In this document: in pieces, positions 1 to 64,000 of the stretch
Layout of the letters: each line of letters begins with the position of its first letter
Position numbering within the stretch: the stretch's first letter is position 1
NCBI GenBank assembly: GCA_021740905.1
Contig: JAIOYV010000027.1
Span: 1-64,000 of the forward strand
Length of the DNA: 64,000 bases
Direction of reading: 5' to 3'
Source of the DNA: Bacteroidales bacterium
GTDB lineage: Bacteria; Bacteroidota; Bacteroidia; Bacteroidales; M50B96
Notes under the pieces: generated by a model
What the model saw: the letters and a program-made list of their open reading frames with translations, nothing else
What the model was told of the DNA's origin: nothing
The model's database searches: none
Made by a program: the position numbers and the translations under genes

Positions 1-34
1 GGTTAACGCTCTGTGTTGCAATATTTAAAGTCAT
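1..34 (-). CDS. Possible 5' end of a gene running off the left edge
   Basis: On the minus strand an ATG at position 34 opens a frame of 11 codons (MTLNIATQSVN) that continues past the window edge. The roughly 195 bases before it, up to the ispH stop, hold no other gene and could carry its promoter. Too little is visible to name a product, and it could be a chance frame. Confidence 0.25.
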   Translation of the reverse strand, partial: MTLNIATQSVN

Positions 35-229
35 TGTGATGAAGGCAAAAGAATGAGGTGTAAAGGGATGTATTTTGAGGATAAAAAATTCCGTAAAATT
101 GTGAACGTTCAATTTTTGTTGATGAAAATGTTTTGAAAAATCGAAGAAAGCGATAAATTTGATTTCTAAAACAGAAATAATTTCAATCCCTAATCAAAGA
201 ATTTGTTTTGGTCGGGAATAAAAGACAAA

Positions 230-1087
230 TTACCCTATCTGTTGAATTTGCTTAGCTACTCTCTCGAGCAACCAGATGGGGGTTGATGTAGCACCACAAA
301 CACCAACTTGCTCGCTATTGGAAATCCAGGCAGGATTTAATTCTTCGGCACTTGAAATATAATAGGAATGTTTATTTGCCGCCAGACAGATACCAAAAAG
401 CATTTTTCCATTGGAGCTTTTCTTGCCACCAACAAAAATCAACACATCCTTTTTCTTTGCAAATTCAATAAGTTTCGATTCCCTGCCCGACACAGCACCA
501 CAGATAGATTGGGTTACTTTTATTCCCTTTTGGTTGATATTTCTGAGATGTAATTCATCGGCAAGTCCCTTGAATTTTCTAGTATCCATGGTGGTTTGGG
601 CATACAGTGAGATGGATTTTGAAAAGTCGATCACAGTTAAGTCCGAAATATTTTCCACCACAATAGCTTTGTTTTCGGTCTGTCCAACAAGACTTATTAC
701 TTCGGGATGGGTCGATTTTCCGAATATTACTACCTGTTTGTCGCTTGTAGGTTCCTGATACGATTTCTTTATTTTTTTCTGAAGATTTAGCACAATGGGG
801 CAGGTCGCATCGATAAGCTCAATATTGTTCTCTCTGGCATACTGGTAGGTTGAAGGAGGTTCGCCATGAGCCCGTAAAAGGACTTTGCAGTTTTTTAAAT
901 TCCTGAATTGCTGACTGTCGATGGTGATAAGCCCAAGGGCTTCGAGCCGGGCAATTTCCTGTCCATTGTGTACGATGTCGCCCAGGCAGTATAGTTTTTC
1001 GCCCGATCGGAGAATATCTTCAGCTTTGTCGACCGCATTCCTGACCCCAAAACAAAAACCTGAACTGCCTTCTATTTCAACTTTCAT
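230..1087 (-). CDS. ispH: 4-hydroxy-3-methylbut-2-enyl diphosphate reductase (IspH/LytB)
   Basis: Last enzyme of the non-mevalonate isoprenoid pathway, reducing HMBPP to IPP and DMAPP with a cytoplasmic iron-sulfur cluster. The three cluster cysteines are recognisable in GFCFGV near the N-terminus, DATCP in the middle and SICGAVSGR near the C-terminus, and the length (286 residues) is normal. The frame is open further upstream, but the conserved N-terminus begins at MKVEIE, so I start at 1087; an ATG at 1111 adding eight residues is possible. It is last in the rsmA-mgtE-cmk-ispH run, 150 bases after cmk. That gap holds an AT-rich word repeat (1152-1181). Confidence 0.93.
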   Translation of the reverse strand: MKVEIEGSSGFCFGVRNAVDKAEDILRSGEKLYCLGDIVHNGQEIARLEALGLITIDSQQFRNLKNCKVLLRAHGEPPSTYQYARENNIELIDATCPIVLNLQKKIKKSYQEPTSDKQVVIFGKSTHPEVISLVGQTENKAIVVENISDLTVIDFSKSISLYAQTTMDTRKFKGLADELHLRNINQKGIKVTQSICGAVSGRESKLIEFAKKKDVLIFVGGKKSSNGKMLFGICLAANKHSYYISSAEELNPAWISNSEQVGVCGATSTPIWLLERVAKQIQQIG

Positions 1088-1237
1088 TTTTTTCGAATCT
1101 GTTTTTTTCATTGTTATGATAACAACCGACGGCTTCCAGGCTTCTGGGCTTGAAATTAGAAATTGGAAATTTGGAGTTTCCTGAAACCCAACCTGGATGT
1201 GGAGCCAGCGTCTTTGTGACATTAAGTTACAAAGACA

Positions 1238-1948
1238 CTATGTAAAACTGTACCCAAATTTTTCAGACAATATTTTCAACACCCATTCCAATTGTTCTTG
1301 CCTGTTCATTTTTGAATTGTCGAGCACTATAGCATCGGTTGCTTTGCGTAAGGGGCTTTCTTCGCGGTTTTGGTCAATCATGTCGCGTTTCTGAATATTT
1401 GTGCTGACATCTTTCAACAATACCTCTTTGCCCATGGCTTTGATTTCGTCGTATCGTCTTTTAGCTCTCACCTCTTCCGAGGCTGTCATAAAAATCTTCA
1501 ACTCAGCATTGGGGAATACAACCGTGCCAATATCGCGGCCATCCATCACGATTCGCTTATCGAGGCCCATTTTGCGTTGTTGGTCTACCATGCACTCCCT
1601 GACTATTTTCACTTTGCTGATAATACTTACATGGTCGGAAACTTCAATATCGCGGATTTCATCTTCCACATTATTATTATTCAAATAGGTTTCCTGTTTG
1701 TTCTTTTTGGCATTGTACCTGAAATCAATCGATACCTTGTTTAATAGGTTTAGTAATCGCTCTTCGTCAATCTGTACTCCTTCAATAAGGTCATGATTGA
1801 TGGCAAGGAGGGTAACAGCCCGGTACATAGCCCCGCTGTCGATGTATTTATAATTAAGCTTTTGTGCCACTTCTTTGGCCAGGGTGCTTTTACCACACGA
1901 CGAAAAACCATCAATGGCAATTATTATATCCCTATCGAATTTATTCAT
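1238..1948 (-). CDS. cmk: Cytidylate kinase
   Basis: Phosphorylates CMP and dCMP with ATP in pyrimidine nucleotide supply; cytoplasmic. The P-loop GFSSCGKST lies at residues 14-22, YIDSGAMYRAV follows in the CMP-binding region, and MDGRDIGTVVFP is the conserved central motif. The 236-residue length fits a short-form bacterial CMP kinase. It starts 12 bases after the mgtE stop, so it is almost certainly co-transcribed with it. The cmk-ispH neighbourhood is common in Bacteroidota. Confidence 0.95.
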   Translation of the reverse strand: MNKFDRDIIIAIDGFSSCGKSTLAKEVAQKLNYKYIDSGAMYRAVTLLAINHDLIEGVQIDEERLLNLLNKVSIDFRYNAKKNKQETYLNNNNVEDEIRDIEVSDHVSIISKVKIVRECMVDQQRKMGLDKRIVMDGRDIGTVVFPNAELKIFMTASEEVRAKRRYDEIKAMGKEVLLKDVSTNIQKRDMIDQNREESPLRKATDAIVLDNSKMNRQEQLEWVLKILSEKFGYSFT

Positions 1949-1960
1949 ACAAAAATCAAG

Positions 1961-3340
1961 TTAGATGTTTACTCCCTCAAAAAACATATACATGTACCTC
2001 CCAATCATGAGATAAAGCAAAAGACCAAGTATATCGTTCACGGTAGTAATAAAAGGTCCGGTTGCAAGGGCCGGGTCTACTTTAAAGCGGTTAAGGGTAA
2101 GTGGTATCAGGGTCCCAAACACCGATGCGAATATGATTACGGTAAAAAGCGAAATGCTTACCGTAATGGTAAGGGCTGTGGTGTCGCTCATAAAAATATT
2201 GTAGATCAGCAGGATCGATGAGCATATAAAGCCATTCATGAAACCAACGCTAAGCTCTTTGAGTAACTTCCGGGCTGTACTTTCGATACCCAGTGAATTA
2301 TTCGCCAAACTTTGTACTATAATGGAAGAAGATTGGATTCCCACATTACCACCCATTGCCGCAATAAGCGGGATAAAGAATGCCATTTCGGGGTAAATAG
2401 CCAGGTCGGACTCATATTGGCTTATTACTTGTGCTCCCAGGATCCCTCCCAATAAGCCGATCAACAACCATGGCAAACGGGCTTTTGTAAGCTGGAATAT
2501 TTTGTCTGACGATTCTACATCAGAAGTAATACCAGAAATAAGCTGGTAGTCCTTTTCGGCTTCCTCGCGCATTACATCCACCACATCGTCGATGGTGATC
2601 CGCCCTAACAAACGGCCAATATTATCGACTACCGGCAAGGTAACCAGGTTGTATTTCTCCATTATCACCGCAACTTCTTCGGCGGGTGTTTCCGTACGGA
2701 CCGAAATCACATCCGATTTCGAAAGGGTTTTTACCACTTGTTTGTCATCACTCAAAATAAGGTCTTTCAACGAAATAAACCCAATCAGGTAGTTGTCCTT
2801 ATTGACCACATACACGTAGTACAATTCGTCGATATCCTCAGCCTGCCTACGGATTTCCTGCACCGATTTGCTTACATCCCAGTCTTCATGAACAGCTACA
2901 TATTCTTTGCCCATTAATCCGCCGGCAGTGTCCTCATCGTAATTCAGGAGGTCCGCAATATCGCCGACATGCTCAATATCTTCGATGTGGGAAAGGATTT
3001 CTTCCTGTTTCTCTTCCGGTAGATCACCAATAATATCAGCAGCATCGTCGGAGTCCATTTCATTGATGTACTCCTTGGCGATTATTTCAGATGGTGTTGC
3101 TAACAAAAAACGTTCACGTACATCCTCTTCCAATTCGATAAGCACATCGGCTGATTTTTCGCCATCAAGAAGCATGTATAGGAATTTTGCTTCATCAGTG
3201 TTCAGCTCGTCAAATATTTCAGCAATATCGGCAGGGTGAAGTTCACTGATGAGGGCCATTGAACCTTGTTCATCCTTGGCCTCGATCAAATCTTCGATTT
3301 GATTAATAAATTCCCTGGTCAGTTTAAAATTCTTCTCCAT
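1961..3340 (-). CDS. mgtE: Magnesium transporter MgtE
   Basis: Inner-membrane Mg2+ channel gated by cytoplasmic Mg2+ binding. An acidic helical N domain (about residues 1-135, with HPADIAEIFDEL-type repeats) is followed by two CBS domains (about 135-260) and a C-terminal membrane domain of about five helices (290-459). The last part contains the pore-type segments AAMGGNVGIQSS and GPFITTVNDILG. Length 459 is typical. It lies between rsmA (52-base gap) and cmk (12-base gap) on the same strand. Confidence 0.94.
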   Translation of the reverse strand: MEKNFKLTREFINQIEDLIEAKDEQGSMALISELHPADIAEIFDELNTDEAKFLYMLLDGEKSADVLIELEEDVRERFLLATPSEIIAKEYINEMDSDDAADIIGDLPEEKQEEILSHIEDIEHVGDIADLLNYDEDTAGGLMGKEYVAVHEDWDVSKSVQEIRRQAEDIDELYYVYVVNKDNYLIGFISLKDLILSDDKQVVKTLSKSDVISVRTETPAEEVAVIMEKYNLVTLPVVDNIGRLLGRITIDDVVDVMREEAEKDYQLISGITSDVESSDKIFQLTKARLPWLLIGLLGGILGAQVISQYESDLAIYPEMAFFIPLIAAMGGNVGIQSSSIIVQSLANNSLGIESTARKLLKELSVGFMNGFICSSILLIYNIFMSDTTALTITVSISLFTVIIFASVFGTLIPLTLNRFKVDPALATGPFITTVNDILGLLLYLMIGRYMYMFFEGVNI

Positions 3341-3392
3341 TGCTGTTTATTTGTTAATGTTTTGGCTAAAGACCCAAGGCATTGCACGATGC

Positions 3393-4181
3393 CTAATTTT
3401 CGATATGCTTGCTTTTAAGTTCCTCTATCATGCAAGTTAAGGATTCAAAATCGCTAACACTAAGCTGTTCGGGGCGTTTACCAAAAACCTCCTGATGAAC
3501 GGGCAAATTTACTAAAATACTTTTTAAAGAATTGCGCAGTGTTTTTCTGCGTTGGCCAAAAGCTTGTTTTACTACCGTGAAGAAAAATCGTTCGTTGCAG
3601 GCCAACTCCTGTTTCTGATTTCGAGTGAGTTTTAATACTGCCGATTTGACTTTAGGGGGAGGGGTGAAAACCGTTTCGCTTACCGTAAAGCAGTATTCAA
3701 TTTGGTAGAATGTCTGGAGTAACACACTCATTATGCCGTAGGTTTTGTTTCCATGAATGGAGGCAATGCGCTCGGCTACCTCTTTCTGGAACATCCCTAC
3801 AACCTCAGGGACCAGATTCCTGTTGTCGAGGACTTTAAAAAGGATTTGAGTGGAAATATTATAAGGGAAGTTCCCGATTATTGCAAATGGCCCCGTGAAA
3901 ATTGTAGTAAGGTCGATCTTCAGGAAATTGCCTATGATAAGATTTTCATTTTTTAATTGAGGGAAAGTGGCAAGAAGGTATTCTACCGATTCGGTGTCTA
4001 TTTCGATTTGCTTGAAATTCAAACCTTCTTTTTGAAGGAGAAATTGTGTTAGTACACCTGTGCCTGGCCCAATTTCCAATACATTCGGATTCTCCGTTTC
4101 CGACAGCAGTTCAACTATTTTTTGTGCAATGTTTTTGTCGTTGAGGAAATGCTGCCCCAATGATTTTTTGGCCCTTACCAT
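3393..4181 (-). CDS. rsmA: 16S rRNA (adenine1518/1519-N6)-dimethyltransferase KsgA/RsmA
   Basis: Dimethylates two adjacent adenosines in the 3' hairpin of 16S rRNA during small-subunit maturation. LGQHFLND at the N-terminus, the SAM-binding motif [11 protein letters not shown] and the catalytic NFPYNIS motif are all present in 262 residues. It opens the operon that continues to ispH. A near-consensus -7 box (TATTTTCG on the minus strand, 4201-4208) lies about 20 bases upstream of the start. Confidence 0.95.
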
Positions 4182-4240
4182 ATAATACTTATTTAGATGG
4201 CGAAAATAGGTACAATCCTACGGAAAAGAAAATGGAGTAT

Positions 4241-4316
4241 CGGAGTGTTGGAGTATTGGATATGCATTTGCAAAGTACCATACAATACTCCAACACTCCA
4301 ATACTCCAACACTCCG
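4241..4316. repeat. Perfect 20-bp inverted repeat built of ACTCCAA words
   Basis: The arms at 4241-4260 and 4297-4316 are exact reverse complements (CGGAGTGTTGGAGTATTGGA and its complement) and are separated by 36 bases. The second arm extends a tandem of ACTCCAACACTCCAAT words. Similar wording (GGAGTATTGGAGGCAGATATGC) appears after murF at 27528-27549, so this is a dispersed intergenic family. It sits between the AP2-domain gene and rsmA. Confidence 0.8.
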
Positions 4317-4373
4317 ATGCCACTAAGTTGCTGAGGACAAATCGGAATAGTAAATATCTAATTTCAACCTAAA

Positions 4374-4913
4374 TTATAAGGACTTGATTTTGTTTAGGCT
4401 TTTGGTAACACCAAATAACTCAACCGATTTTTTATTGTAGGCCATGGCGGCTTCTTCGGGCGTATCGAAGGTCCCCAAATTGATACCCTTTCGGTGCAGG
4501 TAGATAATGGCCATATACTTTTTGCCACTTTTTACCACTCCCCGATAGCCTGTGCGGTTCTCGGTTTTTTTGGTGTTTCTTACCACATTCGACAGGGTGG
4601 ACCATTCAAGGTTTCTTACCCTGTAGTCCAGTTTGTTCCCGTTTATAAACCGTACCCAAAACCTTTTCTCGGTGTCGGGCTTTACAAGGAACCGTTCTGC
4701 AATGAGTTTTTGCAGATAAATGGTTTCGACTTTGTAGCTGTTGTCGCGCTGCCGCCAATGCTTTTGAAAAAACACATACCCATTCGAGTGAAGCCTGAGA
4801 TTTTTAAGGAATTCAATCTCAATAAGGTACGTGTTGTTGCAGAGATAATCGTATGTTTTGTCATCGACTACCGCTGTCTTTTTTGAGTTCTTTAGTGTTA
4901 ATTTGTAAAGCAT
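4374..4913 (-). CDS. HNH-derived protein with C-terminal AP2 domain, HNH apparently inactive
   Basis: 179 residues. Residues 121-172 form an AP2/ERF-type DNA-binding domain (TGYRGVVKSGKKYMA, then LGTFDTPEEAAMAYN). Residues 64-112 follow the pattern of HNH homing endonucleases (LQKLIAERFL ... INGNKLDYRVRNLEWST). In active relatives the segment reads like VNHIDGNK; here it is VRFINGNK, so the metal-site His is Phe and the following Asp is Asn. It is therefore more likely a DNA-binding relic or repurposed binder than a nuclease. It stands alone, with no phage genes nearby. Family assignment is by motif reading. Confidence 0.72.
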   Translation of the reverse strand: MLYKLTLKNSKKTAVVDDKTYDYLCNNTYLIEIEFLKNLRLHSNGYVFFQKHWRQRDNSYKVETIYLQKLIAERFLVKPDTEKRFWVRFINGNKLDYRVRNLEWSTLSNVVRNTKKTENRTGYRGVVKSGKKYMAIIYLHRKGINLGTFDTPEEAAMAYNKKSVELFGVTKSLNKIKSL

Positions 4914-5372
4914 GTCTGTGTTGTCTGATTAAACTTTTCCCTCGTTTCATAGTTCAAAATCCAATCGATATTCAGAATCCCGTTAAGCAAGGCCGAACCC
5001 CATATTCAAACCTATTGCCAGGCAAACTAAATTTTGCTCATACTTTTTACTTTGCTTTTGATATTGTTTTGACCCTCTTTTACGACGATCGAAAAAAATA
5101 GTTCTGTATTTTGTTAGGTTTTTTTGCAAAAAAGTATAAAGGTCATATAATGAGTAGTATATGACCGCTTTTTGAGTGGTGAATTTGAGCGTATCCTGCA
5201 TAATGTTCAGGTGTAGACTAATAATCGTTGTTAAGAAAACGTCAAATCCAGAGGTTCACTATGTTTTAAACATTGTTAATTGGGAGCATAGCCAAGTCCG
5301 CTTTCCATTTGATGTTCAATTTTTAATATTGAATAAAAATAGCTAATTTTAGAAGCATTAAAATCTGAAATA
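4914..5372. other. Intergenic region with a 9-bp hairpin
   Basis: No convincing gene. The stem GGTCATATA (5141-5149) pairs perfectly with TATATGACC (5158-5166) over an 8-base loop, is followed by GCTTTTT on the plus strand and preceded by an A-rich run, so it could terminate transcription in either direction. A possible 72-codon frame (4983-5201, minus) has no recognisable features and I do not call it. Confidence 0.5.
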
Positions 5373-7007
5373 ATGAAAATATCTACATTGTTCCTTTCTG
5401 TTTTTTTCCTTCTCTCGATAAGCCTATCGGCACAAGTGCCCCAAATAAAATGGTGGTACGATGTGCACGATTCATCGTTCGGGAATTCGGCGATGGCCGA
5501 TATAGATTTCGATGGCAAGCTCGAAATTGTGTTTAGTTGTTACCGTTCCGACAGCACTATTTATGCTATTAATGCCGAAGATGGCAGTCTCCTTTGGAAA
5601 TACAATACGGGCGGATGCAACGATGTGGCACCTATTATCTACGATGTTGATATGGACGATACGCTGGAAGTGATCCTTCCCTCGTCGTGTGTGCCCAAAA
5701 CCTTTTGCTTCGATGGCCCCACCGGCCAAGTGGAATGGGTAACAACATTACATGGCAGTGACTCCCCGCCTTCGATTGCTGACATCGACTTTGATGGGAA
5801 ACCTGAGATCCTGCATGGGAACTTCTCGGGGTGGGTAACATGCCTTAATGGAGAAGATGGTAGCATTGCCTGGGATATTCAGGTCGATCAGAATTGCTGG
5901 ATACAAACCGCGCCCGCTATCCTCGACATCGATAACGACAATCAACTGGAATTTATAGTTGCCAACTGGAGTTTCGGGACCAACCACAAAATCTTTTGCT
6001 ACCATGCACATAACCATGCTTTAATGTGGACATCCGATTTACCAGATGATGTTATGTACCATGGAGCCGCTTTTGCCGATATCGACGGGGATGGTTTTAT
6101 GGAATTGGCCATTGGCACTTACGACGGTACACTCCTGGTTCTTAATGCCGAAGATGGCAGCCTGAAATGGGATTATGCAGTTTCAAACCCCCTGTATGCC
6201 GGGGGTGCTGTTTCCATTGCCGACTTAAACAATGACCAGCACTATGAAATTGTTTATTTTGATTACTACCACCTGGAAGTATTGGATTCTCAGGGGAGCT
6301 TGTTTTGGGAGTATACTATTCCATCGTATGGCCAATCGTTTCGGGGAGCGGCCATATCGGATGTGAACAATGACGATACCCTCGATGTGGTTTTTGGAAC
6401 CAGTAAAGGTGATGTGATTGCATTAAGTGGAAGCTCGGGCGATGAACTCTGGCTGATCGATTTGGCCGCCCACCACGACAGTGCCGAATTTGACATCGAC
6501 CACGCCCCACTGATTGGTGATTTCGACCAGGATGGTTACATGGATGTTTTTATTGTAGGAGGAAGGACAATTTATCCCGACACCCTGGAAACGAATTATG
6601 GCCGGGCTTATGCCATTTCTACCGAAAGCCCCGGTGGCCCAAACTGGCCCATGTTCAGGCACGACATCCGGCGAAGTGGCACAGTTCCTATTGTGGATAC
6701 CAGCACTATTAGTATAAGCTCGCAGAAAGCTCAGGATTATTTTCTCGAAGTGTATCCCAATCCGGCCAGCCATTGGTTCAATATCGAATTCAAGCTTAAA
6801 AAGAATACATATATCAAGATTCAGCTATCTGATGTGTCGGGCAAGATCATCCAAATCCTAAGTGAGGGGGTTGAATTGGCCGGGAGCCATTATCAAAAAA
6901 TCAATTTCGGGATTGATAAAGAATTGAATTTTCCACCCGGAATTTATTTTCTGACTTTTCTGACTGATAGGGAATCGATTTCAAAAAAAATAATTGTTTT
7001 AGAATAG
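5373..7007 (+). CDS. T9SS-secreted protein with FG-GAP-like propeller repeats
   Basis: A signal peptide (residues 1-20, ending SLSAQ) is followed by at least eight calcium-binding-like repeats of the type ADIDFDGKLEIV, interleaved with PQQ-like strands (NAEDGSLLWKYN, NGEDGSIAWDI, NAEDGSLKWDYA), which together suggest a seven- or eight-bladed beta-propeller. The last 80 residues are a type A T9SS sorting domain (LEVYPNPASHWFNIEF ... GIYFLTF ... KKIIVLE). The protein should be exported through the outer membrane and anchored or released after cleavage by a PorU-type sortase such as the one encoded at 19.5-23.3 kb. Its ligand is unknown. It is transcribed alone. Confidence 0.88.
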   Translation: MKISTLFLSVFFLLSISLSAQVPQIKWWYDVHDSSFGNSAMADIDFDGKLEIVFSCYRSDSTIYAINAEDGSLLWKYNTGGCNDVAPIIYDVDMDDTLEVILPSSCVPKTFCFDGPTGQVEWVTTLHGSDSPPSIADIDFDGKPEILHGNFSGWVTCLNGEDGSIAWDIQVDQNCWIQTAPAILDIDNDNQLEFIVANWSFGTNHKIFCYHAHNHALMWTSDLPDDVMYHGAAFADIDGDGFMELAIGTYDGTLLVLNAEDGSLKWDYAVSNPLYAGGAVSIADLNNDQHYEIVYFDYYHLEVLDSQGSLFWEYTIPSYGQSFRGAAISDVNNDDTLDVVFGTSKGDVIALSGSSGDELWLIDLAAHHDSAEFDIDHAPLIGDFDQDGYMDVFIVGGRTIYPDTLETNYGRAYAISTESPGGPNWPMFRHDIRRSGTVPIVDTSTISISSQKAQDYFLEVYPNPASHWFNIEFKLKKNTYIKIQLSDVSGKIIQILSEGVELAGSHYQKINFGIDKELNFPPGIYFLTFLTDRESISKKIIVLE

Positions 7008-7321
7008 GGTTAAAAAATATGACTATTCCCTGATTTGGAATATTTGAGCAATAGAATTTTGGCACCATGTATACATTCAAATTATGTTCAAAGAAAAAAT
7101 AGATTTCATTAATATGATAGGTTGCTACAGGTCACTGCCTTCCCTCGGGGGGAGAATAAGAGGGGGGAGTTCATGCTATTTATTCCACGCCCTAAGCCTC
7201 GCCAGTCCCGACCGCATCGGTATAGACTGGTGGAAATCCTCCAAATTTACTTTCTTTATTTCCTTTGAACAAATTCAATCTGAATATAAGTTATGTGCCT
7301 AATTCAATAAGATAATAAGCT
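7008..7321. other. Intergenic region with interrupted palindrome
   Basis: No gene seen. At 7202-7230 CCAGTC pairs with GACTGG, and an inner CCGA pairs with TCGG, giving a two-part hairpin. G-rich runs lie at 7148-7171. A 72-codon frame across the region looks random. Confidence 0.4.
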
Positions 7322-8398
7322 ATGAAACCATTGAACTTACTGATCCTTTTTGTTTTTCTTTTCTCAGCCTGTTCCCAGCCTGAAAACCCTTATCAGGAAG
7401 CCGAGGATTATATCCTGAAGTTAAAAAACGAAAGTGAAACAGTCGGGCTGTCGGTGAGTGTTTCCCGAAAAGGGGAATTGATCTACTCCAAAGCTTTTGG
7501 CTACGAAAGCCTTGAGCACGATGTCAAGGCTGATCCTGCAAAAACCCGCTACCGGGTGGCCAGTATCTCGAAAGCATTGACTTCCGCAGCACTCGGAATT
7601 CTAATGGAGCAGGGCAAAATTAATGTTGACCTGCCAGTTCAAGATTATGTACCTTATTTCCCGGTGAAAGAATTTCCCATCACTACCCGGCAAGTAGCCG
7701 GACACATTGCCGGGATCCGCCATTATAAGGATGAAGAATTTTTGATGGCAAAGCGCTTCAACTCGGTGAAGGAGGGCCTTGGAGTTTTTATGTACGACTC
7801 ATTGGTTTTCGAGCCAGGCACGCAATACATGTACAGCAGCTATGGCTTCAATCTGCTCAGTGCAATCATCGAGGGGGCATCGGGACTGGAATTCCTTCCC
7901 TACATGAAAGAGCATGTTTTTGCACCCCTCGGCATGACATTGACTGTGCCCGATTACCACGATTCGATCATTTCGCACCGCAGCGATTTTTATTCCATGG
8001 ACACGGGAAAGGTTGTCCATGCCCCGTATGTGGACAATAGCTACAAATGGGCGGGTGGAGGTTTCCTTTCAACCACCGAAGACCTAGTTAGGTTTGGCAA
8101 TGGCATGTTGTACAACAAGCTGTTTAGTGAGGATATCAAGAAACAACTCACCACCTCACAAAAAACCAACGATGGCAAACCCACCGGCTATGGCATGGGA
8201 TGGGCCGACAAAGTATCGCCTGCCGGGAAAAAATATTACGGCCACCGGGGTGGGGCAATTGGCGGTTGCGGCAACCTGATAGTTTACCCCACCGAAGAAC
8301 TTGTGCTGGCCTTTTATACCAATGACACCGAAGCCAAAGTTGGCGATGAAATACACCAGTTGGCTGAACTGTTTTTAAAGGTTTTACAGAAGGAGTGA
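7322..8398 (+). CDS. Serine hydrolase of the beta-lactamase/PBP-like family, lipoprotein
   Basis: Class C beta-lactamase-like (Pfam Beta-lactamase) fold, 358 residues, with lipobox FLFSACSQ. The nucleophile motif SxxK is SISK (RVASISKALTS), the second motif is the YSS of MYSSYGFNLLS, and HRGG near the C-terminus takes the KTG position. The order and spacing resemble LACTB-like and esterase/peptidase members, which act on peptides or esters far more often than on antibiotics, so resistance should not be inferred. It probably sits in the outer membrane facing the periplasm. A different family member is encoded at 53551-55107. Confidence 0.85.
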   Translation: MKPLNLLILFVFLFSACSQPENPYQEAEDYILKLKNESETVGLSVSVSRKGELIYSKAFGYESLEHDVKADPAKTRYRVASISKALTSAALGILMEQGKINVDLPVQDYVPYFPVKEFPITTRQVAGHIAGIRHYKDEEFLMAKRFNSVKEGLGVFMYDSLVFEPGTQYMYSSYGFNLLSAIIEGASGLEFLPYMKEHVFAPLGMTLTVPDYHDSIISHRSDFYSMDTGKVVHAPYVDNSYKWAGGGFLSTTEDLVRFGNGMLYNKLFSEDIKKQLTTSQKTNDGKPTGYGMGWADKVSPAGKKYYGHRGGAIGGCGNLIVYPTEELVLAFYTNDTEAKVGDEIHQLAELFLKVLQKE

Positions 8399-8516
8399 GA
8401 AATTTGCTCAATATATGGAAATCACATTTCTTAGAGTGAGAATACAGAGCGCAGCTAAAGCTGCAAATGAAAATTAGAACGCGGATGACGTGGATTTTAT
8501 AGATTTTTTAAACCTG

Positions 8517-9011
8517 CTAAATGCGCAGATCTTCAAGCCTTTTAAATACAATATATGCATGTATGGAATGGACAATCACAAACAAGGCCACCGCTGAGAA
8601 ATAGACTGCCGAAAAATAGGAGATTTTTACAAACTGTGTTTGTCCAAACAATCCAATGCCAACAAACCAAAGCAGGGTAGTATAGGCCGGAGCCATAAAA
8701 CCTGCCATGCTTTTACTCCATCTACTTTCCCTAAAATAAATCTGTATTATCCACGATGCAAAGTAGATGCTAATGCCCAAAAGATAAATCCATAGCCCGA
8801 CTCTTTGCTGTTCTGTTTCTAAAGAAAGCGACATGAACAAGGGCAGCGCAAAAACAAAAATACGCAAACCATTCTCTGTCCAGCCAATTATCGGTGGTAT
8901 GTTTTTCCAAAAAATCTCTCTGGAAAAGGCTTGTGGTAGTCGCTTGATGAAAATGATGTTCCATAGAAAAATTGGAATGAGGAGAAGAAAACCGTTTAGG
9001 TAGGAGGTCAT
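8517..9011 (-). CDS. Small integral membrane protein, function unknown
   Basis: 164 residues with about five hydrophobic helices (LNGFLLLIPIFLWNIIFI, LRIFVFALPLFMSL, WIYLLGISIYFASWII, TTLLWFVGIGLFG, YFSAVALFVIVHSI). I recognise no family. A truncated second copy of its first third lies at 9672-9872, within a DNA duplication. Relative to that copy, this gene has a 4-base insertion just after the upstream ATG, which kills the longer N-terminus (MKDTNQQT then stop) and leaves the ATG at 9011 as start. Confidence 0.7.
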   Translation of the reverse strand: MTSYLNGFLLLIPIFLWNIIFIKRLPQAFSREIFWKNIPPIIGWTENGLRIFVFALPLFMSLSLETEQQRVGLWIYLLGISIYFASWIIQIYFRESRWSKSMAGFMAPAYTTLLWFVGIGLFGQTQFVKISYFSAVYFSAVALFVIVHSIHAYIVFKRLEDLRI

Positions 9012-9109
9012 GTTTGTTGGTTTGTATCTTTCATAGTTAACGTGTTGTAGATGGTCAGTTGCGTTGTTTTTCGCTATTGGCTATTCCATCATGTTGATGC
9101 GTTTTTCTA
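8841..9109. repeat. Direct duplication, copy A
   Basis: About 270 bases covering the 5' third of the membrane-protein gene and its upstream region, repeated in the same orientation at 9684-9950. Long stretches are nearly identical; differences include the GTAG insertion at the start codon and scattered substitutions. The duplication brackets the HigA antitoxin gene. Confidence 0.85.
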
Positions 9110-9391
9110 TGCAGGTAAAGGATTAATTTTTACCTGTCCTCCGATAGCTTTTAATACTTTCATTATTGTCTCAAACTGGGGTTTCGCTCCATCCGATAAA
9201 GCTTTGTATAAACTTGGTCTACTTAGTCCAGTTTCTTCAGCAATCTTTGTCATTCCGATTGATTTTGCAATATGTCCAATTGCTGTAATAAGGTCTGAAT
9301 TATCTCCCTCCTCCAAAACTGCATTGAGATATTCTGCAATCATTTTATTATCATCTAAATAATCTGCGATATCAAATTTTGAAGTTTCCAT
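9107..9391 (-). CDS. HigA-type antitoxin, orphaned
   Basis: 94-residue helix-turn-helix protein of the HigA/'probable addiction module antidote' type: KFDIADYLDDNKMIAEYLN at the N-terminus and IAEETGLSRPSLYKALSDG as the DNA-binding helices. In active modules it represses its operon and neutralises a RelE/Gp49-type toxin encoded just upstream. I choose the ATG at 9391; a TTG six codons earlier is possible. The upstream toxin gene is present only as a truncated 44-codon remnant overlapping this start, so the antitoxin probably works alone or is decaying. Confidence 0.85.
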   Translation of the reverse strand: METSKFDIADYLDDNKMIAEYLNAVLEEGDNSDLITAIGHIAKSIGMTKIAEETGLSRPSLYKALSDGAKPQFETIMKVLKAIGGQVKINPLPA

Positions 9392-9506
9392 AGTGTCCGT
9401 CACTTTCAATTCGTTGAATTCGAAACAAAATCTTTGCTTTGGCCCTTAAATCTTTTAATTTTCTCAACCATTTATCAAATTCAACTGTTTTCTCAATAAA
9501 GTACAT
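9372..9506 (-). pseudogene. Truncated HigB/Gp49-type toxin gene
   Basis: The frame opens with MYFIEKTVEFDKWLRKLKDL and continues RAKAKILFRIQRIESDGHYG, the N-terminal pattern of RelE/Gp49 toxins that partner HigA. It then hits a stop after NFKI, inside the antitoxin gene. Full-length toxins are about 95-110 residues, so at least the C-terminal half with the catalytic residues is missing. The simplest explanation is a deletion that joined the toxin's 5' half to the antitoxin start. Too short for ordinary gene calling. Confidence 0.78.
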
Positions 9507-9671
9507 TTATCCGTGTATTCATTCGGATACAAATTTATGTAATCTTTTTTAATCTCGAAAGGCTTTTATTGGTACTTTGAGACCGTACTTCAAATGGGCT
9601 ATAACTTAAAAATAGCAAATATTTTGATGGGAGCTAACAAATCAAATACCTTCCCTGCATCCATTTTCCCA

Positions 9672-9872
9672 CTACAGATTCTTGGGCAGAGCAAAAACCA
9701 AAACACGTAAACCATTCTCTGTCCAGCCAATTATCGGTGGTATGTCTTTCCAAAAAATCTCTCTGGAAAAGGCTTTGGGCAGTTGCTTGATGAAAATGAT
9801 GTTCCATAGAAAAATTGGACTTAGGAGAAGAAAACCGTTTAGGAGGTCATGTTTGTTGGTTGTGTCTTTCAT
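9672..9872 (-). pseudogene. Truncated copy of the membrane protein at 8517-9011
   Basis: The frame from 9872 (MKDTTNKHD, then LLNGFLLLSPIFLWNIIF) closely matches residues 5-54 of the 164-residue membrane protein, then ends in PKNL and a stop. Only the first two membrane segments remain. It lacks the 4-base insertion of the intact copy and therefore keeps what is probably the ancestral start. Confidence 0.8.
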
Positions 9873-9950
9873 AGTTAACGCTTTGTGGATGGCCAGTTGC
9901 GGTGTTTTTCGCAATTGGCTATGCTGCTTTGTTGAGGAGGTTTATTCTAA
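9684..9950. repeat. Direct duplication, copy B
   Basis: Second copy of the 8841-9109 segment, in the same orientation, ending at the 3' end of the lipoprotein gene (stop at 9942). Between the two copies lie the antitoxin, the toxin remnant and about 180 bases without a gene. Confidence 0.85.
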
Positions 9951-10832
9951 AATATCCTCAATCATTTCTACATCTAAAATATTATTAAATTCATCATCAG
10001 ACAATCTTCTTATTCTTATTGGATATCTGTTTCGCACAACGGTCATTAGGCTATCTTCCAATTCATTGTATTCTGTTTGATAGTTCATGATGGAATAATT
10101 TTCCCTTTCCGTATAAACAATGGAATACATTAAATCATATACATCAACATACGTTTGAAAAGTTGAGCTGCTTTCTATGTAAATGTTCCAAATCTTCTTT
10201 TTATTGATGTTTATTTCTTTACGAAAATCGTTTTTAAATGATTCTTTATCTATTAAGCTATCATTTAAATATATACTATCATTTTTATAAACATAGGTAT
10301 TCCATTTTGATGGAGGTGGTAAAGTTATTTGAGGTCTATATATGGTAGGAATGAGAGGAATTATCGAATCATATTTAAATTTAAAGAGTAAATCTTCTCG
10401 ATATGGAATAAATTGTTGAATTCCTCTCAATTCATTTTTCTTATTCGTATTTGAGACTACTACGAATATTCGATTAAGTTGATATCCGCTTAATATAGCA
10501 AAGAATGAATCGATGGTCGAAACTCTTATATCCTTGTCAATAAATAATTGAGATCTACAAAAAAATAAATTTTCATCATACTGTAGCGAAAAGTCATTCA
10601 AATCTATTTCTTCCCCATTGCACCAAAAATTGATTTTATCACCATTAATTTCGTTTAGATAAAAAAAGTAATATTCAGTGGTATCATCCAAATTAATTAA
10701 TTGACCATCAGCAATAGGTAATTCAACTCTTGCATTTGATTGATAATTCAATAAATCAGAATAATCAGATTTTTTTGATTGACAGCTTATCAATAAACAA
10801 ATTAAAAATAGGATGAAGGTCGATCTTCTCAT
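9942..10832 (-). CDS. Hypothetical lipoprotein, possibly with two ExbD-like domains
   Basis: Lipobox LLISCQSK near residue 17 indicates a membrane-anchored lipoprotein of 296 residues. I do not recognise the family. Two stretches (about 36-125 and 175-270) each show the strand pattern of ExbD periplasmic domains: a line like DKINFWCNGEEIDL or SIYLNDSLIDKESF, a later VSTIDSFFAILSGY or TYVDVYDLMYSIVY, and a final hydrophobic strand. The N-terminal membrane helix of true ExbD is replaced by the lipid anchor. This is inference from pattern only. Base composition is AT-richer than most neighbours. Confidence 0.55.
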   Translation of the reverse strand: MRRSTFILFLICLLISCQSKKSDYSDLLNYQSNARVELPIADGQLINLDDTTEYYFFYLNEINGDKINFWCNGEEIDLNDFSLQYDENLFFCRSQLFIDKDIRVSTIDSFFAILSGYQLNRIFVVVSNTNKKNELRGIQQFIPYREDLLFKFKYDSIIPLIPTIYRPQITLPPPSKWNTYVYKNDSIYLNDSLIDKESFKNDFRKEININKKKIWNIYIESSSTFQTYVDVYDLMYSIVYTERENYSIMNYQTEYNELEDSLMTVVRNRYPIRIRRLSDDEFNNILDVEMIEDILE

Positions 10833-11057
10833 AGTTCTCTACAACATTTAATATTATCTACCTATTTCGCATATAGGTACTATTTTGGCTATTTTTCCAT
10901 AATACACTTGCCTTTATTTCGCAGATCTGAAATATTTGCCTTCTGTCTTTAGCCATGTTAATTATCTGGGTATAACTAAGGTTGTCACCTTGTCGTTTTT
11001 TCTTTTCTTCAAAAATAATAAATATTTAATACCGGACTTGAAGTTAGAGTAAATTCC

Positions 11058-12545
11058 TTACATCCACTTCCTCTCGCGCGATTCCACCACATACAGCAAA
11101 TAATTGTAAAGCTCGAAGGCAATGTCGGAGTTTATGTAAGGCATGGTGAGCACCTTTCCCCCGGCGGTGTAAATTTTTAAGGTGGCCAGGTTACGGCGGC
11201 GTTGAAAAATGGTCTGTTTGTATTTCAGGCTTTGGACTTTGAAATTGAACATGCGCGAAAAAGTTTGCCCTACCGAGCCTGATGAGTTTTCGATCAACTC
11301 CGGACTGATCCTGAAATAGCGTTTTCTGAAGGCCAGATAAGCGATGCCTATGCTTAGGACAAACCAAACGGAGGCCACCACAATCACCTGCCAGTGCATC
11401 CAGCCAAAAATGAGGGCAATGGCTGTGGGCAAAAGTCCAAATGCAGCCCAAAGCCGCAACGCATAGTTTCTATGACTGTGGTGGGTACTCCAGCCTTGCT
11501 CTGTTGTAGTTGGGAATATCTCAGCTTGTACTGTTTGCAGGTGCTTGCTGCTGCAACCCGGAATGTCTATGGCCTGCTTTTTATTTTCTATCGAGCTGGT
11601 GGCCTGCGATAAATTCAGGGTGACAAAATCCATTAGTTTTCGGATGGGATTGGTGCGCCAGCTTACTACCTGTATTTTTGCGAAGGGGATGCTCACCGAC
11701 TTTTTGTTCAACAGACCTGATTGTAAGTGAAATTTATTGCCCTCGCGCGAAAATTTCAAATCATAATAGCGGAGAAAAATCAGCACCATTGAAAATGCCA
11801 GGCCAATAAGGAGGATCAGGAAAATCAGCATAAAATACACGAAAGCATCGGAGCCAAACAGGAAATTCTTCGCCTGCTCGGCAGTGTCCTCATAAGTAGC
11901 CGTGAAATAATCCTTTAATTGGTCGATAATCCCGCTCACAAAGGCCAGGATAAACAGGCTGCTTTTTATATGGTTTTCACTGATCCCCACTTTTATTAAA
12001 TCTCCAAATCCTAGTTTGAGGATCACCTTCTTTTCGTCCCAGGTTTCCTCGCTCGTGGTTTGACCGGCTTCTTCCAATTTGTTTGTGTTGAGCAAATCGC
12101 TTAGGGCATCGGCGGTGGCCTTGTCGAGGGCGACAATCTTTAGTTCTTTGGTGGCCGAACCGGCGGTGTCGATTTCCACACTCACTACTTTAAGCCATTG
12201 TTGAAAAAGGTTTTGCTTGCTGTTGATGGTTTGGATACGATCCAATGGGATGCTTAGGTTCACTCTTTTCAGGTAGCCTTTCGATAGCTTAAACTCGTCG
12301 TTTTCCACATAAAAATAAAACCTTAGATAGGTGAAAATGGCGTGGGCAATCATGATCAAAACGATGACGGCAACCGCAATTAAGGCATACATCCTGACTT
12401 TTTCGGAGAAGGATTCATTCTTAAAAAAGTAGATCAGCAAAATTGGCCAGGCTGCCCTGACAATTTTCTGTGTTGCCATCACAAAATATAAAACAACCCC
12501 TTTGGGCGATTGTCGGCGGGGTGTCGAGAAATCGAACTTACTCAT
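11058..12545 (-). CDS. PH-domain membrane protein, YdbT-like
   Basis: 495 residues from MSKFDFSTP. Repeated bacterial PH (bPH2) segments each follow paired membrane helices: LKRVNLSIPLDRIQTINSKQNLFQQWLKVVSVEIDTAGSA, LNKKSVSIPFAKIQVVSW, and RMFNFKVQSLKYKQTIFQRRRNLATLKIYTAGG. The layout matches the YdbT half of the YdbS/YdbT pair, a family whose molecular role is poorly known. Its start overlaps the ydbS-like stop by 8 bases, so the two are translationally coupled. Confidence 0.82.
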   Translation of the reverse strand: MSKFDFSTPRRQSPKGVVLYFVMATQKIVRAAWPILLIYFFKNESFSEKVRMYALIAVAVIVLIMIAHAIFTYLRFYFYVENDEFKLSKGYLKRVNLSIPLDRIQTINSKQNLFQQWLKVVSVEIDTAGSATKELKIVALDKATADALSDLLNTNKLEEAGQTTSEETWDEKKVILKLGFGDLIKVGISENHIKSSLFILAFVSGIIDQLKDYFTATYEDTAEQAKNFLFGSDAFVYFMLIFLILLIGLAFSMVLIFLRYYDLKFSREGNKFHLQSGLLNKKSVSIPFAKIQVVSWRTNPIRKLMDFVTLNLSQATSSIENKKQAIDIPGCSSKHLQTVQAEIFPTTTEQGWSTHHSHRNYALRLWAAFGLLPTAIALIFGWMHWQVIVVASVWFVLSIGIAYLAFRKRYFRISPELIENSSGSVGQTFSRMFNFKVQSLKYKQTIFQRRRNLATLKIYTAGGKVLTMPYINSDIAFELYNYLLYVVESRERKWM

Positions 12546-13056
12546 GGCTGGCGACGGTTTTACTGAGAAAATCCTTGATCCGGGCAGCTTCATTGGGGCT
12601 TAACCCGTGGATGGACAAATCGCTGGTGCTTCCCCCGGCGGTGTAAATTTTTAGCCTGGTAATTTTCAGCAAACGGGCCAGAAAACTTTGCCTTACTTCG
12701 CTGTGCTGGATTCGATTAAAGGGAATGCTTGTAATCTTGCGGATAATCAAGCCGGTGCGGAAAATTATATCGTGTTGGCGCAGGGAATAGCCTTTCAATG
12801 GAAATGCTTTAATGATCAGAAATAACCTTAGAATATATAGCACCGTCAGTCCAGAGTAAAAACCCAGGATTGATATAAAAGGAAGACTTTCTTCCTGTAT
12901 GGTATGAAAACCTAAAAACAAGCCCGCCAGGAAAAGAACAAAGATGGTCCATTGAATCATCACCAAGTATTTATAATTATTCAGCAAGGGCAAATATTCC
13001 ACTTCTTCAAGTTTAGGAAGTTTGTTGGTGTCGATTTGTTGATTTTCGAAAAGCAT
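12538..13056 (-). CDS. PH-domain membrane protein, YdbS-like
   Basis: 172 residues: two membrane helices (about 30-50 and 60-85), then one bPH2 domain (RQHDIIFRTGLIIRKITSIPFNRIQHSEVRQ ... LKIYTAGGSTSDLSI). The short one-domain protein followed by a long several-domain partner is the standard YdbS-YdbT arrangement. An exact -7 box lies 43 bases upstream. Confidence 0.82.
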   Translation of the reverse strand: MLFENQQIDTNKLPKLEEVEYLPLLNNYKYLVMIQWTIFVLFLAGLFLGFHTIQEESLPFISILGFYSGLTVLYILRLFLIIKAFPLKGYSLRQHDIIFRTGLIIRKITSIPFNRIQHSEVRQSFLARLLKITRLKIYTAGGSTSDLSIHGLSPNEAARIKDFLSKTVASHE

Positions 13057-13098
13057 AGTCTAATTTTATAAAGAACAGATGAGACGGTAAAGTAAGGT

Positions 13099-13106
13099 CA
13101 AAATTA
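13099..13106 (-). promoter_or_regulatory. Bacteroidota -7 box for ydbS-ydbT
   Basis: TAATTTTG on the minus strand matches TAnnTTTG exactly, 43 bases before the ydbS-like start. No TTTG at the usual -33 spacing. Confidence 0.5.
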
Positions 13107-13358
13107 CATAAATATTTGGAGGGAATGATCTATGCGGGGTTGTGGGTTCTAATTCGTGCCACCGAAAAAGAACTGGTTGGAGTAGGGTAGGAGTATGGGG
13201 CATAATGGCTGAGTGACATCACATTGTACTGGTAGAATCGCACAGCTTGCACCACTACTGTTGCTGGCTGAGGAGTAATTGTTTTTTCCCATACAACGTT
13301 TTTGCTTTATGATTTGTCTGCCACCTATAAATTTCATTACCCTTTAAATATCACAACT

Positions 13359-16300
13359 ATGAAGACTATCTTAAAAAGTACCCTGACGTTTTTCGTTGCT
13401 GCATTTTTCATTGTAGCTACCGCGAGTTTTGTTAATGCCCAACCTGGCTCAATCACTGCCCCTTCCGGCACTTCCATGAACCCCTCCGGTTATGTGGACA
13501 CCACCCTTGCCGACGACCCTGTGTTTATTTTTTGTACGCCCGATACAAGTGGTAATACTTTATTGGGATCACTCCTTGTGGACGGAGGTACTGCCAGTTG
13601 TCACTTTCTATGGATGGTTTATAATCCTACAATAAATATTTTCCAGAATTATGGTATCATTCAAACGGGTGCTTCCTCATCAATAAATAATCTGCAATCT
13701 GGATTTTACCAGGTAAAGATTACGCAAAACCCTGGAATGCCCAGTCAGACTTTATTTTACCGACGGGCACATGTGTTTGTAAACGAAACCGAAGTTGATT
13801 TCAATGCAATCTCACCAGGTTGCCAAGCCTTTACGCTAACCGGGGCAATGCTGGATGCAGGTAGTAATTTTGTAATCAACGATCCACCCCCTTCTATAGT
13901 ATCACACACCATTACCAACGAAGTTACTGGTGCGTGGTCGTGCTTTCCAATTCCCTGGGATACGGCCTGGGGATCGCAAGATTATAACCTTAACCCAAAT
14001 CCGGTTATTGACCCGCCTCCGTTGCAAAGCACAACTTTTTGCTTAACAGCAATCGATCATTTGTACGACACATCAGGAGTAGAAATTTCAACAGGCTCAT
14101 ACCCCCAATACCTTGCTTGCGAACCTCAGGTTTGTCATTTTTTTGAAACCTTGCCAACTGATGGTTCAATTGTATATTATCCTGACACAATTTGTCAGGA
14201 TTCTCCTCCAGTGCAATTAATTCCATTATATTATAGTGGGAGCTGGAATTCTAGTTTAGGCTTTTGGCCAAATGGACCAATTACTTCAAACGGTTGGTTT
14301 CACCCAAGCCTTGCTCCATTGGGAAATATCAATATATCTTACAGTTTTGGTGGTATTTGTACGGATTCTGATACAGTTATGATTACTGTTGTAGATCCTC
14401 CAGTTGTATCGAATGTTCAAGAGTTTTTTAATTCAACGAATACACACTTTCAGGTGCAATTGACTATTACTGGTGGATCCGCTGCAACATACCAAGTGTT
14501 AAACTGTATAAATGGCTCAATTGCATTAGGAAATTTTGTCGATTCAATTTGGATAAGCGACTCCTTGCCTTTCCCTTCTTCTTATTGCTTTATAGTGAGT
14601 GATGCAAGTGTTTGTAGTCCAATTTACATACAAGGAAGCACATTTAGCAATTGTACTTCATCAGCAGGAATTATGCCTTCGACACCCCAAGAAGTCTGTG
14701 CCAACGATCAAACCAATGTACAGGTCATGAATGGTCCTTTGGGCAATCCAACATACACACTTGATGCAAACGACGGTTTTGAATACTTTCTTCATGATAA
14801 TGATTTTGCCTTTCTGGGAAATATTTATGACCATAATACAACAGGTATTTTCCAGTTCCTTCCCTCAATGGCGTATGGACAAACCTATTACATCTCTCAA
14901 GTAGTTGGGAACAATATTGGAACTTCATTGAACAATATAGTAGATTTAAGCGATACCTGCCTAAGTGTATCAGTTGGCACACCCGTAATTTGGACCGAGC
15001 AGCCAAGTCCAAATGCAGGTCCGGACGATTCAGTTTGTGGACTGACTATTCAACTAAATGCAGATTCAGCGAATCAGGGTATTGGATTTTGGAGTTGCCT
15101 AACTTATTATGGTGTTATTTACACACCACATTCTTTCGATGCTCAAGCTACTGTTACTGTACCCTATTTCGATACTAACCAATTCGGCGATTTAATAAAC
15201 ACTGATTATATTTTTCGTTGGACAATTGAAAATGGGCCCTGTCAGGTATATGATGAGGTGACCATTACTTTTATGCCGATTCACGATGCTACCATTATTT
15301 CATACCCTACTATAATTTGTAAAAATTCTCCGCCTGTTCAACTCATTCCTTTAAATTCAGGAGGTGTTTGGTCAGGAAGTCTTACATGGCCTCCGGGTCC
15401 AGTAACTTCGACTGGATTGTTTTACCCAAGCCAGGCTTGGTTAGGGAATAATACTGTTACCTATAGCTTTTCAGGTGTTTGTCCCGATTCAGAAACTATA
15501 ATAATTAATGTGGTGGATGCTCCACAGGTGTGGAATATTCAACACATTTGTGATATTACCAATTACACTCAATATCAGGTAAGCTTTACAATAGTAGGGG
15601 GCAATCCTGGTGCATATCTATTTTTGAATTCTGCAGACAGCCTACCTTTCTCGGGTAACCTAAATGGAACAACATGGACAAGCGATTGGCTTCCAAATCC
15701 ATCTTCTTACAGTTTCTTTGTAACTGATAATAACAATTGCAACCCAACTTTTCTTTCAAGTTATTACACCTGCGACCCAGCCACTCAAGCAGGGAATATG
15801 CCAACAACCATACAAGAACTTTGTGAGTATGAACAGGTCAATGTTCAGGTTTTAAATGATCCTTTTGGAAATCCATCTTATATCCTCGATCCAAACGATT
15901 GCTTTGAGTATTATCTTCACGACAATCAATTCGGAAATTTAGGAAATGTTGTGTCTCACAACACAACAGGTATTTTTCAGTTTGGGGTGACAATGGTTTA
16001 TGGGCAAACATATTATGTTTCGAATGTAGTGGGAAATAATATTGGCACCTCCGCTAATCCGCTTGTCGATATAAGTCATCCTATAACAAGTGTTTCACCA
16101 GGGACTCCGGTAATCTGGTATCAATTCCCCACTGCTAGCGCCGGTCAAAAAGATTCTATTTGTGGACTTACTTTTCAATTGGATGCCGATACGGCGACTG
16201 TAGGCATGGGATCATGGACAGTTTTATCCGCTACCGGGGCTATCTTTAATCCAAATTTTAACGATCCACAAGCTATTGTAACCATACCCTACTTTGACAC

Positions 16301-19223
16301 CAACCAATATGGCTGTTTGATGAACACAAACCATGTTTTCCGATGGACAGTCACAAACGGGCCTTGCGAGACATTTGATGATGTTACGATTACCTTTAAA
16401 CCAATACCGGAAGCTTTTGCCGGAAACGATTTTACAATATGCGGATTGTCTGCTGAAACTTCAGCTCAATGGAGCAATTTATGTGGCCCGATAGGATCGA
16501 GCACAGGGGAATGGTTTGGCCCTGGTGTAGCGATTGATTATTCATCCCCTTTAACATATGTAAACATGTTTGCTCCGGGAATTACTAACTGGATATGGCG
16601 TGAGTCGAACGGTGAGTGTGTGGATGAAGACACTGTCTCAATCACTTTCCTTGAGCAACCTATGGTTGATGCCAACTATAACGACTCGGTATGTGGAAAT
16701 TCATACAACCTAAATGCGATCTCTACTATGGGTATAGGCTGGTGGGAAGGACCATTTGGCAGTGTGTTTAGTAACCCAACCTTGCCTCAAAGTGCAGTCC
16801 AGATCAACTTCTATAGTTTGAGTGAAGTTGAAGCCACCTTTACCTGGAACGAACAAAACTCAATATGTACAGCTTCCGATTCTGTAAGCATTGTATTTTC
16901 AAAAATCCCTACTGCCAATGCTGGGCTCGACGACTGGACCTGTGGAACTCAATATAATTTGAATGCTGATATACTTGGGTCGGAGTATGCAGAAGGAACA
17001 TGGTCGTCTGGTATTCCCGGCACTAATTTCCCCGACTATCACGATCCAAATACTTCCGCTGTGATTCCCAACACCGGCTCTTTCCCCGGGCAACCCATAT
17101 CAGGAATTTTTGGAGACTCATCCCATGTTCAAGTACCTATAATATGGAGTATGGACAATAATCATTGTGTCGATGTGGATATTGTACAAATTACCTACTA
17201 TCAGATCCCGAATGCCCATGCAGGGCCCGACAGCATTATTTGTGGAACTGTGTATGAAATGAAAGCTATTATAACCATCGGGGCATCAACCGGGAAATGG
17301 ACGGTTGTAAATGGGCCAACCCTTTCTGCTTCCTGGACCGATGATACCGATCCGAATGCGATAGTTCAGGTGCCTTCTTATGGTGAATATACTTTTAAAT
17401 GGAGAGAGAAGAATCTTTATAACCAGACTTGTGCAACTGAAGATTTGCTGGTGATACACTTTAGCGGCATTGCAGCAATAGCAAATAGTAGCCCTTCCAA
17501 TAATTTGTCGGTACCTAATGGCGAGATTGATTTGCTGGTTACGGGTGGCCTTTCGCCCTATAGTTTCGTGTGGAGCAATGGAGCAACTACTGAAGATATT
17601 TTTAATCTTGATGTCGGATTATATACTGTTTCGGTTACGGATGCTTACGGATGCGCAAGCGTGGATAGTTTTGAGGTCACTTTCAATATTGTGCCTACAA
17701 GTCCCTCATGGACATACATTAATACAGGTAATTCACACTCCATATCGATTCAGGATACTGTACCGGTAACTATTGATGGAGTTCAAATTTCAGTAGGCGA
17801 TTACCTGGGTGTATTTTACGATTCGCTTGGCACACTTGCCTGTGCGGGGTATGTAGAGTGGACAGGACAAACGACAACTTTAACTGCCTGGGGCAATAAT
17901 GCTCAAACCCCACAACCCGATGGTTTTGTCTTTAATGAAATATTCAAGTGGAAAATATGGAGGGCCAATAATGGCGATATTTTCGACGTAACAGCCACTT
18001 ATATTCAGCCGCCTGCCGTGCCCAACAATGGTCATTATATCAACAATGGTTTAAGTGGTCTTTTATGGCTAGGGGCCAACTCTGTGGAGTTCCAATATGT
18101 GAACCTGCCTCAAGGTTGGAGCTTCTTTTCTACCTATATCGATCCTTTCGACGCGAATATAGGAAGCTTATGTGCTCCTTTCTCATCAGATGTAATTATT
18201 GCCAAGGATGGCGACGGAAATACCTACTGGCCTCAGTGGGGCATAAACAGCATTGGGGATATTCTTATTGGCGATGGCTACCAGATAAAACTTTCTTCGG
18301 CACAAACTATGACAGTGTCTGGTTTAGCCGTGGTACCTGAAATTACTCCTATTCTCATCAATCAGGGTTGGAGTTTTCTGGGCTACCTTCGCAAAAGTTC
18401 GGCACCAATCGCAAGCATATTAAGCCCTATTGAATGGGACGTGAACATTGTGAAAAACGGAAACGGACAAATCTACTGGCACCTTTGGAACATCAACCAA
18501 ATAGGAAACATGATGCCAGGGCAGGGTTATCAGATAAATATGATTTCGCAGCAAACCTTAACCTACCCGTCGAATTCCTCGACATTTACAAAATCGGATT
18601 TACAAGCAAGGCAGCCGGTTCATTTCCCGAAGGCTAAAAATACAGGCAACAGCATGACCCTTGGTATTCCAACTTCTGATTTAAAGCTGGGAAGTGAGAT
18701 TGCCACATTCAACCAAAGCGGTTTGCTGATTGGTTCGGCAGTTGTGGAGGGGGATTTTGCCGCCATCACCCTTTGGGGAGACGATGAAACCACTCCTGAA
18801 ATTGATGGCTTGCTCAATGATGAAGAATTTATTTTGAAGATTTGGGATGGAGAAGAGTCGATACTTAAGATTGTGTCGTGGAAGGAAGGAGAAGGGAATT
18901 ACGCGATCAACAATATTTCGATTGCTGATGAGATTGTTCATTCACCTATTGTCGATAATCAATCATACATTCTTTATCAGAACAGTCCCAATCCTTATGC
19001 CAACGAAACCAATATTTCATTCTATCTCCCAAGAGATTGTAGGGTTGAAATGGAAATTTATAATCTGTTGGGGAAACAGGTGGCTGAACTGATTTCAGAA
19101 GAAATGACCCAAGGCAAACACGGGATCACCTTCAACAGTAAAAAATTACCTGTCGGCACCTATTATTATCGTTTGAAAACCGGGGAGTTTGAACAAACAA
19201 GGAAAATGGTGTTGATCAAATAA
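13359..19223 (+). CDS. Giant T9SS-secreted adhesin-like repeat protein
   Basis: 1954 residues from MKTILKST. The signal peptide ends at about VNAQP. Then come two tandem 375-residue units (14176-16404), about five shorter modules of the pattern NAGPDD-CG-LNA (each with a conserved VCG or ICG), one SprB-type repeat (GGLSPYSFVWSNGATTEDI), paired Gly/Trp-rich modules (NLPQGWSFFSTYI, NQGWSFLGYL), and a type A T9SS sorting domain (NSPNPYANETNISFYL ... GTYYYRLKTG ... RKMVLIK). SprB-type proteins act in gliding or attachment. It is probably displayed on the surface via the PorU route; porU is the next gene. An upstream in-frame ATG at 13302 would bury the signal peptide, so I reject it. Confidence 0.9.
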   Translation: MKTILKSTLTFFVAAFFIVATASFVNAQPGSITAPSGTSMNPSGYVDTTLADDPVFIFCTPDTSGNTLLGSLLVDGGTASCHFLWMVYNPTINIFQNYGIIQTGASSSINNLQSGFYQVKITQNPGMPSQTLFYRRAHVFVNETEVDFNAISPGCQAFTLTGAMLDAGSNFVINDPPPSIVSHTITNEVTGAWSCFPIPWDTAWGSQDYNLNPNPVIDPPPLQSTTFCLTAIDHLYDTSGVEISTGSYPQYLACEPQVCHFFETLPTDGSIVYYPDTICQDSPPVQLIPLYYSGSWNSSLGFWPNGPITSNGWFHPSLAPLGNINISYSFGGICTDSDTVMITVVDPPVVSNVQEFFNSTNTHFQVQLTITGGSAATYQVLNCINGSIALGNFVDSIWISDSLPFPSSYCFIVSDASVCSPIYIQGSTFSNCTSSAGIMPSTPQEVCANDQTNVQVMNGPLGNPTYTLDANDGFEYFLHDNDFAFLGNIYDHNTTGIFQFLPSMAYGQTYYISQVVGNNIGTSLNNIVDLSDTCLSVSVGTPVIWTEQPSPNAGPDDSVCGLTIQLNADSANQGIGFWSCLTYYGVIYTPHSFDAQATVTVPYFDTNQFGDLINTDYIFRWTIENGPCQVYDEVTITFMPIHDATIISYPTIICKNSPPVQLIPLNSGGVWSGSLTWPPGPVTSTGLFYPSQAWLGNNTVTYSFSGVCPDSETIIINVVDAPQVWNIQHICDITNYTQYQVSFTIVGGNPGAYLFLNSADSLPFSGNLNGTTWTSDWLPNPSSYSFFVTDNNNCNPTFLSSYYTCDPATQAGNMPTTIQELCEYEQVNVQVLNDPFGNPSYILDPNDCFEYYLHDNQFGNLGNVVSHNTTGIFQFGVTMVYGQTYYVSNVVGNNIGTSANPLVDISHPITSVSPGTPVIWYQFPTASAGQKDSICGLTFQLDADTATVGMGSWTVLSATGAIFNPNFNDPQAIVTIPYFDTNQYGCLMNTNHVFRWTVTNGPCETFDDVTITFKPIPEAFAGNDFTICGLSAETSAQWSNLCGPIGSSTGEWFGPGVAIDYSSPLTYVNMFAPGITNWIWRESNGECVDEDTVSITFLEQPMVDANYNDSVCGNSYNLNAISTMGIGWWEGPFGSVFSNPTLPQSAVQINFYSLSEVEATFTWNEQNSICTASDSVSIVFSKIPTANAGLDDWTCGTQYNLNADILGSEYAEGTWSSGIPGTNFPDYHDPNTSAVIPNTGSFPGQPISGIFGDSSHVQVPIIWSMDNNHCVDVDIVQITYYQIPNAHAGPDSIICGTVYEMKAIITIGASTGKWTVVNGPTLSASWTDDTDPNAIVQVPSYGEYTFKWREKNLYNQTCATEDLLVIHFSGIAAIANSSPSNNLSVPNGEIDLLVTGGLSPYSFVWSNGATTEDIFNLDVGLYTVSVTDAYGCASVDSFEVTFNIVPTSPSWTYINTGNSHSISIQDTVPVTIDGVQISVGDYLGVFYDSLGTLACAGYVEWTGQTTTLTAWGNNAQTPQPDGFVFNEIFKWKIWRANNGDIFDVTATYIQPPAVPNNGHYINNGLSGLLWLGANSVEFQYVNLPQGWSFFSTYIDPFDANIGSLCAPFSSDVIIAKDGDGNTYWPQWGINSIGDILIGDGYQIKLSSAQTMTVSGLAVVPEITPILINQGWSFLGYLRKSSAPIASILSPIEWDVNIVKNGNGQIYWHLWNINQIGNMMPGQGYQINMISQQTLTYPSNSSTFTKSDLQARQPVHFPKAKNTGNSMTLGIPTSDLKLGSEIATFNQSGLLIGSAVVEGDFAAITLWGDDETTPEIDGLLNDEEFILKIWDGEESILKIVSWKEGEGNYAINNISIADEIVHSPIVDNQSYILYQNSPNPYANETNISFYLPRDCRVEMEIYNLLGKQVAELISEEMTQGKHGITFNSKKLPVGTYYYRLKTGEFEQTRKMVLIK
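14176..16404 (+). repeat. Two tandem 1.1-kb coding repeats inside the adhesin gene
   Basis: Unit 1 (about 14176-15300) and unit 2 (about 15301-16404) are offset by 1125 bases (375 codons). Matching landmarks are SPPVQLIPL, YSFGGIC/YSFSGVC, FEYFLHDN/FEYYLHDN, TTGIFQF, and ITSVSPGTPVIW/LSVSVGTPVIW. The DNA has diverged, so the duplication is old or was diversified by selection. Confidence 0.85.
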
Positions 19224-19321
19224 TACTAATCCTGAGTAGCAGAGTTCATAAAAGGGGCTGATGGAAACAGGAAAATAGTTGTTCTATTTGGTTGCATTAA
19301 AAAATTGCTATCTCCCTCCAA

Positions 19322-19417
19322 AGACGCTGTCATGTCCTGCGGACGATGACAGGTCTTTGCGTAGGAAACCTGACATCGTAGGAAACCTGACATCGTCCGA
19401 AGGACATGTCAGCGTTT
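19322..19417. repeat. Dispersed palindromic repeat (GACGCTGTCATGTCC family), inverted pair
   Basis: A unit reading GACGCTGTCATGTCCTGCGG (from 19323) through GACAGGTC is followed by its reverse complement ending at 19417, with a 17-base tandem (GTAGGAAACCTGACATC) between. The same family lies at 47886-47993 beside engB. The rest of 19224-19549 contains no gene; its last 70 bases, read on the minus strand, are CAGT-type words directly after the porU stop. Confidence 0.85.
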
Positions 19418-19549
19418 CCTCCCATTTTCATAAACGGCCCTCCCAGTTAGTAGCCCACCTACCCAAAAGCTTCGGTGGGTAAAAGGTCTGGGAAACTGGA
19501 GACTGAATACTGCAAATTGCCTACTGAGAACGTCCGACTGAAAACCGGC

Positions 19550-22500
19550 CTACTTCAAGCTCACCAGTTTTTCGATCTTTTCTACCTTAAAGCCTTGTTC
19601 GGTGGCAATACGGAGCCGGTAAAAATAAACCGATCGGCCTATCTTGTTGCCAAAATTGTCGAGGCCATCCCAAAAAACAGGATCGCTGAGGCCCGATTCA
19701 CACAGCATAACACTTTCGAGCCTCCTCACCAATTTTCCCGAAACGGTATAGATATCGATGCTCACATCGAGTTGAAGTCCGGCCAGGTTATGTTCGAAAT
19801 AAAAGGAGGTTGACTGGGTGAAGGGATTGGGGTAATTGAACACGTGTGTAATCTCGGGCACTACGAGGCTGCTTACCTCGAAATCGATTTGGGCTTCTGT
19901 TGGGTTGTTGGCAATATCCCAGGCTTTCACCATAATATTATGTATGCCTTCAGCGAGCGGGCCAATTTCATAGTTCACTTTCCCTTCCCGGAAATTGTCA
20001 AGTTCTGCCTCGTAATAATCGTTCAGGTTTATGGGCGACCCTTTCTGTCCATCGATCCAGGCCGTAAGGTTGCGGCCAATGGCGTGCCCCGTGGTATTAA
20101 TCCCGCTCGAATCGGTCAATAAGATAAGCAAGGTGGACATTGGGCCTACCTTGTCGCCGGGGGAATAGTTTTCATCATTTAGAAAAATCCTGACCTGCGG
20201 ACCAGTCTTGTCGTTCAACTCTGCTTGCCGGTTGCCCGTGATGAGGAAATCGGAATACCGGCCACCGGCATCTTTCGCAGAACTGTTTTCGGACTTGGCA
20301 TAAAAACTCATTTTTCCCATGCCCACTGCTTTGCTGATGTCGGCAGGCAACAGAAATTCCATCGCCCATTGCCCGTTTACGACACTCACCTTTCCTTTAA
20401 AAATTATATTCTCGAACTGTTCGAAGGTCGTCACCAAACTTTCGTTCTCGCCCATCGTTTGAATGGAGTTTTTCTGATCGTAAATCCGTGCTTCAAGTTC
20501 GCCATTAAAATCATCTAAAAAAGCCCCTTCGTTCGATTCGATCTGGCCGCTTACGTGCAATTTAGAAAAAGAATAAAAAGTGTCGGTCAGGTTTTCGATG
20601 CCGTGCTCGTTTATGGTGGTTAGGCGGATTTGGTTGGAAGGCATGGCCAGCATCAAGGCAGGGTCTCCAAGCAGGGAGAAATTGCGTTTGTTGATTCCTT
20701 GCCCTGCAGCCACTTTGGTATTCCGCATTACATCGCCCAGTCGGTTGCCTTCATCCGATTGCTCAAAAATATATTTATAGAAATTCTGGTTCAGGATAAA
20801 ATTTGGGGTTGAATAAACCAGGCGGGTTGTGGTAAACAACGCCACTCCGCCACCATAGGGGTTCAGCAATATCAATTCGCCAGCCGAAGTGCGCCGGTTG
20901 TCGTCGAAGCGGCTAAACTCGCATGTGGCGGTCATAAACACGTTCAATTTTTCGGCATTGTCCCACGACAAGATATCGCCAACGGTGACAACATTGTCGC
21001 TGCCCAAGCCCAGTTCGCTGCCATGCCCGGTGTAATTGACAATCAAAGCCCCCTTATCGACAGAGCGGTTTATGTCTTCTTTGGCCAGCCTGTTTGGTTT
21101 ATTGGCCTCGTAAGGATAAGCATCAAAATAAACCTTTTTTATGTTGAATTGTGGATAAGTTGTTTCGACATACGCCGTAAGGGTTTCTGCCTGATCGAGG
21201 TGGAGGTTGCCATTCCCATTGTCGGCTACAAAAAGGAGGTCTTGCATCCACCCACTTGGGTCGCGCTTGTTTTGGTAATCCTTAATTTTGCCCAACACAA
21301 TTTCTGCTTCGGCCACGCTCGAAACCGGAAGCCGACCTATCCCGATATCGAGAAACCCGCTGGCTTCCCCTTCGTTGTAATCGAGCAAACCATAAAAATC
21401 ATCCGAGATAAAAGATTCGGTAGGTAGCAATGAATTCGCCGACTGAAAAGCTGGTAGGAGTTTTTGACGATCGAAAAACCCGGGGCGCATATCGTACGAG
21501 CCATCACCATATAATAATAGGTAGCGTATTTTCAGCGAATCGGGATAGGAAAAATATTGATGCCTGACAAAATTCCGAATGGCCGACACATCGGGCATCC
21601 CCGACGAAAATTCGTTGTAAATCAGTTGAGGGGTAACTACACAAACCGATAAACCCTCCTCGCGATGCAGTGCTGCCAGTTCTTCTGCCTGAGCATGGTA
21701 TTCCTTAGCCGATAGGATGAGTAGGTCGCATGGACCGGTCGTGTGCAAATCCTGGTTCACTACGGCTTCAATAAATTCGGGACTTTTGATCGTCTGGCTT
21801 TCGGGCTTAAAAACTACAAATTGCCGGAGCGAATCGGTGGTTACAACAAATTCGAGGCTTTCGCCATTAATAGTATGGTTTATTTCTTTTACATTTTGAT
21901 GATCGGTAATATCCCACAAGCTGTAGCCAGCCGAAGCATTTTCGATATGGAAATGGGTAATTGCCCCGGCACCTATTGATTTCGCATCGCGGAAGAAAAA
22001 CTGATCCGTTCCAATTTTTAATGTCCGTCGAACCTGAAGTTGGATAAAGTCGACCCAAGCTTCGGAGTAACTGTCCTGTTTGTTGTAGGTCAATACCACT
22101 TTAATAGAGTCCCCTTCAGGATAAAACTCTGTGTTGAAAGTTTGCTTGCTTGCAAAATAATCGGTCGATGAATAAGTGACCGGCACATGGAGCAATTTAC
22201 CCAGGCCAATCTGATCGTTTATATCAAGCTGGATAAAATTATCCAGATAAGTAGCAGAAGAGCGAGCTGCCGTGGCTATACGGATGTGGGCTTTTTCACC
22301 GGGGATAATACTATCGGCATAAAAATCGAAATGATAAGTAGTTTGGATATCGAAATGTTCACCATACCAAGCCATGCCCGAACGGATTAAGTTAAGCGAA
22401 TCTTTTTCATGGACAAAATAATCATCATACGTATACGCATGTTGATTTTCGGAGAGAGTGGCAATTGCCTCCATCGCTATCCTTTTGCCAGGCCCATTGC

Positions 22501-23314
22501 TATCGCTCACAAAATAGTAGGACTTATCTGAAAAACTATGGGGAACATGATCAAAGAGATTGCTGCTGCTGTTGAATTTCCAATAATCCGGTCCTTTACC
22601 GTAGAAATAAAAAGCATTACCATGCACCCAAACTGCTATTTCCTGCAAATCATCGGGTACGGCCTGGTTGTTCATGTAGGGCAATTGCCCTGTGGCGTTC
22701 CCATAAAACCTGCACTTTTCCGGTGAACTAAATCCGATGTTTTTCAACGCATCGAAACTGACTTTATAAATCCCATCCTCAGATACAGCAATCCGGAACC
22801 ATTGCCCGGATGCCAGGACAGAACTTTTTGGGGCGAAGTATTCATTTTTTATGCGGTGTTTTTTACTGAATGACAACTGAATTTGAAAAGAATCAACTTT
22901 TTCGATCCGGCCCAATTGCCGGTTTTTGAAAAAGGGAAAAAATTGAATCGACGCAAAAAGTTCATCCCTGGCCCTAAAAATGTCAACTTTTACTTGTGGA
23001 AGGCCAACCATGTTTTTGAAAACAGTGTGCCCCGATTGCTGAAAAACGGAACTTTTCAGTATTTGAATTTCGGACTCCACACTGTATGAATATTCTGGAG
23101 AAAGGGCTAAAAGTATGTTTTCTTCATAAACAGGAAAAGGAAAAAACGTTGAATTATACGACTGTTGATCGAAAAACAGGCTTATTTCACCATTGTCGCT
23201 GCTGTTATTTTCCAATAATTCATGCCATGTAATTGCCTTTTGCACGTTCATTTCCTGTGCAAAAACGCAATTTGAAATCATTATAAATAAGAAAAGGAAT
23301 CTTCGTAAAAACAC
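19550..23314 (-). CDS. porU: Type IX secretion system sortase PorU (C25 gingipain-type)
   Basis: 1254 residues with a signal peptide ending NCVFAQ. PorU cleaves the C-terminal sorting domain from T9SS cargo at the cell surface and links cargo to anionic LPS where that exists. The C25 peptidase core is intact: catalytic His about residue 764 in NYTGHGSELGLG and catalytic Cys about residue 798 in TATCEFSRFD, preceded by YLLLYGDGSYD. The C-terminus (FNYPNPFTQSTSF ... VYFYRLRI ... KLVSLK) resembles a sorting domain, as known for PorU. It is divergent from the porP gene, sharing a 228-base control region. No porV is adjacent. Confidence 0.9.
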   Translation of the reverse strand: MFLRRFLFLFIMISNCVFAQEMNVQKAITWHELLENNSSDNGEISLFFDQQSYNSTFFPFPVYEENILLALSPEYSYSVESEIQILKSSVFQQSGHTVFKNMVGLPQVKVDIFRARDELFASIQFFPFFKNRQLGRIEKVDSFQIQLSFSKKHRIKNEYFAPKSSVLASGQWFRIAVSEDGIYKVSFDALKNIGFSSPEKCRFYGNATGQLPYMNNQAVPDDLQEIAVWVHGNAFYFYGKGPDYWKFNSSSNLFDHVPHSFSDKSYYFVSDSNGPGKRIAMEAIATLSENQHAYTYDDYFVHEKDSLNLIRSGMAWYGEHFDIQTTYHFDFYADSIIPGEKAHIRIATAARSSATYLDNFIQLDINDQIGLGKLLHVPVTYSSTDYFASKQTFNTEFYPEGDSIKVVLTYNKQDSYSEAWVDFIQLQVRRTLKIGTDQFFFRDAKSIGAGAITHFHIENASAGYSLWDITDHQNVKEINHTINGESLEFVVTTDSLRQFVVFKPESQTIKSPEFIEAVVNQDLHTTGPCDLLILSAKEYHAQAEELAALHREEGLSVCVVTPQLIYNEFSSGMPDVSAIRNFVRHQYFSYPDSLKIRYLLLYGDGSYDMRPGFFDRQKLLPAFQSANSLLPTESFISDDFYGLLDYNEGEASGFLDIGIGRLPVSSVAEAEIVLGKIKDYQNKRDPSGWMQDLLFVADNGNGNLHLDQAETLTAYVETTYPQFNIKKVYFDAYPYEANKPNRLAKEDINRSVDKGALIVNYTGHGSELGLGSDNVVTVGDILSWDNAEKLNVFMTATCEFSRFDDNRRTSAGELILLNPYGGGVALFTTTRLVYSTPNFILNQNFYKYIFEQSDEGNRLGDVMRNTKVAAGQGINKRNFSLLGDPALMLAMPSNQIRLTTINEHGIENLTDTFYSFSKLHVSGQIESNEGAFLDDFNGELEARIYDQKNSIQTMGENESLVTTFEQFENIIFKGKVSVVNGQWAMEFLLPADISKAVGMGKMSFYAKSENSSAKDAGGRYSDFLITGNRQAELNDKTGPQVRIFLNDENYSPGDKVGPMSTLLILLTDSSGINTTGHAIGRNLTAWIDGQKGSPINLNDYYEAELDNFREGKVNYEIGPLAEGIHNIMVKAWDIANNPTEAQIDFEVSSLVVPEITHVFNYPNPFTQSTSFYFEHNLAGLQLDVSIDIYTVSGKLVRRLESVMLCESGLSDPVFWDGLDNFGNKIGRSVYFYRLRIATEQGFKVEKIEKLVSLK

Positions 23315-23542
23315 TTTAGCCGCTTAAATTACCAGTAATCAAATAGAAACACGAAAGTAAAAAAAAAAGTACTTGAGTTGAAGAAAGAATACGAATTTCA
23401 AAAATCAAGTACTTGGGAAATTGGTTTTTTAGTTATTATTGTAGGGTTGTTTCTTATAAAATTTGTTAATTAATTCAATATAAATATGTATAATTGCAGA
23501 TTGTCAAACGGTTTTAAAAGACAGTCAAACTATTTAGTTGAA

Positions 23543-24529
23543 ATGGTAAAAAATAAAATAATTTTCTCCATCATCCTATTCCTGTCGCTTTTGGAAATAA
23601 GCCAGGCTCAGGATCCTCAGTTTTCGCAGTTTTACGCAAACCGCCTATACCTGAACCCGGCCTTTGCAGGCGCTGATATTTGCCCGAAGCTTACCATGAA
23701 TTATAGGAATCAGTGGCCAGCCTTGGGCAAAACCTTCGTAACTTACACGGCATCGGTCGATGGCTATGTGGACGCATTGCAAGGTGGCGTTGGTCTAAAC
23801 CTTATGAGTGATAAGCAGGGCGATGGTGCACTTAGCACAACTGCTATAGATGCAATGTATGCCTACACCTTAAAGGTAACCAATACATTTAACATTACCG
23901 GTGGTTTTCAGGCTTCGTACATAAACCGAAAATTGAATTGGGAGGGATTGGTTTTTCCTGATATGATCGATGAGTTGTATGGTATTATTTATCGTACCAA
24001 CGAACATGTCCCGGAAAATACCTCGAAACATTATTTTGACTTTTCGGCAGGGGCGCTTGGCTTTAGCAAAAATTACTATTTTGGTTTTGCCGTTCATCAT
24101 TTGGCACAGCCCGAAGAATCTTATTTCAGCAGTAGCGATGCTATATTGCCGCGCAAATACACTATTCATGGGGGGGCCAAAATCCCACTCACACACAGAA
24201 AATATAAGCGCGGGGAGTTATCCATTTCTCCAAATATTATGTACCAGCGCCAGCAGAATTTCGAGCAATTAAATTATGGGCTATACGTTTCGCGACATGC
24301 CGTGACCTTCGGGGTTTGGATGCGCCAAAATTTCGATTTTCACTACGATTCATTTATTATGTTGATTGGTTTTGTTCAGGAAGATCTGAAAATATCGTAC
24401 AGCTACGACCTTACTGTTTCAAAAATGGCCAAAGAAACACTGGGTGGACACGAAGTAACCTTGTCGTACCAGTTCCCTTGCCGCCAGAAGCGGAGGAAGT
24501 GGAGCGCAATAAGTTGTCCTAATTTCTAG
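23543..24529 (+). CDS. PorP/SprF-family T9SS outer-membrane protein
   Basis: 328 residues from MVKNKIIFS; the signal peptide ends SQAQ. The N-terminal signature DPQFSQFYANRLYLNPAFAG is diagnostic of the PorP/SprF family, predicted 14-strand barrels that anchor or help export specific T9SS cargo (SprF with SprB). The longer frame start at 23486 would hide the signal peptide. It is followed 34 bases later by gldJ. Given the adhesin gene 4 kb away, it is a candidate partner for that cargo, but the family has many members and the pairing is inference. Confidence 0.88.
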   Translation: MVKNKIIFSIILFLSLLEISQAQDPQFSQFYANRLYLNPAFAGADICPKLTMNYRNQWPALGKTFVTYTASVDGYVDALQGGVGLNLMSDKQGDGALSTTAIDAMYAYTLKVTNTFNITGGFQASYINRKLNWEGLVFPDMIDELYGIIYRTNEHVPENTSKHYFDFSAGALGFSKNYYFGFAVHHLAQPEESYFSSSDAILPRKYTIHGGAKIPLTHRKYKRGELSISPNIMYQRQQNFEQLNYGLYVSRHAVTFGVWMRQNFDFHYDSFIMLIGFVQEDLKISYSYDLTVSKMAKETLGGHEVTLSYQFPCRQKRRKWSAISCPNF

Positions 24530-24563
24530 TTAGATTAAAGAATTAACAGCAAAATATATAATT

Positions 24564-26072
24564 ATGAAGATCAAGTCAAATCTTATTCTTTCGGTTTCGT
24601 TAATGGCTTTGATGGTTTTGTTTTCCTGTAAAGGCAAGCAATCTGCCACTACAGGCTGGAACTATGACGACCCTAAAAACGGGGGATTTGAATACGGTAA
24701 TTTCGTAGCTCAACAAACCGGGCCTGGCCTGGTTTTGATCGAAGGAGGTACATTTTCGATGGGCCGTGTAGAACAGGATGTAATGTACGAATGGAACAAC
24801 CTTCCAAGACGTGTTACTGTACCTTCGTTTTACATGGATCAATTCGAAGTACGAAATGTGGATTACCGAGAATATCTATATTGGATCAAAAGGGTATATA
24901 TCGATTATCCCGAAGTTCACGAAAAAGCACTTCCAGATTCATTGGTTTGGAGAAGGAGGCTTGGGTACAACGATCCGTATGTGGATAATTATTTCCGTCA
25001 TCCTGCATACCGCGAATATCCTGTAGTTGGGGTGAGCTGGGTACAAGCCAACGATTTTTGTAAGTGGAGGACCGACCGTGTTAACGAAGATATTCTTGTC
25101 CGCTATGGGATCCTCCGTATGAACCCGCAACAATTGGCCGAAGATAATTTCGATACTGAAGCATACCTTGCCGGTCAATACGAAGGGCTTGTAAAACAAG
25201 ACCTTCAGGATCTTGATCCTAATTTCGATACACGAAAAGTACGGATGGAAGATGGTATTTTCCTTCCAAAGTACAGGCTCCCCACAGAAGCCGAATGGGA
25301 ATATGCTGCACTTGCACTGGTTGGCAATACGGTTGACGAACGTGTTTATGAACGAAAACTATATCCCTGGAATGGACATTATGTAAGAAACGCCAGTCAA
25401 AAAGACAGAGGTGAGATGATGGCCAACTATGTCCGTGCACATGGCGATTACATGGGTGTTGCCAATTCGTTGAACGATGCCGCTGCTATTTGCAACAGGG
25501 TTGACTCTTACTGGCCCAATGAATATGGTTTGTATTGCATGGCTGGTAACGTAAACGAATGGGTTATGGATGTGTACAGGGCAGGTTCGAGCCTCGATTT
25601 TGATGAATTCAGGCCATTCCGTGGAAACATCTTCCAAAAGAGGGTAATTGATGAGGAAGGTTATACCGCAGAAAAAGACTCGCTTGGACGGATCCAATGG
25701 GTAGATGTAACCGAAGAAGATTGCCTTGACAGGACAAACTACAATAAAGCTGACAATAGGAACTATTTGGATGGCGACTTTGCATCAAGCTTGCAAGAGA
25801 ATACATCAAAGTATATAGATGCCACGGAAGCGGTTACTCATAACACCAATAAAATGTACCGTACACCCCGCAACAAGACCAAAGAAGCCGATCCACGCGA
25901 CCAAGCTGCCCGCTCGTTTGTAAGCGACAGGTCACGTGTTTACAAAGGAGGATCGTGGGAAGACAGGACTTATTGGTTGGTGCCAGGCACCAGAAGATTT
26001 TTGGATGAAACAAAAGCCCAACGCGACTTAGGTTTCCGTTGTGCCATGGACCGCGTAGGTACACCTTATTAA
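24564..26072 (+). CDS. gldJ: Gliding motility/T9SS lipoprotein GldJ
   Basis: 502 residues; lipobox LMVLFSCKGK. The formylglycine-generating-enzyme-like fold shows GPGLVLIEGGTFSMGRV, VVGVSWVQANDFCKWRTDRVNE, YRLPTEAEWEYAAL, NVNEWVMDVYR and GGSWEDRTYW, and the sequence matches GldJ rather than GldK (TGWNYDDPKNGGFEYG start). GldJ is an outer-membrane lipoprotein required for T9SS stability and gliding in Flavobacterium. It forms a unit with the upstream porP gene, ends at a clear terminator, and is followed by murF, an order known from other Bacteroidota. Confidence 0.9.
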   Translation: MKIKSNLILSVSLMALMVLFSCKGKQSATTGWNYDDPKNGGFEYGNFVAQQTGPGLVLIEGGTFSMGRVEQDVMYEWNNLPRRVTVPSFYMDQFEVRNVDYREYLYWIKRVYIDYPEVHEKALPDSLVWRRRLGYNDPYVDNYFRHPAYREYPVVGVSWVQANDFCKWRTDRVNEDILVRYGILRMNPQQLAEDNFDTEAYLAGQYEGLVKQDLQDLDPNFDTRKVRMEDGIFLPKYRLPTEAEWEYAALALVGNTVDERVYERKLYPWNGHYVRNASQKDRGEMMANYVRAHGDYMGVANSLNDAAAICNRVDSYWPNEYGLYCMAGNVNEWVMDVYRAGSSLDFDEFRPFRGNIFQKRVIDEEGYTAEKDSLGRIQWVDVTEEDCLDRTNYNKADNRNYLDGDFASSLQENTSKYIDATEAVTHNTNKMYRTPRNKTKEADPRDQAARSFVSDRSRVYKGGSWEDRTYWLVPGTRRFLDETKAQRDLGFRCAMDRVGTPY

Positions 26073-26095
26073 TGGTATTCGTTGGAAAAAAATTG

Positions 26096-26121
26096 AAGGC
26101 TGCTTTTAAGCGGCCTTTTTT
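26096..26121 (+). terminator. Rho-independent terminator after gldJ
   Basis: AAGGCTGCTT pairs with AAGCGGCCTT (one G-T pair) and runs into six T residues, 24 bases after the gldJ stop. Confidence 0.85.
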
Positions 26122-26218
26122 ATTTGGGGCGGTGAATTTTGTTATTTTTCTTGAATCATGTACTTCATCCATTTTTATTCATTCATTCATCTATAATCAA
26201 TAATCATTTATAAATGTC

Positions 26219-27520
26219 ATGTCGATTGAACAACTTTACGAGCACTATCTGGCAAACCCTATAATTTCGACCGATACCCGCTCAATCGAAAAGGGTTCGA
26301 TTTTTTTTGCCCTTAAGGGGGAGCGTTTTAATGGAAATCTATATGCCAATCAAGCTCTTGATAATGGGGCATCTTATGTTGTTGTTGATGAATTAGGGGC
26401 TTCGGATCACATAAATGCCATTTATGTCGAAGATTGCCTTATCTGCCTGCAGCAACTTGCAAATTATCACCGGAAGCAACTGAAAATCCCAGTGCTTGCC
26501 ATTACAGGCACTAATGGCAAAACAACCAGTAAAGAATTGATTACTTCGGTATTGTCGAAAAAATTTTCGGTTTGTGCCACAAAAGGGAATCTTAATAACC
26601 ATATTGGCGTTCCCCTTACCCTGCTTTCAATAACAAATGAAAACGAATTTGCAGTAGTTGAAATGGGAGCCAACCACTTAGGAGAAATAGGGGCTTTGTG
26701 CGAGATTGCAAACCCTGATTATGGTCTCATTACGAATATCGGCAAAGCCCATCTTGAAGGTTTTGGATCGTTCGAGGGGGTAATTTCAGCAAAGGGTGAA
26801 TTATACGAGCACATCATTAAAAATAAGGGAAAGCTTTTTCGCAATAGCAACAACCCCATCTTGCACAAATTGGCCAATGGATACCCTGCCATGCTTTATG
26901 GGGAAGACACTAAATCGGAAGTTTTCGGACAAATAACAAGTGCCGGGCCTTTTCTCGAAATGGAATTTTTCGATGCCAACGAAGATATCCTTCAGCCTTA
27001 TAGCATTTCAACCCAATTGGCAGGGGAATACAATTTCGAAAATGTAATGGCAGCCATCCGGATAGGCATTCATTTCGGTGTGGGTAAAAACCAAATTGTT
27101 GAAGCGATCGAAAATTATCAACCTAAAAACAACAGATCACAAATATTAAAAACAAGTACTAATACCCTGGTGGTGGATGCCTATAATGCAAACCCTTCAA
27201 GCATGATGTCGGCCATTGGGAATTTTCAGAAAATGAAAGCTGAAAATAAAACGTTGATACTTGGTGACATGCTTGAGTTAGGTTCCTTTTCCGCCGAAGA
27301 GCATAGTAAGCTTTTACAAAGTATCAAAAATTTTCAATGGGACAGAGTATTGCTTGTTGGCCCTGAATTTACAAAGGCAGCGAAAGGTTTAGCTTTACCT
27401 TGTTTCAGCAATGTGGATGAATTGTCGAAATTCCTTGAAAAGAAAGGCATTTTCAATTCAACAATCCTTATTAAAGGCTCACGTGGGATACGACTGGAAA
27501 AAGTTATTGGGATTTTGTAG
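26219..27520 (+). CDS. murF: UDP-MurNAc-tripeptide--D-Ala-D-Ala ligase MurF
   Basis: Adds D-Ala-D-Ala to the UDP-MurNAc tripeptide in the last cytoplasmic step of peptidoglycan precursor synthesis. It has the Mur ligase layout: N-terminal UDP-binding domain (STDTRSIEKGSIFFALKG), ATP loop ITGTNGKTT (about residues 96-104), VVEMGANHLGEI, and C-terminal domain motifs VVDAYNANPSSM and ILGDMLELG. Length 433 is normal. It has its own upstream region after the gldJ terminator. Confidence 0.95.
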   Translation: MSIEQLYEHYLANPIISTDTRSIEKGSIFFALKGERFNGNLYANQALDNGASYVVVDELGASDHINAIYVEDCLICLQQLANYHRKQLKIPVLAITGTNGKTTSKELITSVLSKKFSVCATKGNLNNHIGVPLTLLSITNENEFAVVEMGANHLGEIGALCEIANPDYGLITNIGKAHLEGFGSFEGVISAKGELYEHIIKNKGKLFRNSNNPILHKLANGYPAMLYGEDTKSEVFGQITSAGPFLEMEFFDANEDILQPYSISTQLAGEYNFENVMAAIRIGIHFGVGKNQIVEAIENYQPKNNRSQILKTSTNTLVVDAYNANPSSMMSAIGNFQKMKAENKTLILGDMLELGSFSAEEHSKLLQSIKNFQWDRVLLVGPEFTKAAKGLALPCFSNVDELSKFLEKKGIFNSTILIKGSRGIRLEKVIGIL

Positions 27521-27753
27521 AGGGAATGGAGTATTGGAGGCAGATATGCAAAAGACTGTGAAAACAGGATCTTCTATTGAAATTTTCTAAGGTAGATTTT
27601 ACAATGGAGTCCCCCGTACGATGAAACTTTAGTGGATGGATGATGGAGTGAAATTAATTTTCTTCCCACCACTCTAACATTCTATCACACTATCAAATTT
27701 TGTCCAAATGCGATTAGGATGAAAAAAAGGAGTGGTATTCGTAATGCTTCTAC

Positions 27754-28470
27754 CTACTTATTTATCAGGTTTATTTCGCCAAATAGCACATCTTTATATG
27801 ACTTTCCTATTGGAATTATTTTGGAGCCTGATGCTGTTTTTACAATGATGGAATTGTCTTCAATCATGTTGATTTTTCTTACATTTATAATATACGACCT
27901 GTGGACACGGGAAAATATTTTCTTAGGCAAATTGTTAAGGATAGCCCCCATGGTAAAATGGATGGTGAACTTTTCGTTGAACGTGTTGACGACGACATAG
28001 TTTTCCATGGCCTCGACCCACAGGATATCGCTGTATTTTAAACGGACCAGCGAAGAGTTTTTCTTAATGAATATTTCATCGTCCTTGACATTATCAGTTA
28101 CCACGACCTCTTCTTTTTGGGACCGGACACGTGCTCGTTCGGCTGATGAAAAGAAACGCCCGTAGCTTACCGGTTTTAACAGGTAATCGGTAACATCGTA
28201 CTCATACGACTCAAGAGCATATTTTTCCCGCGATGAAACAATAATTACCTGTGGAGCATTCTGTAGGCTGCGTAGAAAATCAATCCCGCTCATTTCAGGC
28301 ATTTCGATATCAAGGAAGATAAGATCGATTTCCGCATCATTTTTAATACCATTGATTGCGTCAACCGCATTTGGGTATGAATTTACAAGGTTCAGAAAAT
28401 CAGTTCTGTCGATAAACTCTTTTAAAACCTTTCTGGATAATGTATCGTCGTCAATAACTATGCAGTTCAT
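27754..28470 (-). CDS. LytTR-family response regulator
   Basis: 238 residues: receiver domain 1-120 with acidic pocket IDDD (6-9) and phospho-acceptor Asp54 (IFLDIEMPEMSG), conserved Lys in LLKPVSYGRFF; then a LytTR DNA-binding domain (IFIKKNSSLVRLKYSDILWVEAMENYVVV ... FSRVHRSYIINVRKI). No sensor histidine kinase lies nearby, so its partner is encoded elsewhere. It converges with murF across 233 bases of intergenic DNA containing ACTCC/ATGGAG-type words. Confidence 0.92.
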   Translation of the reverse strand: MNCIVIDDDTLSRKVLKEFIDRTDFLNLVNSYPNAVDAINGIKNDAEIDLIFLDIEMPEMSGIDFLRSLQNAPQVIIVSSREKYALESYEYDVTDYLLKPVSYGRFFSSAERARVRSQKEEVVVTDNVKDDEIFIKKNSSLVRLKYSDILWVEAMENYVVVNTFNEKFTIHFTMGAILNNLPKKIFSRVHRSYIINVRKINMIEDNSIIVKTASGSKIIPIGKSYKDVLFGEINLINK

Positions 28471-28620
28471 GGATTCAGATTTTTACGAAAATTAAATATT
28501 ACTATAATGGGTCGAAAAAAATACATACTTCAATTTTCAAATATAACTAACAATTTTTAGAACACCATTGCTTACGGAACAAATTAAGATTGGTTTTACA
28601 ATTGTTTAAATAAAGTACGA

Positions 28621-29091
28621 TCAGCGTAAAAATTTCGGGAAATCTCTCAACCAGCCTATTTGCTTTATTGCCCAAAAACCAGTTAGTATAGCCTCAGCAG
28701 CATCATCGGTAAGCGAAGTGGCTTTGTTTGCACCACAATGTTCAATTACCTGTTTTGCGATCTGAATTGCATGTTGTTTCGCCATGTTTCCATCGCGCTG
28801 CTCGCGGTCGAACAACAAATCCCTACGCCAATCTCCTGCATGAATCTGCTTACAGGCAATGGAAATTCGCCCAGCTTCCTTTTCCCATATTTTGTGCAAC
28901 AGTCCACCTCCTTCCATTACAATCATGCTTAAATTGGGTATTTCATATAATATACTGTTCACCGCTCGTGCAAGGCGGTTTTTGTTCCCGTAGTTTTGCG
29001 AGCGGTACCACTCTAGTTTACAATCCTTGGTAAACAAGGCCAATCCGGTCTTTACGCCCAGATCGATGGCAAGAAGTCGTTCTATAATCAT
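28621..29091 (-). CDS. RuvC-like RNase H-fold protein
   Basis: 156 residues from MIIERLL. It opens with the RuvC-type strand LLAIDLGVKTGLALF (first acidic residue), has IVMEGGG in the second acidic position and TDDAAEAILTGFWA in the last. Order and spacing match Holliday-junction-resolvase-like nucleases, but it is neither canonical RuvC nor YqgF. Acidic residues appear intact, so nuclease activity is plausible; substrate unknown. A longer frame from 29172 would add an unconserved leader, and the ATG at 29091 fits the fold. Confidence 0.72.
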   Translation of the reverse strand: MIIERLLAIDLGVKTGLALFTKDCKLEWYRSQNYGNKNRLARAVNSILYEIPNLSMIVMEGGGLLHKIWEKEAGRISIACKQIHAGDWRRDLLFDREQRDGNMAKQHAIQIAKQVIEHCGANKATSLTDDAAEAILTGFWAIKQIGWLRDFPKFLR

Positions 29092-29354
29092 TTCAGTGGC
29101 TAAATTACTATTTTCGTAGCAAAACCGATAGAAGGTAAACAAGAAATATCCCTTAAAAATATCTTTGTTCAAAATCCCCCTATCATTCCATCATTCTATT
29201 ACTCACTTATTCAACCACTCAAATACTCAATTACTCACCCACTCCAGGCCTTTTATTTAAAAGCTTTTTGAAATTTCCTATTTTGATCGTATTTTCGCCA
29301 TTCAATTAAAGAAGGGGTTAACATACCACAAGGCTTTATATACAAGGTTTTTAC

Positions 29355-30014
29355 ATGAATAAGATAAACATTATCATAGTTGATGACCATCCTATTGTTA
29401 GTGATGGAATTGAGGCACTGCTTCACAGCACCGAGGATATTCATGTGATTTCGAAGGTTCATGACATCAATCAATTGTTTTTTGATCTGCGCCGCTACCA
29501 TGCCCGCATAGTGCTGGTGAATGTATACGAAGCCAACGATTTGGATATTGAGCGTATATTATCTATTCGTAAGAAACATTCGGAAGTCAAAATCCTGATT
29601 CTTTCGATGAGCAATGAGGAGAATTTTATCCTTAAAACCTTAAAAGCCGGGGCTAAAGGATACTTGTCGAAAGATACTTACCGAAACCAGTTGATCGAAG
29701 CTATTTACACCCTTCGCAACGGCTACGAGTATTATAGCAAGTCTATCTCCACAGTAATCCTGCGTAGCTATATCAACAATAACATCGATCAGCAAGTGAA
29801 GAAGGAGCTTGATCTGAAATGCCTGACCAACAGGGAACGGGAGGTCTTAAAACTTTTTGCCGATGGATATGGAAATCAAAAAATTGCCGACGATTTGTTT
29901 ATTAGTGTCCGCACTGTGGAAACCCACAAAACCAACATCATGCAAAAACTCCAACTTAAAACTACAGTCGACCTGGTTAAGTTTGCCATCCGAAATAATA
30001 TTATCGAAATATAG
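29355..30014 (+). CDS. NarL/LuxR-type regulator with Asn in place of the phospho-acceptor Asp
   Basis: 219 residues: receiver domain (1-120), then a LuxR helix-turn-helix (CLTNREREVLKLFADGYGNQKIADDLFISVRTVETHKT). The pocket acids at residues 10-11 (VDDHP) and the later Lys (KGYLSKDT) are kept, but the strand that should end in Asp reads RIVLVNVYEAND, placing Asn56 where Asp is expected. It therefore is probably not switched by phosphorylation, or is constitutively one state. No kinase is adjacent. A CAGT-word tract starts right after its stop. Confidence 0.88.
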   Translation: MNKINIIIVDDHPIVSDGIEALLHSTEDIHVISKVHDINQLFFDLRRYHARIVLVNVYEANDLDIERILSIRKKHSEVKILILSMSNEENFILKTLKAGAKGYLSKDTYRNQLIEAIYTLRNGYEYYSKSISTVILRSYINNNIDQQVKKELDLKCLTNREREVLKLFADGYGNQKIADDLFISVRTVETHKTNIMQKLQLKTTVDLVKFAIRNNIIEI

Positions 30015-30120
30015 TTGGCAGTTTAACTTCCCCAGCCTGCAGTTTCCAATTACCAGCCATCAGTCCAAAGTCAGTTTTCTGTCTACCCAAACCCGAACCC
30101 GAAACCAGTCTCCAGTTTGC
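30015..30120 (+). repeat. CAGT-word tract after the LuxR-type regulator
   Basis: Word-like, non-coding sequence: TTGGCAGTTTAAC, CCAGCCTGCAGTTTCC, CATCAGTCC, AAAGTCAGTTTTC, CCAGTCTCCAGTTTGC. It belongs to the family at 46075-46140, 50478-50528, and on the minus strand at 50700-50736 and 19480-19549, each time directly downstream of a gene in the sense direction. Confidence 0.6.
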
Positions 30121-30251
30121 TATTGAAATTGAATGGTTCGTGAAAAAAGACAGTATCATCTTAAATTAGTCCTTACCTGCATAATCATTTGCCCTTTTTT
30201 TGATACTTTATTTTCATCAATTGTCAATCATCAATAATAATTTGAATTGCC

Positions 30252-30259
30252 TACATTTG
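30252..30259 (+). promoter_or_regulatory. Bacteroidota -7 box for the EamA/YkgJ pair
   Basis: TACATTTG followed by C matches TAnnTTTG exactly, 20 bases before the ATG at 30279. No -33 TTTG at standard spacing. Confidence 0.55.
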
Positions 30260-30278
30260 CCTGCCAAAACAGAGAAGC

Positions 30279-31190
30279 ATGAAAACTGGGAAATTCTGGG
30301 TGTACACCGCTATTGTTACCTCGATGGTATTCTGGAGCATGTCCTTTGTTTGGTACAAAGAAATTTATCAATACCTAAAACCAATTACTACTATTTTTCT
30401 CAGGTTGGTTATTTCATCTTCTATTTTGCTGCTTGCCACTTTCCTCATGGGGCGATTACAAAAGATCGAAAAAGCCGACATCAAATTAATCCTGATACTG
30501 GCTTTCTTTGAACCCCTTCTTTATTTTTTGGGAGAAAGTTTTGGAATGATGTATGTCTCACCTACATTGGGTTCGGTAATCATTTCGACCATTCCTTTGT
30601 TTGTTCCCATTGCTGCCCTTTATTTTTTCAAAGAACGATTGACATGGCTTAATTTGTCCGGCATTCTTCTTTCAACCATAGGGGTTTGCCTTGTTCTGTT
30701 TGACAGTAATTTCCAGATTACGGCTTCATTCACAGGGGTCATGCTACTTTTCCTTGCAGTTGTATCAGCGGTTTTCTACAGCATTATTTTGATGAAGGCT
30801 TCGACTAAATACAACACGCTTACCATTATTACCTATCAGAATACCATTGGCGTGTTTTATTTTATGCCTTTGTTTTTCATTTTCGAGTACGATCATTTTA
30901 AAACAGTTGAGTTTACAATGAATGTACTGACCCCTCTTTTTGAGATGGCCGTATTTGCCTCTTCGATTGCCTTTTTGTTTTTCACCTATGGGATGAGGCA
31001 GATAGGCATTTCGAAGGCTAATATATTTGCCAATCTAATTCCAGTATTTACAGCCATTTTTGCATTTTGGCTTTATGGCGAAGAACTGTATTTTCAGAAA
31101 GTAATAGGAATTCTTGTGGTAATAGGAGGCTTATTTTTGTCACAATTCCGTAGGCGTCCGAAAAAACCCATACCTGTGCGAAATGAGTAA
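30279..31190 (+). CDS. EamA-family DMT transporter
   Basis: 303 residues with ten predicted membrane helices in two EamA halves (FLRLVISSSILLLATFLMG, SVIISTIPLFVPIAALYFFKERLTWLN, then ASSIAFLFFTYGMRQIGISKANIFANLIPVFTAIFAF). The family exports or imports small metabolites across the inner membrane; specificity cannot be read from sequence. The stop overlaps the next gene by 8 bases, implying coupled translation with the cysteine-cluster protein. Confidence 0.88.
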   Translation: MKTGKFWVYTAIVTSMVFWSMSFVWYKEIYQYLKPITTIFLRLVISSSILLLATFLMGRLQKIEKADIKLILILAFFEPLLYFLGESFGMMYVSPTLGSVIISTIPLFVPIAALYFFKERLTWLNLSGILLSTIGVCLVLFDSNFQITASFTGVMLLFLAVVSAVFYSIILMKASTKYNTLTIITYQNTIGVFYFMPLFFIFEYDHFKTVEFTMNVLTPLFEMAVFASSIAFLFFTYGMRQIGISKANIFANLIPVFTAIFAFWLYGEELYFQKVIGILVVIGGLFLSQFRRRPKKPIPVRNE

Positions 31191-31680
31191 ACTGGAATAT
31201 AATATTGAAAGGCTAAAAACCATGGCCTCCAAAGCAGAGCCAGGTAGTAAAATCATATTTGCCAAATTGAAAAAGCAAAAGGCAAAAGGCCTCGATCTGA
31301 TTATGCAGGAATTGCACCATGAGGTTTTCAACGAAACCGATTGCCTGGCATGTGCCAATTGCTGCCGAAGCCTGGGTCCACGCATTACCGACAAAGATAT
31401 AGACAGGGTATCCAGTTCGCTGAAAATGAAAGGGGCCGATTTTATTCAGCAATATTTACGCATTGATGAGGACAAGGACTATGTGTTCAAAACGATGCCA
31501 TGCCCCTTCCTGGCAGCCGATAATTATTGCCTCATATACGCTGTCCGGCCAAAGGCATGTAGGGAATATCCCCACACCGACCGCAAAAAATTTCATCAGC
31601 TTTTCAACCTAACACTAGCAAATGCCTATACCTGTCCTGCTGTTTATGAGATTATTGAGCGGTTAAAGAAGCGGGTTTAA
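31183..31680 (+). CDS. YkgJ-family zinc/iron-chelating cysteine-cluster protein
   Basis: 165 residues. The cysteine pattern is CLACANCC (about residues 54-61), then MPCPFLAADNYCLIYAVRPKACREYPH and a last TCPAVYE, the YkgJ/UPF0153 signature thought to bind a metal cluster. Function unknown in the family. It overlaps the EamA transporter gene by 8 bases. Confidence 0.88.
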   Translation: MSKLEYNIERLKTMASKAEPGSKIIFAKLKKQKAKGLDLIMQELHHEVFNETDCLACANCCRSLGPRITDKDIDRVSSSLKMKGADFIQQYLRIDEDKDYVFKTMPCPFLAADNYCLIYAVRPKACREYPHTDRKKFHQLFNLTLANAYTCPAVYEIIERLKKRV

Positions 31681-31741
31681 AAAAAATGTTTCTGAAGTAA
31701 ATATTTTCAGGAAATTAATCCGCACCAAATTATTTTTGTAT

Positions 31742-31749
31742 TATCTTTG
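31742..31749 (+). promoter_or_regulatory. Bacteroidota -7 box for tRNA-His
   Basis: TATCTTTG followed by C is an exact TAnnTTTG match whose last base lies 14 bases upstream of the tRNA, the right distance for transcription to start just before the mature 5' end. Confidence 0.65.
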
Positions 31750-31763
31750 CAGCCGTTAAACAT

Positions 31764-31838
31764 GGTGATTGTAGCTCAGTTGGTTAGAGCGCTGGATTGT
31801 GGTTCCAGAGGTCGTGGGTTCGACCCCCATCATTCACC
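31764..31838 (+). tRNA. tRNA-His (anticodon GTG)
   Basis: Cloverleaf: acceptor GTGATTG with 3' strand CATTCAC, D arm TAGCTCAGTTGGTTAGAGC, anticodon stem-loop CTGGATTGTGGTTCCAG with GTG, T arm GTGGGTTCGACCCCCAT. The extra G(-1) at 31764 faces C73, the identity mark of tRNA-His. Base 68 is T rather than A, leaving a T-T mismatch at 5:68. CCA is not encoded. It carries its own -7 box and terminator. Confidence 0.95.
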
Positions 31839-31844
31839 CGAGAG

Positions 31845-31870
31845 GCTCCGAGAAATCGGAGCTTTTTTTA
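31845..31870 (+). terminator. Terminator of tRNA-His
   Basis: GCTCCGA pairs with TCGGAGC over the loop GAAA and is followed by seven T residues, 6 bases after the tRNA. Confidence 0.9.
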
Positions 31871-31883
31871 TTTTATAGCCTAG

Positions 31884-31958
31884 TTGTAAATGTGCCAGTG
31901 GGTTGGAGCGTCCCGACCAGGGTCGGGAAGGTCGTGGGTTCGACCCCCATCATTCACC
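31884..31958 (+). pseudogene. Decayed tRNA-His copy 2
   Basis: The 3' third (AGGTCGTGGGTTCGACCCCC onward through the terminator) is identical to the tRNA-His locus over 65 bases at an exact offset of 120 bases (31809-31873 versus 31929-31993). The 5' acceptor strand is lost, the D arm is altered (CAGTGGGTTGGAGCG), and the anticodon arm is replaced by TCCCGACCAGGGTCGGGA, a near-perfect palindrome with no anticodon loop. Not functional as a tRNA. Confidence 0.85.
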
Positions 31959-31964
31959 CGAGAG

Positions 31965-31990
31965 GCTCCGAGAAATCGGAGCTTTTTTTA
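31965..31990 (+). terminator. Duplicated copy of the tRNA-His terminator
   Basis: Identical to the hairpin at 31845-31870, 120 bases downstream. Confidence 0.85.
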
Positions 31991-32005
31991 TTTGTAGATC
32001 CCAAT

Positions 32006-32080
32006 TATAAAATTTACCAGTTTGTTAGAGCGAACCGACTGGGGGCGGGAAGGTTGTGGGCTCGACCTTCATTGTTCAAT
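32006..32080 (+). pseudogene. Decayed tRNA-His copy 3
   Basis: A further, more worn copy at an offset of about 122 bases from copy 2: ACCAGTTTGTTAGAGCG matches the D arm, GGGGGCGGGAAGG the altered anticodon arm, and GTTGTGGGCTCGACC the T arm. The flank before it resembles the flank before copy 2, suggesting a 120-base unit duplicated in tandem. Confidence 0.7.
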
Positions 32081-32124
32081 CGATAGACTCCACGAAACCA
32101 ATTTCAAGTTTCTAATTTCAATTC

Positions 32125-32637
32125 TTATTTATACCATTCAGCGTACATGATATAGGAATTGGCAATCCGGTTTATTTCACCTTCCAACAATTCGGGGCTA
32201 ATGCTCTTTATCTTTTTGGCAGGCACCCCGGCATACACACTGCCCGATTCGACCACAGTGCCTTTGGTTACCAGGGCGCCAGCGGCTATTATCGAATTGC
32301 TCTCAACCACCACATCATCGAGAAGAATTGCACCAATGCCAATTAATACATTGTCGTGTATGGTACTGCCATGTATCACAGCATTGTGGGCAATCGAAAC
32401 ATTATTCCCAATATTGGTAGGTGCCTTTTTATAAGTGGTGTGGATAGTTACATTGTCCTGTATGTTGACATTATCACCAATCCTTATATAGTGTACATCG
32501 CCACGGACCACGGCATTGAACCAGATGCTGCAATTCTTTCCCATTGCTACATCGCCGATAACTGTGGCATTATCTGCCAAAAAACAGTTTTCTCCAAATT
32601 GCGGAGTTTTACCCAGGAGTTCTTTTATTAAGGCCAT
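32125..32637 (-). CDS. Gamma-carbonic-anhydrase-like hexapeptide protein (YrdA/PaaY type)
   Basis: 170 residues from MALIKELLG. Left-handed beta-helix repeats are clear (NATVIGDVAMGKNCSIWFNAVVRGD, IGDNVNIQDNVTIHTTY, NIGNNVSIAHNAVIHG, IGIGAILLDDVVVESN), and the His residues in VTIH, SIAH and AVIHG occupy the zinc-ligand positions. Trimeric and cytoplasmic in relatives, with CO2 hydration or an unassigned transferase role. The frame is open to 32724 but family similarity starts at 32637. Confidence 0.88.
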   Translation of the reverse strand: MALIKELLGKTPQFGENCFLADNATVIGDVAMGKNCSIWFNAVVRGDVHYIRIGDNVNIQDNVTIHTTYKKAPTNIGNNVSIAHNAVIHGSTIHDNVLIGIGAILLDDVVVESNSIIAAGALVTKGTVVESGSVYAGVPAKKIKSISPELLEGEINRIANSYIMYAEWYK

Positions 32638-33331
32638 ATCACTATCAATTATATTAATGTAAAACCTCTGTGTGTTTTGAAGGTTCAAAAGTAAAAAAAT
32701 TAAATCCTGAAATGACAATATCAAACATTAAGTGAAAGTTTCAGAATAAGTTCACCAAAAATGACACAGGAGTTTTTTCCTTTGTTGAATTAAAATTTTC
32801 AAGCATTGCCTTTATTCCTTGCATTTTGACTTCTCATTACGAAAAACTTATGAATTAATCGGCCTAGCTTTGTGCCAAAATCTTAATGAAAAGAAAGGTG
32901 AAAAGACCAAGTCAGATTGGGGAAGTTATTTTGAATCTTTCACTAAGGCAAGCCTTATGGACCGTATTTCTGTTAGACAATTCACGTTTACACACAGCTT
33001 TATCAGGCTTGGTAAGGTATGCAAACTTATTACACTTGATCCCGTATGTGCATCTAATATTCATTCAATATTATTTTGAAATGAGCATTTGATTAATATA
33101 GAATTAATATAAATAGACATGGCATGAATTAAGGAGCTGATTCAATGATTTTAACATTGGTGAAAAAAAAGATAATGTTTGATAAATTTTTCAGGATAAT
33201 AGGGCTATGCTATGCTTAAAGTATTTAATTTTGCCCGCTTTAATAATACTTTAAAGTGGAGTTCACAATAAAGAGAATGTATATTAGAAATTTCAATTTA
33301 ATTCTACGAATCCGATAGAAATAAAACAATT
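32638..33331. other. Long intergenic region upstream of korA with an operator-like inverted repeat
   Basis: No sound gene. At 33216-33225 TTAAAGTATT and at 33245-33254 AATACTTTAA form a perfect 10-bp inverted repeat. Its 19-base spacer contains TAATTTTG (33226-33233), an exact -7 box, about 100 bases before korA. This looks like an operator straddling a promoter, but no -33 TTTG is at the right spacing. A frame at 32886-33092 contains DNSRLHTALSG, faintly like the end of an IS3-type transposase; too weak to call. Confidence 0.45.
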
Positions 33332-35179
33332 ATGGCCAAAGAAGCAAAAATTATCGAGCTTGATAAAGTTGTAATCCGGTTCTCCGGCGACTCCGGTGAT
33401 GGGATGCAATTAACAGGCACTCTATTTTCCGACACATCTGCATTGATTGGGAACGATCTTGCTACGTTTCCTGATTACCCTGCCGAGATACGGGCCCCTC
33501 AGGGAACGGTAGGTGGCGTTTCTGGTTTTCAGGTACATCTGGGACATTCAAAAGTAAACACACCTGGCGATTATGCCGATGTACTGGTTGCCATGAACCC
33601 TGCCGCTCTGAAGGCTTCGTCGAAATGGACGAAAAGAGGTGGGACTATCATTGTGGATATTGATAGTTTCACTGAAAAAAACCTATTAAAAGCAGGGTAC
33701 AAGACCCAAGATCCTATTACTGAGGACAAACTTGGAGACTTCAATATTATCGAGGCGCCCATCTCATTATTGACAAAAGAATGTTTGAAAGAGTTCGGAT
33801 TGGATGCCAAGAGTGTCCTCCGAAGTAAAAATATGTTTGCCCTGGGCATGGTTTATTGGTTATTTAACAGGCCAATGGATCACACTTTGGCATTTTTTGA
33901 AAAGAAATTTAAGAAAATCCAGGTTGTAGTAGATGCCAATAAAGCTGTACTAAAAGCCGGATATAATTATGCTGAAACAATCGAGGCTTTAACACCTTCC
34001 TATCTGATTAAGCCAGCTGAGATTGCAAAGGGAACATACCGCTCCATCAACGGAAATACAGCAGCAGCATGGGGGTTGATTGCAGCTGCCGAGAAAGCTA
34101 ATCTTCCGCTCTTCCTTGGCTCTTACCCTATTACTCCCGCTACCGAAATTTTACAGGAATTGGCCGCTCGCAAAGATTTGGGTGTAAAAGTATTTCAGGC
34201 CGAAGATGAAATCGCAGGTATTTGTACCTCTATCGGGGCAAGTTTTGCAGGTTCGTTGGCAGCCACTTCCACTTCCGGCCCTGGACTTGCTTTAAAATCG
34301 GAAGCGATTGGATTAGCCGTAATTACAGAATTGCCATTGGTTGTCATCAATGTGCAACGCGGTGGCCCATCAACTGGTCTTCCTACTAAAACGGAACAAT
34401 CGGACTTAATGCAGGCATTGTATGGACGAAACGGCGAAAGCCCGGTTTGTGTAATAGCCTCGAGCACTCCTTCCAATTGTTTCTATTACTCATTTATGGC
34501 CGCGAAATTTGCCCTTGAGCACATGACCCCGGTTATTTTGTTAACCGATGGTTTCCTGGCCAATGGTTCCGAACCATGGAAAGTACCTTCAATGGCTGAT
34601 ATGCCTGAGATTAAACCACGTCTTGCTAATATTAATAATAAAGAGTACCAACCCTATTTGCGCGACGATGAAACCCTTGTAAGGGAATGGGCAAAACCAG
34701 GTATTGCCGGATTGGAACACCGTATTGGTGGCCTCGAAAAAATGAACATTACCGGTACCGTTTCTTATGTACCCGAAAACCATGAGGTAATGAGCAACAT
34801 CCGGGAAGAAAAAATAAAACGGATCGAAAATTATATCCCACTACTTGAAACCGAAGGTGATGAGTCTGGTGAAGTACTTGTTGTTGGATGGGGTGGCACT
34901 TACGGCCATTTAATCAGCACCGTAGAACTTATGCGTGCGGAAGGCAAATCGGTTAGCCTGGCACATTTCAACTACATAAACCCATTGCCTAAAAATACGG
35001 CAGAGGTGTTTAGTAAATTCAAAAAGATTGTGGTTTGTGAAATCAACCTGGGGCAATTTGCCAGTTACTTGCGCATGAAACACCAGAGTTTTCATTATCA
35101 TCAAATCAATAAGGTACAAGGCTTACCCTTTACAGTTCAGGAATTGAAAGAAAAAATCGAAAAAATATTGGAGGCATAA
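33332..35179 (+). CDS. korA: 2-oxoglutarate (2-oxoacid):ferredoxin oxidoreductase, alpha subunit
   Basis: 615 residues fusing the gamma-like domain (about 1-190, FSGDSGDGMQLTGTLFSDTSA) with the alpha domain (GSYPITPATEILQELAA at about 265, FQAEDEIAGICTSIGASFAG, TSTSGPGLALKSEAIGLAV). With KorB it makes an acyl-CoA from a 2-oxoacid using CoA and ferredoxin; the fused form is typical of Bacteroidota 2-oxoglutarate enzymes. korB starts 2 bases after its stop. The oxygen-sensitive chemistry suggests an anaerobic or microaerobic cell. Confidence 0.92.
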   Translation: MAKEAKIIELDKVVIRFSGDSGDGMQLTGTLFSDTSALIGNDLATFPDYPAEIRAPQGTVGGVSGFQVHLGHSKVNTPGDYADVLVAMNPAALKASSKWTKRGGTIIVDIDSFTEKNLLKAGYKTQDPITEDKLGDFNIIEAPISLLTKECLKEFGLDAKSVLRSKNMFALGMVYWLFNRPMDHTLAFFEKKFKKIQVVVDANKAVLKAGYNYAETIEALTPSYLIKPAEIAKGTYRSINGNTAAAWGLIAAAEKANLPLFLGSYPITPATEILQELAARKDLGVKVFQAEDEIAGICTSIGASFAGSLAATSTSGPGLALKSEAIGLAVITELPLVVINVQRGGPSTGLPTKTEQSDLMQALYGRNGESPVCVIASSTPSNCFYYSFMAAKFALEHMTPVILLTDGFLANGSEPWKVPSMADMPEIKPRLANINNKEYQPYLRDDETLVREWAKPGIAGLEHRIGGLEKMNITGTVSYVPENHEVMSNIREEKIKRIENYIPLLETEGDESGEVLVVGWGGTYGHLISTVELMRAEGKSVSLAHFNYINPLPKNTAEVFSKFKKIVVCEINLGQFASYLRMKHQSFHYHQINKVQGLPFTVQELKEKIEKILEA

Positions 35180-35181
35180 TC

Positions 35182-36198
35182 ATGGAAGTACAAGAATTAC
35201 AACTTACCGCAAAAGATTTTAAAAGCGATCAGGAAGTACGCTGGTGTCCGGGTTGTGGCGACCATGCCGTGTTGAATGCCGTTCAGAAAGCCATGGCCGA
35301 ATTGGGCATTGCACGCGAGCAGTTTGCCGTAATTTCAGGGATTGGCTGTTCGTCGAGGTTTCCTTATTACATGAATACGTATGCATTTCACAGCATACAT
35401 GGCCGTGCTGGTGCTATTGCTTCGGGGGTGAAAACTGCCAACCCTTCGCTTTGTGTGTGGCAGATCACAGGTGACGGCGATGCCCTTGCTATTGGTGGAA
35501 ACCATTTCATCCATGAGATCAGGAGAAATATCGATCTCAACCTGATCCTCTTCAACAATGAGATTTATGGTTTGACCAAAGGACAATATTCACCTACAAC
35601 CAAGGAAGGAAAGATAACCAAATCTTCACCCTTCGGAACCGTTGAGTCACCCTTTAAACCAGGCCAATTGGTGATCGGATCGTCGGGGAAGTTTTTTGCC
35701 CGGACCCTGGATACCAATATCAAGCATACCACCCAGATTATGATTGAAGCCGCCACATTTAGAGGTACTTCGGTTGTCGAGGTGTTGCAGAATTGTGTGA
35801 TCTATGCCGATAAAATTCATGCTGAGATAACCGACAAGCAATTTAAGAATGAGCGTCAATTGTTTCTCGAACATGGAAAACCGATGATATTTGGCGACAA
35901 CAACGACAAAGGGATTATTTTGCGTGGTATGCACCTCGAAGTAGTAGAAATTGGGAAAGATGGAGTTACCGAAGCAGACTTGCTTGTGCACGATGCCAAA
36001 TCGGAAAACCCTTTCATTCAGATGATGCTGGTAAATATGGGCTTGCCCAATTTCCCGGTTGCTTTTGGTGTAATCAGGGCTGTTGAGTCAGCTACTTATG
36101 ACCAAAAAGTAGAGAGGCAGATTCGCGACGTTCAGGCCACAACAAAAATAAAGTGCATGGATGATTTACTTCGAAGTGGATCGACCTGGGAGGTTTAA
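35182..36198 (+). CDS. korB: 2-oxoglutarate (2-oxoacid):ferredoxin oxidoreductase, beta subunit
   Basis: 338 residues: thiamine-pyrophosphate subunit with the cluster motif WCPGCGDHAVLNAV near residue 22 and the TPP/Mg motif GDGDALAIGGNH followed by NLILFNNEIYGLTKGQYSPT. GIGCSSRFPYYMNTYAFHSIHGRA is also family-typical. It is the second gene of the korAB operon and ends at a terminator 40 bases downstream. Exact substrate is inferred from the family. Confidence 0.93.
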   Translation: MEVQELQLTAKDFKSDQEVRWCPGCGDHAVLNAVQKAMAELGIAREQFAVISGIGCSSRFPYYMNTYAFHSIHGRAGAIASGVKTANPSLCVWQITGDGDALAIGGNHFIHEIRRNIDLNLILFNNEIYGLTKGQYSPTTKEGKITKSSPFGTVESPFKPGQLVIGSSGKFFARTLDTNIKHTTQIMIEAATFRGTSVVEVLQNCVIYADKIHAEITDKQFKNERQLFLEHGKPMIFGDNNDKGIILRGMHLEVVEIGKDGVTEADLLVHDAKSENPFIQMMLVNMGLPNFPVAFGVIRAVESATYDQKVERQIRDVQATTKIKCMDDLLRSGSTWEV

Positions 36199-36239
36199 CA
36201 AATGGACTAATCATTAATTTCATATATATAGATTGAAAG

Positions 36240-36268
36240 AGCTTCGAATTTTCGGGGCTTTTTTTTTG
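36240..36268 (+). terminator. Terminator after korAB
   Basis: AGCTTCGA pairs with TCGGGGCT using G-T pairs over a 4-base loop and runs into ten T residues. Confidence 0.75.
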
Positions 36269-36493
36269 CTCAATAAATGGGTCGTTGGCATTCTACAGTG
36301 TTCAACCTATCTGCTTTATTTATTAGTTCGATAAGCTTTTGAAGTGGTGCCTGGTGTTGATTCTGGAAGCTCGGAGACTGTCAAATTTTCTTTTAGGTTG
36401 TCAGCATGTCACCAATTTTTCATTGGCATTTATTTTGAAAAATGTGGTGTCGAAATTAATTATATGTCTAACTAAAAAATGGAGGATTAAATC

Positions 36494-36931
36494 ATGACAC
36501 TTGCAAGATTTCAAAACCAGCTCCCGTCGTTGTTCGACCGTTTTTTTGAAGGCGATTTATTCGACTGGTCGAACAGGCATTTCTCGAACACCAACACTAC
36601 TTTGCCTGCCGTAAATATAAAGGAAAGTAGCGATGTGTTTGAAGTTGAAATGGCCGCTCCCGGGTTGACGAAAAAAGATTTTCGCATCGATCTGCACAAC
36701 GACACATTGACGATCTCTTCGGAGAAAGAAAACAAAAGTGAATCGAAGGAAGATGGAGGCTTTACCCGTCGTGAGTTTAGCTATCAGTCGTTCAACCGTT
36801 CGTTCAACCTGCCCAATATTGTCGACAGCGACAAGATAAAGGCCAAGTACGACAACGGCATCCTGACGGTTCTCATCCCCAAACGGGAAGAAGCCAAACC
36901 CAAACCGGCAAAACAGATTGCCATTGCATAA
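36494..36931 (+). CDS. Small heat shock protein Hsp20
   Basis: 145 residues with an alpha-crystallin domain at about 40-130 (LPAVNIKESSDVFEVEMAAPGLTKKDFRIDL, DTLTISSEKE, YDNGILTVLIPKRE). ATP-independent holdase chaperone forming oligomers in the cytoplasm. The C-terminal KPAKQIAIA keeps the I-x-I-type tail used for oligomer assembly. Single-gene unit ending in a strong terminator. Confidence 0.94.
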   Translation: MTLARFQNQLPSLFDRFFEGDLFDWSNRHFSNTNTTLPAVNIKESSDVFEVEMAAPGLTKKDFRIDLHNDTLTISSEKENKSESKEDGGFTRREFSYQSFNRSFNLPNIVDSDKIKAKYDNGILTVLIPKREEAKPKPAKQIAIA

Positions 36932-36939
36932 TGGAAATT

Positions 36940-36963
36940 GCCCCGATTATTTCGGGGCTTTTT
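36940..36963 (+). terminator. Terminator after hsp20
   Basis: GCCCCGA pairs with TCGGGGC over a 5-base loop, followed by TTTTT. It also lies just past the stop of the convergent gene at 36971 and may serve both. Confidence 0.88.
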
Positions 36964-36970
36964 CATTTCA

Positions 36971-38176
36971 TCAAAAAATATTATACCCAAAAATTAGGGA
37001 TATCGACCGGTAATCGCTGAAATAATGGACGTAACTGGTAATTATATCGCGGCTTGTGCCATACCGTAATTCGCAGCTATATTTATTCTTGTAGCAATAT
37101 CCAGCACCAAAAATTTCGTTGTATGAAGTTCGGATCTCGATTCCACCAACACCAATTTTAGAATCGAAAGGAATATCAATAAAAACAATACCTCCCGATA
37201 AAAATATTTTTGAATTGAAATTTAAATACATGCTGTGCTTGATCCCTATTTGCAACTCGATGGAATTATAATGAATACTGTTTGAATTATAATGATTGGG
37301 TTTTTCCGCTTGGTAAGATTGATAGGTCGGTTCGATAAAAATTGCCCATTTGTTTTTATTGAATGGAAATATAAACTCAGCCTCAAACCCAATACTAAAA
37401 TTCAATTTACTGCCATAATCTACATTTTGAGCCTGGTTATATGAATTTCCAATAGACAGGGTTGCCCGTTTCAATCCAGGTCTTAGGTATAGGTTGAAAG
37501 CATCCCTTTTCTGTTTTTCTTCAAAGTTTATAAAATCGGAGTGCACACAGGTATTGTACTTTTCAAAAACCCTGATCAAAGCATCATTTTTATATTTGGT
37601 ATTTTTAATCTCCTCGCGAGTGATGCATGAACATTTCAAATCGCTGTAAAGCTGCGATTTGTAGCTATTGTTTGAGGCAACCTCATGATAAGGTGTCAGA
37701 TACTGTTTGTGTACAAGTTGGGCCACTTCAGAATTATTTACACTATAGAAATAGCGGATTTCCTTACCTGCCGAAAATAAACTTGCGCTACCCTCAATAA
37801 TCACTTTTAAAAACAAGGTTTCTTCCGTAAAGATCGGTTCTTTCTCCTCGGTCATCTGGGAGATGGATTCGCTCGATTGTTCTATTTCAACAGTAAAACG
37901 CCGGTACTTCAAACCGGAAACCCCAAATTCTTTGATCTCGTTAACATCTGCAACTTTAGCTTCGGAAGATCCTGTCAGTTGGTATTCAATTTCATTTGGA
38001 GGTGTTTTCCAATCATGATTTTTGATGAGACATTCTGTTTTCTTATCGTTGTTGTCGATAAAATACCCCTTCTCAAAAATCACTTGCCCCATAGTATCAA
38101 TCGAAAGGATCAAAAGTAAAATCAAAAGATATATGACCTTTGAGCTATTTTGCGATTTTCTTTGCACTTCAATCAT
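36971..38176 (-). CDS. Secreted outer-membrane-barrel-like protein, function unknown
   Basis: 401 residues; hydrophobic segment 14-30 ends MGQ, a probable signal peptide. The N-terminal part (VIFEKGYFIDNNDKKTECLIKN) resembles a Bacteroidota family that opens with a small beta domain. The second half alternates hydrophobic and aromatic residues as in a beta-barrel (FSIGFEAEFIFPF, WAIFIEPTYQSYQ, SMYLNFNSKIFLSGG) and ends in LIFGYNIF with terminal Phe, a typical outer-membrane signature. A shorter relative in layout lies at 58212. No function assigned. Confidence 0.68.
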   Translation of the reverse strand: MIEVQRKSQNSSKVIYLLILLLILSIDTMGQVIFEKGYFIDNNDKKTECLIKNHDWKTPPNEIEYQLTGSSEAKVADVNEIKEFGVSGLKYRRFTVEIEQSSESISQMTEEKEPIFTEETLFLKVIIEGSASLFSAGKEIRYFYSVNNSEVAQLVHKQYLTPYHEVASNNSYKSQLYSDLKCSCITREEIKNTKYKNDALIRVFEKYNTCVHSDFINFEEKQKRDAFNLYLRPGLKRATLSIGNSYNQAQNVDYGSKLNFSIGFEAEFIFPFNKNKWAIFIEPTYQSYQAEKPNHYNSNSIHYNSIELQIGIKHSMYLNFNSKIFLSGGIVFIDIPFDSKIGVGGIEIRTSYNEIFGAGYCYKNKYSCELRYGTSRDIITSYVHYFSDYRSISLIFGYNIF

Positions 38177-38253
38177 AGTGTTTTCGAATGAAGTTTTGTT
38201 CGTATCTTTTGTGAGAGACCTATTTTAAAGTTTCGCATGAGCCAAATGCTTTT

Positions 38254-40317
38254 TTAATTTATCACCACTTTTTTACATTCCACTTTCCCTTTCGACTGAA
38301 TTTTTAGAATAAAGATGCCTGATCCAAGTTTGCTCACATCCAATTCCATCCTGTTTAGGTTTTGGAATTTTGATGACAATACTTGCTGGCCTGTTAGGTT
38401 GAACATGTCGATGAGGATTTCACCTGGAAGGTCCTTTTCTGTGGAAATGGTGATTTTATCATAGGCTGGATTTGGATATAAAACATATATAGCCGCGAGA
38501 GGAGGAAATTCATCCACTGAAATTTCATCGTCGGTTGACATTCTAATTATACATCCATAAGTTCCTGCCAGATAACAAGTCTTTGAATTAGGAAAGACTA
38601 TGGAATTAAAGTCATTGGCTGAAGTAGAATATGTTAATGTATACAAACTCCAACTATCACCTCCATCTGCTGTTTTAAGTATAGTTTTATTTTCACCAGC
38701 GACATAAGCTACATTGTAACTATTAAGACTTATATCCAATAACTTTTCCGTATTTTCATTTTCCAACAAAATCCAATTTTCGCCGCCATCAATGGTTTTA
38801 ATTATTGTTCCACCATAGCCAACAGCAAAACCATATAGCTCATCTAAAAATCGAACCGAACATAATTGTTGTCCTACTCCTGTTGGTAGATCGTACCAGG
38901 TCATCCCCCCATCAACAGATTTTAAAAAAATGCCGTATCCGCCTACAACAACAGCTATATTTGAGTCTATTAATTGAATTGATAGTAAATCCTGTGTTGT
39001 ACCACTATTTAATACAGCCCACGTTGTGCCACCATCCGTAGATTTAACAATAACTCCATCATCACCTACAGCGAATCCTATACTATTATCAATAAAATCA
39101 ACAGATCGTAAGATTTTGTTTGTTGATGAGGGTAGAGTAATCCAGGTATTACCTCCATTAATTGTCCTCCGAGCAGCACCTGATTCTCCAACAATATAAC
39201 CTGTTTGTAAGTCAACAAAATGAACAGAATAATAATCATTATGACTTCCACTATTCAATTCAAACCAACTTTCCTCTTGATAATCATATTTTAATAGCGT
39301 TCCAAAATGACCTACAGCAAATCCAGTTGAGTCATTTAGAAAACAAACTGATTCTAAATGTTGAGTCACCCCCTTTGATATTTTCATCCATGTGTTCCCA
39401 CCATCCCCGGATTTAAGAATTACACCTGCATTTCCAATCGCATAAACATTATTCAAATTATCAATTGAGACTGCCCATAGATGATGAGATGTACCACTAT
39501 TCACATTTGTCCAATTCTGACCAGAATTAGAAGTTTTAAATATTTTGCCATTAGATCCTACACCAAATCCAATATATTCATTTTTAAAACAAATTGCCAA
39601 TATAGGGTCGGTTGTTCCAAGCGAAATATCTATCCAATTATTCCCAGCATCGACTGTTTTCAGAATTCTTCCATTATATCCTGCGATATATCCCAGGGAA
39701 TCATTTATAAAATAGACTGAAGTAAACCCATCGGAAACACCACTTGAAAGGGGGAACCAACTATTGCCTGAATTCGTGGACTTTAATACTATTCCACCAC
39801 TTCCAACGATGTATGCATCATTATTGGGTGTAAAACAAATTGAATTTAATTCTTCATTTGTTCCACTGGATATTAGACTCCACCAATTCCCCCCATTTAC
39901 AGTTTTTATTATATACCCCATTGGTCCTATTGCAACTCCTGTAATAGAATTCAGAAAATAAAAATCATTAATATTATCATAAATGTATGGCACTGTAGAT
40001 GAAATCGTCCAATTCTGTCCCCCATCTGTTGTAATTGAAATACTATTCCCGCCTGATGCGAATCCAATATTTGAATCAATAAACTGAATCGAACTCAAAT
40101 TTATAAATGAGATGTTATATGTTGAATTCCATGTAATTCCTTCATCATTTGTCTTTAGTATTGTGCCGAGTTCTCCTGCAATATAGCCAGTGCCATCATC
40201 TAAAAAAGTCATTGAAGTCAGGTTATTCCCTTGTGGCAAAGGATTCTGCCATTCCCACTGCGAAGAAGCAAATATCGGAACCAGTAGGAAACAAATCAGA
40301 AAGGATAGATTTTTCAT
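38254..40317 (-). CDS. T9SS-secreted YCF48/BNR-repeat protein
   Basis: 687 residues from MKNLSFLICF; the signal peptide ends FASSQ. About fourteen 40-45-residue repeats of the form SVHFVDLQTGYIVGESGA followed by a GG-TW strand (TINGGNTWITL) form one or two beta-propellers like the photosystem assembly factor YCF48. The last 80 residues are a type A T9SS sorting domain (YPNPAYDKITIST ... GIFILKIQS ... KKVVIN). Surface-displayed or released; ligand unknown. Confidence 0.87.
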   Translation of the reverse strand: MKNLSFLICFLLVPIFASSQWEWQNPLPQGNNLTSMTFLDDGTGYIAGELGTILKTNDEGITWNSTYNISFINLSSIQFIDSNIGFASGGNSISITTDGGQNWTISSTVPYIYDNINDFYFLNSITGVAIGPMGYIIKTVNGGNWWSLISSGTNEELNSICFTPNNDAYIVGSGGIVLKSTNSGNSWFPLSSGVSDGFTSVYFINDSLGYIAGYNGRILKTVDAGNNWIDISLGTTDPILAICFKNEYIGFGVGSNGKIFKTSNSGQNWTNVNSGTSHHLWAVSIDNLNNVYAIGNAGVILKSGDGGNTWMKISKGVTQHLESVCFLNDSTGFAVGHFGTLLKYDYQEESWFELNSGSHNDYYSVHFVDLQTGYIVGESGAARRTINGGNTWITLPSSTNKILRSVDFIDNSIGFAVGDDGVIVKSTDGGTTWAVLNSGTTQDLLSIQLIDSNIAVVVGGYGIFLKSVDGGMTWYDLPTGVGQQLCSVRFLDELYGFAVGYGGTIIKTIDGGENWILLENENTEKLLDISLNSYNVAYVAGENKTILKTADGGDSWSLYTLTYSTSANDFNSIVFPNSKTCYLAGTYGCIIRMSTDDEISVDEFPPLAAIYVLYPNPAYDKITISTEKDLPGEILIDMFNLTGQQVLSSKFQNLNRMELDVSKLGSGIFILKIQSKGKVECKKVVIN

Positions 40318-40633
40318 AGCTGCTAGAATAAGGTTTGTTTTGTATGATTTCAAAAAGCTGCATAAAAGTAAATCTTTTTATCTGTTTAGAAAAAGATAAT
40401 TGCAAAATTGCCTTTCCTTCAGCGGGGGCTTCGCTTTGAGCGAAACCCTCGCTTGCTATTGGGTTCTGTCCCAGTCACCGGGTGAATTATTTGTAAATGA
40501 ACTATAAAGATTAAAACATCCTGACTTTTTATTAAAAACTCACCCGGTGACTTGTATGTACGCAGAGTCGGAGTGCGACTTTAAGTCGCACCCCTACTAT
40601 CACAACAACCATAAATTTTCGTAATTTCGTGCT
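40318..40633. repeat. Palindrome cluster upstream of the AbiEii module
   Basis: Three structures: a hairpin GCGGGGGCTTCGC/GCGAAACCCTCGC at 40422-40452; a perfect 13-bp inverted repeat AGTCACCGGGTGA (40473-40485) and TCACCCGGTGACT (40540-40552); and GTGCGACTT/AAGTCGCAC at 40573-40591, of a type found as REP elements in Bacteroidota. They lie between two start regions and could be mobile-element remnants or control sites for the module at 40634. Confidence 0.7.
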
Positions 40634-40930
40634 ATGAAAAACAAACCCGTATTCAATAAGCGCATATTTTGGGATGTCGATTTCGATAAGCTCGACTACG
40701 ATGCCAAAGCCAACTTTGTGATCGAACGGGTCTTCGAGCGCGGCGATGTGGACGACATCCGCCAATGCCGCCGATACTATGGCGACGAAAAAGTGACCCA
40801 AGCACTTTTGCACGCAAAGTTTTTACCCCTACATACCATTCATTTTGCCAGTGCCATAATTGATAAACCAATAGAACAATTCCGATGCTATATACTTCGA
40901 CAGTTGAACCCGTCACTTTTTCCTTATTAA
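40634..40930 (+). CDS. DUF6922-like protein, putative antitoxin of an AbiEii-type module
   Basis: 98 residues (NKRIFWDVDFDKLDYDAKANFVIERVFERGDVDD ... CRRYYGD). Small proteins of this kind precede AbiEii nucleotidyltransferases in many Bacteroidota, where they are presumed antitoxins. Here the two genes overlap by 46 bases in different frames, so expression is tightly coupled. Antitoxin role is inferred from position. Confidence 0.7.
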   Translation: MKNKPVFNKRIFWDVDFDKLDYDAKANFVIERVFERGDVDDIRQCRRYYGDEKVTQALLHAKFLPLHTIHFASAIIDKPIEQFRCYILRQLNPSLFPY

Positions 40931-41511
40931 AGAGGTTGATGGAATTGCCTTCCCTGATGAATTTTTCTTTGGTTGGGGGAACGGCTTTGTCGCTTCGATA
41001 TGGTCACCGCAGTTCTATTGACTTAGATTTATTCTTCCATGAGAAATTCACACACGAAACAATAATTTCGGAATTGGAAAATGAATTTGGAGATGATTTT
41101 GATTATAAAAAGCTGCACACCCATTTCGGAATATTCTGTTTCTTAAAGAATGTAAAGGTTGATTTAGTTTATTTCCCACATCTGCCGATTGAAACTTTTT
41201 ATATTGAAGAAAAGATTAGGTTTTATAGTAAAGCTGATATTGCCGCCATGAAAATACAGGCCATTTTGGGTAGGGCAAAGAAGAAGGTTTTCTGGGACTT
41301 ACATGAATTGCTTCAACATTTTTCGCTTCAGCAATTAATGGATTGGCATAAACAGAAGTATCCCAATCAAATGTTGGCCATAAGTATTCCACATGCCATT
41401 ACCTATTTTGCCGATGCCGATGAAAGTGAGGCACCGGTTAGTTTCAAAGGACAAACCTGGGAGAAGATAAAAAAAGACCTTTCGAAAATTGTGAGTGATT
41501 ATCTGCGGTAA
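40885..41511 (+). CDS. AbiEii/AbiGii-type nucleotidyltransferase
   Basis: 208 residues. The nucleotidyltransferase core is clear: NFSLVGGTALSLRYGHRSSIDLDLFF carries the GG-x-AL and D-x-D motifs, followed by VDLVYFPH (third acidic position) and FYSKADIAAMKIQAILGRAKKKVFWDLHELL. The family provides toxins of type IV toxin-antitoxin and abortive-infection systems, modifying tRNA or NTP pools. Active-site residues appear intact. It starts inside the upstream gene. Confidence 0.82.
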   Translation: MLYTSTVEPVTFSLLKRLMELPSLMNFSLVGGTALSLRYGHRSSIDLDLFFHEKFTHETIISELENEFGDDFDYKKLHTHFGIFCFLKNVKVDLVYFPHLPIETFYIEEKIRFYSKADIAAMKIQAILGRAKKKVFWDLHELLQHFSLQQLMDWHKQKYPNQMLAISIPHAITYFADADESEAPVSFKGQTWEKIKKDLSKIVSDYLR

Positions 41512-41597
41512 TGCAACTCTCAGTTGAGCCACCACCATGATTTATCATGGTGGATTACCGGGATACAGTATCGACAATCAAGATTACATCCACACCC

Positions 41598-42470
41598 ATG
41601 ATCAAACACATCACAGCAAAAAGCATCCTCTCGCCCCTCAAAAACGGCCCCGATCCCTGGTTCGGCATATCCTACAACATGAACCTGTACCGGGGCTGCC
41701 AGCACCAGTGCATCTACTGCGATTCGCGAAGCGAGTGCTACCAAATCGAAAACTTTGCCGACATCATGATAAAAGAAAATGCCATTCAATTGCTGACCAA
41801 ACAGCTTCGTGGCAAACGAAAAAAAGGCACCATTGGCACCGGCAGCATGAACGACCCCTACATGCCCATCGAAGCCAGGACCTGCCTAACACAACAAGCC
41901 TTGAAAACCATCCTGCATTTCCGGTTTCCTCTCCACATCCTTACCAAAAGTGACCTGGTGCTGCGCGATGAGAAGTTGATAAAAGAAATCGGTAGGATAT
42001 ATTCGGCGGTTTCGTTTACCATCACTACTGCCGATGATCAGCTTTCAAAAATTATTGAGCCGGGTGCACCTGAATCATCCAGACGGTTTAGGGCCATCAG
42101 GGAACTTTCGCTGCAAGGAATTTACACTGGTATTTTGCTGATGCCCGTTCTCCCCTTCATCACCGATCATAAAGAAAACATCGAGGCAGTAGTGCGAAAA
42201 GGAAAAGAGGCCGGGGCAAAATACATTGTGACCGCCATGGGCATGACCAACCGCACCGGTCAACGCGAGTATTATTTCAATAAGCTGGACAAGCACTTCC
42301 CGGGTATCAAACAAAAATACATCGACCGGTTTGGTGATGATTATAATTGCCCACTAGAATATCACAAGGAACTATATTCCCATTTCAAGAGATTATGTGC
42401 AGAAAATGACATGCCTGTGAAGATGAAGTTTTTCGAAGATGTCCGGAATGAGCAGATGAAGTTGTTTTAA
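41598..42470 (+). CDS. SPL-family radical SAM protein
   Basis: 290 residues from MIKHITAK. The cluster motif CQHQCIYCD (C-x3-C-x2-C) sits at about residue 34, preceded by YNMNLYRGC, and followed by GTGSMNDPYMPIE, LTKSDLVLRD and SFTITTADDQL, typical of the SplB-like COG1533 family. Its reaction is unknown; it lacks the features that would make it a true spore photoproduct lyase in a non-sporulating lineage. The frame is open earlier, but the family N-terminus begins at 41598. Confidence 0.85.
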   Translation: MIKHITAKSILSPLKNGPDPWFGISYNMNLYRGCQHQCIYCDSRSECYQIENFADIMIKENAIQLLTKQLRGKRKKGTIGTGSMNDPYMPIEARTCLTQQALKTILHFRFPLHILTKSDLVLRDEKLIKEIGRIYSAVSFTITTADDQLSKIIEPGAPESSRRFRAIRELSLQGIYTGILLMPVLPFITDHKENIEAVVRKGKEAGAKYIVTAMGMTNRTGQREYYFNKLDKHFPGIKQKYIDRFGDDYNCPLEYHKELYSHFKRLCAENDMPVKMKFFEDVRNEQMKLF

Positions 42471-42520
42471 TAAAGTTTATCAATCACTGTTGATATGAAC
42501 TTCATATTGCTCTGAAAGAG

Positions 42521-43136
42521 CTATATCTCAATAACCGCGGGCGAAACCCGTGGAATAAAATCGACAAGCATACCTGCCCCGATAGGGGTAGTACTTTCGT
42601 TTTATGGAAAAAAACTGTCATCAACCTCAATACCATGCTCTACTAGTAAACTTTTTAATTCCTCCTCGAATGTCACATTTTTATGATGCTCCTGTTGTTT
42701 TTTGATATAATTGACAATCGTGTCCTTATCCCTCCAGGCATAGGTTAATGCGGCATATCCTTCTGCCCAACCCTGGAATTTGGGAAATTTTCCAGATTGC
42801 TTTAACCAGTTGGACGAGGATGTTTTCATATCCCTCATATAATTAGCCAGGGCTAAATTCGGATGTAAATCGCTCAAAAGGTGCAGATGATCTTCCATGC
42901 TATTAATCCGGTAAAGAAACCAGCTTTTGGTTTTGATATATCCCATTATATAGGCATATAGTTCCCTGACGTGTTCGGGGTTTAGAGTTTTCCGGCTATC
43001 TTTAGTACGGAAAATTAGTGATACAAAATCTGGCGGTAGCTTGACATAATCTTCTTTTTTATATTCAACCCCTATCGGGGCTGGATCAACAGTTTGTTTG
43101 CTTTCCACGGGCTTTCGCCCGCGGTTATTGATATTT
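42521..43136. mobile_element. RAYT element with inverted REP flanks
   Basis: A REP-associated tyrosine transposase gene is bracketed by inverted copies of a composite repeat. Left: CAATAACCGCGGGCGAAACC (from 42529, hairpin 42535-42553) then CCCCGATAGGGG (42577-42588). Right, as reverse complement: CAATAACCGCGGGCGAAAGC (hairpin 43105-43124) then CCCCGATAGGGG (43069-43080). Small extra hairpins lie outside each side (GCTCTGAAAGAGC, GCTACTTCGTAGC). REP copies with the same core occur at 55256-55274 and 55366-55385. Confidence 0.8.
42602..43047 (-). pseudogene. REP-associated tyrosine transposase (RAYT, IS200-like), frameshifted
   Basis: The family N-terminus MSSYRQILYH is encoded from 43047 in one frame and stops at once; the rest (LIFRTKDSRKTL onward) is in another frame from about 43018. 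One missing base at CAC(C)TAA would restore a 149-codon gene. HUH motif DHLHLL and catalytic Tyr in NYIKKQQEHHK are present. The family moves or shapes REP palindromes. An apparent GTG start at 43108 lies in the REP hairpin and is not the real start. It could be a sequencing error, but all visible evidence points to one frameshift. Confidence 0.8.
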
Positions 43137-43166
43137 TGCTACTTCGTAGCTGAAGCATTTTTGCAA

Positions 43167-43457
43167 TCACCTGAAACTAATATCATTGATCACCTTTTCC
43201 CCAACCTTCTCGTTCAGGGCCTGGATCAATCCTTCCCTTAATAAATGAAGCTCGTTTTTGATTACTGATGATCGGAGTTGAACTACGAGCACACCTTTCC
43301 GTATTTCAATCGAAGTAGTAGACCTGGCAATCATAGTCCCAACAATTTCTTCCCACGAATTGACCAGCCTCACCTCGAGGATTTTTGTATCAATCCCCAG
43401 ATCCTTGGTGTAGCTCCTGATAACATCCGATAAAGCTTCGGTTTTTTTATGCCGCAT
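43167..43457 (-). CDS. DUF721/DciA-like protein
   Basis: 96 residues from MRHKKTEALSDVIRSYTKDLGI. It matches the DUF721 domain (RLVNSWEEIVGTMIARSTTSIEIRKGVLVVQLRSSVIKNELHLLRE), whose best-known member DciA loads or holds the replicative helicase in bacteria lacking DnaC. Divergent from priA, a restart-helicase gene, which supports a replication role. Function is by family. Confidence 0.85.
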   Translation of the reverse strand: MRHKKTEALSDVIRSYTKDLGIDTKILEVRLVNSWEEIVGTMIARSTTSIEIRKGVLVVQLRSSVIKNELHLLREGLIQALNEKVGEKVINDISFR

Positions 43458-43566
43458 GATTTCCTTTTTTGCAAAAGTAAGTAGAATAAGGCAGGGTTGG
43501 GAAATCTTTTCAAAGAGAAAATCAAAAATCAAAAATCGTTGATCTTCATTCTGAAATTAAATATTG

Positions 43567-43574
43567 TAGATTTG
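43567..43574 (+). promoter_or_regulatory. Bacteroidota -7 box for priA
   Basis: TAGATTTG matches TAnnTTTG exactly, 21 bases before the priA start. Confidence 0.5.
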
Positions 43575-43595
43575 TAGAGAAAACAAATCAAAAGA

Positions 43596-46073
43596 ATGTT
43601 TGGGCCAACTCTTTTTGCCGATGTAATACTGCCTCTTCCTCTCGAAGGGAGCTTTACTTTTGCCTTGCCCCAGGAGATGGAAGGTTCGGCAGAAGTAGGC
43701 AAACGGGTCATTGTGCAATTTGGCAGGAAGAAGATTTACACCGGCATAATCAAAGAAATCCATTCAACCAAACCCGAAGGCTATGAGGTAAAGGAGGTAT
43801 TCGAGATTATCGACGACAAGCCCATTGTAAACCACTTTCAGTTGCTTTTGTGGCAATGGATGGCTGATTATTATATGTGTACCCCTGGCGAGGTTTACCG
43901 GGCTGCCCTACCAACCGGATTAAAACTTGAATCGGAGACCAATGTGCTTTTGCAAAATGATTTGCCGGACGATATTGAGCTATCTGAAAAGGAAGAAACA
44001 ATTATCGCCTTCCTGAAAAGTGAGGCCCAGCTCAGTATTAGCCGGGTAAACGAAATTCTTGGGTTGAAAAATGCCATTCCTTATGTAAAGTCCCTGATTG
44101 AAAAACGGGCAGTTGTAATCGAAGAAAAACTGGATGATGGCTTCAAGGCAAAAACCGAAAGCTTCGTTAGACTTGCTCCCGATTATCAACAAGAAGAAAA
44201 GCTGACCGAAGTTTTAGATAAACTTACCCGAGCCCATAAACAACATGATCTATTAATGACTTTCCTCTGTTTATCTGAATCTTATTCAGAAGAAGATAAA
44301 AAAAAGATTAGCCGCAAACAATTGTTGAAAGAGGCTGCAACAAACCATGGCACTCTAAACAGCCTGGTAAAAAAGGGCATCCTTGAAATTAATGAAGAGG
44401 AAGTGAGCCGCCTTCATTTTAATTCAACAGAAAAAAAAGAACTGAAACCTTTGTCTGAAATCCAACAGGACGTGTATGCCAACTTAAAGGCCGGGTTTCA
44501 GGAAAAAGATGTGGCTTTGTTGCACGGGGTCACGTCGAGCGGGAAAACCGAAATCTACATCCACCTGATTGCCGACTACCTGAAACAAGGCAAACAGGTA
44601 CTTTATCTCTTGCCCGAAATTGCCTTGACAGCACAAATCATCAACCGGCTCAAAACTGTTTTTGGCGATAAAGCAGGGATTTATCACTCGCGCTATTCCG
44701 ATGCCGAACGGGTGGAGACCTGGTACAATATCCTAAACACAGATGCAGAAAATTCCTATCAGTTAATTCTTGGGGCACGCAGCGCGCTGTTCCTTCCTTT
44801 TTCCAATCTGGGGCTTATTATTGTTGATGAAGAGCACGAGACCAGCTACAAACAGCAATCGCCTGCTCCGCGCTACCATGCCCGCGATAGTGCCATTGTG
44901 CTGGCCAACATGCATGGCGCAAAAACACTGTTGGGGACAGCCACCCCTTCTCTCGAAAGTTACTATAATGCGAAATATGGACGCTATCATTTTGTCGAAC
45001 TTTTTTCGCGTTACCTCGACATCCAGATGCCTGAGGTTGAAATTGCGGACATAAAAACAGCCAGACGCAAAAAACTGATGAAATCAATCTTTTCGCCCCA
45101 GCTCCTGGCATCGGTAGAACATTCGCTGACCCAGGGCGAGCAGGTGATCCTGTTTCAAAACCGGCGTGGGTTTTCGCCTTACCTCGAATGTAATTCCTGC
45201 GGATGGGTTCCCCGTTGCACACAATGCGATGTTAGCCTTACCTACCACAAGTTTACCAATTACCTGGTGTGCCATTATTGTGGACATTCCCAAAGCATAC
45301 CCCGTGCTTGTCCTGATTGCAAGGATGAAAAGATTTCGACCCGGGGCTTTGGTACTGAAAAAGTAGAGGATGAAATTGCCATCTTCTTTCCACAGGCACG
45401 AATTCAACGCATGGATCTTGATTCGACCCGCAGCAAGAATTCGTACACGAAAATAATCACTGATTTTGAAGCTGGCGATGTTGATATTTTGGTGGGCACA
45501 CAAATGGTGTCGAAGGGTTTAGATTTCGACAATGTAAGCCTGGTGGGGATTTTGAATGCCGACAGCATGATGAACTTCCCTGATTTCCGGGCCTTCGAGC
45601 GCAGTTTCCAGATGATGGCCCAGGTGAGCGGAAGGGCAGGTCGTAAAAACAGGCAGGGAAAAGTGATCATCCAGGTGTCAGATCCGGAGCATCCAATTAT
45701 CAAGGATGTGAAAGAGAATAATTTTGAGGCCATGTACAACCATCAGCTCGCCGAGCGGCATCTCTTTCATTACCCTCCATTCGTGCGGCTTGTTATGTTG
45801 TCGGTCCGCCACCGTGATGTAGAGCAGGTAAACAAAACCGCCGATGCCCTGGCCATAAAACTTCGGACTGTTTTTGGCCTGTTTCTCTTGGGCCCTGAGT
45901 TTCCTATTATAAAGCGGGTACAAAACCGCTACCACAAAAACATCCTAATCAAAATAAAAAAGGACAAGGATGCCTCCGGGAAGCGTGAGTTTATTCGGCA
46001 AAGCTGCAAGGACATACTTTTAAATCCTTACCATCGCTCTGCACAGATTGTAATTGATGTAGATCCGATGTAG
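43596..46073 (+). CDS. priA: Primosomal replication restart helicase PriA
   Basis: 825 residues. N-terminal 3'-DNA-binding domain (FADVILPLPLEGSFTFALP), Walker A GVTSSGKTE at about 311, DEEH box IIVDEEHETSYK, and the zinc-binding insertion with eight cysteines (CNSCGWVPRCTQCD, CHYCGH, CPDC), then helicase motifs GTQMVSKGLDFDNV and QVSGRAGR. It reloads the replisome at stalled forks. A CAGT-word tract follows its stop directly. It is divergent from the dciA-like gene. Confidence 0.96.
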   Translation: MFGPTLFADVILPLPLEGSFTFALPQEMEGSAEVGKRVIVQFGRKKIYTGIIKEIHSTKPEGYEVKEVFEIIDDKPIVNHFQLLLWQWMADYYMCTPGEVYRAALPTGLKLESETNVLLQNDLPDDIELSEKEETIIAFLKSEAQLSISRVNEILGLKNAIPYVKSLIEKRAVVIEEKLDDGFKAKTESFVRLAPDYQQEEKLTEVLDKLTRAHKQHDLLMTFLCLSESYSEEDKKKISRKQLLKEAATNHGTLNSLVKKGILEINEEEVSRLHFNSTEKKELKPLSEIQQDVYANLKAGFQEKDVALLHGVTSSGKTEIYIHLIADYLKQGKQVLYLLPEIALTAQIINRLKTVFGDKAGIYHSRYSDAERVETWYNILNTDAENSYQLILGARSALFLPFSNLGLIIVDEEHETSYKQQSPAPRYHARDSAIVLANMHGAKTLLGTATPSLESYYNAKYGRYHFVELFSRYLDIQMPEVEIADIKTARRKKLMKSIFSPQLLASVEHSLTQGEQVILFQNRRGFSPYLECNSCGWVPRCTQCDVSLTYHKFTNYLVCHYCGHSQSIPRACPDCKDEKISTRGFGTEKVEDEIAIFFPQARIQRMDLDSTRSKNSYTKIITDFEAGDVDILVGTQMVSKGLDFDNVSLVGILNADSMMNFPDFRAFERSFQMMAQVSGRAGRKNRQGKVIIQVSDPEHPIIKDVKENNFEAMYNHQLAERHLFHYPPFVRLVMLSVRHRDVEQVNKTADALAIKLRTVFGLFLLGPEFPIIKRVQNRYHKNILIKIKKDKDASGKREFIRQSCKDILLNPYHRSAQIVIDVDPM

Positions 46074-46074
46074 G

Positions 46075-46140
46075 CAGTTCATTGCGGTAGTCACCAGTCA
46101 CCAGTCGTCAGTTCTCAGTCCAGTCTCAGTTCATCAATCC
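46075..46140 (+). repeat. CAGT-word tract after priA
   Basis: Begins 2 bases after the priA stop: CAGTTCATTGCGG, TAGTCACCAGTCACCAGTCG, TCAGTTCTCAGTCCAGTCTC, AGTTCATCAATCC. At least seven CAGT words in 60 bases, without coding potential. Confidence 0.7.
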
Positions 46141-46169
46141 CCAATATATCAAATTTTCAACATTAAATT

Positions 46170-47807
46170 CTATATTCCTTGTTTATTATTCGTGTATTTT
46201 GTAATTAACTCAATACGCATATCTTTAAATAAGTGATGCACCTGATTCATCCTGTCGATGCTGATTTGGGTGAGATATTGTTTTGCTTTCTTCGGATTTT
46301 TGGCCATTAAATCTTGTGCTTTTTTATCCACTTCGGACTGTTCGTCGAAGAAACTTTTTTCCAGGGGATCACGTTTGGCGCGAAGACTGGTTACTGCATC
46401 TTGCCAGCGCAGGTACAGCAGGTTATCGACAAAATCGACACACCAACGAATTGAATTATCGTCGAAAGTTTCTTTGTCGTAACGCTTGTAACAATCAGCC
46501 ACATCAGTTACTCCGGCATACACGGGCACATAAGCCGAGGTGTAGGCATTATCGACATAAAACCAATAAATACCACCCACCTCATCGGGCAACCACGAGC
46601 GTAACTGGGCAATCATGCCGTATTCGCCACGGGCACGAGCCACATTCCTGCGACTGTTTATATTCATCACTTTTCGCATTTCGACAGTTGGGAAGGGGGT
46701 GGCGATAGGGCTTTTTACCATTTTACCATCCTTGCCGGGGTAGTACCAGACGGGGGCATTTTCTTTGTCATACAAAGTGCCGGTAAAGGTAGACCGTTGA
46801 AAAGCCATGATGTCCTGCACCGAAATATTTTTCTCGGGTTTCACTGAAAAGGGATAGATCGAAATTGGTTCTACATACTGAATATACTGACCATCTCCTT
46901 CAAAAGGATCTTCGGTGTTTCGTGGTGGCCAGTTTGTGTAGTTGGGGGCAAACTGCGAGTAAAACAACCAGAAACGGCTGGTGGCCCATTCACGTGGGAT
47001 GGGGGCATAGACTTCCTGCCAGATGAAGGGCTTGCTTCCTGCAGGGTCGTACCAGCCCCGGTCTATGGCTTCCTGCATATAATTCGACGATGCCCTGAAA
47101 TTAGCCTTATCTTCGAGGTTGATTTCTTTGATGATGCTCCAGTTGGGAATGATCAGTGCCTGGTCGTCACCCACTCGCTGGGCAGCCCAAATTGCTCCCG
47201 GCTTGCCACTTTCTGGCGACCAGCTGTTGCCCACGCTAAATACTTCGAGAACCCAGATTTCATTTTTGTCACCAATCACTAAGTCTTCCGATTCGCCAAC
47301 ACAAGAAGGCAGAAAACCATATTTTTCGAGTAAGCCGGTGATTAGGTTCAGGGCATCGATGGCAGTGCTGCAACGTTGCAGGGCAAAAGCCTGTACCTGT
47401 TCAATAGTCATGATTTGCTTGCAGATGGCACGGTCTACTTTCAACTCTTCGCGCTGGCTGGTAGTGCTTTCGCCAATAGCTAACTGGTGCTCATTCATTT
47501 GCGGGTAAGCCGTTTGAAAATAACTGAACGTTTCGGAAGCCTGTGGAAGGTATCCCAGGATTTCGCCATAATCGCCCAAAGGCCGCCCCAGTTCAGTCAT
47601 GCCCCAATGGATGGCAGCTTTATCGCCCGTTTTGAATTTCTGACCGGGAACTACATGCAGGCGACAATCCGGCCCGGCATCGGTGTGCGAAACGATCACC
47701 GAACCATCGGCAGAAGCTTTTTTACCAACCGCAATGATGGTGCACGAATAGGAGGGGAGGCTAAAGGATACAAGTAACAAGGCAATGATGAGCAAACGAA
47801 TATTCAT
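46170..47807 (-). CDS. C69-family dipeptidase (PepD-like), secreted
   Basis: 545 residues. After the signal peptide (LLLVSFSLPSYS) the mature protein begins at Cys22 (CTIIAVGKKAS), the N-terminal nucleophile typical of C69 Ntn hydrolases, with later blocks QLAIGESTT, GFLPSCVGESEDLVIGDKNEIWVLEV and RARGEYGMIAQLRSWLPDEVGGIYW. It hydrolyses dipeptides after self-exposure of Cys. The signal peptide places it in the periplasm. Single-gene unit. Confidence 0.9.
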   Translation of the reverse strand: MNIRLLIIALLLVSFSLPSYSCTIIAVGKKASADGSVIVSHTDAGPDCRLHVVPGQKFKTGDKAAIHWGMTELGRPLGDYGEILGYLPQASETFSYFQTAYPQMNEHQLAIGESTTSQREELKVDRAICKQIMTIEQVQAFALQRCSTAIDALNLITGLLEKYGFLPSCVGESEDLVIGDKNEIWVLEVFSVGNSWSPESGKPGAIWAAQRVGDDQALIIPNWSIIKEINLEDKANFRASSNYMQEAIDRGWYDPAGSKPFIWQEVYAPIPREWATSRFWLFYSQFAPNYTNWPPRNTEDPFEGDGQYIQYVEPISIYPFSVKPEKNISVQDIMAFQRSTFTGTLYDKENAPVWYYPGKDGKMVKSPIATPFPTVEMRKVMNINSRRNVARARGEYGMIAQLRSWLPDEVGGIYWFYVDNAYTSAYVPVYAGVTDVADCYKRYDKETFDDNSIRWCVDFVDNLLYLRWQDAVTSLRAKRDPLEKSFFDEQSEVDKKAQDLMAKNPKKAKQYLTQISIDRMNQVHHLFKDMRIELITKYTNNKQGI

Positions 47808-47885
47808 ATTCTTTATATTTTGATAAAAATTTATTTGTAAGCCCGTAAAAATAGAATTTTATACTGAATTGATACGAGTGAAAAC

Positions 47886-47993
47886 CTGTCAGCGTCTGCA
47901 AGACCTGACAGCGTTTAGGTCACCCAACTTTGAATGACGCTGTCATGTCCTTCGGACGATGACAGGTCAAACTTCGGACGATGACAGGTCAAA
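47886..47993. repeat. Dispersed palindromic repeat (GACGCTGTCATGTCC family), second locus
   Basis: CCTGTCAGCGTCTGCAAGAC and relatives, then GACGCTGTCATGTCCTTCGG (47936-47955) and a 22-base tandem TTCGGACGATGACAGGTCAA (AC), twice. It matches 19322-19417. The 3' end of engB lies in the tandem copies. Confidence 0.85.
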
Positions 47994-48584
47994 CTCTTTA
48001 TTTGTTTTGCTGATAAAGCCCAGCACTTCATCGCGGCCCATTGTTGAAGTGGCGGAGGTAATAAATATTTCGGGCAAATCATCCCAGGATTCGAGCATTA
48101 TAGTTTTGTAATTGGCAAGATTCCGTTCAAGTTCGGTGGGTTTCAATTTGTCAGCTTTTGTAAATACCATTACAAAAGGGATTCCATTGTTTCCTAAAAA
48201 ATCCATGAATTCGAGGTCGGCTTTTTGGGGTTCGAGCCTGCTATCGAGCAACACGAAAAGACAAAAAAGTTGTTCGCGTTTTTTTAGGTAGTTGGTAATA
48301 ATCTGGCTGAAACCGGCACGCAATTTTTTCGATACCTTGGCATAGCCATATCCGGGCAAGTCGACCAGGAACCAGGCATCGTTTATCAAAAAATGATTGA
48401 TTAGTTGTGTTTTTCCAGGAGTGCCGGAAGTCTTGGCCAGTTTGCTGTGATTGGTCAGCATGTTTATCAACGATGATTTCCCCACATTGGACCGCCCAAT
48501 AAAAGCGTATTCTGGAATATCCCTTTGGGGGCACTTAGCCACCAGTGAGTTGCTCATTAAAAATTCAGCCGTTTTAATAATCAT
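47967..48584 (-). CDS. engB: Ribosome biogenesis GTPase EngB/YsxC
   Basis: 205 residues with the full G-motif set: IGRSNVGKSSLIN, T in SGTPGKT, DLPGYG, TKAD, and SATS. Needed for late large-subunit assembly. The last nine codons, FDLSSSEV and stop (47967-47993), come from the dispersed GACAGGTC repeat rather than from an ancestral gene end, so an element has replaced or extended the C-terminus. A complete promoter lies upstream. Confidence 0.95.
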   Translation of the reverse strand: MIIKTAEFLMSNSLVAKCPQRDIPEYAFIGRSNVGKSSLINMLTNHSKLAKTSGTPGKTQLINHFLINDAWFLVDLPGYGYAKVSKKLRAGFSQIITNYLKKREQLFCLFVLLDSRLEPQKADLEFMDFLGNNGIPFVMVFTKADKLKPTELERNLANYKTIMLESWDDLPEIFITSATSTMGRDEVLGFISKTNKEFDLSSSEV

Positions 48585-48606
48585 GCTTCTGGATTTTGTT
48601 CGGCCA

Positions 48607-48637
48607 CAAAACTAAGCAAATGGTTGATGGGGACAAA
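48607..48637 (-). promoter_or_regulatory. Complete Bacteroidota promoter of engB
   Basis: On the minus strand TTTG (48637-48634), exactly 19 bases, then TAGTTTTG (48614-48607): full match to TTTG-N19-TAnnTTTG, 22 bases before the engB start. Confidence 0.85.
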
Positions 48638-48797
48638 AAGTTGAAAAGTTGAATGGTTGAATTGTTGAAAACGTTTATCTTTTGTATTTTTATATTTGCC
48701 ATAGCAAGCTATATTGTAGTGCCGATTACTATTTGAAAGGTAAGCTTTATGATAAAAAGAATTAGTTGGATTCAAGAAAATTACAAAAAATAAAGAT

Positions 48798-49787
48798 ATG
48801 TTCCGAAAATATAGTTCGATAGAAAACACCTTCCAAAACGAGTTTGTCGAGAAAATAAAGTCGGGAGGGTTTGGTAATCTTGAGTATGTTGTTCAGGAAA
48901 AAGCACATGGTGCAAATATGAGTTTCTGGACTACCGATGGAGTAAACTTTACTGCCACGAAACGAACTGAGGTAATAAAACCGGATGAAAAATTCTACAA
49001 CTACCAACTGGTTTACGATAAGAACCTGGCCCGGCTACAATCGCTTTGGGACGAACTGAAATCGGCCAATCCCGAAATGGTGCAGCTTACCGTTTTTGGC
49101 GAACTTATAGGTGGCGATTATTCACATCCCGATGTTCCCAAAGACCGTGCAGCCATAAAGGTGCAGAAAGGGATATTCTATTGCCCCTCGAACGAATTTT
49201 ACGCATTCGACATTTTACTCGACAACCATGCCTACATGGATACCGATCAGATCGAGGCCTATCTAGCAAGGCATCAATTCCTTCACGCAAAAACCCTTTT
49301 CAGGGGAAGTCTCGTCGAATGCCTGAACTATCCAAACGATATTCAGTCAGGCATATACCAGCAGTTAGGTCTGCCTCAAATCGAGCCTAATGTAGTTGAG
49401 GGAGTCGTGATCCGTCCGGTTGAGCCTTCATTTTTAGGAGGTGGGGCCAGGGTGATGCTAAAAAACAAAAACGAAAAGTGGGCCGAAAAAGCCAGGGTAC
49501 GAAAACGCGAAATCAAAAATAATAAATTGACCGATGATATAAAACAGTTGCAGGCGGCAATAATGGATTATGTAACTGAAAACCGGTTGAATAATGTTAT
49601 CAGCAAGATTGGCGAAATAACCCCCAAAGATATGGGAAAAGTGCTTGGATTGTTTGCCGCCGATGTAGTTGAAGATTTTATGAAAGACTACGGGCGGGCC
49701 ATGGATACACTGGAGAACAAGGAGCAAAAGTTGGTCACAAAATCGATTACAAAGAAATCGGTAGAGCTGGTGAAAAAGAGGATGTAG
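48798..49787 (+). CDS. Rnl2-family RNA ligase
   Basis: 329 residues. The adenylation motif is EKAHGANMS with Lys35, the same position as the nucleophile of T4 Rnl2. Later nucleotidyltransferase motifs follow: LTVFGELIGG (III), FYAFDILL (IIIa), VEGVVIRP (IV) and MLKNKNEKWAEK (V), then a helical C-terminal domain (ITPKDMGKVLGLFAADVVEDF) as in Rnl2. It would seal RNA nicks with 3'-OH and 5'-phosphate using ATP. No end-healing kinase/phosphatase is in view, so its repair partner and substrate are unknown. Confidence 0.9.
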   Translation: MFRKYSSIENTFQNEFVEKIKSGGFGNLEYVVQEKAHGANMSFWTTDGVNFTATKRTEVIKPDEKFYNYQLVYDKNLARLQSLWDELKSANPEMVQLTVFGELIGGDYSHPDVPKDRAAIKVQKGIFYCPSNEFYAFDILLDNHAYMDTDQIEAYLARHQFLHAKTLFRGSLVECLNYPNDIQSGIYQQLGLPQIEPNVVEGVVIRPVEPSFLGGGARVMLKNKNEKWAEKARVRKREIKNNKLTDDIKQLQAAIMDYVTENRLNNVISKIGEITPKDMGKVLGLFAADVVEDFMKDYGRAMDTLENKEQKLVTKSITKKSVELVKKRM

Positions 49788-49918
49788 ACGACATTCTGAA
49801 ATCCTATTTTGAGTTGGTGGCATTGTTGATAGGAGTGAAGCCCCAAAGCTTAAAATCCTTCAAATTTTAGTATGTAGATAATTCGCCTTAATTTTACCCC
49901 CTTGAAAAATTTATATGT

Positions 49919-50464
49919 ATGCCACGACCAATTCGAAGTAGGAAAATGAATTTGCCCCCTGCCATGCTGGGCTTCAAACCTTTTGGTACACCCCTTCGTG
50001 ACCTGGAGGCTGTTGAATTACTGTTTGAGGAATTCGAAGCTATCCGGCTAGCCGATTACGAGGACCTTAATCAGGAGGAGGCAGCTGTTAAGATGGGTAT
50101 TTCGCGGCCTACCTTCACCCGCATTTACGATAAGGCACGAAAGACTATTGCTAAAGCCTTGGCCGAAAGTAAAGTAATTGCGATTTCGGGTGGTCATGTA
50201 AAATTCGACAAAGACTGGTTCAAATGCCGAAAATGCGACGAAACTTTCATCAGCCGCCCTACCGAAAAACATAGCTGTGGGCATTGCGATTCAGACGACA
50301 CAATAAAAATTGGTGACAAGACAGAGGAGAAAGGTAGCAATGCATTCCTCGGAAGCAAACCTTGCTATTGTCCCGATTGTGGGGTCGAAGTTGATCATAA
50401 GCAAGGTGTCCCGTGTTGCTCTTTGAAATGTCCTTATTGTGGTACTCTTTTGAATGGTAGGTAG
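49919..50464 (+). CDS. DUF134 helix-turn-helix regulator with zinc ribbons
   Basis: 181 residues. The DUF134 region (MPRPIRSRKM, FEAIRLADYEDLNQEEAAVKMGISRPTFTRIYDKARKTIAKAL) is a sigma-r4-like helix-turn-helix. It is followed by zinc-binding pairs: CRKCDETF with CGHCDSD (about 98-123), and a rubredoxin-like set CYCPDCGVEVDH and CCSLKCPYCG at the C-terminus. The extra cysteine clusters make it longer than plain DUF134 proteins (about 100 residues) and suggest a metal-responsive role (inference). A CAGT-word tract follows the stop. Confidence 0.82.
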   Translation: MPRPIRSRKMNLPPAMLGFKPFGTPLRDLEAVELLFEEFEAIRLADYEDLNQEEAAVKMGISRPTFTRIYDKARKTIAKALAESKVIAISGGHVKFDKDWFKCRKCDETFISRPTEKHSCGHCDSDDTIKIGDKTEEKGSNAFLGSKPCYCPDCGVEVDHKQGVPCCSLKCPYCGTLLNGR

Positions 50465-50736
50465 CGAAGTACTTAGCAGGCAGTTCTCAGTCGGCAGTAT
50501 TCAGTCGTCAGTCATCAGTTCTCAGCCGGTTCTACAAAGCTTACCCGTTGTAGGTAAGTTGCAGGTTGTTATATTGCATCCCGATGATGGGTTAAAAAAC
50601 ATCCAATATTGAATATCGAATGAAAAAAGTTAAAAATTGTGAATTCCTAAAATTCTCATTCAAGATTGGATATTGAATGTTGGATGTGGGATGTTTGGGA
50701 TGCTGCCTATTGCGTACTGGAGACTAAAGACTGATA
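50465..50736. repeat. Three word-repeat tracts between convergent genes
   Basis: 50478-50528 carries CAGTTCTCAGTCGGCAGT, TTCAGTCGTCAGTCATCAGT and TCTCAGCC in the plus direction after the DUF134 gene. 50609-50695 carries ATTGAATATCGAATG and GATTGGATATTGAATGTTGG words (relatives at 55463-55540). 50700-50736 on the minus strand reads CAGTCTTTAGTCTCCAGT directly after the sugar-transferase stop. No gene seen. Confidence 0.65.
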
Positions 50737-52143
50737 TTAAGACCCATTGGCCGACAATACGGTCTTCACGGTTTTAATAAACAGCATAAAATCTAGCTTT
50801 GGCGACCAGCTGTCGATATATTGCAAATCAAGTTTCATCCACTGGTTGAAAGGGATATTGTTGCGGTTGGGCATTATTTGCCAAATACAGGTAATCCCAG
50901 GTTTCATCGATAGTCTTCGCAATTGCCACCTCTCGTATTTTTCAACCTCATCAGGGATGGGTGGGCGCGGACCTACCAGCGACATATCGCCTTTTAGGAT
51001 GTTGTATAGTTGAGGAAGTTCATCAAGTCCTGTTCTCCGAAGAAATCTTCCAATACGTGTAATTCTAGGGTCGTCTTTAATTTTGAACGCAGGGCCATCC
51101 ACTTCATTCATCTCTTCGAGCTCGTTCCTCATTTGCTCGGCATGCGCCACCATTGTCCGGAATTTGTACAAATAAAACTTCCGTCCACGTAAGCCTACAC
51201 GCATTTGCCTAAACAACACAGGGCCATGCGAGGTATATTTTATCAGGATGGCAATTACGACCATCACCGGGGTAAAAATTAATAGTGTAAGGAAAGCAAA
51301 TACATAATCGGTAAGCCACTTCAGTTGCAAGGCAATGTAATCGGTTGGGGTGTTTGAGAATGAAAAGAAAGGGATTTCGTCGAAATAGGTAAGCTTCGAT
51401 TTTGTCCCGGTAATATTCCATAAATGCGACTGCATACGGAAACTAACACCAATTTCTTCGCAGGAATAAATCAACGATTGAATTTCCGTCTGATTGATTT
51501 CGTTCATGCAATACACTACCTCATCTACCACATCAAATTCGATAAGACTCCTTACACTGGCCTTTGAAGTAATTATTTTGGCACGTTTGCCATATTTTTC
51601 ACGGATCCTTGGCGAATCAGACAAAATCATAATAATCCTGTAGCCCCACTCTGGATGGCTGAGTATTTTATCGATGAAAGGAATTGAAGTGTCGTCTGCT
51701 AATATGAGGATGTTGCGTTTGTTTTGTCCTTTTGCCCGGTAGTACTTCGATACAATAAAAGTCAATATTTTGGTTGAATAAAGAAGAACCAGGTTGATTG
51801 CCGCAAAAAGCACAATGACAATCCTTGAAATAATGTTTAGGCGCAGAATAAAGATAAAGAAAATAACAACGGCAAATCCAATTATCACCACTTTAAACAA
51901 TTGTACAAAAATTTGGGCATAAGAGCGTGTGCGGGGGATGCCAAGCAAATTGACCGAACGTAGCAAAAATAGCCATGTTGGGACAATAAGCAGTACTACC
52001 GTAATGTATTCGCTTGAATACCTAAGGTTTATATCGAAATAATTCAACCTTATGAAGTAGGCGAGTAAAAACGACAGTAAGGTAACTGATACATCAATTA
52101 CGCTTATGAAAAAATTTCCTATTTTCTTTTTTTCCGAGACCAT
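50737..52143 (-). CDS. Polyprenyl-phosphate sugar-1-phosphate transferase
   Basis: 468 residues: four N-terminal membrane helices, a Rossmann-like middle domain (NILILADDTSIPFIDKIL), a fifth helix (FAFLTLLIFTPVMVVIAILI), and the C-terminal initiating transferase domain (FRQMRVGLRGRKFYLYKFRTM, RRTGLDELPQLYNILKGDMSLVGPRP, KPGITCIWQ). It starts exopolysaccharide or O-antigen synthesis by moving a hexose-1-phosphate to undecaprenyl phosphate in the inner membrane. It is alone here; no polysaccharide cluster follows in the window. Confidence 0.92.
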   Translation of the reverse strand: MVSEKKKIGNFFISVIDVSVTLLSFLLAYFIRLNYFDINLRYSSEYITVVLLIVPTWLFLLRSVNLLGIPRTRSYAQIFVQLFKVVIIGFAVVIFFIFILRLNIISRIVIVLFAAINLVLLYSTKILTFIVSKYYRAKGQNKRNILILADDTSIPFIDKILSHPEWGYRIIMILSDSPRIREKYGKRAKIITSKASVRSLIEFDVVDEVVYCMNEINQTEIQSLIYSCEEIGVSFRMQSHLWNITGTKSKLTYFDEIPFFSFSNTPTDYIALQLKWLTDYVFAFLTLLIFTPVMVVIAILIKYTSHGPVLFRQMRVGLRGRKFYLYKFRTMVAHAEQMRNELEEMNEVDGPAFKIKDDPRITRIGRFLRRTGLDELPQLYNILKGDMSLVGPRPPIPDEVEKYERWQLRRLSMKPGITCIWQIMPNRNNIPFNQWMKLDLQYIDSWSPKLDFMLFIKTVKTVLSANGS

Positions 52144-52499
52144 TGTTTAATTTTTAAAAATTAATCCGCTCCATAGGTCTTTGGCAAGTTAAGTATTGTC
52201 ATCTAAATGTGTGTTCAAGTCTTGTTGTCAAAATTTTATCTAAAAGTAATGCATCAAATTGATTCTAAAAATCTTTTTACATGAATCATACGTAAAAATC
52301 CATTAAAGTTACAATTGATTTGACCAAGCTAAAAACGCCCCTTTTTGTTCACCCTGAATTAGAATATAGATGAATAATTATCTGCAACATCTTTTTTATC
52401 AATTGAGAGCATTAGGTTGTACACCTTCGCTGGCGGCTTATTTTTTTCTTGTGAAGAATATTTCTATCTTGTAGCAGCTTTAACTAAAACAAAACGATT
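52144..52499. other. Intergenic region between divergent genes
   Basis: AT-rich control region for the sugar transferase (minus) and the EEP hydrolase (plus). TATCTTGT about 30 bases before the plus-strand start is a weak -7-like match. No gene, no clear repeat. Confidence 0.4.
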
Positions 52500-53477
52500 A
52501 TGAACAATTACTATATCGCATGGTGGAATGTCGAAAATTTGTTCGACATACAGAACGCACTCGACCGTCCGGCCTGGTTGCAAAGCAAGCTTAATTCCGA
52601 ATTGAATGGATGGACCCAATCTGTTTTGGAGACCAAAATTCAACAGTTGGGCAAGGTGATAAGATTTATGAACAACAATCATGGCCCGGACATTCTAGGC
52701 CTATGTGAGGTGGAGAACTTACATGTGATTGAGCTTCTGGTGGGTGAATTGGCTAGTCTGGGCCGAAATTATCAAATAGCCCACCACGACACTCCCGATG
52801 GACGGGGCATCGATGTGGCTTTCATCTACGATTCCTATAAATTTTCTTCCGATGGACATTTTAGCTATACAGTTCTAAAGCGGTCTGCTACGCGAGATAT
52901 TTTTCAGGTGAATTTCAAGACAGTCAGCCAAAAGGATTTGATTGTGATTGGCAATCATTGGCCAGCCAGGAGTGCCGGAACTTATGAATCGGAGCCGTAC
53001 CGCATTATCGCAGCAGAAACCCTTAGCTACTGGATCGAGCGCATCCTCGAAATAAAAGGCTCGAACACAGCCATTGTGGTGATGGGCGACTTCAACGATG
53101 AGGCCTTTAATCGCTCGATGACCGATTATGCTCTTTCGACAAATCAGCCCGTGAAAGTAAAAAATTCCCAAACGCCCAGACTTCTAAACCTAAGTTGGAA
53201 ATATTTTAACAAAGGCCAGGGTAGTTTTTATTATGATAATTTTGCCTATTGCTTCGATCAAATTTTAGTGTCGAAGGGGATCGTGAAAGGGAATTATGGA
53301 TTTTCCCTTCCCACCAATGCCGCGGGTGGTTATATATCGCAAATAGTTTTTTACCCCGATATGGTTTCGGGCGGAAGCTATCCCGACCCAATAAAGTTTG
53401 GCCGCCCTAGTGAATCGTATAACCCAAATGGTTTTAGCGATCATTACCCGGTGGCTTTCCTGTTGCAGGAGAGTTAA
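52500..53477 (+). CDS. Endonuclease/exonuclease/phosphatase-family hydrolase
   Basis: 325 residues. All EEP motifs are visible: AWWNVENLFD at the N-terminus, ILGLCEVEN (metal Glu), IGNHWPARSAG, VVMGDFNDEAFN (Asp/Asn pair) and NGFSDHYPV (catalytic His). Members cleave DNA/RNA, inositol phosphates or phospholipids. No signal peptide is obvious, so it is probably cytoplasmic. Substrate unknown. It ends 74 bases before the serine hydrolase. Confidence 0.88.
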   Translation: MNNYYIAWWNVENLFDIQNALDRPAWLQSKLNSELNGWTQSVLETKIQQLGKVIRFMNNNHGPDILGLCEVENLHVIELLVGELASLGRNYQIAHHDTPDGRGIDVAFIYDSYKFSSDGHFSYTVLKRSATRDIFQVNFKTVSQKDLIVIGNHWPARSAGTYESEPYRIIAAETLSYWIERILEIKGSNTAIVVMGDFNDEAFNRSMTDYALSTNQPVKVKNSQTPRLLNLSWKYFNKGQGSFYYDNFAYCFDQILVSKGIVKGNYGFSLPTNAAGGYISQIVFYPDMVSGGSYPDPIKFGRPSESYNPNGFSDHYPVAFLLQES

Positions 53478-53550
53478 TAAAAAATGAATAGGTCCCATTT
53501 CAATAATAATTCTTTATTTCGGGCATCATAAATTTGAAATCGAAACAACT

Positions 53551-55107
53551 ATGTTTAAACGAATAGACCTGTTTGCCCTACTTTTCGGAGCCATTTTCCT
53601 GAGTTTTCAGCTGATCCCCACCAAGACTCCTCCGGCAGAAAATCCCCGCCACGACAGACTCGACGTATATTTTCAGAAAGCCCTGGCCGATTGGGAAGTG
53701 CCCGGAATGGCCATTGGCATTGTAAAAAACGATACCCTCATTTTTGCCAAAGGCTATGGTGTCCGTGAAATTGGAAAACCCGAAAAAGTGGATGCCAACT
53801 CTATGTTTGCCATAGCTTCAAACACGAAGTCCTTTACTTCGGCAGCTATTGCCATTTTGGTTGAAGAAGGTAAACTTTCGTGGGATGACAAGGTGATCAA
53901 ATACTTGCCCTACTTTGAGTTGTACGACCCCTGGGTGACGGCCAACATGACCATCCGCGATTTGCTCTGCCATCGAAGCGGCCTGGAAACATTTAGTGGC
54001 GATTTGGTTTGGTACGGCACAACGTACTCGCGAGAAGAAGTTGTGAAACGGGCTAAATACCTCGAACCTGCCTATCCGTTCCGTACTCACTTTGGCTACC
54101 AGAATATTATGTTCATAGCCGCCGGCGAAATTGTTTCAAAAGTTTCGGGGATGACCTGGGATGAATTTCTCAAAGAACGATTTTTTTCTCCTTTAGAAAT
54201 GAACCGGACCACCACCACCATAAACGATTTTGCCAGGTTGGGCAATGTGGCCATGCCCCATACCTCCGATCAGGGCAAGACTATTTCTATACCCTATATG
54301 AACTGGGATAACATCGGTGGGGCAGGGGCAATTAACTCCTGCGTAAACGATGTGTCGAAATGGCTCATGCTTCAATTGAATAAGGGGACATTTAATGGGA
54401 AGGAAATCTTCAACAAGGAATCTTCGCATGAGATGTGGACACCTCATACCATTCAGGATGTGAGCTTGGGGGCCGAGCGGGTTTGGCCATCTACTCATTT
54501 TAAATCGTATGGGCTGGGCTGGTCGCTGTTCGATTATCATGGACGAAAGATTGTTGGTCATGGCGGGGGATACGATGGAGTGCTCAGTTATACTTGCATG
54601 GTGCCCGAAGAAAACCTGGGTTTTGTGATCCTGACCAACAAAAACAGCACTTTGTATTATAGCCTGATCTATAAAATACTCGACACTTTTTTGAGCGATG
54701 ACAAAACCGATTGGAGTGGAAAATTCCTGGCCCGCACCAAAACCATGGAAAAAATGGGAGAAGAAGAAAAGCTGAAAAAGGAAGAAGCCAGGATTAAAAA
54801 GACAAAGCCCTCGCTTGATCTGATTGACTACACCGGAACCTACACCAGCGAATTGTATGGCGATGTGGAAGTAAAACTCGAAAACAAAAAACTGATGTTA
54901 TATTTTATCCCCACCCCCGATTTTGTGGGCGTACTCGGACTTTGGCATTTCGATACATTTTCGATCAAACTAAAAAATACCCCTTCGCTACCTGAGGGCA
55001 CGGCCCAGTTTATTTTGAATGAAAAGGGGAAAGCCCACGAATTACGCATCGACATCCCCAACCCTGATTTTTATTTTACGGAGCTGAAGTTGTTTAAGAA
55101 AGAGTAA
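53551..55107 (+). CDS. Serine hydrolase of the beta-lactamase family with DUF3471-like tail
   Basis: 518 residues with an N-terminal hydrophobic leader. The three active-site motifs are complete: SNTK (IASNTKSFTSAAI), YQN (GYQNIMFIAAGE) and HGG (VGHGGGYDGVLSY). Residues about 400-518 form a separate small beta domain (YTGTYTSELYGDVEVKLENKKLMLYF), as in D-aminopeptidase-like members. It is larger and better conserved than the relative at 7322. Probably an exported peptidase or esterase; antibiotic hydrolysis is not implied. Confidence 0.88.
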   Translation: MFKRIDLFALLFGAIFLSFQLIPTKTPPAENPRHDRLDVYFQKALADWEVPGMAIGIVKNDTLIFAKGYGVREIGKPEKVDANSMFAIASNTKSFTSAAIAILVEEGKLSWDDKVIKYLPYFELYDPWVTANMTIRDLLCHRSGLETFSGDLVWYGTTYSREEVVKRAKYLEPAYPFRTHFGYQNIMFIAAGEIVSKVSGMTWDEFLKERFFSPLEMNRTTTTINDFARLGNVAMPHTSDQGKTISIPYMNWDNIGGAGAINSCVNDVSKWLMLQLNKGTFNGKEIFNKESSHEMWTPHTIQDVSLGAERVWPSTHFKSYGLGWSLFDYHGRKIVGHGGGYDGVLSYTCMVPEENLGFVILTNKNSTLYYSLIYKILDTFLSDDKTDWSGKFLARTKTMEKMGEEEKLKKEEARIKKTKPSLDLIDYTGTYTSELYGDVEVKLENKKLMLYFIPTPDFVGVLGLWHFDTFSIKLKNTPSLPEGTAQFILNEKGKAHELRIDIPNPDFYFTELKLFKKE

Positions 55108-55609
55108 AAGGGAAATTGAAAATTGGAAATTTGGAAGACCTACTTAGGTGGAAGATTTACAAGGAGAAGCAATACGGAGTAATTAATGCGAATCAAGGGT
55201 TGAATGTATTAAGTAATATTTTACGTAAAGCCCTGAAAGGGATTAATTTGAATAACCGTGGGCGAAGCCCACGGTAGTAGGGCATAGCAAATCCCAGCCC
55301 CGAAGTGGGCTGAATTAGTTTTTCGGTTCAACCACTTCGTGGCTGGAGTAGAAGGCCTTCATTTTCCGTGGGCGTAAGCCCACGGTTATTGAGATTTAGT
55401 CACTTCGTGACAATTGCACTTCAACCCTTGATTCATATTGATACTTGATTCTTTTTTTTTTTATTCAACATTCAACTTCTAAAATTCAACATTAGATTTC
55501 ATTTTATTCAACATACAAAATCCAGCATCCAGCATTCCCCTTTTTGAACCTCCCCCTAACTTACGTGTATCATCCTTCAAATTATTTATTCATCTCAAAA
55601 ACCCTGAAC
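55108..55609. repeat. Repeat-filled intergenic region with a free-standing REP cluster
   Basis: 55113-55133: word repeat GAAATTGAAAATTGGAAATT. 55231-55411: REP cluster of hairpins CCCTGAAAGGG, CCGTGGGCGAAGCCCACGG (55256-55274), AGCCCCGAAGTGGGCT (55296-55311), CCACTTCGTGG (55332-55342), CCGTGGGC...GCCCACGG (55366-55385) and GTCACTTCGTGAC (55399-55411). Outer members face each other, as around the RAYT gene at 42.6 kb, but no transposase lies between. 55463-55540: TTCAACATTCAAC-type words. No gene. Confidence 0.8.
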
Positions 55610-56863
55610 ATGAAAAAACTATTTGAAAGAACTAAATTATTGACCCTTTGGATATTTAAATCTTTTCAAGCTTTCTCAATCTTGCTGATATTTGTACTTT
55701 TCGTTTCGGCAAGTCAGGTCCAGGCGCAAAAACCCGAACCGGTCTATTCCATTGTTAAGCAGGTGAAACCTTACGAATGGTATGTAAAACAAGCCGGATT
55801 GTGGAAAAAGGAAATCCAGAAAGACTCGGCCAATGCCCCTGCCTGGTACAATTACTACATCGCCAACCGCATGGCCAACCTCACCGGAAAGCCCGACAAG
55901 TGGGATAGCGAAAAAGATAAAGTATTGCAGGACATGGCCGGGATTATCGAAAGCATGGGCAAAGCCATCCCCGAAAGTTTCGAATACAACCATGTAAAAT
56001 TTTGGAACGGTGGAAATAATATAGAACTGTTCCCCTATCTCGAAAAGGCTTATGCTATCGACCCCAGCCGGCCCGAAACCTACGATGATTTCATTACCCA
56101 TTACGAAATAAGCCGGGAAAAAAAGATGAAGGAACAGTTTTGCAAAATGTGGTACAACAGCGGCGATGTGTCGCCCGGCATATTGAACATGAACTACAAC
56201 GTATTGATGTCGATGGATGAAAATGCGATCCTCTTTACAGCAGGCGACAACGACACCTATCCTGTGTGGATATTGCAAAATGTGAAAAATATCCGCAAAG
56301 ATGTGGTGGTGCTCAATACCAGTTTGATTTTTATTGAAGGATACCGAAAAGCCATTTTCAGCGAATTAAACATACCTGCTTTCGAAAAAGAGGTTTCTGA
56401 TTTTGTGACCAAGGAAATCAAAAAAAACGGCAACTACCAGGCAGCTTACGATGCATATCAAAAAGCCCTCGTGAAACATATTGTGGACAACTCAGGGAAA
56501 CGCCCTGTGTATTTTGCGGTTACAGTCCGTAAAAATATCTATGCCGATTTCGAAGACAAATTATACCTCGAAGGACTTGCTTTCAAATACAGCGAAACGG
56601 GTTACGACAACCTCGCAATCCTGCGCCGGAATGTGGAAAAAAGATTTATGATGGATTACCTTCAGATCGACTTTGCCAACGACATGAGCCTTTCTGTGGT
56701 CGACCATACCAATTTTAATTACATTTTACCGTTCCTAAATCTTTACGATCATTACGTGCTGGCAGACGAAAGCGAAAAGGCAGAATGGATTAAGTCTTTG
56801 GCGATGAAAGTAGGCGAGCGTGCCGGGCAGGAAGAAAAAATAAAAGCACAGTTTGTGGAATAG
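55610..56863 (+). CDS. Exported protein resembling the C-terminal part of DUF2723 proteins
   Basis: 417 residues from MKKLFERT; one membrane segment or signal peptide (about 18-42, ending VQAQ). The block ENAILFTAGDNDTYPVWILQNVKNIRKDVVVLNTSLI matches a conserved segment at the C-terminal side of Bacteroidota DUF2723 membrane proteins, where it follows the transmembrane glycosyltransferase-like part, absent here. Helical repeats around NAPAWYNYYIANRMANL suggest TPR-like structure. It is the first gene of an operon with the sigma factor (8-base gap). Function unknown. Confidence 0.7.
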   Translation: MKKLFERTKLLTLWIFKSFQAFSILLIFVLFVSASQVQAQKPEPVYSIVKQVKPYEWYVKQAGLWKKEIQKDSANAPAWYNYYIANRMANLTGKPDKWDSEKDKVLQDMAGIIESMGKAIPESFEYNHVKFWNGGNNIELFPYLEKAYAIDPSRPETYDDFITHYEISREKKMKEQFCKMWYNSGDVSPGILNMNYNVLMSMDENAILFTAGDNDTYPVWILQNVKNIRKDVVVLNTSLIFIEGYRKAIFSELNIPAFEKEVSDFVTKEIKKNGNYQAAYDAYQKALVKHIVDNSGKRPVYFAVTVRKNIYADFEDKLYLEGLAFKYSETGYDNLAILRRNVEKRFMMDYLQIDFANDMSLSVVDHTNFNYILPFLNLYDHYVLADESEKAEWIKSLAMKVGERAGQEEKIKAQFVE

Positions 56864-56870
56864 AACATAG

Positions 56871-57449
56871 ATGAGGCAAACAGAAAACCTGAAACAACAA
56901 AGCGATGAGGAGTTGATGAAACTTCTCGTTATTGGCAGCAAAGGAGCTTTCACTGAAGTATATGAGCGCTATCATTCCAGGATGCTCAATTACTTCTTCA
57001 GGATGCTTTATCGCGACGAGGAAAAAGCAAGGGATTTCACCCACGACCTGTTTATGAAAATCATCGAAAAACCAGGCCTGTTCAACAGCGAAAGAAAGTT
57101 TTCGACCTGGATTTATGCGGTGGCTTCGAATATGTGCAAGAACGAATACCGCAGCCGGGCAGTCAGGGAAAATGGTGTAGGCCCGATTGGCTGGCACACC
57201 CAGGAAATCGAAAATGAAACGATGCACCATCAGCTCGACCTCGAAAAATTTAAGGCGAGGTTGAAGGATGAAATGGACCAACTGAACCCGCAGCAAAAAG
57301 AAGCTTTTGTGATGCGCTTTCAGGATGAAATGCCCATAAAAGAAATCGCGGAGGTGATGGAGTGTTCCGAAGGAACCATAAAATCAAGACTGTTTTACTC
57401 TTTGAAAAAGATGTCGGAAAAATTAAAAGAATTCAATCCAAATAGATAA
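56871..57449 (+). CDS. RNA polymerase sigma factor, ECF type
   Basis: 192 residues: region 2 (GAFTEVYERYHSRMLNYFFRMLYRDEEKARDFTHDLFMKI, FSTWIYAVASNMCKNEYR) and region 4 (LNPQQKEAFVMRFQDEMPIKEIAEVMECSEGTIKSRLFYSLKKM). Directs transcription of a regulon set by a cognate anti-sigma factor. The next gene, 4 bases after its stop, encodes a one-helix membrane protein in the usual anti-sigma position. Confidence 0.92.
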   Translation: MRQTENLKQQSDEELMKLLVIGSKGAFTEVYERYHSRMLNYFFRMLYRDEEKARDFTHDLFMKIIEKPGLFNSERKFSTWIYAVASNMCKNEYRSRAVRENGVGPIGWHTQEIENETMHHQLDLEKFKARLKDEMDQLNPQQKEAFVMRFQDEMPIKEIAEVMECSEGTIKSRLFYSLKKMSEKLKEFNPNR

Positions 57450-57453
57450 AGAA

Positions 57454-58137
57454 ATGGAAACCAATAGTTTTAGCCACGAATTGGAAGTTTTGCTTAGAAC
57501 GAAGGCATATTCTGAATTAAATTCGCATGAAAGCAAGATAGTGGAGAAACAAATTCCTGTTGAGGAATATGATCGTTTTAAAATGATATTGTTGTCGTCT
57601 GATGATATTTTTAAGGAGGATAAACTTAAATCGAATGAAAGCGAAAAGGATAGCCTGCTCCAGGCTTATGAAAACAAACATTTTGCTGGCAGTGGACTCC
57701 GAACTATTATGATTGGTCGGTTTTCCTTGCCTTTTTATAAAGTGTCAATTGCTGCCGCTGTACTGTTGGGCGCATTTTTTCTTATGGGTTGGAAGGCCAG
57801 TCTCGAAATGCAAAACCAGGCCGTGATCTACCTCACCGACACCATCTACAAACAAGTGTTGGTGCCGGAGAGGATCTGGCTGGCTGATTCATCGACCCGG
57901 GCCGGCTATTTTAAAAACGATACGGGTGAAACCAGTAAAGTGAGACAGGCTGTCGATAAACTTCACATCCCAAAACCGAACACCGAAGCCGACAACTCAG
58001 GGGTTGATTACGAAACTGCCCGCCGCCTGGGCATTGCCCCCGACATCAACTTCGCCGACCGCCGCCGGAACCCAAACCGTGGCAAAAGCCTCCGCGAAGA
58101 CAGTGTGCTGAGCAAGTTTATGGTGAGTGTTAATTGA
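57454..58137 (+). CDS. Single-span membrane protein, putative anti-sigma factor
   Basis: 227 residues: an N-terminal cytoplasmic helical part (1-90), one membrane helix at 96-113 (KVSIAAAVLLGAFFLMGW) and a periplasmic part with a basic, low-complexity C-terminus. Position directly after the ECF sigma gene and the topology fit an anti-sigma factor, but I see no zinc motif (H-x3-C-x2-C) of the common family, so the role is inference. Confidence 0.68.
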   Translation: METNSFSHELEVLLRTKAYSELNSHESKIVEKQIPVEEYDRFKMILLSSDDIFKEDKLKSNESEKDSLLQAYENKHFAGSGLRTIMIGRFSLPFYKVSIAAAVLLGAFFLMGWKASLEMQNQAVIYLTDTIYKQVLVPERIWLADSSTRAGYFKNDTGETSKVRQAVDKLHIPKPNTEADNSGVDYETARRLGIAPDINFADRRRNPNRGKSLREDSVLSKFMVSVN

Positions 58138-58211
58138 GAGCGTGTTTCGTGTTTCGAGTCTCGGGTTTTGTGTTGTTATTCAAAAGGGCTATTGCACGGA
58201 GGATAGATTGA

Positions 58212-58967
58212 CTAAAATATATATTCCACTCCTACAGTTGCATGAGGAATGAAATGCTCTAACGCCATCAGAAAAAAATCATAAGAGCCAAAGCCAATGC
58301 CCCCAAACAGTTCAAAATTTCCAGGAAGTTGGTAGTTCGCACCAACCGCCATTGTATTTTCAACGATTATTTTTGTTCGGTTTGTGACGAATGGTGGCCC
58401 CAGTTGGTATTCTTTATATTCCACCTGCACAAAGGAAAAGTTTGTTTGCAAAAACAAGTTTATATTCTTCCACGAGGAGTTGAAAATATAGCGGTAGCCA
58501 ATTCCCAGGCTAAGACAATTCTTCTTATACACTTCAATCGGATCGCCGGGCGGATTTTCTAAAAGCAAGGTATATTCGGGACCTAACCACAGATTGTGAT
58601 TTCTTTTTGAAAGGCTTATCCCAGGGGAAGTATGGCGGAGAGGATAATTAAATTGTTGGCTTAGTATTATTCCAATGTGCCATTTATCCTTTGAATTATA
58701 CAAGGGCAAAGGATTTTTCGGGGGAATTTGATTTTTAATATCCTTACTTACCCACGTATAATCCACTACCTCCATTAGGGGTACAAAGTCGTGCTTTTCA
58801 GTCCTTTTCTTTTTGTAGGTGTAGAAAATATTCTGATCGTTGATGAGGGAAATTTTACAAGTTATAGTATCGCCGGACTTTAACAGGATTTGATCAATAA
58901 ACCCCTGCCCGTTGACCAGTGTCGAAACTACGATCAGCAAAAGTGCTATGCTTGCGGTTTTATTCAT
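58212..58967 (-). CDS. Small outer-membrane-barrel-like protein
   Basis: 251 residues; signal peptide ends VNGQ. The N-terminal part (DQILLKSGDTITCKISLINDQNIFYTYKKK) is a small beta domain common in Bacteroidota proteins of unknown function. The rest alternates like a barrel (LSLGIGYRYIFNSSWKNINLFLQTNF, NFELFGGIGFGSYDF) and ends ATVGVEYIF with terminal Phe. Layout resembles the protein at 36971. Function unknown. Confidence 0.68.
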   Translation of the reverse strand: MNKTASIALLLIVVSTLVNGQGFIDQILLKSGDTITCKISLINDQNIFYTYKKKRTEKHDFVPLMEVVDYTWVSKDIKNQIPPKNPLPLYNSKDKWHIGIILSQQFNYPLRHTSPGISLSKRNHNLWLGPEYTLLLENPPGDPIEVYKKNCLSLGIGYRYIFNSSWKNINLFLQTNFSFVQVEYKEYQLGPPFVTNRTKIIVENTMAVGANYQLPGNFELFGGIGFGSYDFFLMALEHFIPHATVGVEYIF

Positions 58968-59188
58968 TCAACTGGGGGTATTGTCCTGTGTCATTTTGTA
59001 GATTCATTATTTTCATTCAAAAATAGCGAATTTACGCCTCTCAATAAAAACGATTTTTAATTATCTTTGAAATAAATATATAATGTCGTGAAGCTATTGG
59101 ACAGAATTACGTTTGATCAAATTGATACCACACGATTTTATAGTATTGAAAATTAAGTATTTTTACCAAATAAAAACATAATATTATT

Positions 59189-59836
59189 ATGAACAGACTT
59201 TTACTAATCCTATCAATTTTTATCCTCGCAGCTTGTACGCAAACCCAAAAGAAAAGCGAAAAGAACACAGAAACCCAAACAGCAACTCAAACGAATGCCA
59301 AGTCGGAAGAAGCACCTGGCGAGTATGGTGTTTTTGATAGCGACCGGCATTTGTGCCCCGACTTTGACAAGGCGGACTTTGAGAGCCTCACAGGTTGGGA
59401 TTTTTGCTGGGCCATTTTACAACCCATCAACCGGGCAAAAACGGCAGAGCACGAACGCAAGCTTGTAACCCGCTTTTCGCCAGGTCAGAAGGCCTTGTAT
59501 TTTTTCTGGAACTTTGATGCGAAAGTGTCCAATACCGGGTTTGTCCAGTTCTATTGCAATAACAACAGGCATTACCTGCCGGCCACCATCAAAGGTTTGG
59601 AATTAGTCGGTGACAAAGAAATGCTTGCCTTGGTTGATAAAGTTGAAAAAGAGTATTTGGCAAATGAGGCAGCTTTTTTAAATCAACTTAAAACAGGCGA
59701 TTGCGAGCCTCTAATTAAAGAGCTTACACAGTTTCAGGAGTTTGACAAGGAATTTTACAAGATTCACGACAACTCAATTGCCCTGATAGAAAAATACATC
59801 CGTGCCCATCCCGATGAATTTGTGAAATTGAAGTAA
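59189..59836 (+). CDS. Hypothetical lipoprotein
   Basis: 215 residues; lipobox IFILAACTQ. The leader is followed by a Gln/Thr/Lys-rich linker (about 20-45) and a folded domain beginning EYGVFDSDRHLCPDF, rich in aromatic residues and Cys. I recognise no family. Its last codons (HPDEFVKLK) recur as a degenerate remnant at 62951-62979. Confidence 0.7.
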   Translation: MNRLLLILSIFILAACTQTQKKSEKNTETQTATQTNAKSEEAPGEYGVFDSDRHLCPDFDKADFESLTGWDFCWAILQPINRAKTAEHERKLVTRFSPGQKALYFFWNFDAKVSNTGFVQFYCNNNRHYLPATIKGLELVGDKEMLALVDKVEKEYLANEAAFLNQLKTGDCEPLIKELTQFQEFDKEFYKIHDNSIALIEKYIRAHPDEFVKLK

Positions 59837-59897
59837 TTACCGATCTAATTTGGCACTTCGCAAATATAAAAAGGCAAAGCCGTAGTTTTTATTCCTA

Positions 59898-59905
59898 TAC
59901 CTTTG
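59898..59905 (+). promoter_or_regulatory. Bacteroidota -7 box for the DEAD-box helicase
   Basis: TACCTTTG followed by C matches TAnnTTTG exactly, 37 bases before the start. Confidence 0.55.
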
Positions 59906-59942
59906 CGGCGGAAATTAATATTGGAATTAATACTATAAAACT

Positions 59943-61091
59943 ATGTCTTTCTCTTCTTTAGGTTTGTCTGAGGGTTTATTAAAAGCCCTGGAGGATCAAC
60001 ATTATATCCAAGCTTATCCGATTCAGAAGGAGGCCATCCCAGCTATTTTAAAAGGGAGGGATGTGCTGGGCATTGCAAAAACAGGCTCTGGCAAAACAGC
60101 CAGCTATGTATTGCCTATCCTGATGAAATTGCAAGTGATCAAGCCTTCAAAAAACAGGCATGTGAATGTGTTGGTTTTGGCCCCTACCCGCGAATTGGCT
60201 GTGCAAATTCATGGTGTGTTCCAGCTTTTTGGTTCGGGGCTTGTCGAGCCAATTAAATCATTGGCCGTGTTTGGAGGTGTTTCGATAAATCCTCAAATGA
60301 TAGCTTTGCAAAATGTGAATGTGTTGGTCGCCACACCGGGCAGGTTGTTGGAATTGGCCGAATCGAATGCAGTTAATTTATCGGAAGTAGAAACCCTGGT
60401 GTTGGACGAGGCCGATAAAATGCTCAATCTTGGGTTTAAAGATGAGATGGACAGCCTGTTTGCCCTCTTACCAAAAAAGCGACAAAATTTGTTGTTCTCT
60501 GCTACTTTGAGCGAGGATGTCATGCTTATCCATCAAATCCTGTTGCACGATCCTTTGGTGATAAAAATTGAACCGGATGTGGATCAGCTTGAACTGATCA
60601 ATCAAGTGGCATATTTTGTTTCAGAAAAAAACAAAGGCCCATTGCTCCGGCAACTAATCAAAAGCAAGGACATGAAGCAGGTTTTGATTTTTGTTTCATC
60701 CATAAAAAGGGCCGACAACGTGGCCAATAAACTCCGCAACAATGGCATCGAAGCAATGGCCATCCATAGCAAAACGAGCCAGGGCCAAAGGACCAATCTG
60801 TTAACTAAATTCAAATATGGAAAGTTGCGTGTATTGGTAGCTACCGATTTGCTGTCGCGAGGAATCGACATCGAATTTCTGCCTTGTGTGATCAACTACG
60901 AATTGCCCCGTTCGCCCAAAGATTATCTTCACCGCATTGGCCGGACAGGACGTGCAGAATCTCCTGGCGATGCCATTTCACTTATAACCCCTGTTGACGA
61001 GCACCATTTCAATATTATCCAAAAAAAGATGGGCAAGCAGATAACCCGGATCGATGGGGATAGTGTAGAGCTTGTTGAGGGAGATGTTTAG
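59943..61091 (+). CDS. DEAD-box RNA helicase
   Basis: 382 residues: Q motif (YPIQKEAIPAIL), Walker A AKTGSGKT, PTRELA, DEAD (VLDEADKML), SAT (FSATLSE), and the C-terminal motifs VATDLLSRGIDIE and HRIGRTGRAE. It lacks the long basic tail of RhlE or CsdA types, so it is a minimal core. RNA unwinding in ribosome assembly or decay is likely; specific role not evident. Confidence 0.93.
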   Translation: MSFSSLGLSEGLLKALEDQHYIQAYPIQKEAIPAILKGRDVLGIAKTGSGKTASYVLPILMKLQVIKPSKNRHVNVLVLAPTRELAVQIHGVFQLFGSGLVEPIKSLAVFGGVSINPQMIALQNVNVLVATPGRLLELAESNAVNLSEVETLVLDEADKMLNLGFKDEMDSLFALLPKKRQNLLFSATLSEDVMLIHQILLHDPLVIKIEPDVDQLELINQVAYFVSEKNKGPLLRQLIKSKDMKQVLIFVSSIKRADNVANKLRNNGIEAMAIHSKTSQGQRTNLLTKFKYGKLRVLVATDLLSRGIDIEFLPCVINYELPRSPKDYLHRIGRTGRAESPGDAISLITPVDEHHFNIIQKKMGKQITRIDGDSVELVEGDV

Positions 61092-61110
61092 ATATTTGGG
61101 ATTGTTAAAA

Positions 61111-61356
61111 TCAGGCTATTTCCAGCTTTTGTTCGTTCTGGATAATTATTTTTGGATTCGGATTGGGCCGTGGGACCGGCAGGTTTTGTTCCTTCAATAA
61201 GTCAATGTGTTCCTTCATGCCCCATTTTGCTTTATACAAACAATCTTCAACAGAATGGCCAACCCCGGAAAAACCTTCCAGGTCTGGCGAATAGAACCCA
61301 AAAAAATCAGGTTCCTCTGTGGCTTCAATAATCAGTGTGTAGCTAAAGTTTATCAT
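61111..61356 (-). CDS. hicB: HicB-like antitoxin
   Basis: 81 residues with the partial RNase-H-like HicB fold (IIEATEEPDFFGFYSPDLEGFSGVGHSVEDCLYKAKWGMKEHIDLL). No DNA-binding domain follows, as in short HicB forms. It is 19 bases downstream of hicA on the same strand, the usual toxin-first order. It would bind and inactivate HicA and repress the operon. Confidence 0.85.
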   Translation of the reverse strand: MINFSYTLIIEATEEPDFFGFYSPDLEGFSGVGHSVEDCLYKAKWGMKEHIDLLKEQNLPVPRPNPNPKIIIQNEQKLEIA

Positions 61357-61375
61357 AGTTGTAATCCTCCAATTT

Positions 61376-61561
61376 TTATTTTATCCCGGCTGCTTTTAAA
61401 ATACTCAAACAGGTTCCGGTTGGTACTTCCTTCGAACCATGATAATCAACTCTGATTAAATTAACATGGCCGGTTTTTGCATAGTATCGAATAGAACCTT
61501 TCTCTTTTAATATTCTAAAATCATTCTTTTCCAATAATTTTACAAGTTCACTAAATTTCAT
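61376..61561 (-). CDS. hicA: HicA-like mRNA interferase toxin
   Basis: 61 residues matching HicA: KFSELVKLLEKNDFRILKEKGS, then RVDYHGSKEVPTGTCLSILKAAGI, with the catalytic-region His in YHGSKEV. HicA cleaves mRNA when free of HicB. The usual GSH at the second strand reads GSIR, so one conserved His is absent; activity is uncertain. Confidence 0.85.
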   Translation of the reverse strand: MKFSELVKLLEKNDFRILKEKGSIRYYAKTGHVNLIRVDYHGSKEVPTGTCLSILKAAGIK

Positions 61562-61622
61562 AAAGCCGCAATTTCAAAGCAAAGATAATAAATTATAAGG
61601 CAAATTTGCTTTACCCCCCGCT

Positions 61623-61791
61623 GGCGCCGATTTGCAATCGGTGCCTCCTGCAAGTCTTTCAGGCCAATATTTGTTTTGAGTAATACGATGACCATTTCTT
61701 TGGTTCTTTATTCCTACTTTTGTTTGATGAAAAAATCGATTGGTGGTCAGGATGTATAATTACGAGAAAGGCACGGATTGTAAATCCGCAC
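61623..61791. repeat. Inverted pair of GGCACCGATTGCAAATC-type palindromes
   Basis: Hairpin 61623-61645 (GGCGCCGATT/AATCGGTGCC) and hairpin 61770-61791 (GGCACGGATT, AATCCGCAC) are diverged copies of each other in opposite orientation, 125 bases apart. Between them no gene is seen. The arrangement resembles a small non-autonomous element or the shell of a lost RAYT unit. Located between hicA and the secreted-protein gene. Confidence 0.6.
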
Positions 61792-61886
61792 GGGCACTGG
61801 GGAAAGAATTATGTTGAATCAAATGGTCATAATAAGGATCATCTTCATACTGAAAGATTTAAAGTAAATAATTAAATATCAATATA

Positions 61887-62903
61887 ATGAGGAAAGCATT
61901 TTCTTTATTTTGTTTCTGTTTGTTACTATGCTCTTTTACCAATAATGATGTAGGAAATGATAAAGATTATGAGAATCCTATCTTTCTAATAAAAGATGTT
62001 GAGGCAAAAAATGAAACTGAAAAAAGTTCAGTTAGTTGGAATCAAGAAATTGATAATTCAGCATTGAATAACCAATCAGATTCTATTGTGATTATTGATA
62101 GTATTATAAAAAAAGATTCTATCTGGATATTAATTGATGAATACATTGATAGTATGCAGAAAGTTCTGGGATATTCAATTAATATTGATCTACCATTAGG
62201 AGCTGAAGAGTTATTGAATCACATTTTTCCTAAAGAAGGCTTTATAATAAACAAAAACAACAATTCTTTAGATCAGCCGCATTTAAAAGATTTTTTTGCA
62301 ATTTGGAATTATTATTTAGACTTGGTTGAGATTAGTGATTATAATTTTATAGCCTCAATGCCCTTATTTGAATTTAGCAATTTTATTTCTTTAGAAAATG
62401 ATACAATTCCATTTTCTATGAATGATAATTTCTTTGAAGCATATTCAGAAATATTTTTGGAGGATAATCAAAACTTTAATTTAGAGTTTTGGTATCGACT
62501 TCCAAATTTTAAAAAATATCTGGCTTTTTACATTGCCGAAAATGGTTTATCTGACACCAGAGATTATTCACCGTTTCCTACTGATTTTGACTATTGGTGG
62601 AGAGGTTCGGAGCATAACTGTTATGGGGCGATCATTTTTGTTGACACTCTGGAATCTAATGCAATTTTTTTACCTGCTTTTTCTTATGAATTAATAGATA
62701 ATCTTATTTCATTTCAGTTTTTCTATATTACAAAAAATAAAGAAATCCTGATTTATGAAGGGGAATCAATACGACTAAAAAATCCTGAAACGGATGAATA
62801 CATTGACAAGTTCAAAGTTTCTCTTAATGAAACTCACATAATTACAGTAAATAAAAATAACGAGATTGTAATTGACAACCTTATTGAAAATGATGAGTAC
62901 TAA
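61887..62903 (+). CDS. Hypothetical secreted protein, low GC
   Basis: 338 residues; the hydrophobic leader MRKAFSLFCFCLLLCSF is a probable signal peptide. The body is acidic, rich in Asn, Asp, Ile and Phe, with no repeats and no family I recognise. Codon use is strongly AT-biased compared with the helicase and the DUF4105 gene on either side, which suggests a different origin (inference from eye, not a computed value). Confidence 0.65.
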   Translation: MRKAFSLFCFCLLLCSFTNNDVGNDKDYENPIFLIKDVEAKNETEKSSVSWNQEIDNSALNNQSDSIVIIDSIIKKDSIWILIDEYIDSMQKVLGYSINIDLPLGAEELLNHIFPKEGFIINKNNNSLDQPHLKDFFAIWNYYLDLVEISDYNFIASMPLFEFSNFISLENDTIPFSMNDNFFEAYSEIFLEDNQNFNLEFWYRLPNFKKYLAFYIAENGLSDTRDYSPFPTDFDYWWRGSEHNCYGAIIFVDTLESNAIFLPAFSYELIDNLISFQFFYITKNKEILIYEGESIRLKNPETDEYIDKFKVSLNETHIITVNKNNEIVIDNLIENDEY

Positions 62904-62950
62904 TAATCAATAATATTATGCCTAAATGCCTGCACTTTTGCCAGTTCTGG

Positions 62951-62979
62951 CATCCTGATGAATTTGTAAACCTGAAATG
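62951..62979 (+). pseudogene. Remnant of the 3' end of a lipoprotein gene
   Basis: The bases encode HPDEFVNLK and a stop; 21 of 25 bases match the end of the 59189 lipoprotein gene (59807-59831). The stop overlaps an ATG (62977) of the next gene. It may mark the former junction between lipoprotein and DUF4105 genes, now split by a 3-kb insertion. The match is short and could be chance. Confidence 0.35.
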
Positions 62980-62988
62980 ACAAGGAAC

Positions 62989-64000
62989 ATGAAGAATATT
63001 TTTGTACTCCTGATATCAACCCTTTCAATCTTCTACCCCACACAGGTGGAAGCCACGCTTCTTTCCGATAAAGCCGAAATCTATTTGCTTACCTGCGCTC
63101 CTGGCCCTGATCTTTATTCAGCTTTTGGACATACGGCACTTTGGGTTACTGATAAGGATTTGAAAACCGATTACGTTTACAATTATGGCGTGTTCGATTT
63201 CGACACCCCCAATTTCTATTCAAAATTTACACTGGGAAAACTGATGTATAAGGTAGACCGCGAAGCATTCAACCGTTTTATGCGGACCTATTTGTACGAG
63301 AAACGCTCGGTGTACAGGCAAAAACTAATCCTATCGAAAGATGAAAAACAGGAGCTCTTCGATTTGCTTGAAGCGAACTACCAACCAGAAAACCGCTACT
63401 ACCTCTACGATTTTCTATATATCAATTGCTCTACAAAAATTATTGAGAAGATTGAGGAAAGCATCAACGACCCTAAGCGATTTTCTCACCTTTCCAACGA
63501 ATCAGGTCTCACCTTTCGTCAATACCTCCACAAATACCTCAGCTCTTCACCCTGGGTTGAATTTGGCATTGACCTGGCTTTGGGTCACCCCGCTGACAAG
63601 CAAACCACTCTGCGCGAAAGCATGTTCCTGCCCGATAACCTGATGATGAACATCAACAGCAAAGACCATCAAATTACTAGTTCACCTGAAATTATCTATG
63701 AGGGCGATTCCTTTGATTTTCCGGTAGGATGGTTGACCCCATTTAATGTGTTGCTTTTTGTTTCCCTTCTTTTTTTATTGATCCCCTTTGTTTGGAAGAA
63801 TAAAAAAATTGTAAAATTTGTTGATGGACTTGTGTTTGGGATTACCGGGTTCTTTGGGCTTGTCTTGCTTTTTCTCTGGTTTGGCACCGACCACCAAAGC
63901 ATGAAAACCAACCTAAACGTACTTTGGGCTATGCCATTCAATTTGATTTTTCTGTTCCGAAGCAAATTCAGCAAAATGAGTTTCTTCAAATTTTATTGGT
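62989..64000 (+). CDS. DUF4105/Lnb-like membrane protein, partial (3' end outside window)
   Basis: At least 337 residues, open to the right edge. Signal peptide (VLLISTLSIFYPTQVEA), then the DUF4105 domain with CAPGPDLYSAFGHTALWV and DFLYINCSTKI, where His and Cys match the conserved pair of Lnb-type lipoprotein N-terminal transacylases. Then several membrane helices (NVLLFVSLLFLLIPFVW, FVDGLVFGITGFFGLVLLFLWFG, MPFNLIFLF). It may act in lipoprotein processing or another thiol acyl transfer; Bacteroidota members are largely uncharacterised. Start at 62989 (MKNIF); ATG at 62977 is possible. Confidence 0.82.
   Translation, partial: MKNIFVLLISTLSIFYPTQVEATLLSDKAEIYLLTCAPGPDLYSAFGHTALWVTDKDLKTDYVYNYGVFDFDTPNFYSKFTLGKLMYKVDREAFNRFMRTYLYEKRSVYRQKLILSKDEKQELFDLLEANYQPENRYYLYDFLYINCSTKIIEKIEESINDPKRFSHLSNESGLTFRQYLHKYLSSSPWVEFGIDLALGHPADKQTTLRESMFLPDNLMMNINSKDHQITSSPEIIYEGDSFDFPVGWLTPFNVLLFVSLLFLLIPFVWKNKKIVKFVDGLVFGITGFFGLVLLFLWFGTDHQSMKTNLNVLWAMPFNLIFLFRSKFSKMSFFKFYW

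Follow-up and report, generated by a model that had tools for sequence, protein, structure and literature searches.

The window, i.e. the whole stretch of 64,000 nucleotides analysed here, carries five CAGT-rich tracts, each close behind the stop codon named for it in an earlier note on this DNA, and Pfam upholds the gene names given there. The array of priA (Pfam PriA_3primeBD, PriA_C) occupies positions 46071..46131 of the plus strand including its TAG stop (46071-46073), and reads TAG GCAGT...TAGTCAC CAGTCAC CAGTCGT CAGTTCT CAGT. In the LuxR-type response regulator (GerE, Response_reg; plus strand, 30012..30128) the TAG stop (30012-30014) stands in register with the repeats (TAGTTGG CAGT...), so that the stop codon itself fills the first unit, and a decayed array follows that ends in CCCGAAACCAGTCTCCAGT. 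The DUF134 gene (DUF134; plus strand, 50462..50527, TAG stop 50462-50464) is followed by ..TAGCAGG CAGTTCT CAGTCGG CAGTATT CAGTCGT CAGTCAT CAGT, and porU (peptidase C25, Pfam Peptidase_C25; minus strand, 19490..19552, TAG stop 19552-19550) by CAGTCGG..CAGTAGG CAATTTG CAGTATT CAGTCTC CAGT. The sugar transferase (Bac_transf; minus strand, 50700..50739) ends in TAA (50739-50737), and its array, TATCAGT CTTTAGT CTCCAGT ACGCAAT AGGCAGC, is degenerate yet in perfect 7-nt register. At least four CAGT within 60 nt are found in four of the five tracts, the fifth being the degenerate one. An Rfam scan of the window yields no match at the arrays, its sole match being a tRNA at 31765-31838.

Further repetitive features occur in the same window. 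A hairpin-like element of the CCTACGAAGCTTTAGCGTAGG type is located at 19453-19480 (minus strand), and also at loci L194, L216, L222, L189, L168, L201 and L230 of the same analysis. Elements of this type sit directly between a stop codon (or gene edge) and the CAGT array, which then often begins about 31 nt past the stop; at porU the element comes after the array. Positions 50590-50705 hold a second word tract (TTGAATATCGAATG, TTGGATGTGGGATG) with a period of about 7 nt and the core GRAT, another heptamer family in the spacer common to two CAGT arrays. At 47950-47995 and 19340-19410, CTTCGGACGATGACAGGTCAAA and CGTAGGAAACCTGACAT are repeated in tandem and accompanied by dyads, for example ATGTCCTTCGGACGATGTC; these copies look like a dispersed palindromic repeat.

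The tracts do not code for protein; they are degenerate heptamer arrays, in which the core CAGT recurs each 7 nt and is followed by three variable bases (CAGTNNN). The earlier note had described them as tracts of CAGT words; the words are there, but the strict 7-nt unit and the TAG stops at four of the five had been overlooked. The genome of the window (6.54 Mb in 160 contigs) possesses 241 exact CAGTNNNCAGTNNNCAGT triples against two for a reversed-pattern control. The comparison with randomised intergenic sequence proposed in the earlier note was equally clear: the sampled intergenic DNA, 266 kb in all, contains 221 CAGT triples, and 20 order-1 Markov simulations gave none. When every 4-mer made up of three or more different letters was scanned in intergenic DNA, 1682 triples were found at spacing 7 versus 4 and 10 at spacings 5 and 6; spacings 8 and 11 gave 450 and 828, so non-heptamer repeats exist too. 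CAGT is the top core at spacing 7, and the words AGTT, ATAC, TCAA and CCGA represent additional heptamers. Among 588 units of this genome the core is kept while 53 kinds of NNN occur, with identical NNN in adjacent units in 16% of cases versus 5% expected. The 6.5 Mb genome contains roughly 100-150 arrays in total.

Gene context was worked out for the window's genome, the relatives G054 and G049 being left out, in a 1.84 Mb sample that comprises the window and the surroundings of almost every array; this choice inflates array frequency and leaves stop type and phase unaffected. Genes were called with a home-made, simple hexamer-model caller, so that start codons in particular are approximate. 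TAG is the stop codon at 40 of 52 arrays starting within 20 nt of a stop, versus 453 of 1431 genes (32%). In a scan of every stop codon, CAGT follows TAG at d = 4, 11, 18, 25, 32 and 39 in 21, 21, 24, 20, 15 and 10 of 451 genes, respectively, with a second register at 1, 8, 15 and 22. In the same scan CAGT remains near baseline at all distances after TAA or TGA, and the control word ACTG shows no such peaks after stop codons. The commonest junction is TAG directly followed by TNNNCAGT. The C-termini of the proteins agree with those of relatives to the residue or nearly so, differing by a few residues at most (RKSGGFN, NFLY, VDPM), and the stop in the relatives is mostly TAA. This stop codon is the majority in the relative G002 (69%), and the comparison therefore shows an unchanged protein end, not an ancestral TAA; in the few cases compared there was no sign of TAG as the ancestral stop. 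For priA, the nearest named relatives belong to Geofilum, whose ortholog has the same terminal residues VDPM and a TAA stop, and no array triples occur in 80 Bacteroidota priA loci.

Among 144 arrays of the sample and window, 123 lie between two called genes. The earlier note had held that the tracts lie close to stop codons and always in the sense direction. For sense arrays the closeness is strongly borne out: of 78, about two thirds start no more than 20 nt past the stop codon, and the median distance of sense arrays is 4 nt. The strand rule applies to all five window tracts but fails genome-wide, with 47 sense versus 23 antisense arrays in spacers of co-directional genes; a further 28 lie between convergent and 25 between divergent genes. 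In 48 of the 123 the gene flanking the array 5' is antisense, and many of these arrays begin upstream of a promoter motif. For this reason the 3'-UTR element, which the note had suggested beside an insertion targeting gene ends, is too narrow a description. What does hold as a rule is that an array lies closest to its 5' neighbour gene and runs from there into the spacer. This is the case for 108 of the 123 intergenic arrays, including 37 of the 48 with an antisense gene in that position. Arrays that share a spacer consequently face each other, and pairs are 18 times convergent versus once divergent. Antisense arrays start about 100 nt (median) upstream of the start codon. The Bacteroidetes promoter motif TA..TTTG has a density of 3.7/kb between array and start versus 0.47/kb beyond the array (control 3.2), hence these arrays fill the DNA outside promoters.

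The CAGT heptamer pattern is present in 26 of 60 relatives of the same order. The motif TAGTNNN plus three CAGT units was detected in 63 of 297 Bacteroidota genomes, and the NNN set is particular to each of them; 983 kb of other Bacteroidota contained no arrays. TAGT is found 115 times at the left versus 23 times at the right edge in 19 genomes, a ratio that is only supportive, since abundant left-edge TAGT was one of the reasons for choosing them. A scan of IMG/VR returned at least 120 stretches with five-unit arrays. Viral contigs resemble the bacterial genome in polarity and stop usage, with 47 convergent versus 14 divergent pairs in 80 loci and TAG at 28 of 54 array stops versus 160 of 697 stops of all ORFs. 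In related phage contigs with flanks up to 95% identical, the same spacer may contain an inverted pair of CAGT arrays or a sequence unrelated to it, and in one such spacer the homologous slot is occupied by a perfect hairpin element instead. Related phage arrays differ by whole 7-nt steps (L320 versus L325). When the sampled genome was searched against itself by BLAST for recently duplicated regions differing in the presence of an array, no usable case emerged.

Several loci deserve separate mention. In a phage gene pair the last codons differ between L289 (390-410), where the array enters the reading frame (QTVSS), and L325 (680-700), which encodes EGVKA; the 3' end of a reading frame can therefore be replaced by an array. 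At L159 (11145-11890, minus strand) CAGT arrays alternate with AACCCGC heptamers in a common 7-nt phase within a called ORF of 2037 nt, which is perhaps no gene but a block of repeats. In G002 (L239, L240, L241, L242), CAGT arrays lie inside facing tandem units of about 90 bp, mostly at contig ends, i.e. where assemblies break. Palindromes of the GTAGAGACGCAATTTATTGCGTCTCTAC type often come after arrays at several loci, e.g. L158:10500-10720, and GTAGAGAC is present in 11 of the stretches 3' of arrays.

Steps of 7 nt are also what slippage of a simple sequence repeat would leave, and we regard such an origin as improbable. It supposes slippage of a 7-nt unit that is selected out of genes, with polarity and phasing arising from microhomology deletions in which the AG of TAG is joined to the AG of CAGT and the spacer DNA up to the stop is lost. 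Exactly TAGTNNNCAGT would result if a deletion brought TA(A/G) and (C)AGT together, identical adjacent units are three times above expectation, and 7-nt indels separate related arrays here as in other published repeats (PMC4679880). Slippage should, however, homogenise all seven positions, of which the core alone is shared, and it gives no account of promoter-side arrays pointing away from the gene.

Folding separates paired from lone arrays. Six of seven inverted pairs are predicted to fold far better than shuffled sequences (z -4.9 to -7.2; the seventh, L193, -2.4), with CAGU/ACUG helices and the variable bases largely in internal loops. Lone arrays are unstructured, with an MFE of 0 kcal/mol for the 9-unit array of L120, so that single arrays are ruled out as hairpins. 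In one reading, facing arrays would serve to build a long hairpin with imperfect pairing, in which 4-bp helices alternate with 3x3 loops, whether in single-stranded DNA or in intergenic RNA; they would then be comparable to REP/BIME elements, and single arrays would be decayed pairs. The mostly convergent orientation of pairs agrees with this, as do the perfect hairpin in the homologous phage slot and the extra decayed ACT-N4-ACT words near apparently single arrays at divergent genes. As a general explanation we nevertheless think it quite unlikely: where single arrays lie in spacers of co-directional or convergent genes, signs of a partner are weak or missing, and most arrays of the genome, all those of the window included, have no partner within 700 bp. 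A further candidate is a mobile element, such as a MITE, with terminal inverted repeats of CAGT heptamers. Convergent pairs and the location at contig ends in G002 would suit such an element. Most arrays are single, however, the inside of a pair measures 8-513 nt and shares no content with others, and between convergent genes both stops can carry an array of their own with 114-271 nt of other DNA in between (L171, L194, L196); an element of this kind is very improbable.

The earlier note was right that the tracts are not conventional terminators. Folding of two window arrays gave energies like those of shuffled sequences (z -0.2 and -0.8), and the stable hairpin plus U-run of an intrinsic terminator was not found. 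A hairpin with T-run accompanies 1 of 40 array genes versus 45 of 366 other genes (p = 0.07), or 1 of 20 versus 21 of 187 (p = 0.70). Rho utilisation and TRAP-type sites consist of a periodic short motif in unstructured RNA; the likeness of CAGT arrays to them is a resemblance only, array spacers often being G-rich. On a boundary model the array could mark where a transcript ends, its CAGU being bound, one per 7 nt, by an oligomeric Rho- or TRAP-like protein that ends or trims the outgoing RNA, whether this has read through the stop of a gene or runs backwards, in antisense, from a promoter. Sense arrays at gene ends and antisense arrays upstream of promoters present CAGU on outgoing RNA either way, the core is kept and spacers are free, lone arrays are unstructured, and terminator-like hairpins are fewer at array genes, although this deficit is not significant. 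Transcripts also start or stop at the heptamer repeats of Xanthomonas more often than in controls (Rehm et al. 2015, PMC4692102). On the other side, some 100-150 arrays per 6.5 Mb, with a patchy phylogeny and absence from 983 kb of other Bacteroidota, are unlike a general 3'-end signal. G-rich spacers in some genomes are unlike Rho sites, the heptamer differs by lineage, and upstream arrays lie outside the promoter and would need antisense transcription. We consider a transcript boundary possible but rather unlikely as the primary cause.

The earlier note knew of no named family like these tracts. Their geometry has been published for the G-rich heptamers (GGGANTN)n of Xanthomonas and GGGGA(C/T)T of Nostoc, and their core for a TAACTGA repeat (PMC4679880). 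According to Rehm et al. 2015 (PMC4692102), the Xanthomonas and Nostoc repeats are, like CAGT arrays, intergenic with a 7-nt unit of conserved core and variable positions, the nearest ORF lies on the 5' side, sense repeats stand close to stops, and antisense repeats are located within 50 bp upstream of ORFs, closer to the start codon than the median of about 100 nt found here. The paper also describes many convergent pairs in Xanthomonas, as in CAGT arrays, and 83% of the Xanthomonas repeats at the same place in two species; in the sections consulted no phasing with TAG stops is reported. GGGGACT reads AGTCCCC, a CAGT-type heptamer, on the opposite strand. Unlike (GGGANTN)n, CAGTNNN has no regular GGG run for a quadruplex and therefore belongs to the wider kind and not to the G-rich family: the 7-nt core unit, the 5'-nearest gene and the convergent pairs are found, quadruplex G-tracts are not.

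Direct repeats of TAACTGA have been described from Beggiatoaceae, cyanobacteria and five Bacteroidetes (MacGregor 2015, PMC4679880), with copy number changing in 7-nt steps. TAACTGA is the reverse complement of TCAGTTA; both repeats are intergenic and have the core in common, and where TAACTGA precedes a start codon CAGT points away from the gene (PMC4679880). The Beggiatoaceae repeats differ from those of the window's genome in their near-perfect units, mainly beside start codons (PMC4679880). The corresponding unit CAGTTAT is absent from the 588 units of the window's genome, and the relative G054 possesses both CAGTTAT-type and CAGTNNN-type units. Three Calothrix heptamers, STRR of heterocystous cyanobacteria, are cited in PMC4692102. 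The STRR heptanucleotide repeats are tandem and dispersed, like CAGT arrays. Two of the three Calothrix heptamers presumably carry CAGT. CAGT arrays thus extend, with a different core, a known but little-studied class of edge-located heptamer repeats. We found no description of the TAG phasing or of the full geometry with a core lacking G-tracts; stop-codon phasing and a non-quadruplex core seem new.

For arrays with a 7-nt period, a CAGT core with free NNN, inward polarity, abutment and phasing with TAG, and unchanged protein C-termini, we favour, tentatively and short of an even chance, a DNA process anchored at gene edges that builds arrays into spacers, in preference to a transcript-end signal. 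In such a process 3' ends would be extended in 7-nt steps, or 7-nt units added successively, at gene edges, and arrays would be laid from either side into dispensable spacer DNA, 5' to 3' away from the flanking gene or promoter. At the left edge the last native base would often be the T of the stop codon, with the array supplying AG(T); at the right edge the array would halt short of the next promoter. Facing arrays would form an inverted repeat folding into a long stem, and transcript ends would be affected, if at all, only as a consequence. The exact 7-nt spacing, the phase with stop codons, the filling of DNA outside promoters and the 7-nt steps between related arrays support this process. 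The polarity seen from either side of the spacer and the overwritten phage spacers likewise favour it, and the occurrence of one geometry with different heptamers, (GGGANTN)n in Xanthomonas, suggests a process rather than recognition of one word. Other features favour instead a signal, in RNA or DNA, that has been retained: the core is conserved and the spacers are free, and the literature reports conserved positions and transcript ends for such repeats. That Xanthomonas repeats keep their place suggests retention for a use (PMC4692102). The tendency of terminator-like hairpins to be missing at arrays likewise counts against the DNA process, as does the variable NNN, since a fixed template would give identical units. 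Another difficulty is that arrays so sharply favour the T of the stop codon, which the process would predict only if its initiation required T or TAG.

Since the same geometry occurs without G-tracts, the G-quadruplex reading of the Xanthomonas repeats is not a general cause of the layout. It is conceivable, though we think it doubtful, that a widespread bacterial process writes arrays of fixed polarity and lineage-specific core (CAGTNNN, GGGANTN), overwrites native stops with a TAG encoded by the array, and so shapes stop usage and 3' ends across several phyla and phages. CAGT arrays may bias the stop-codon statistics of affected genomes, and the phasing with TAG stops provides a sharp handle on the origin of the arrays and on possible transcript ending.
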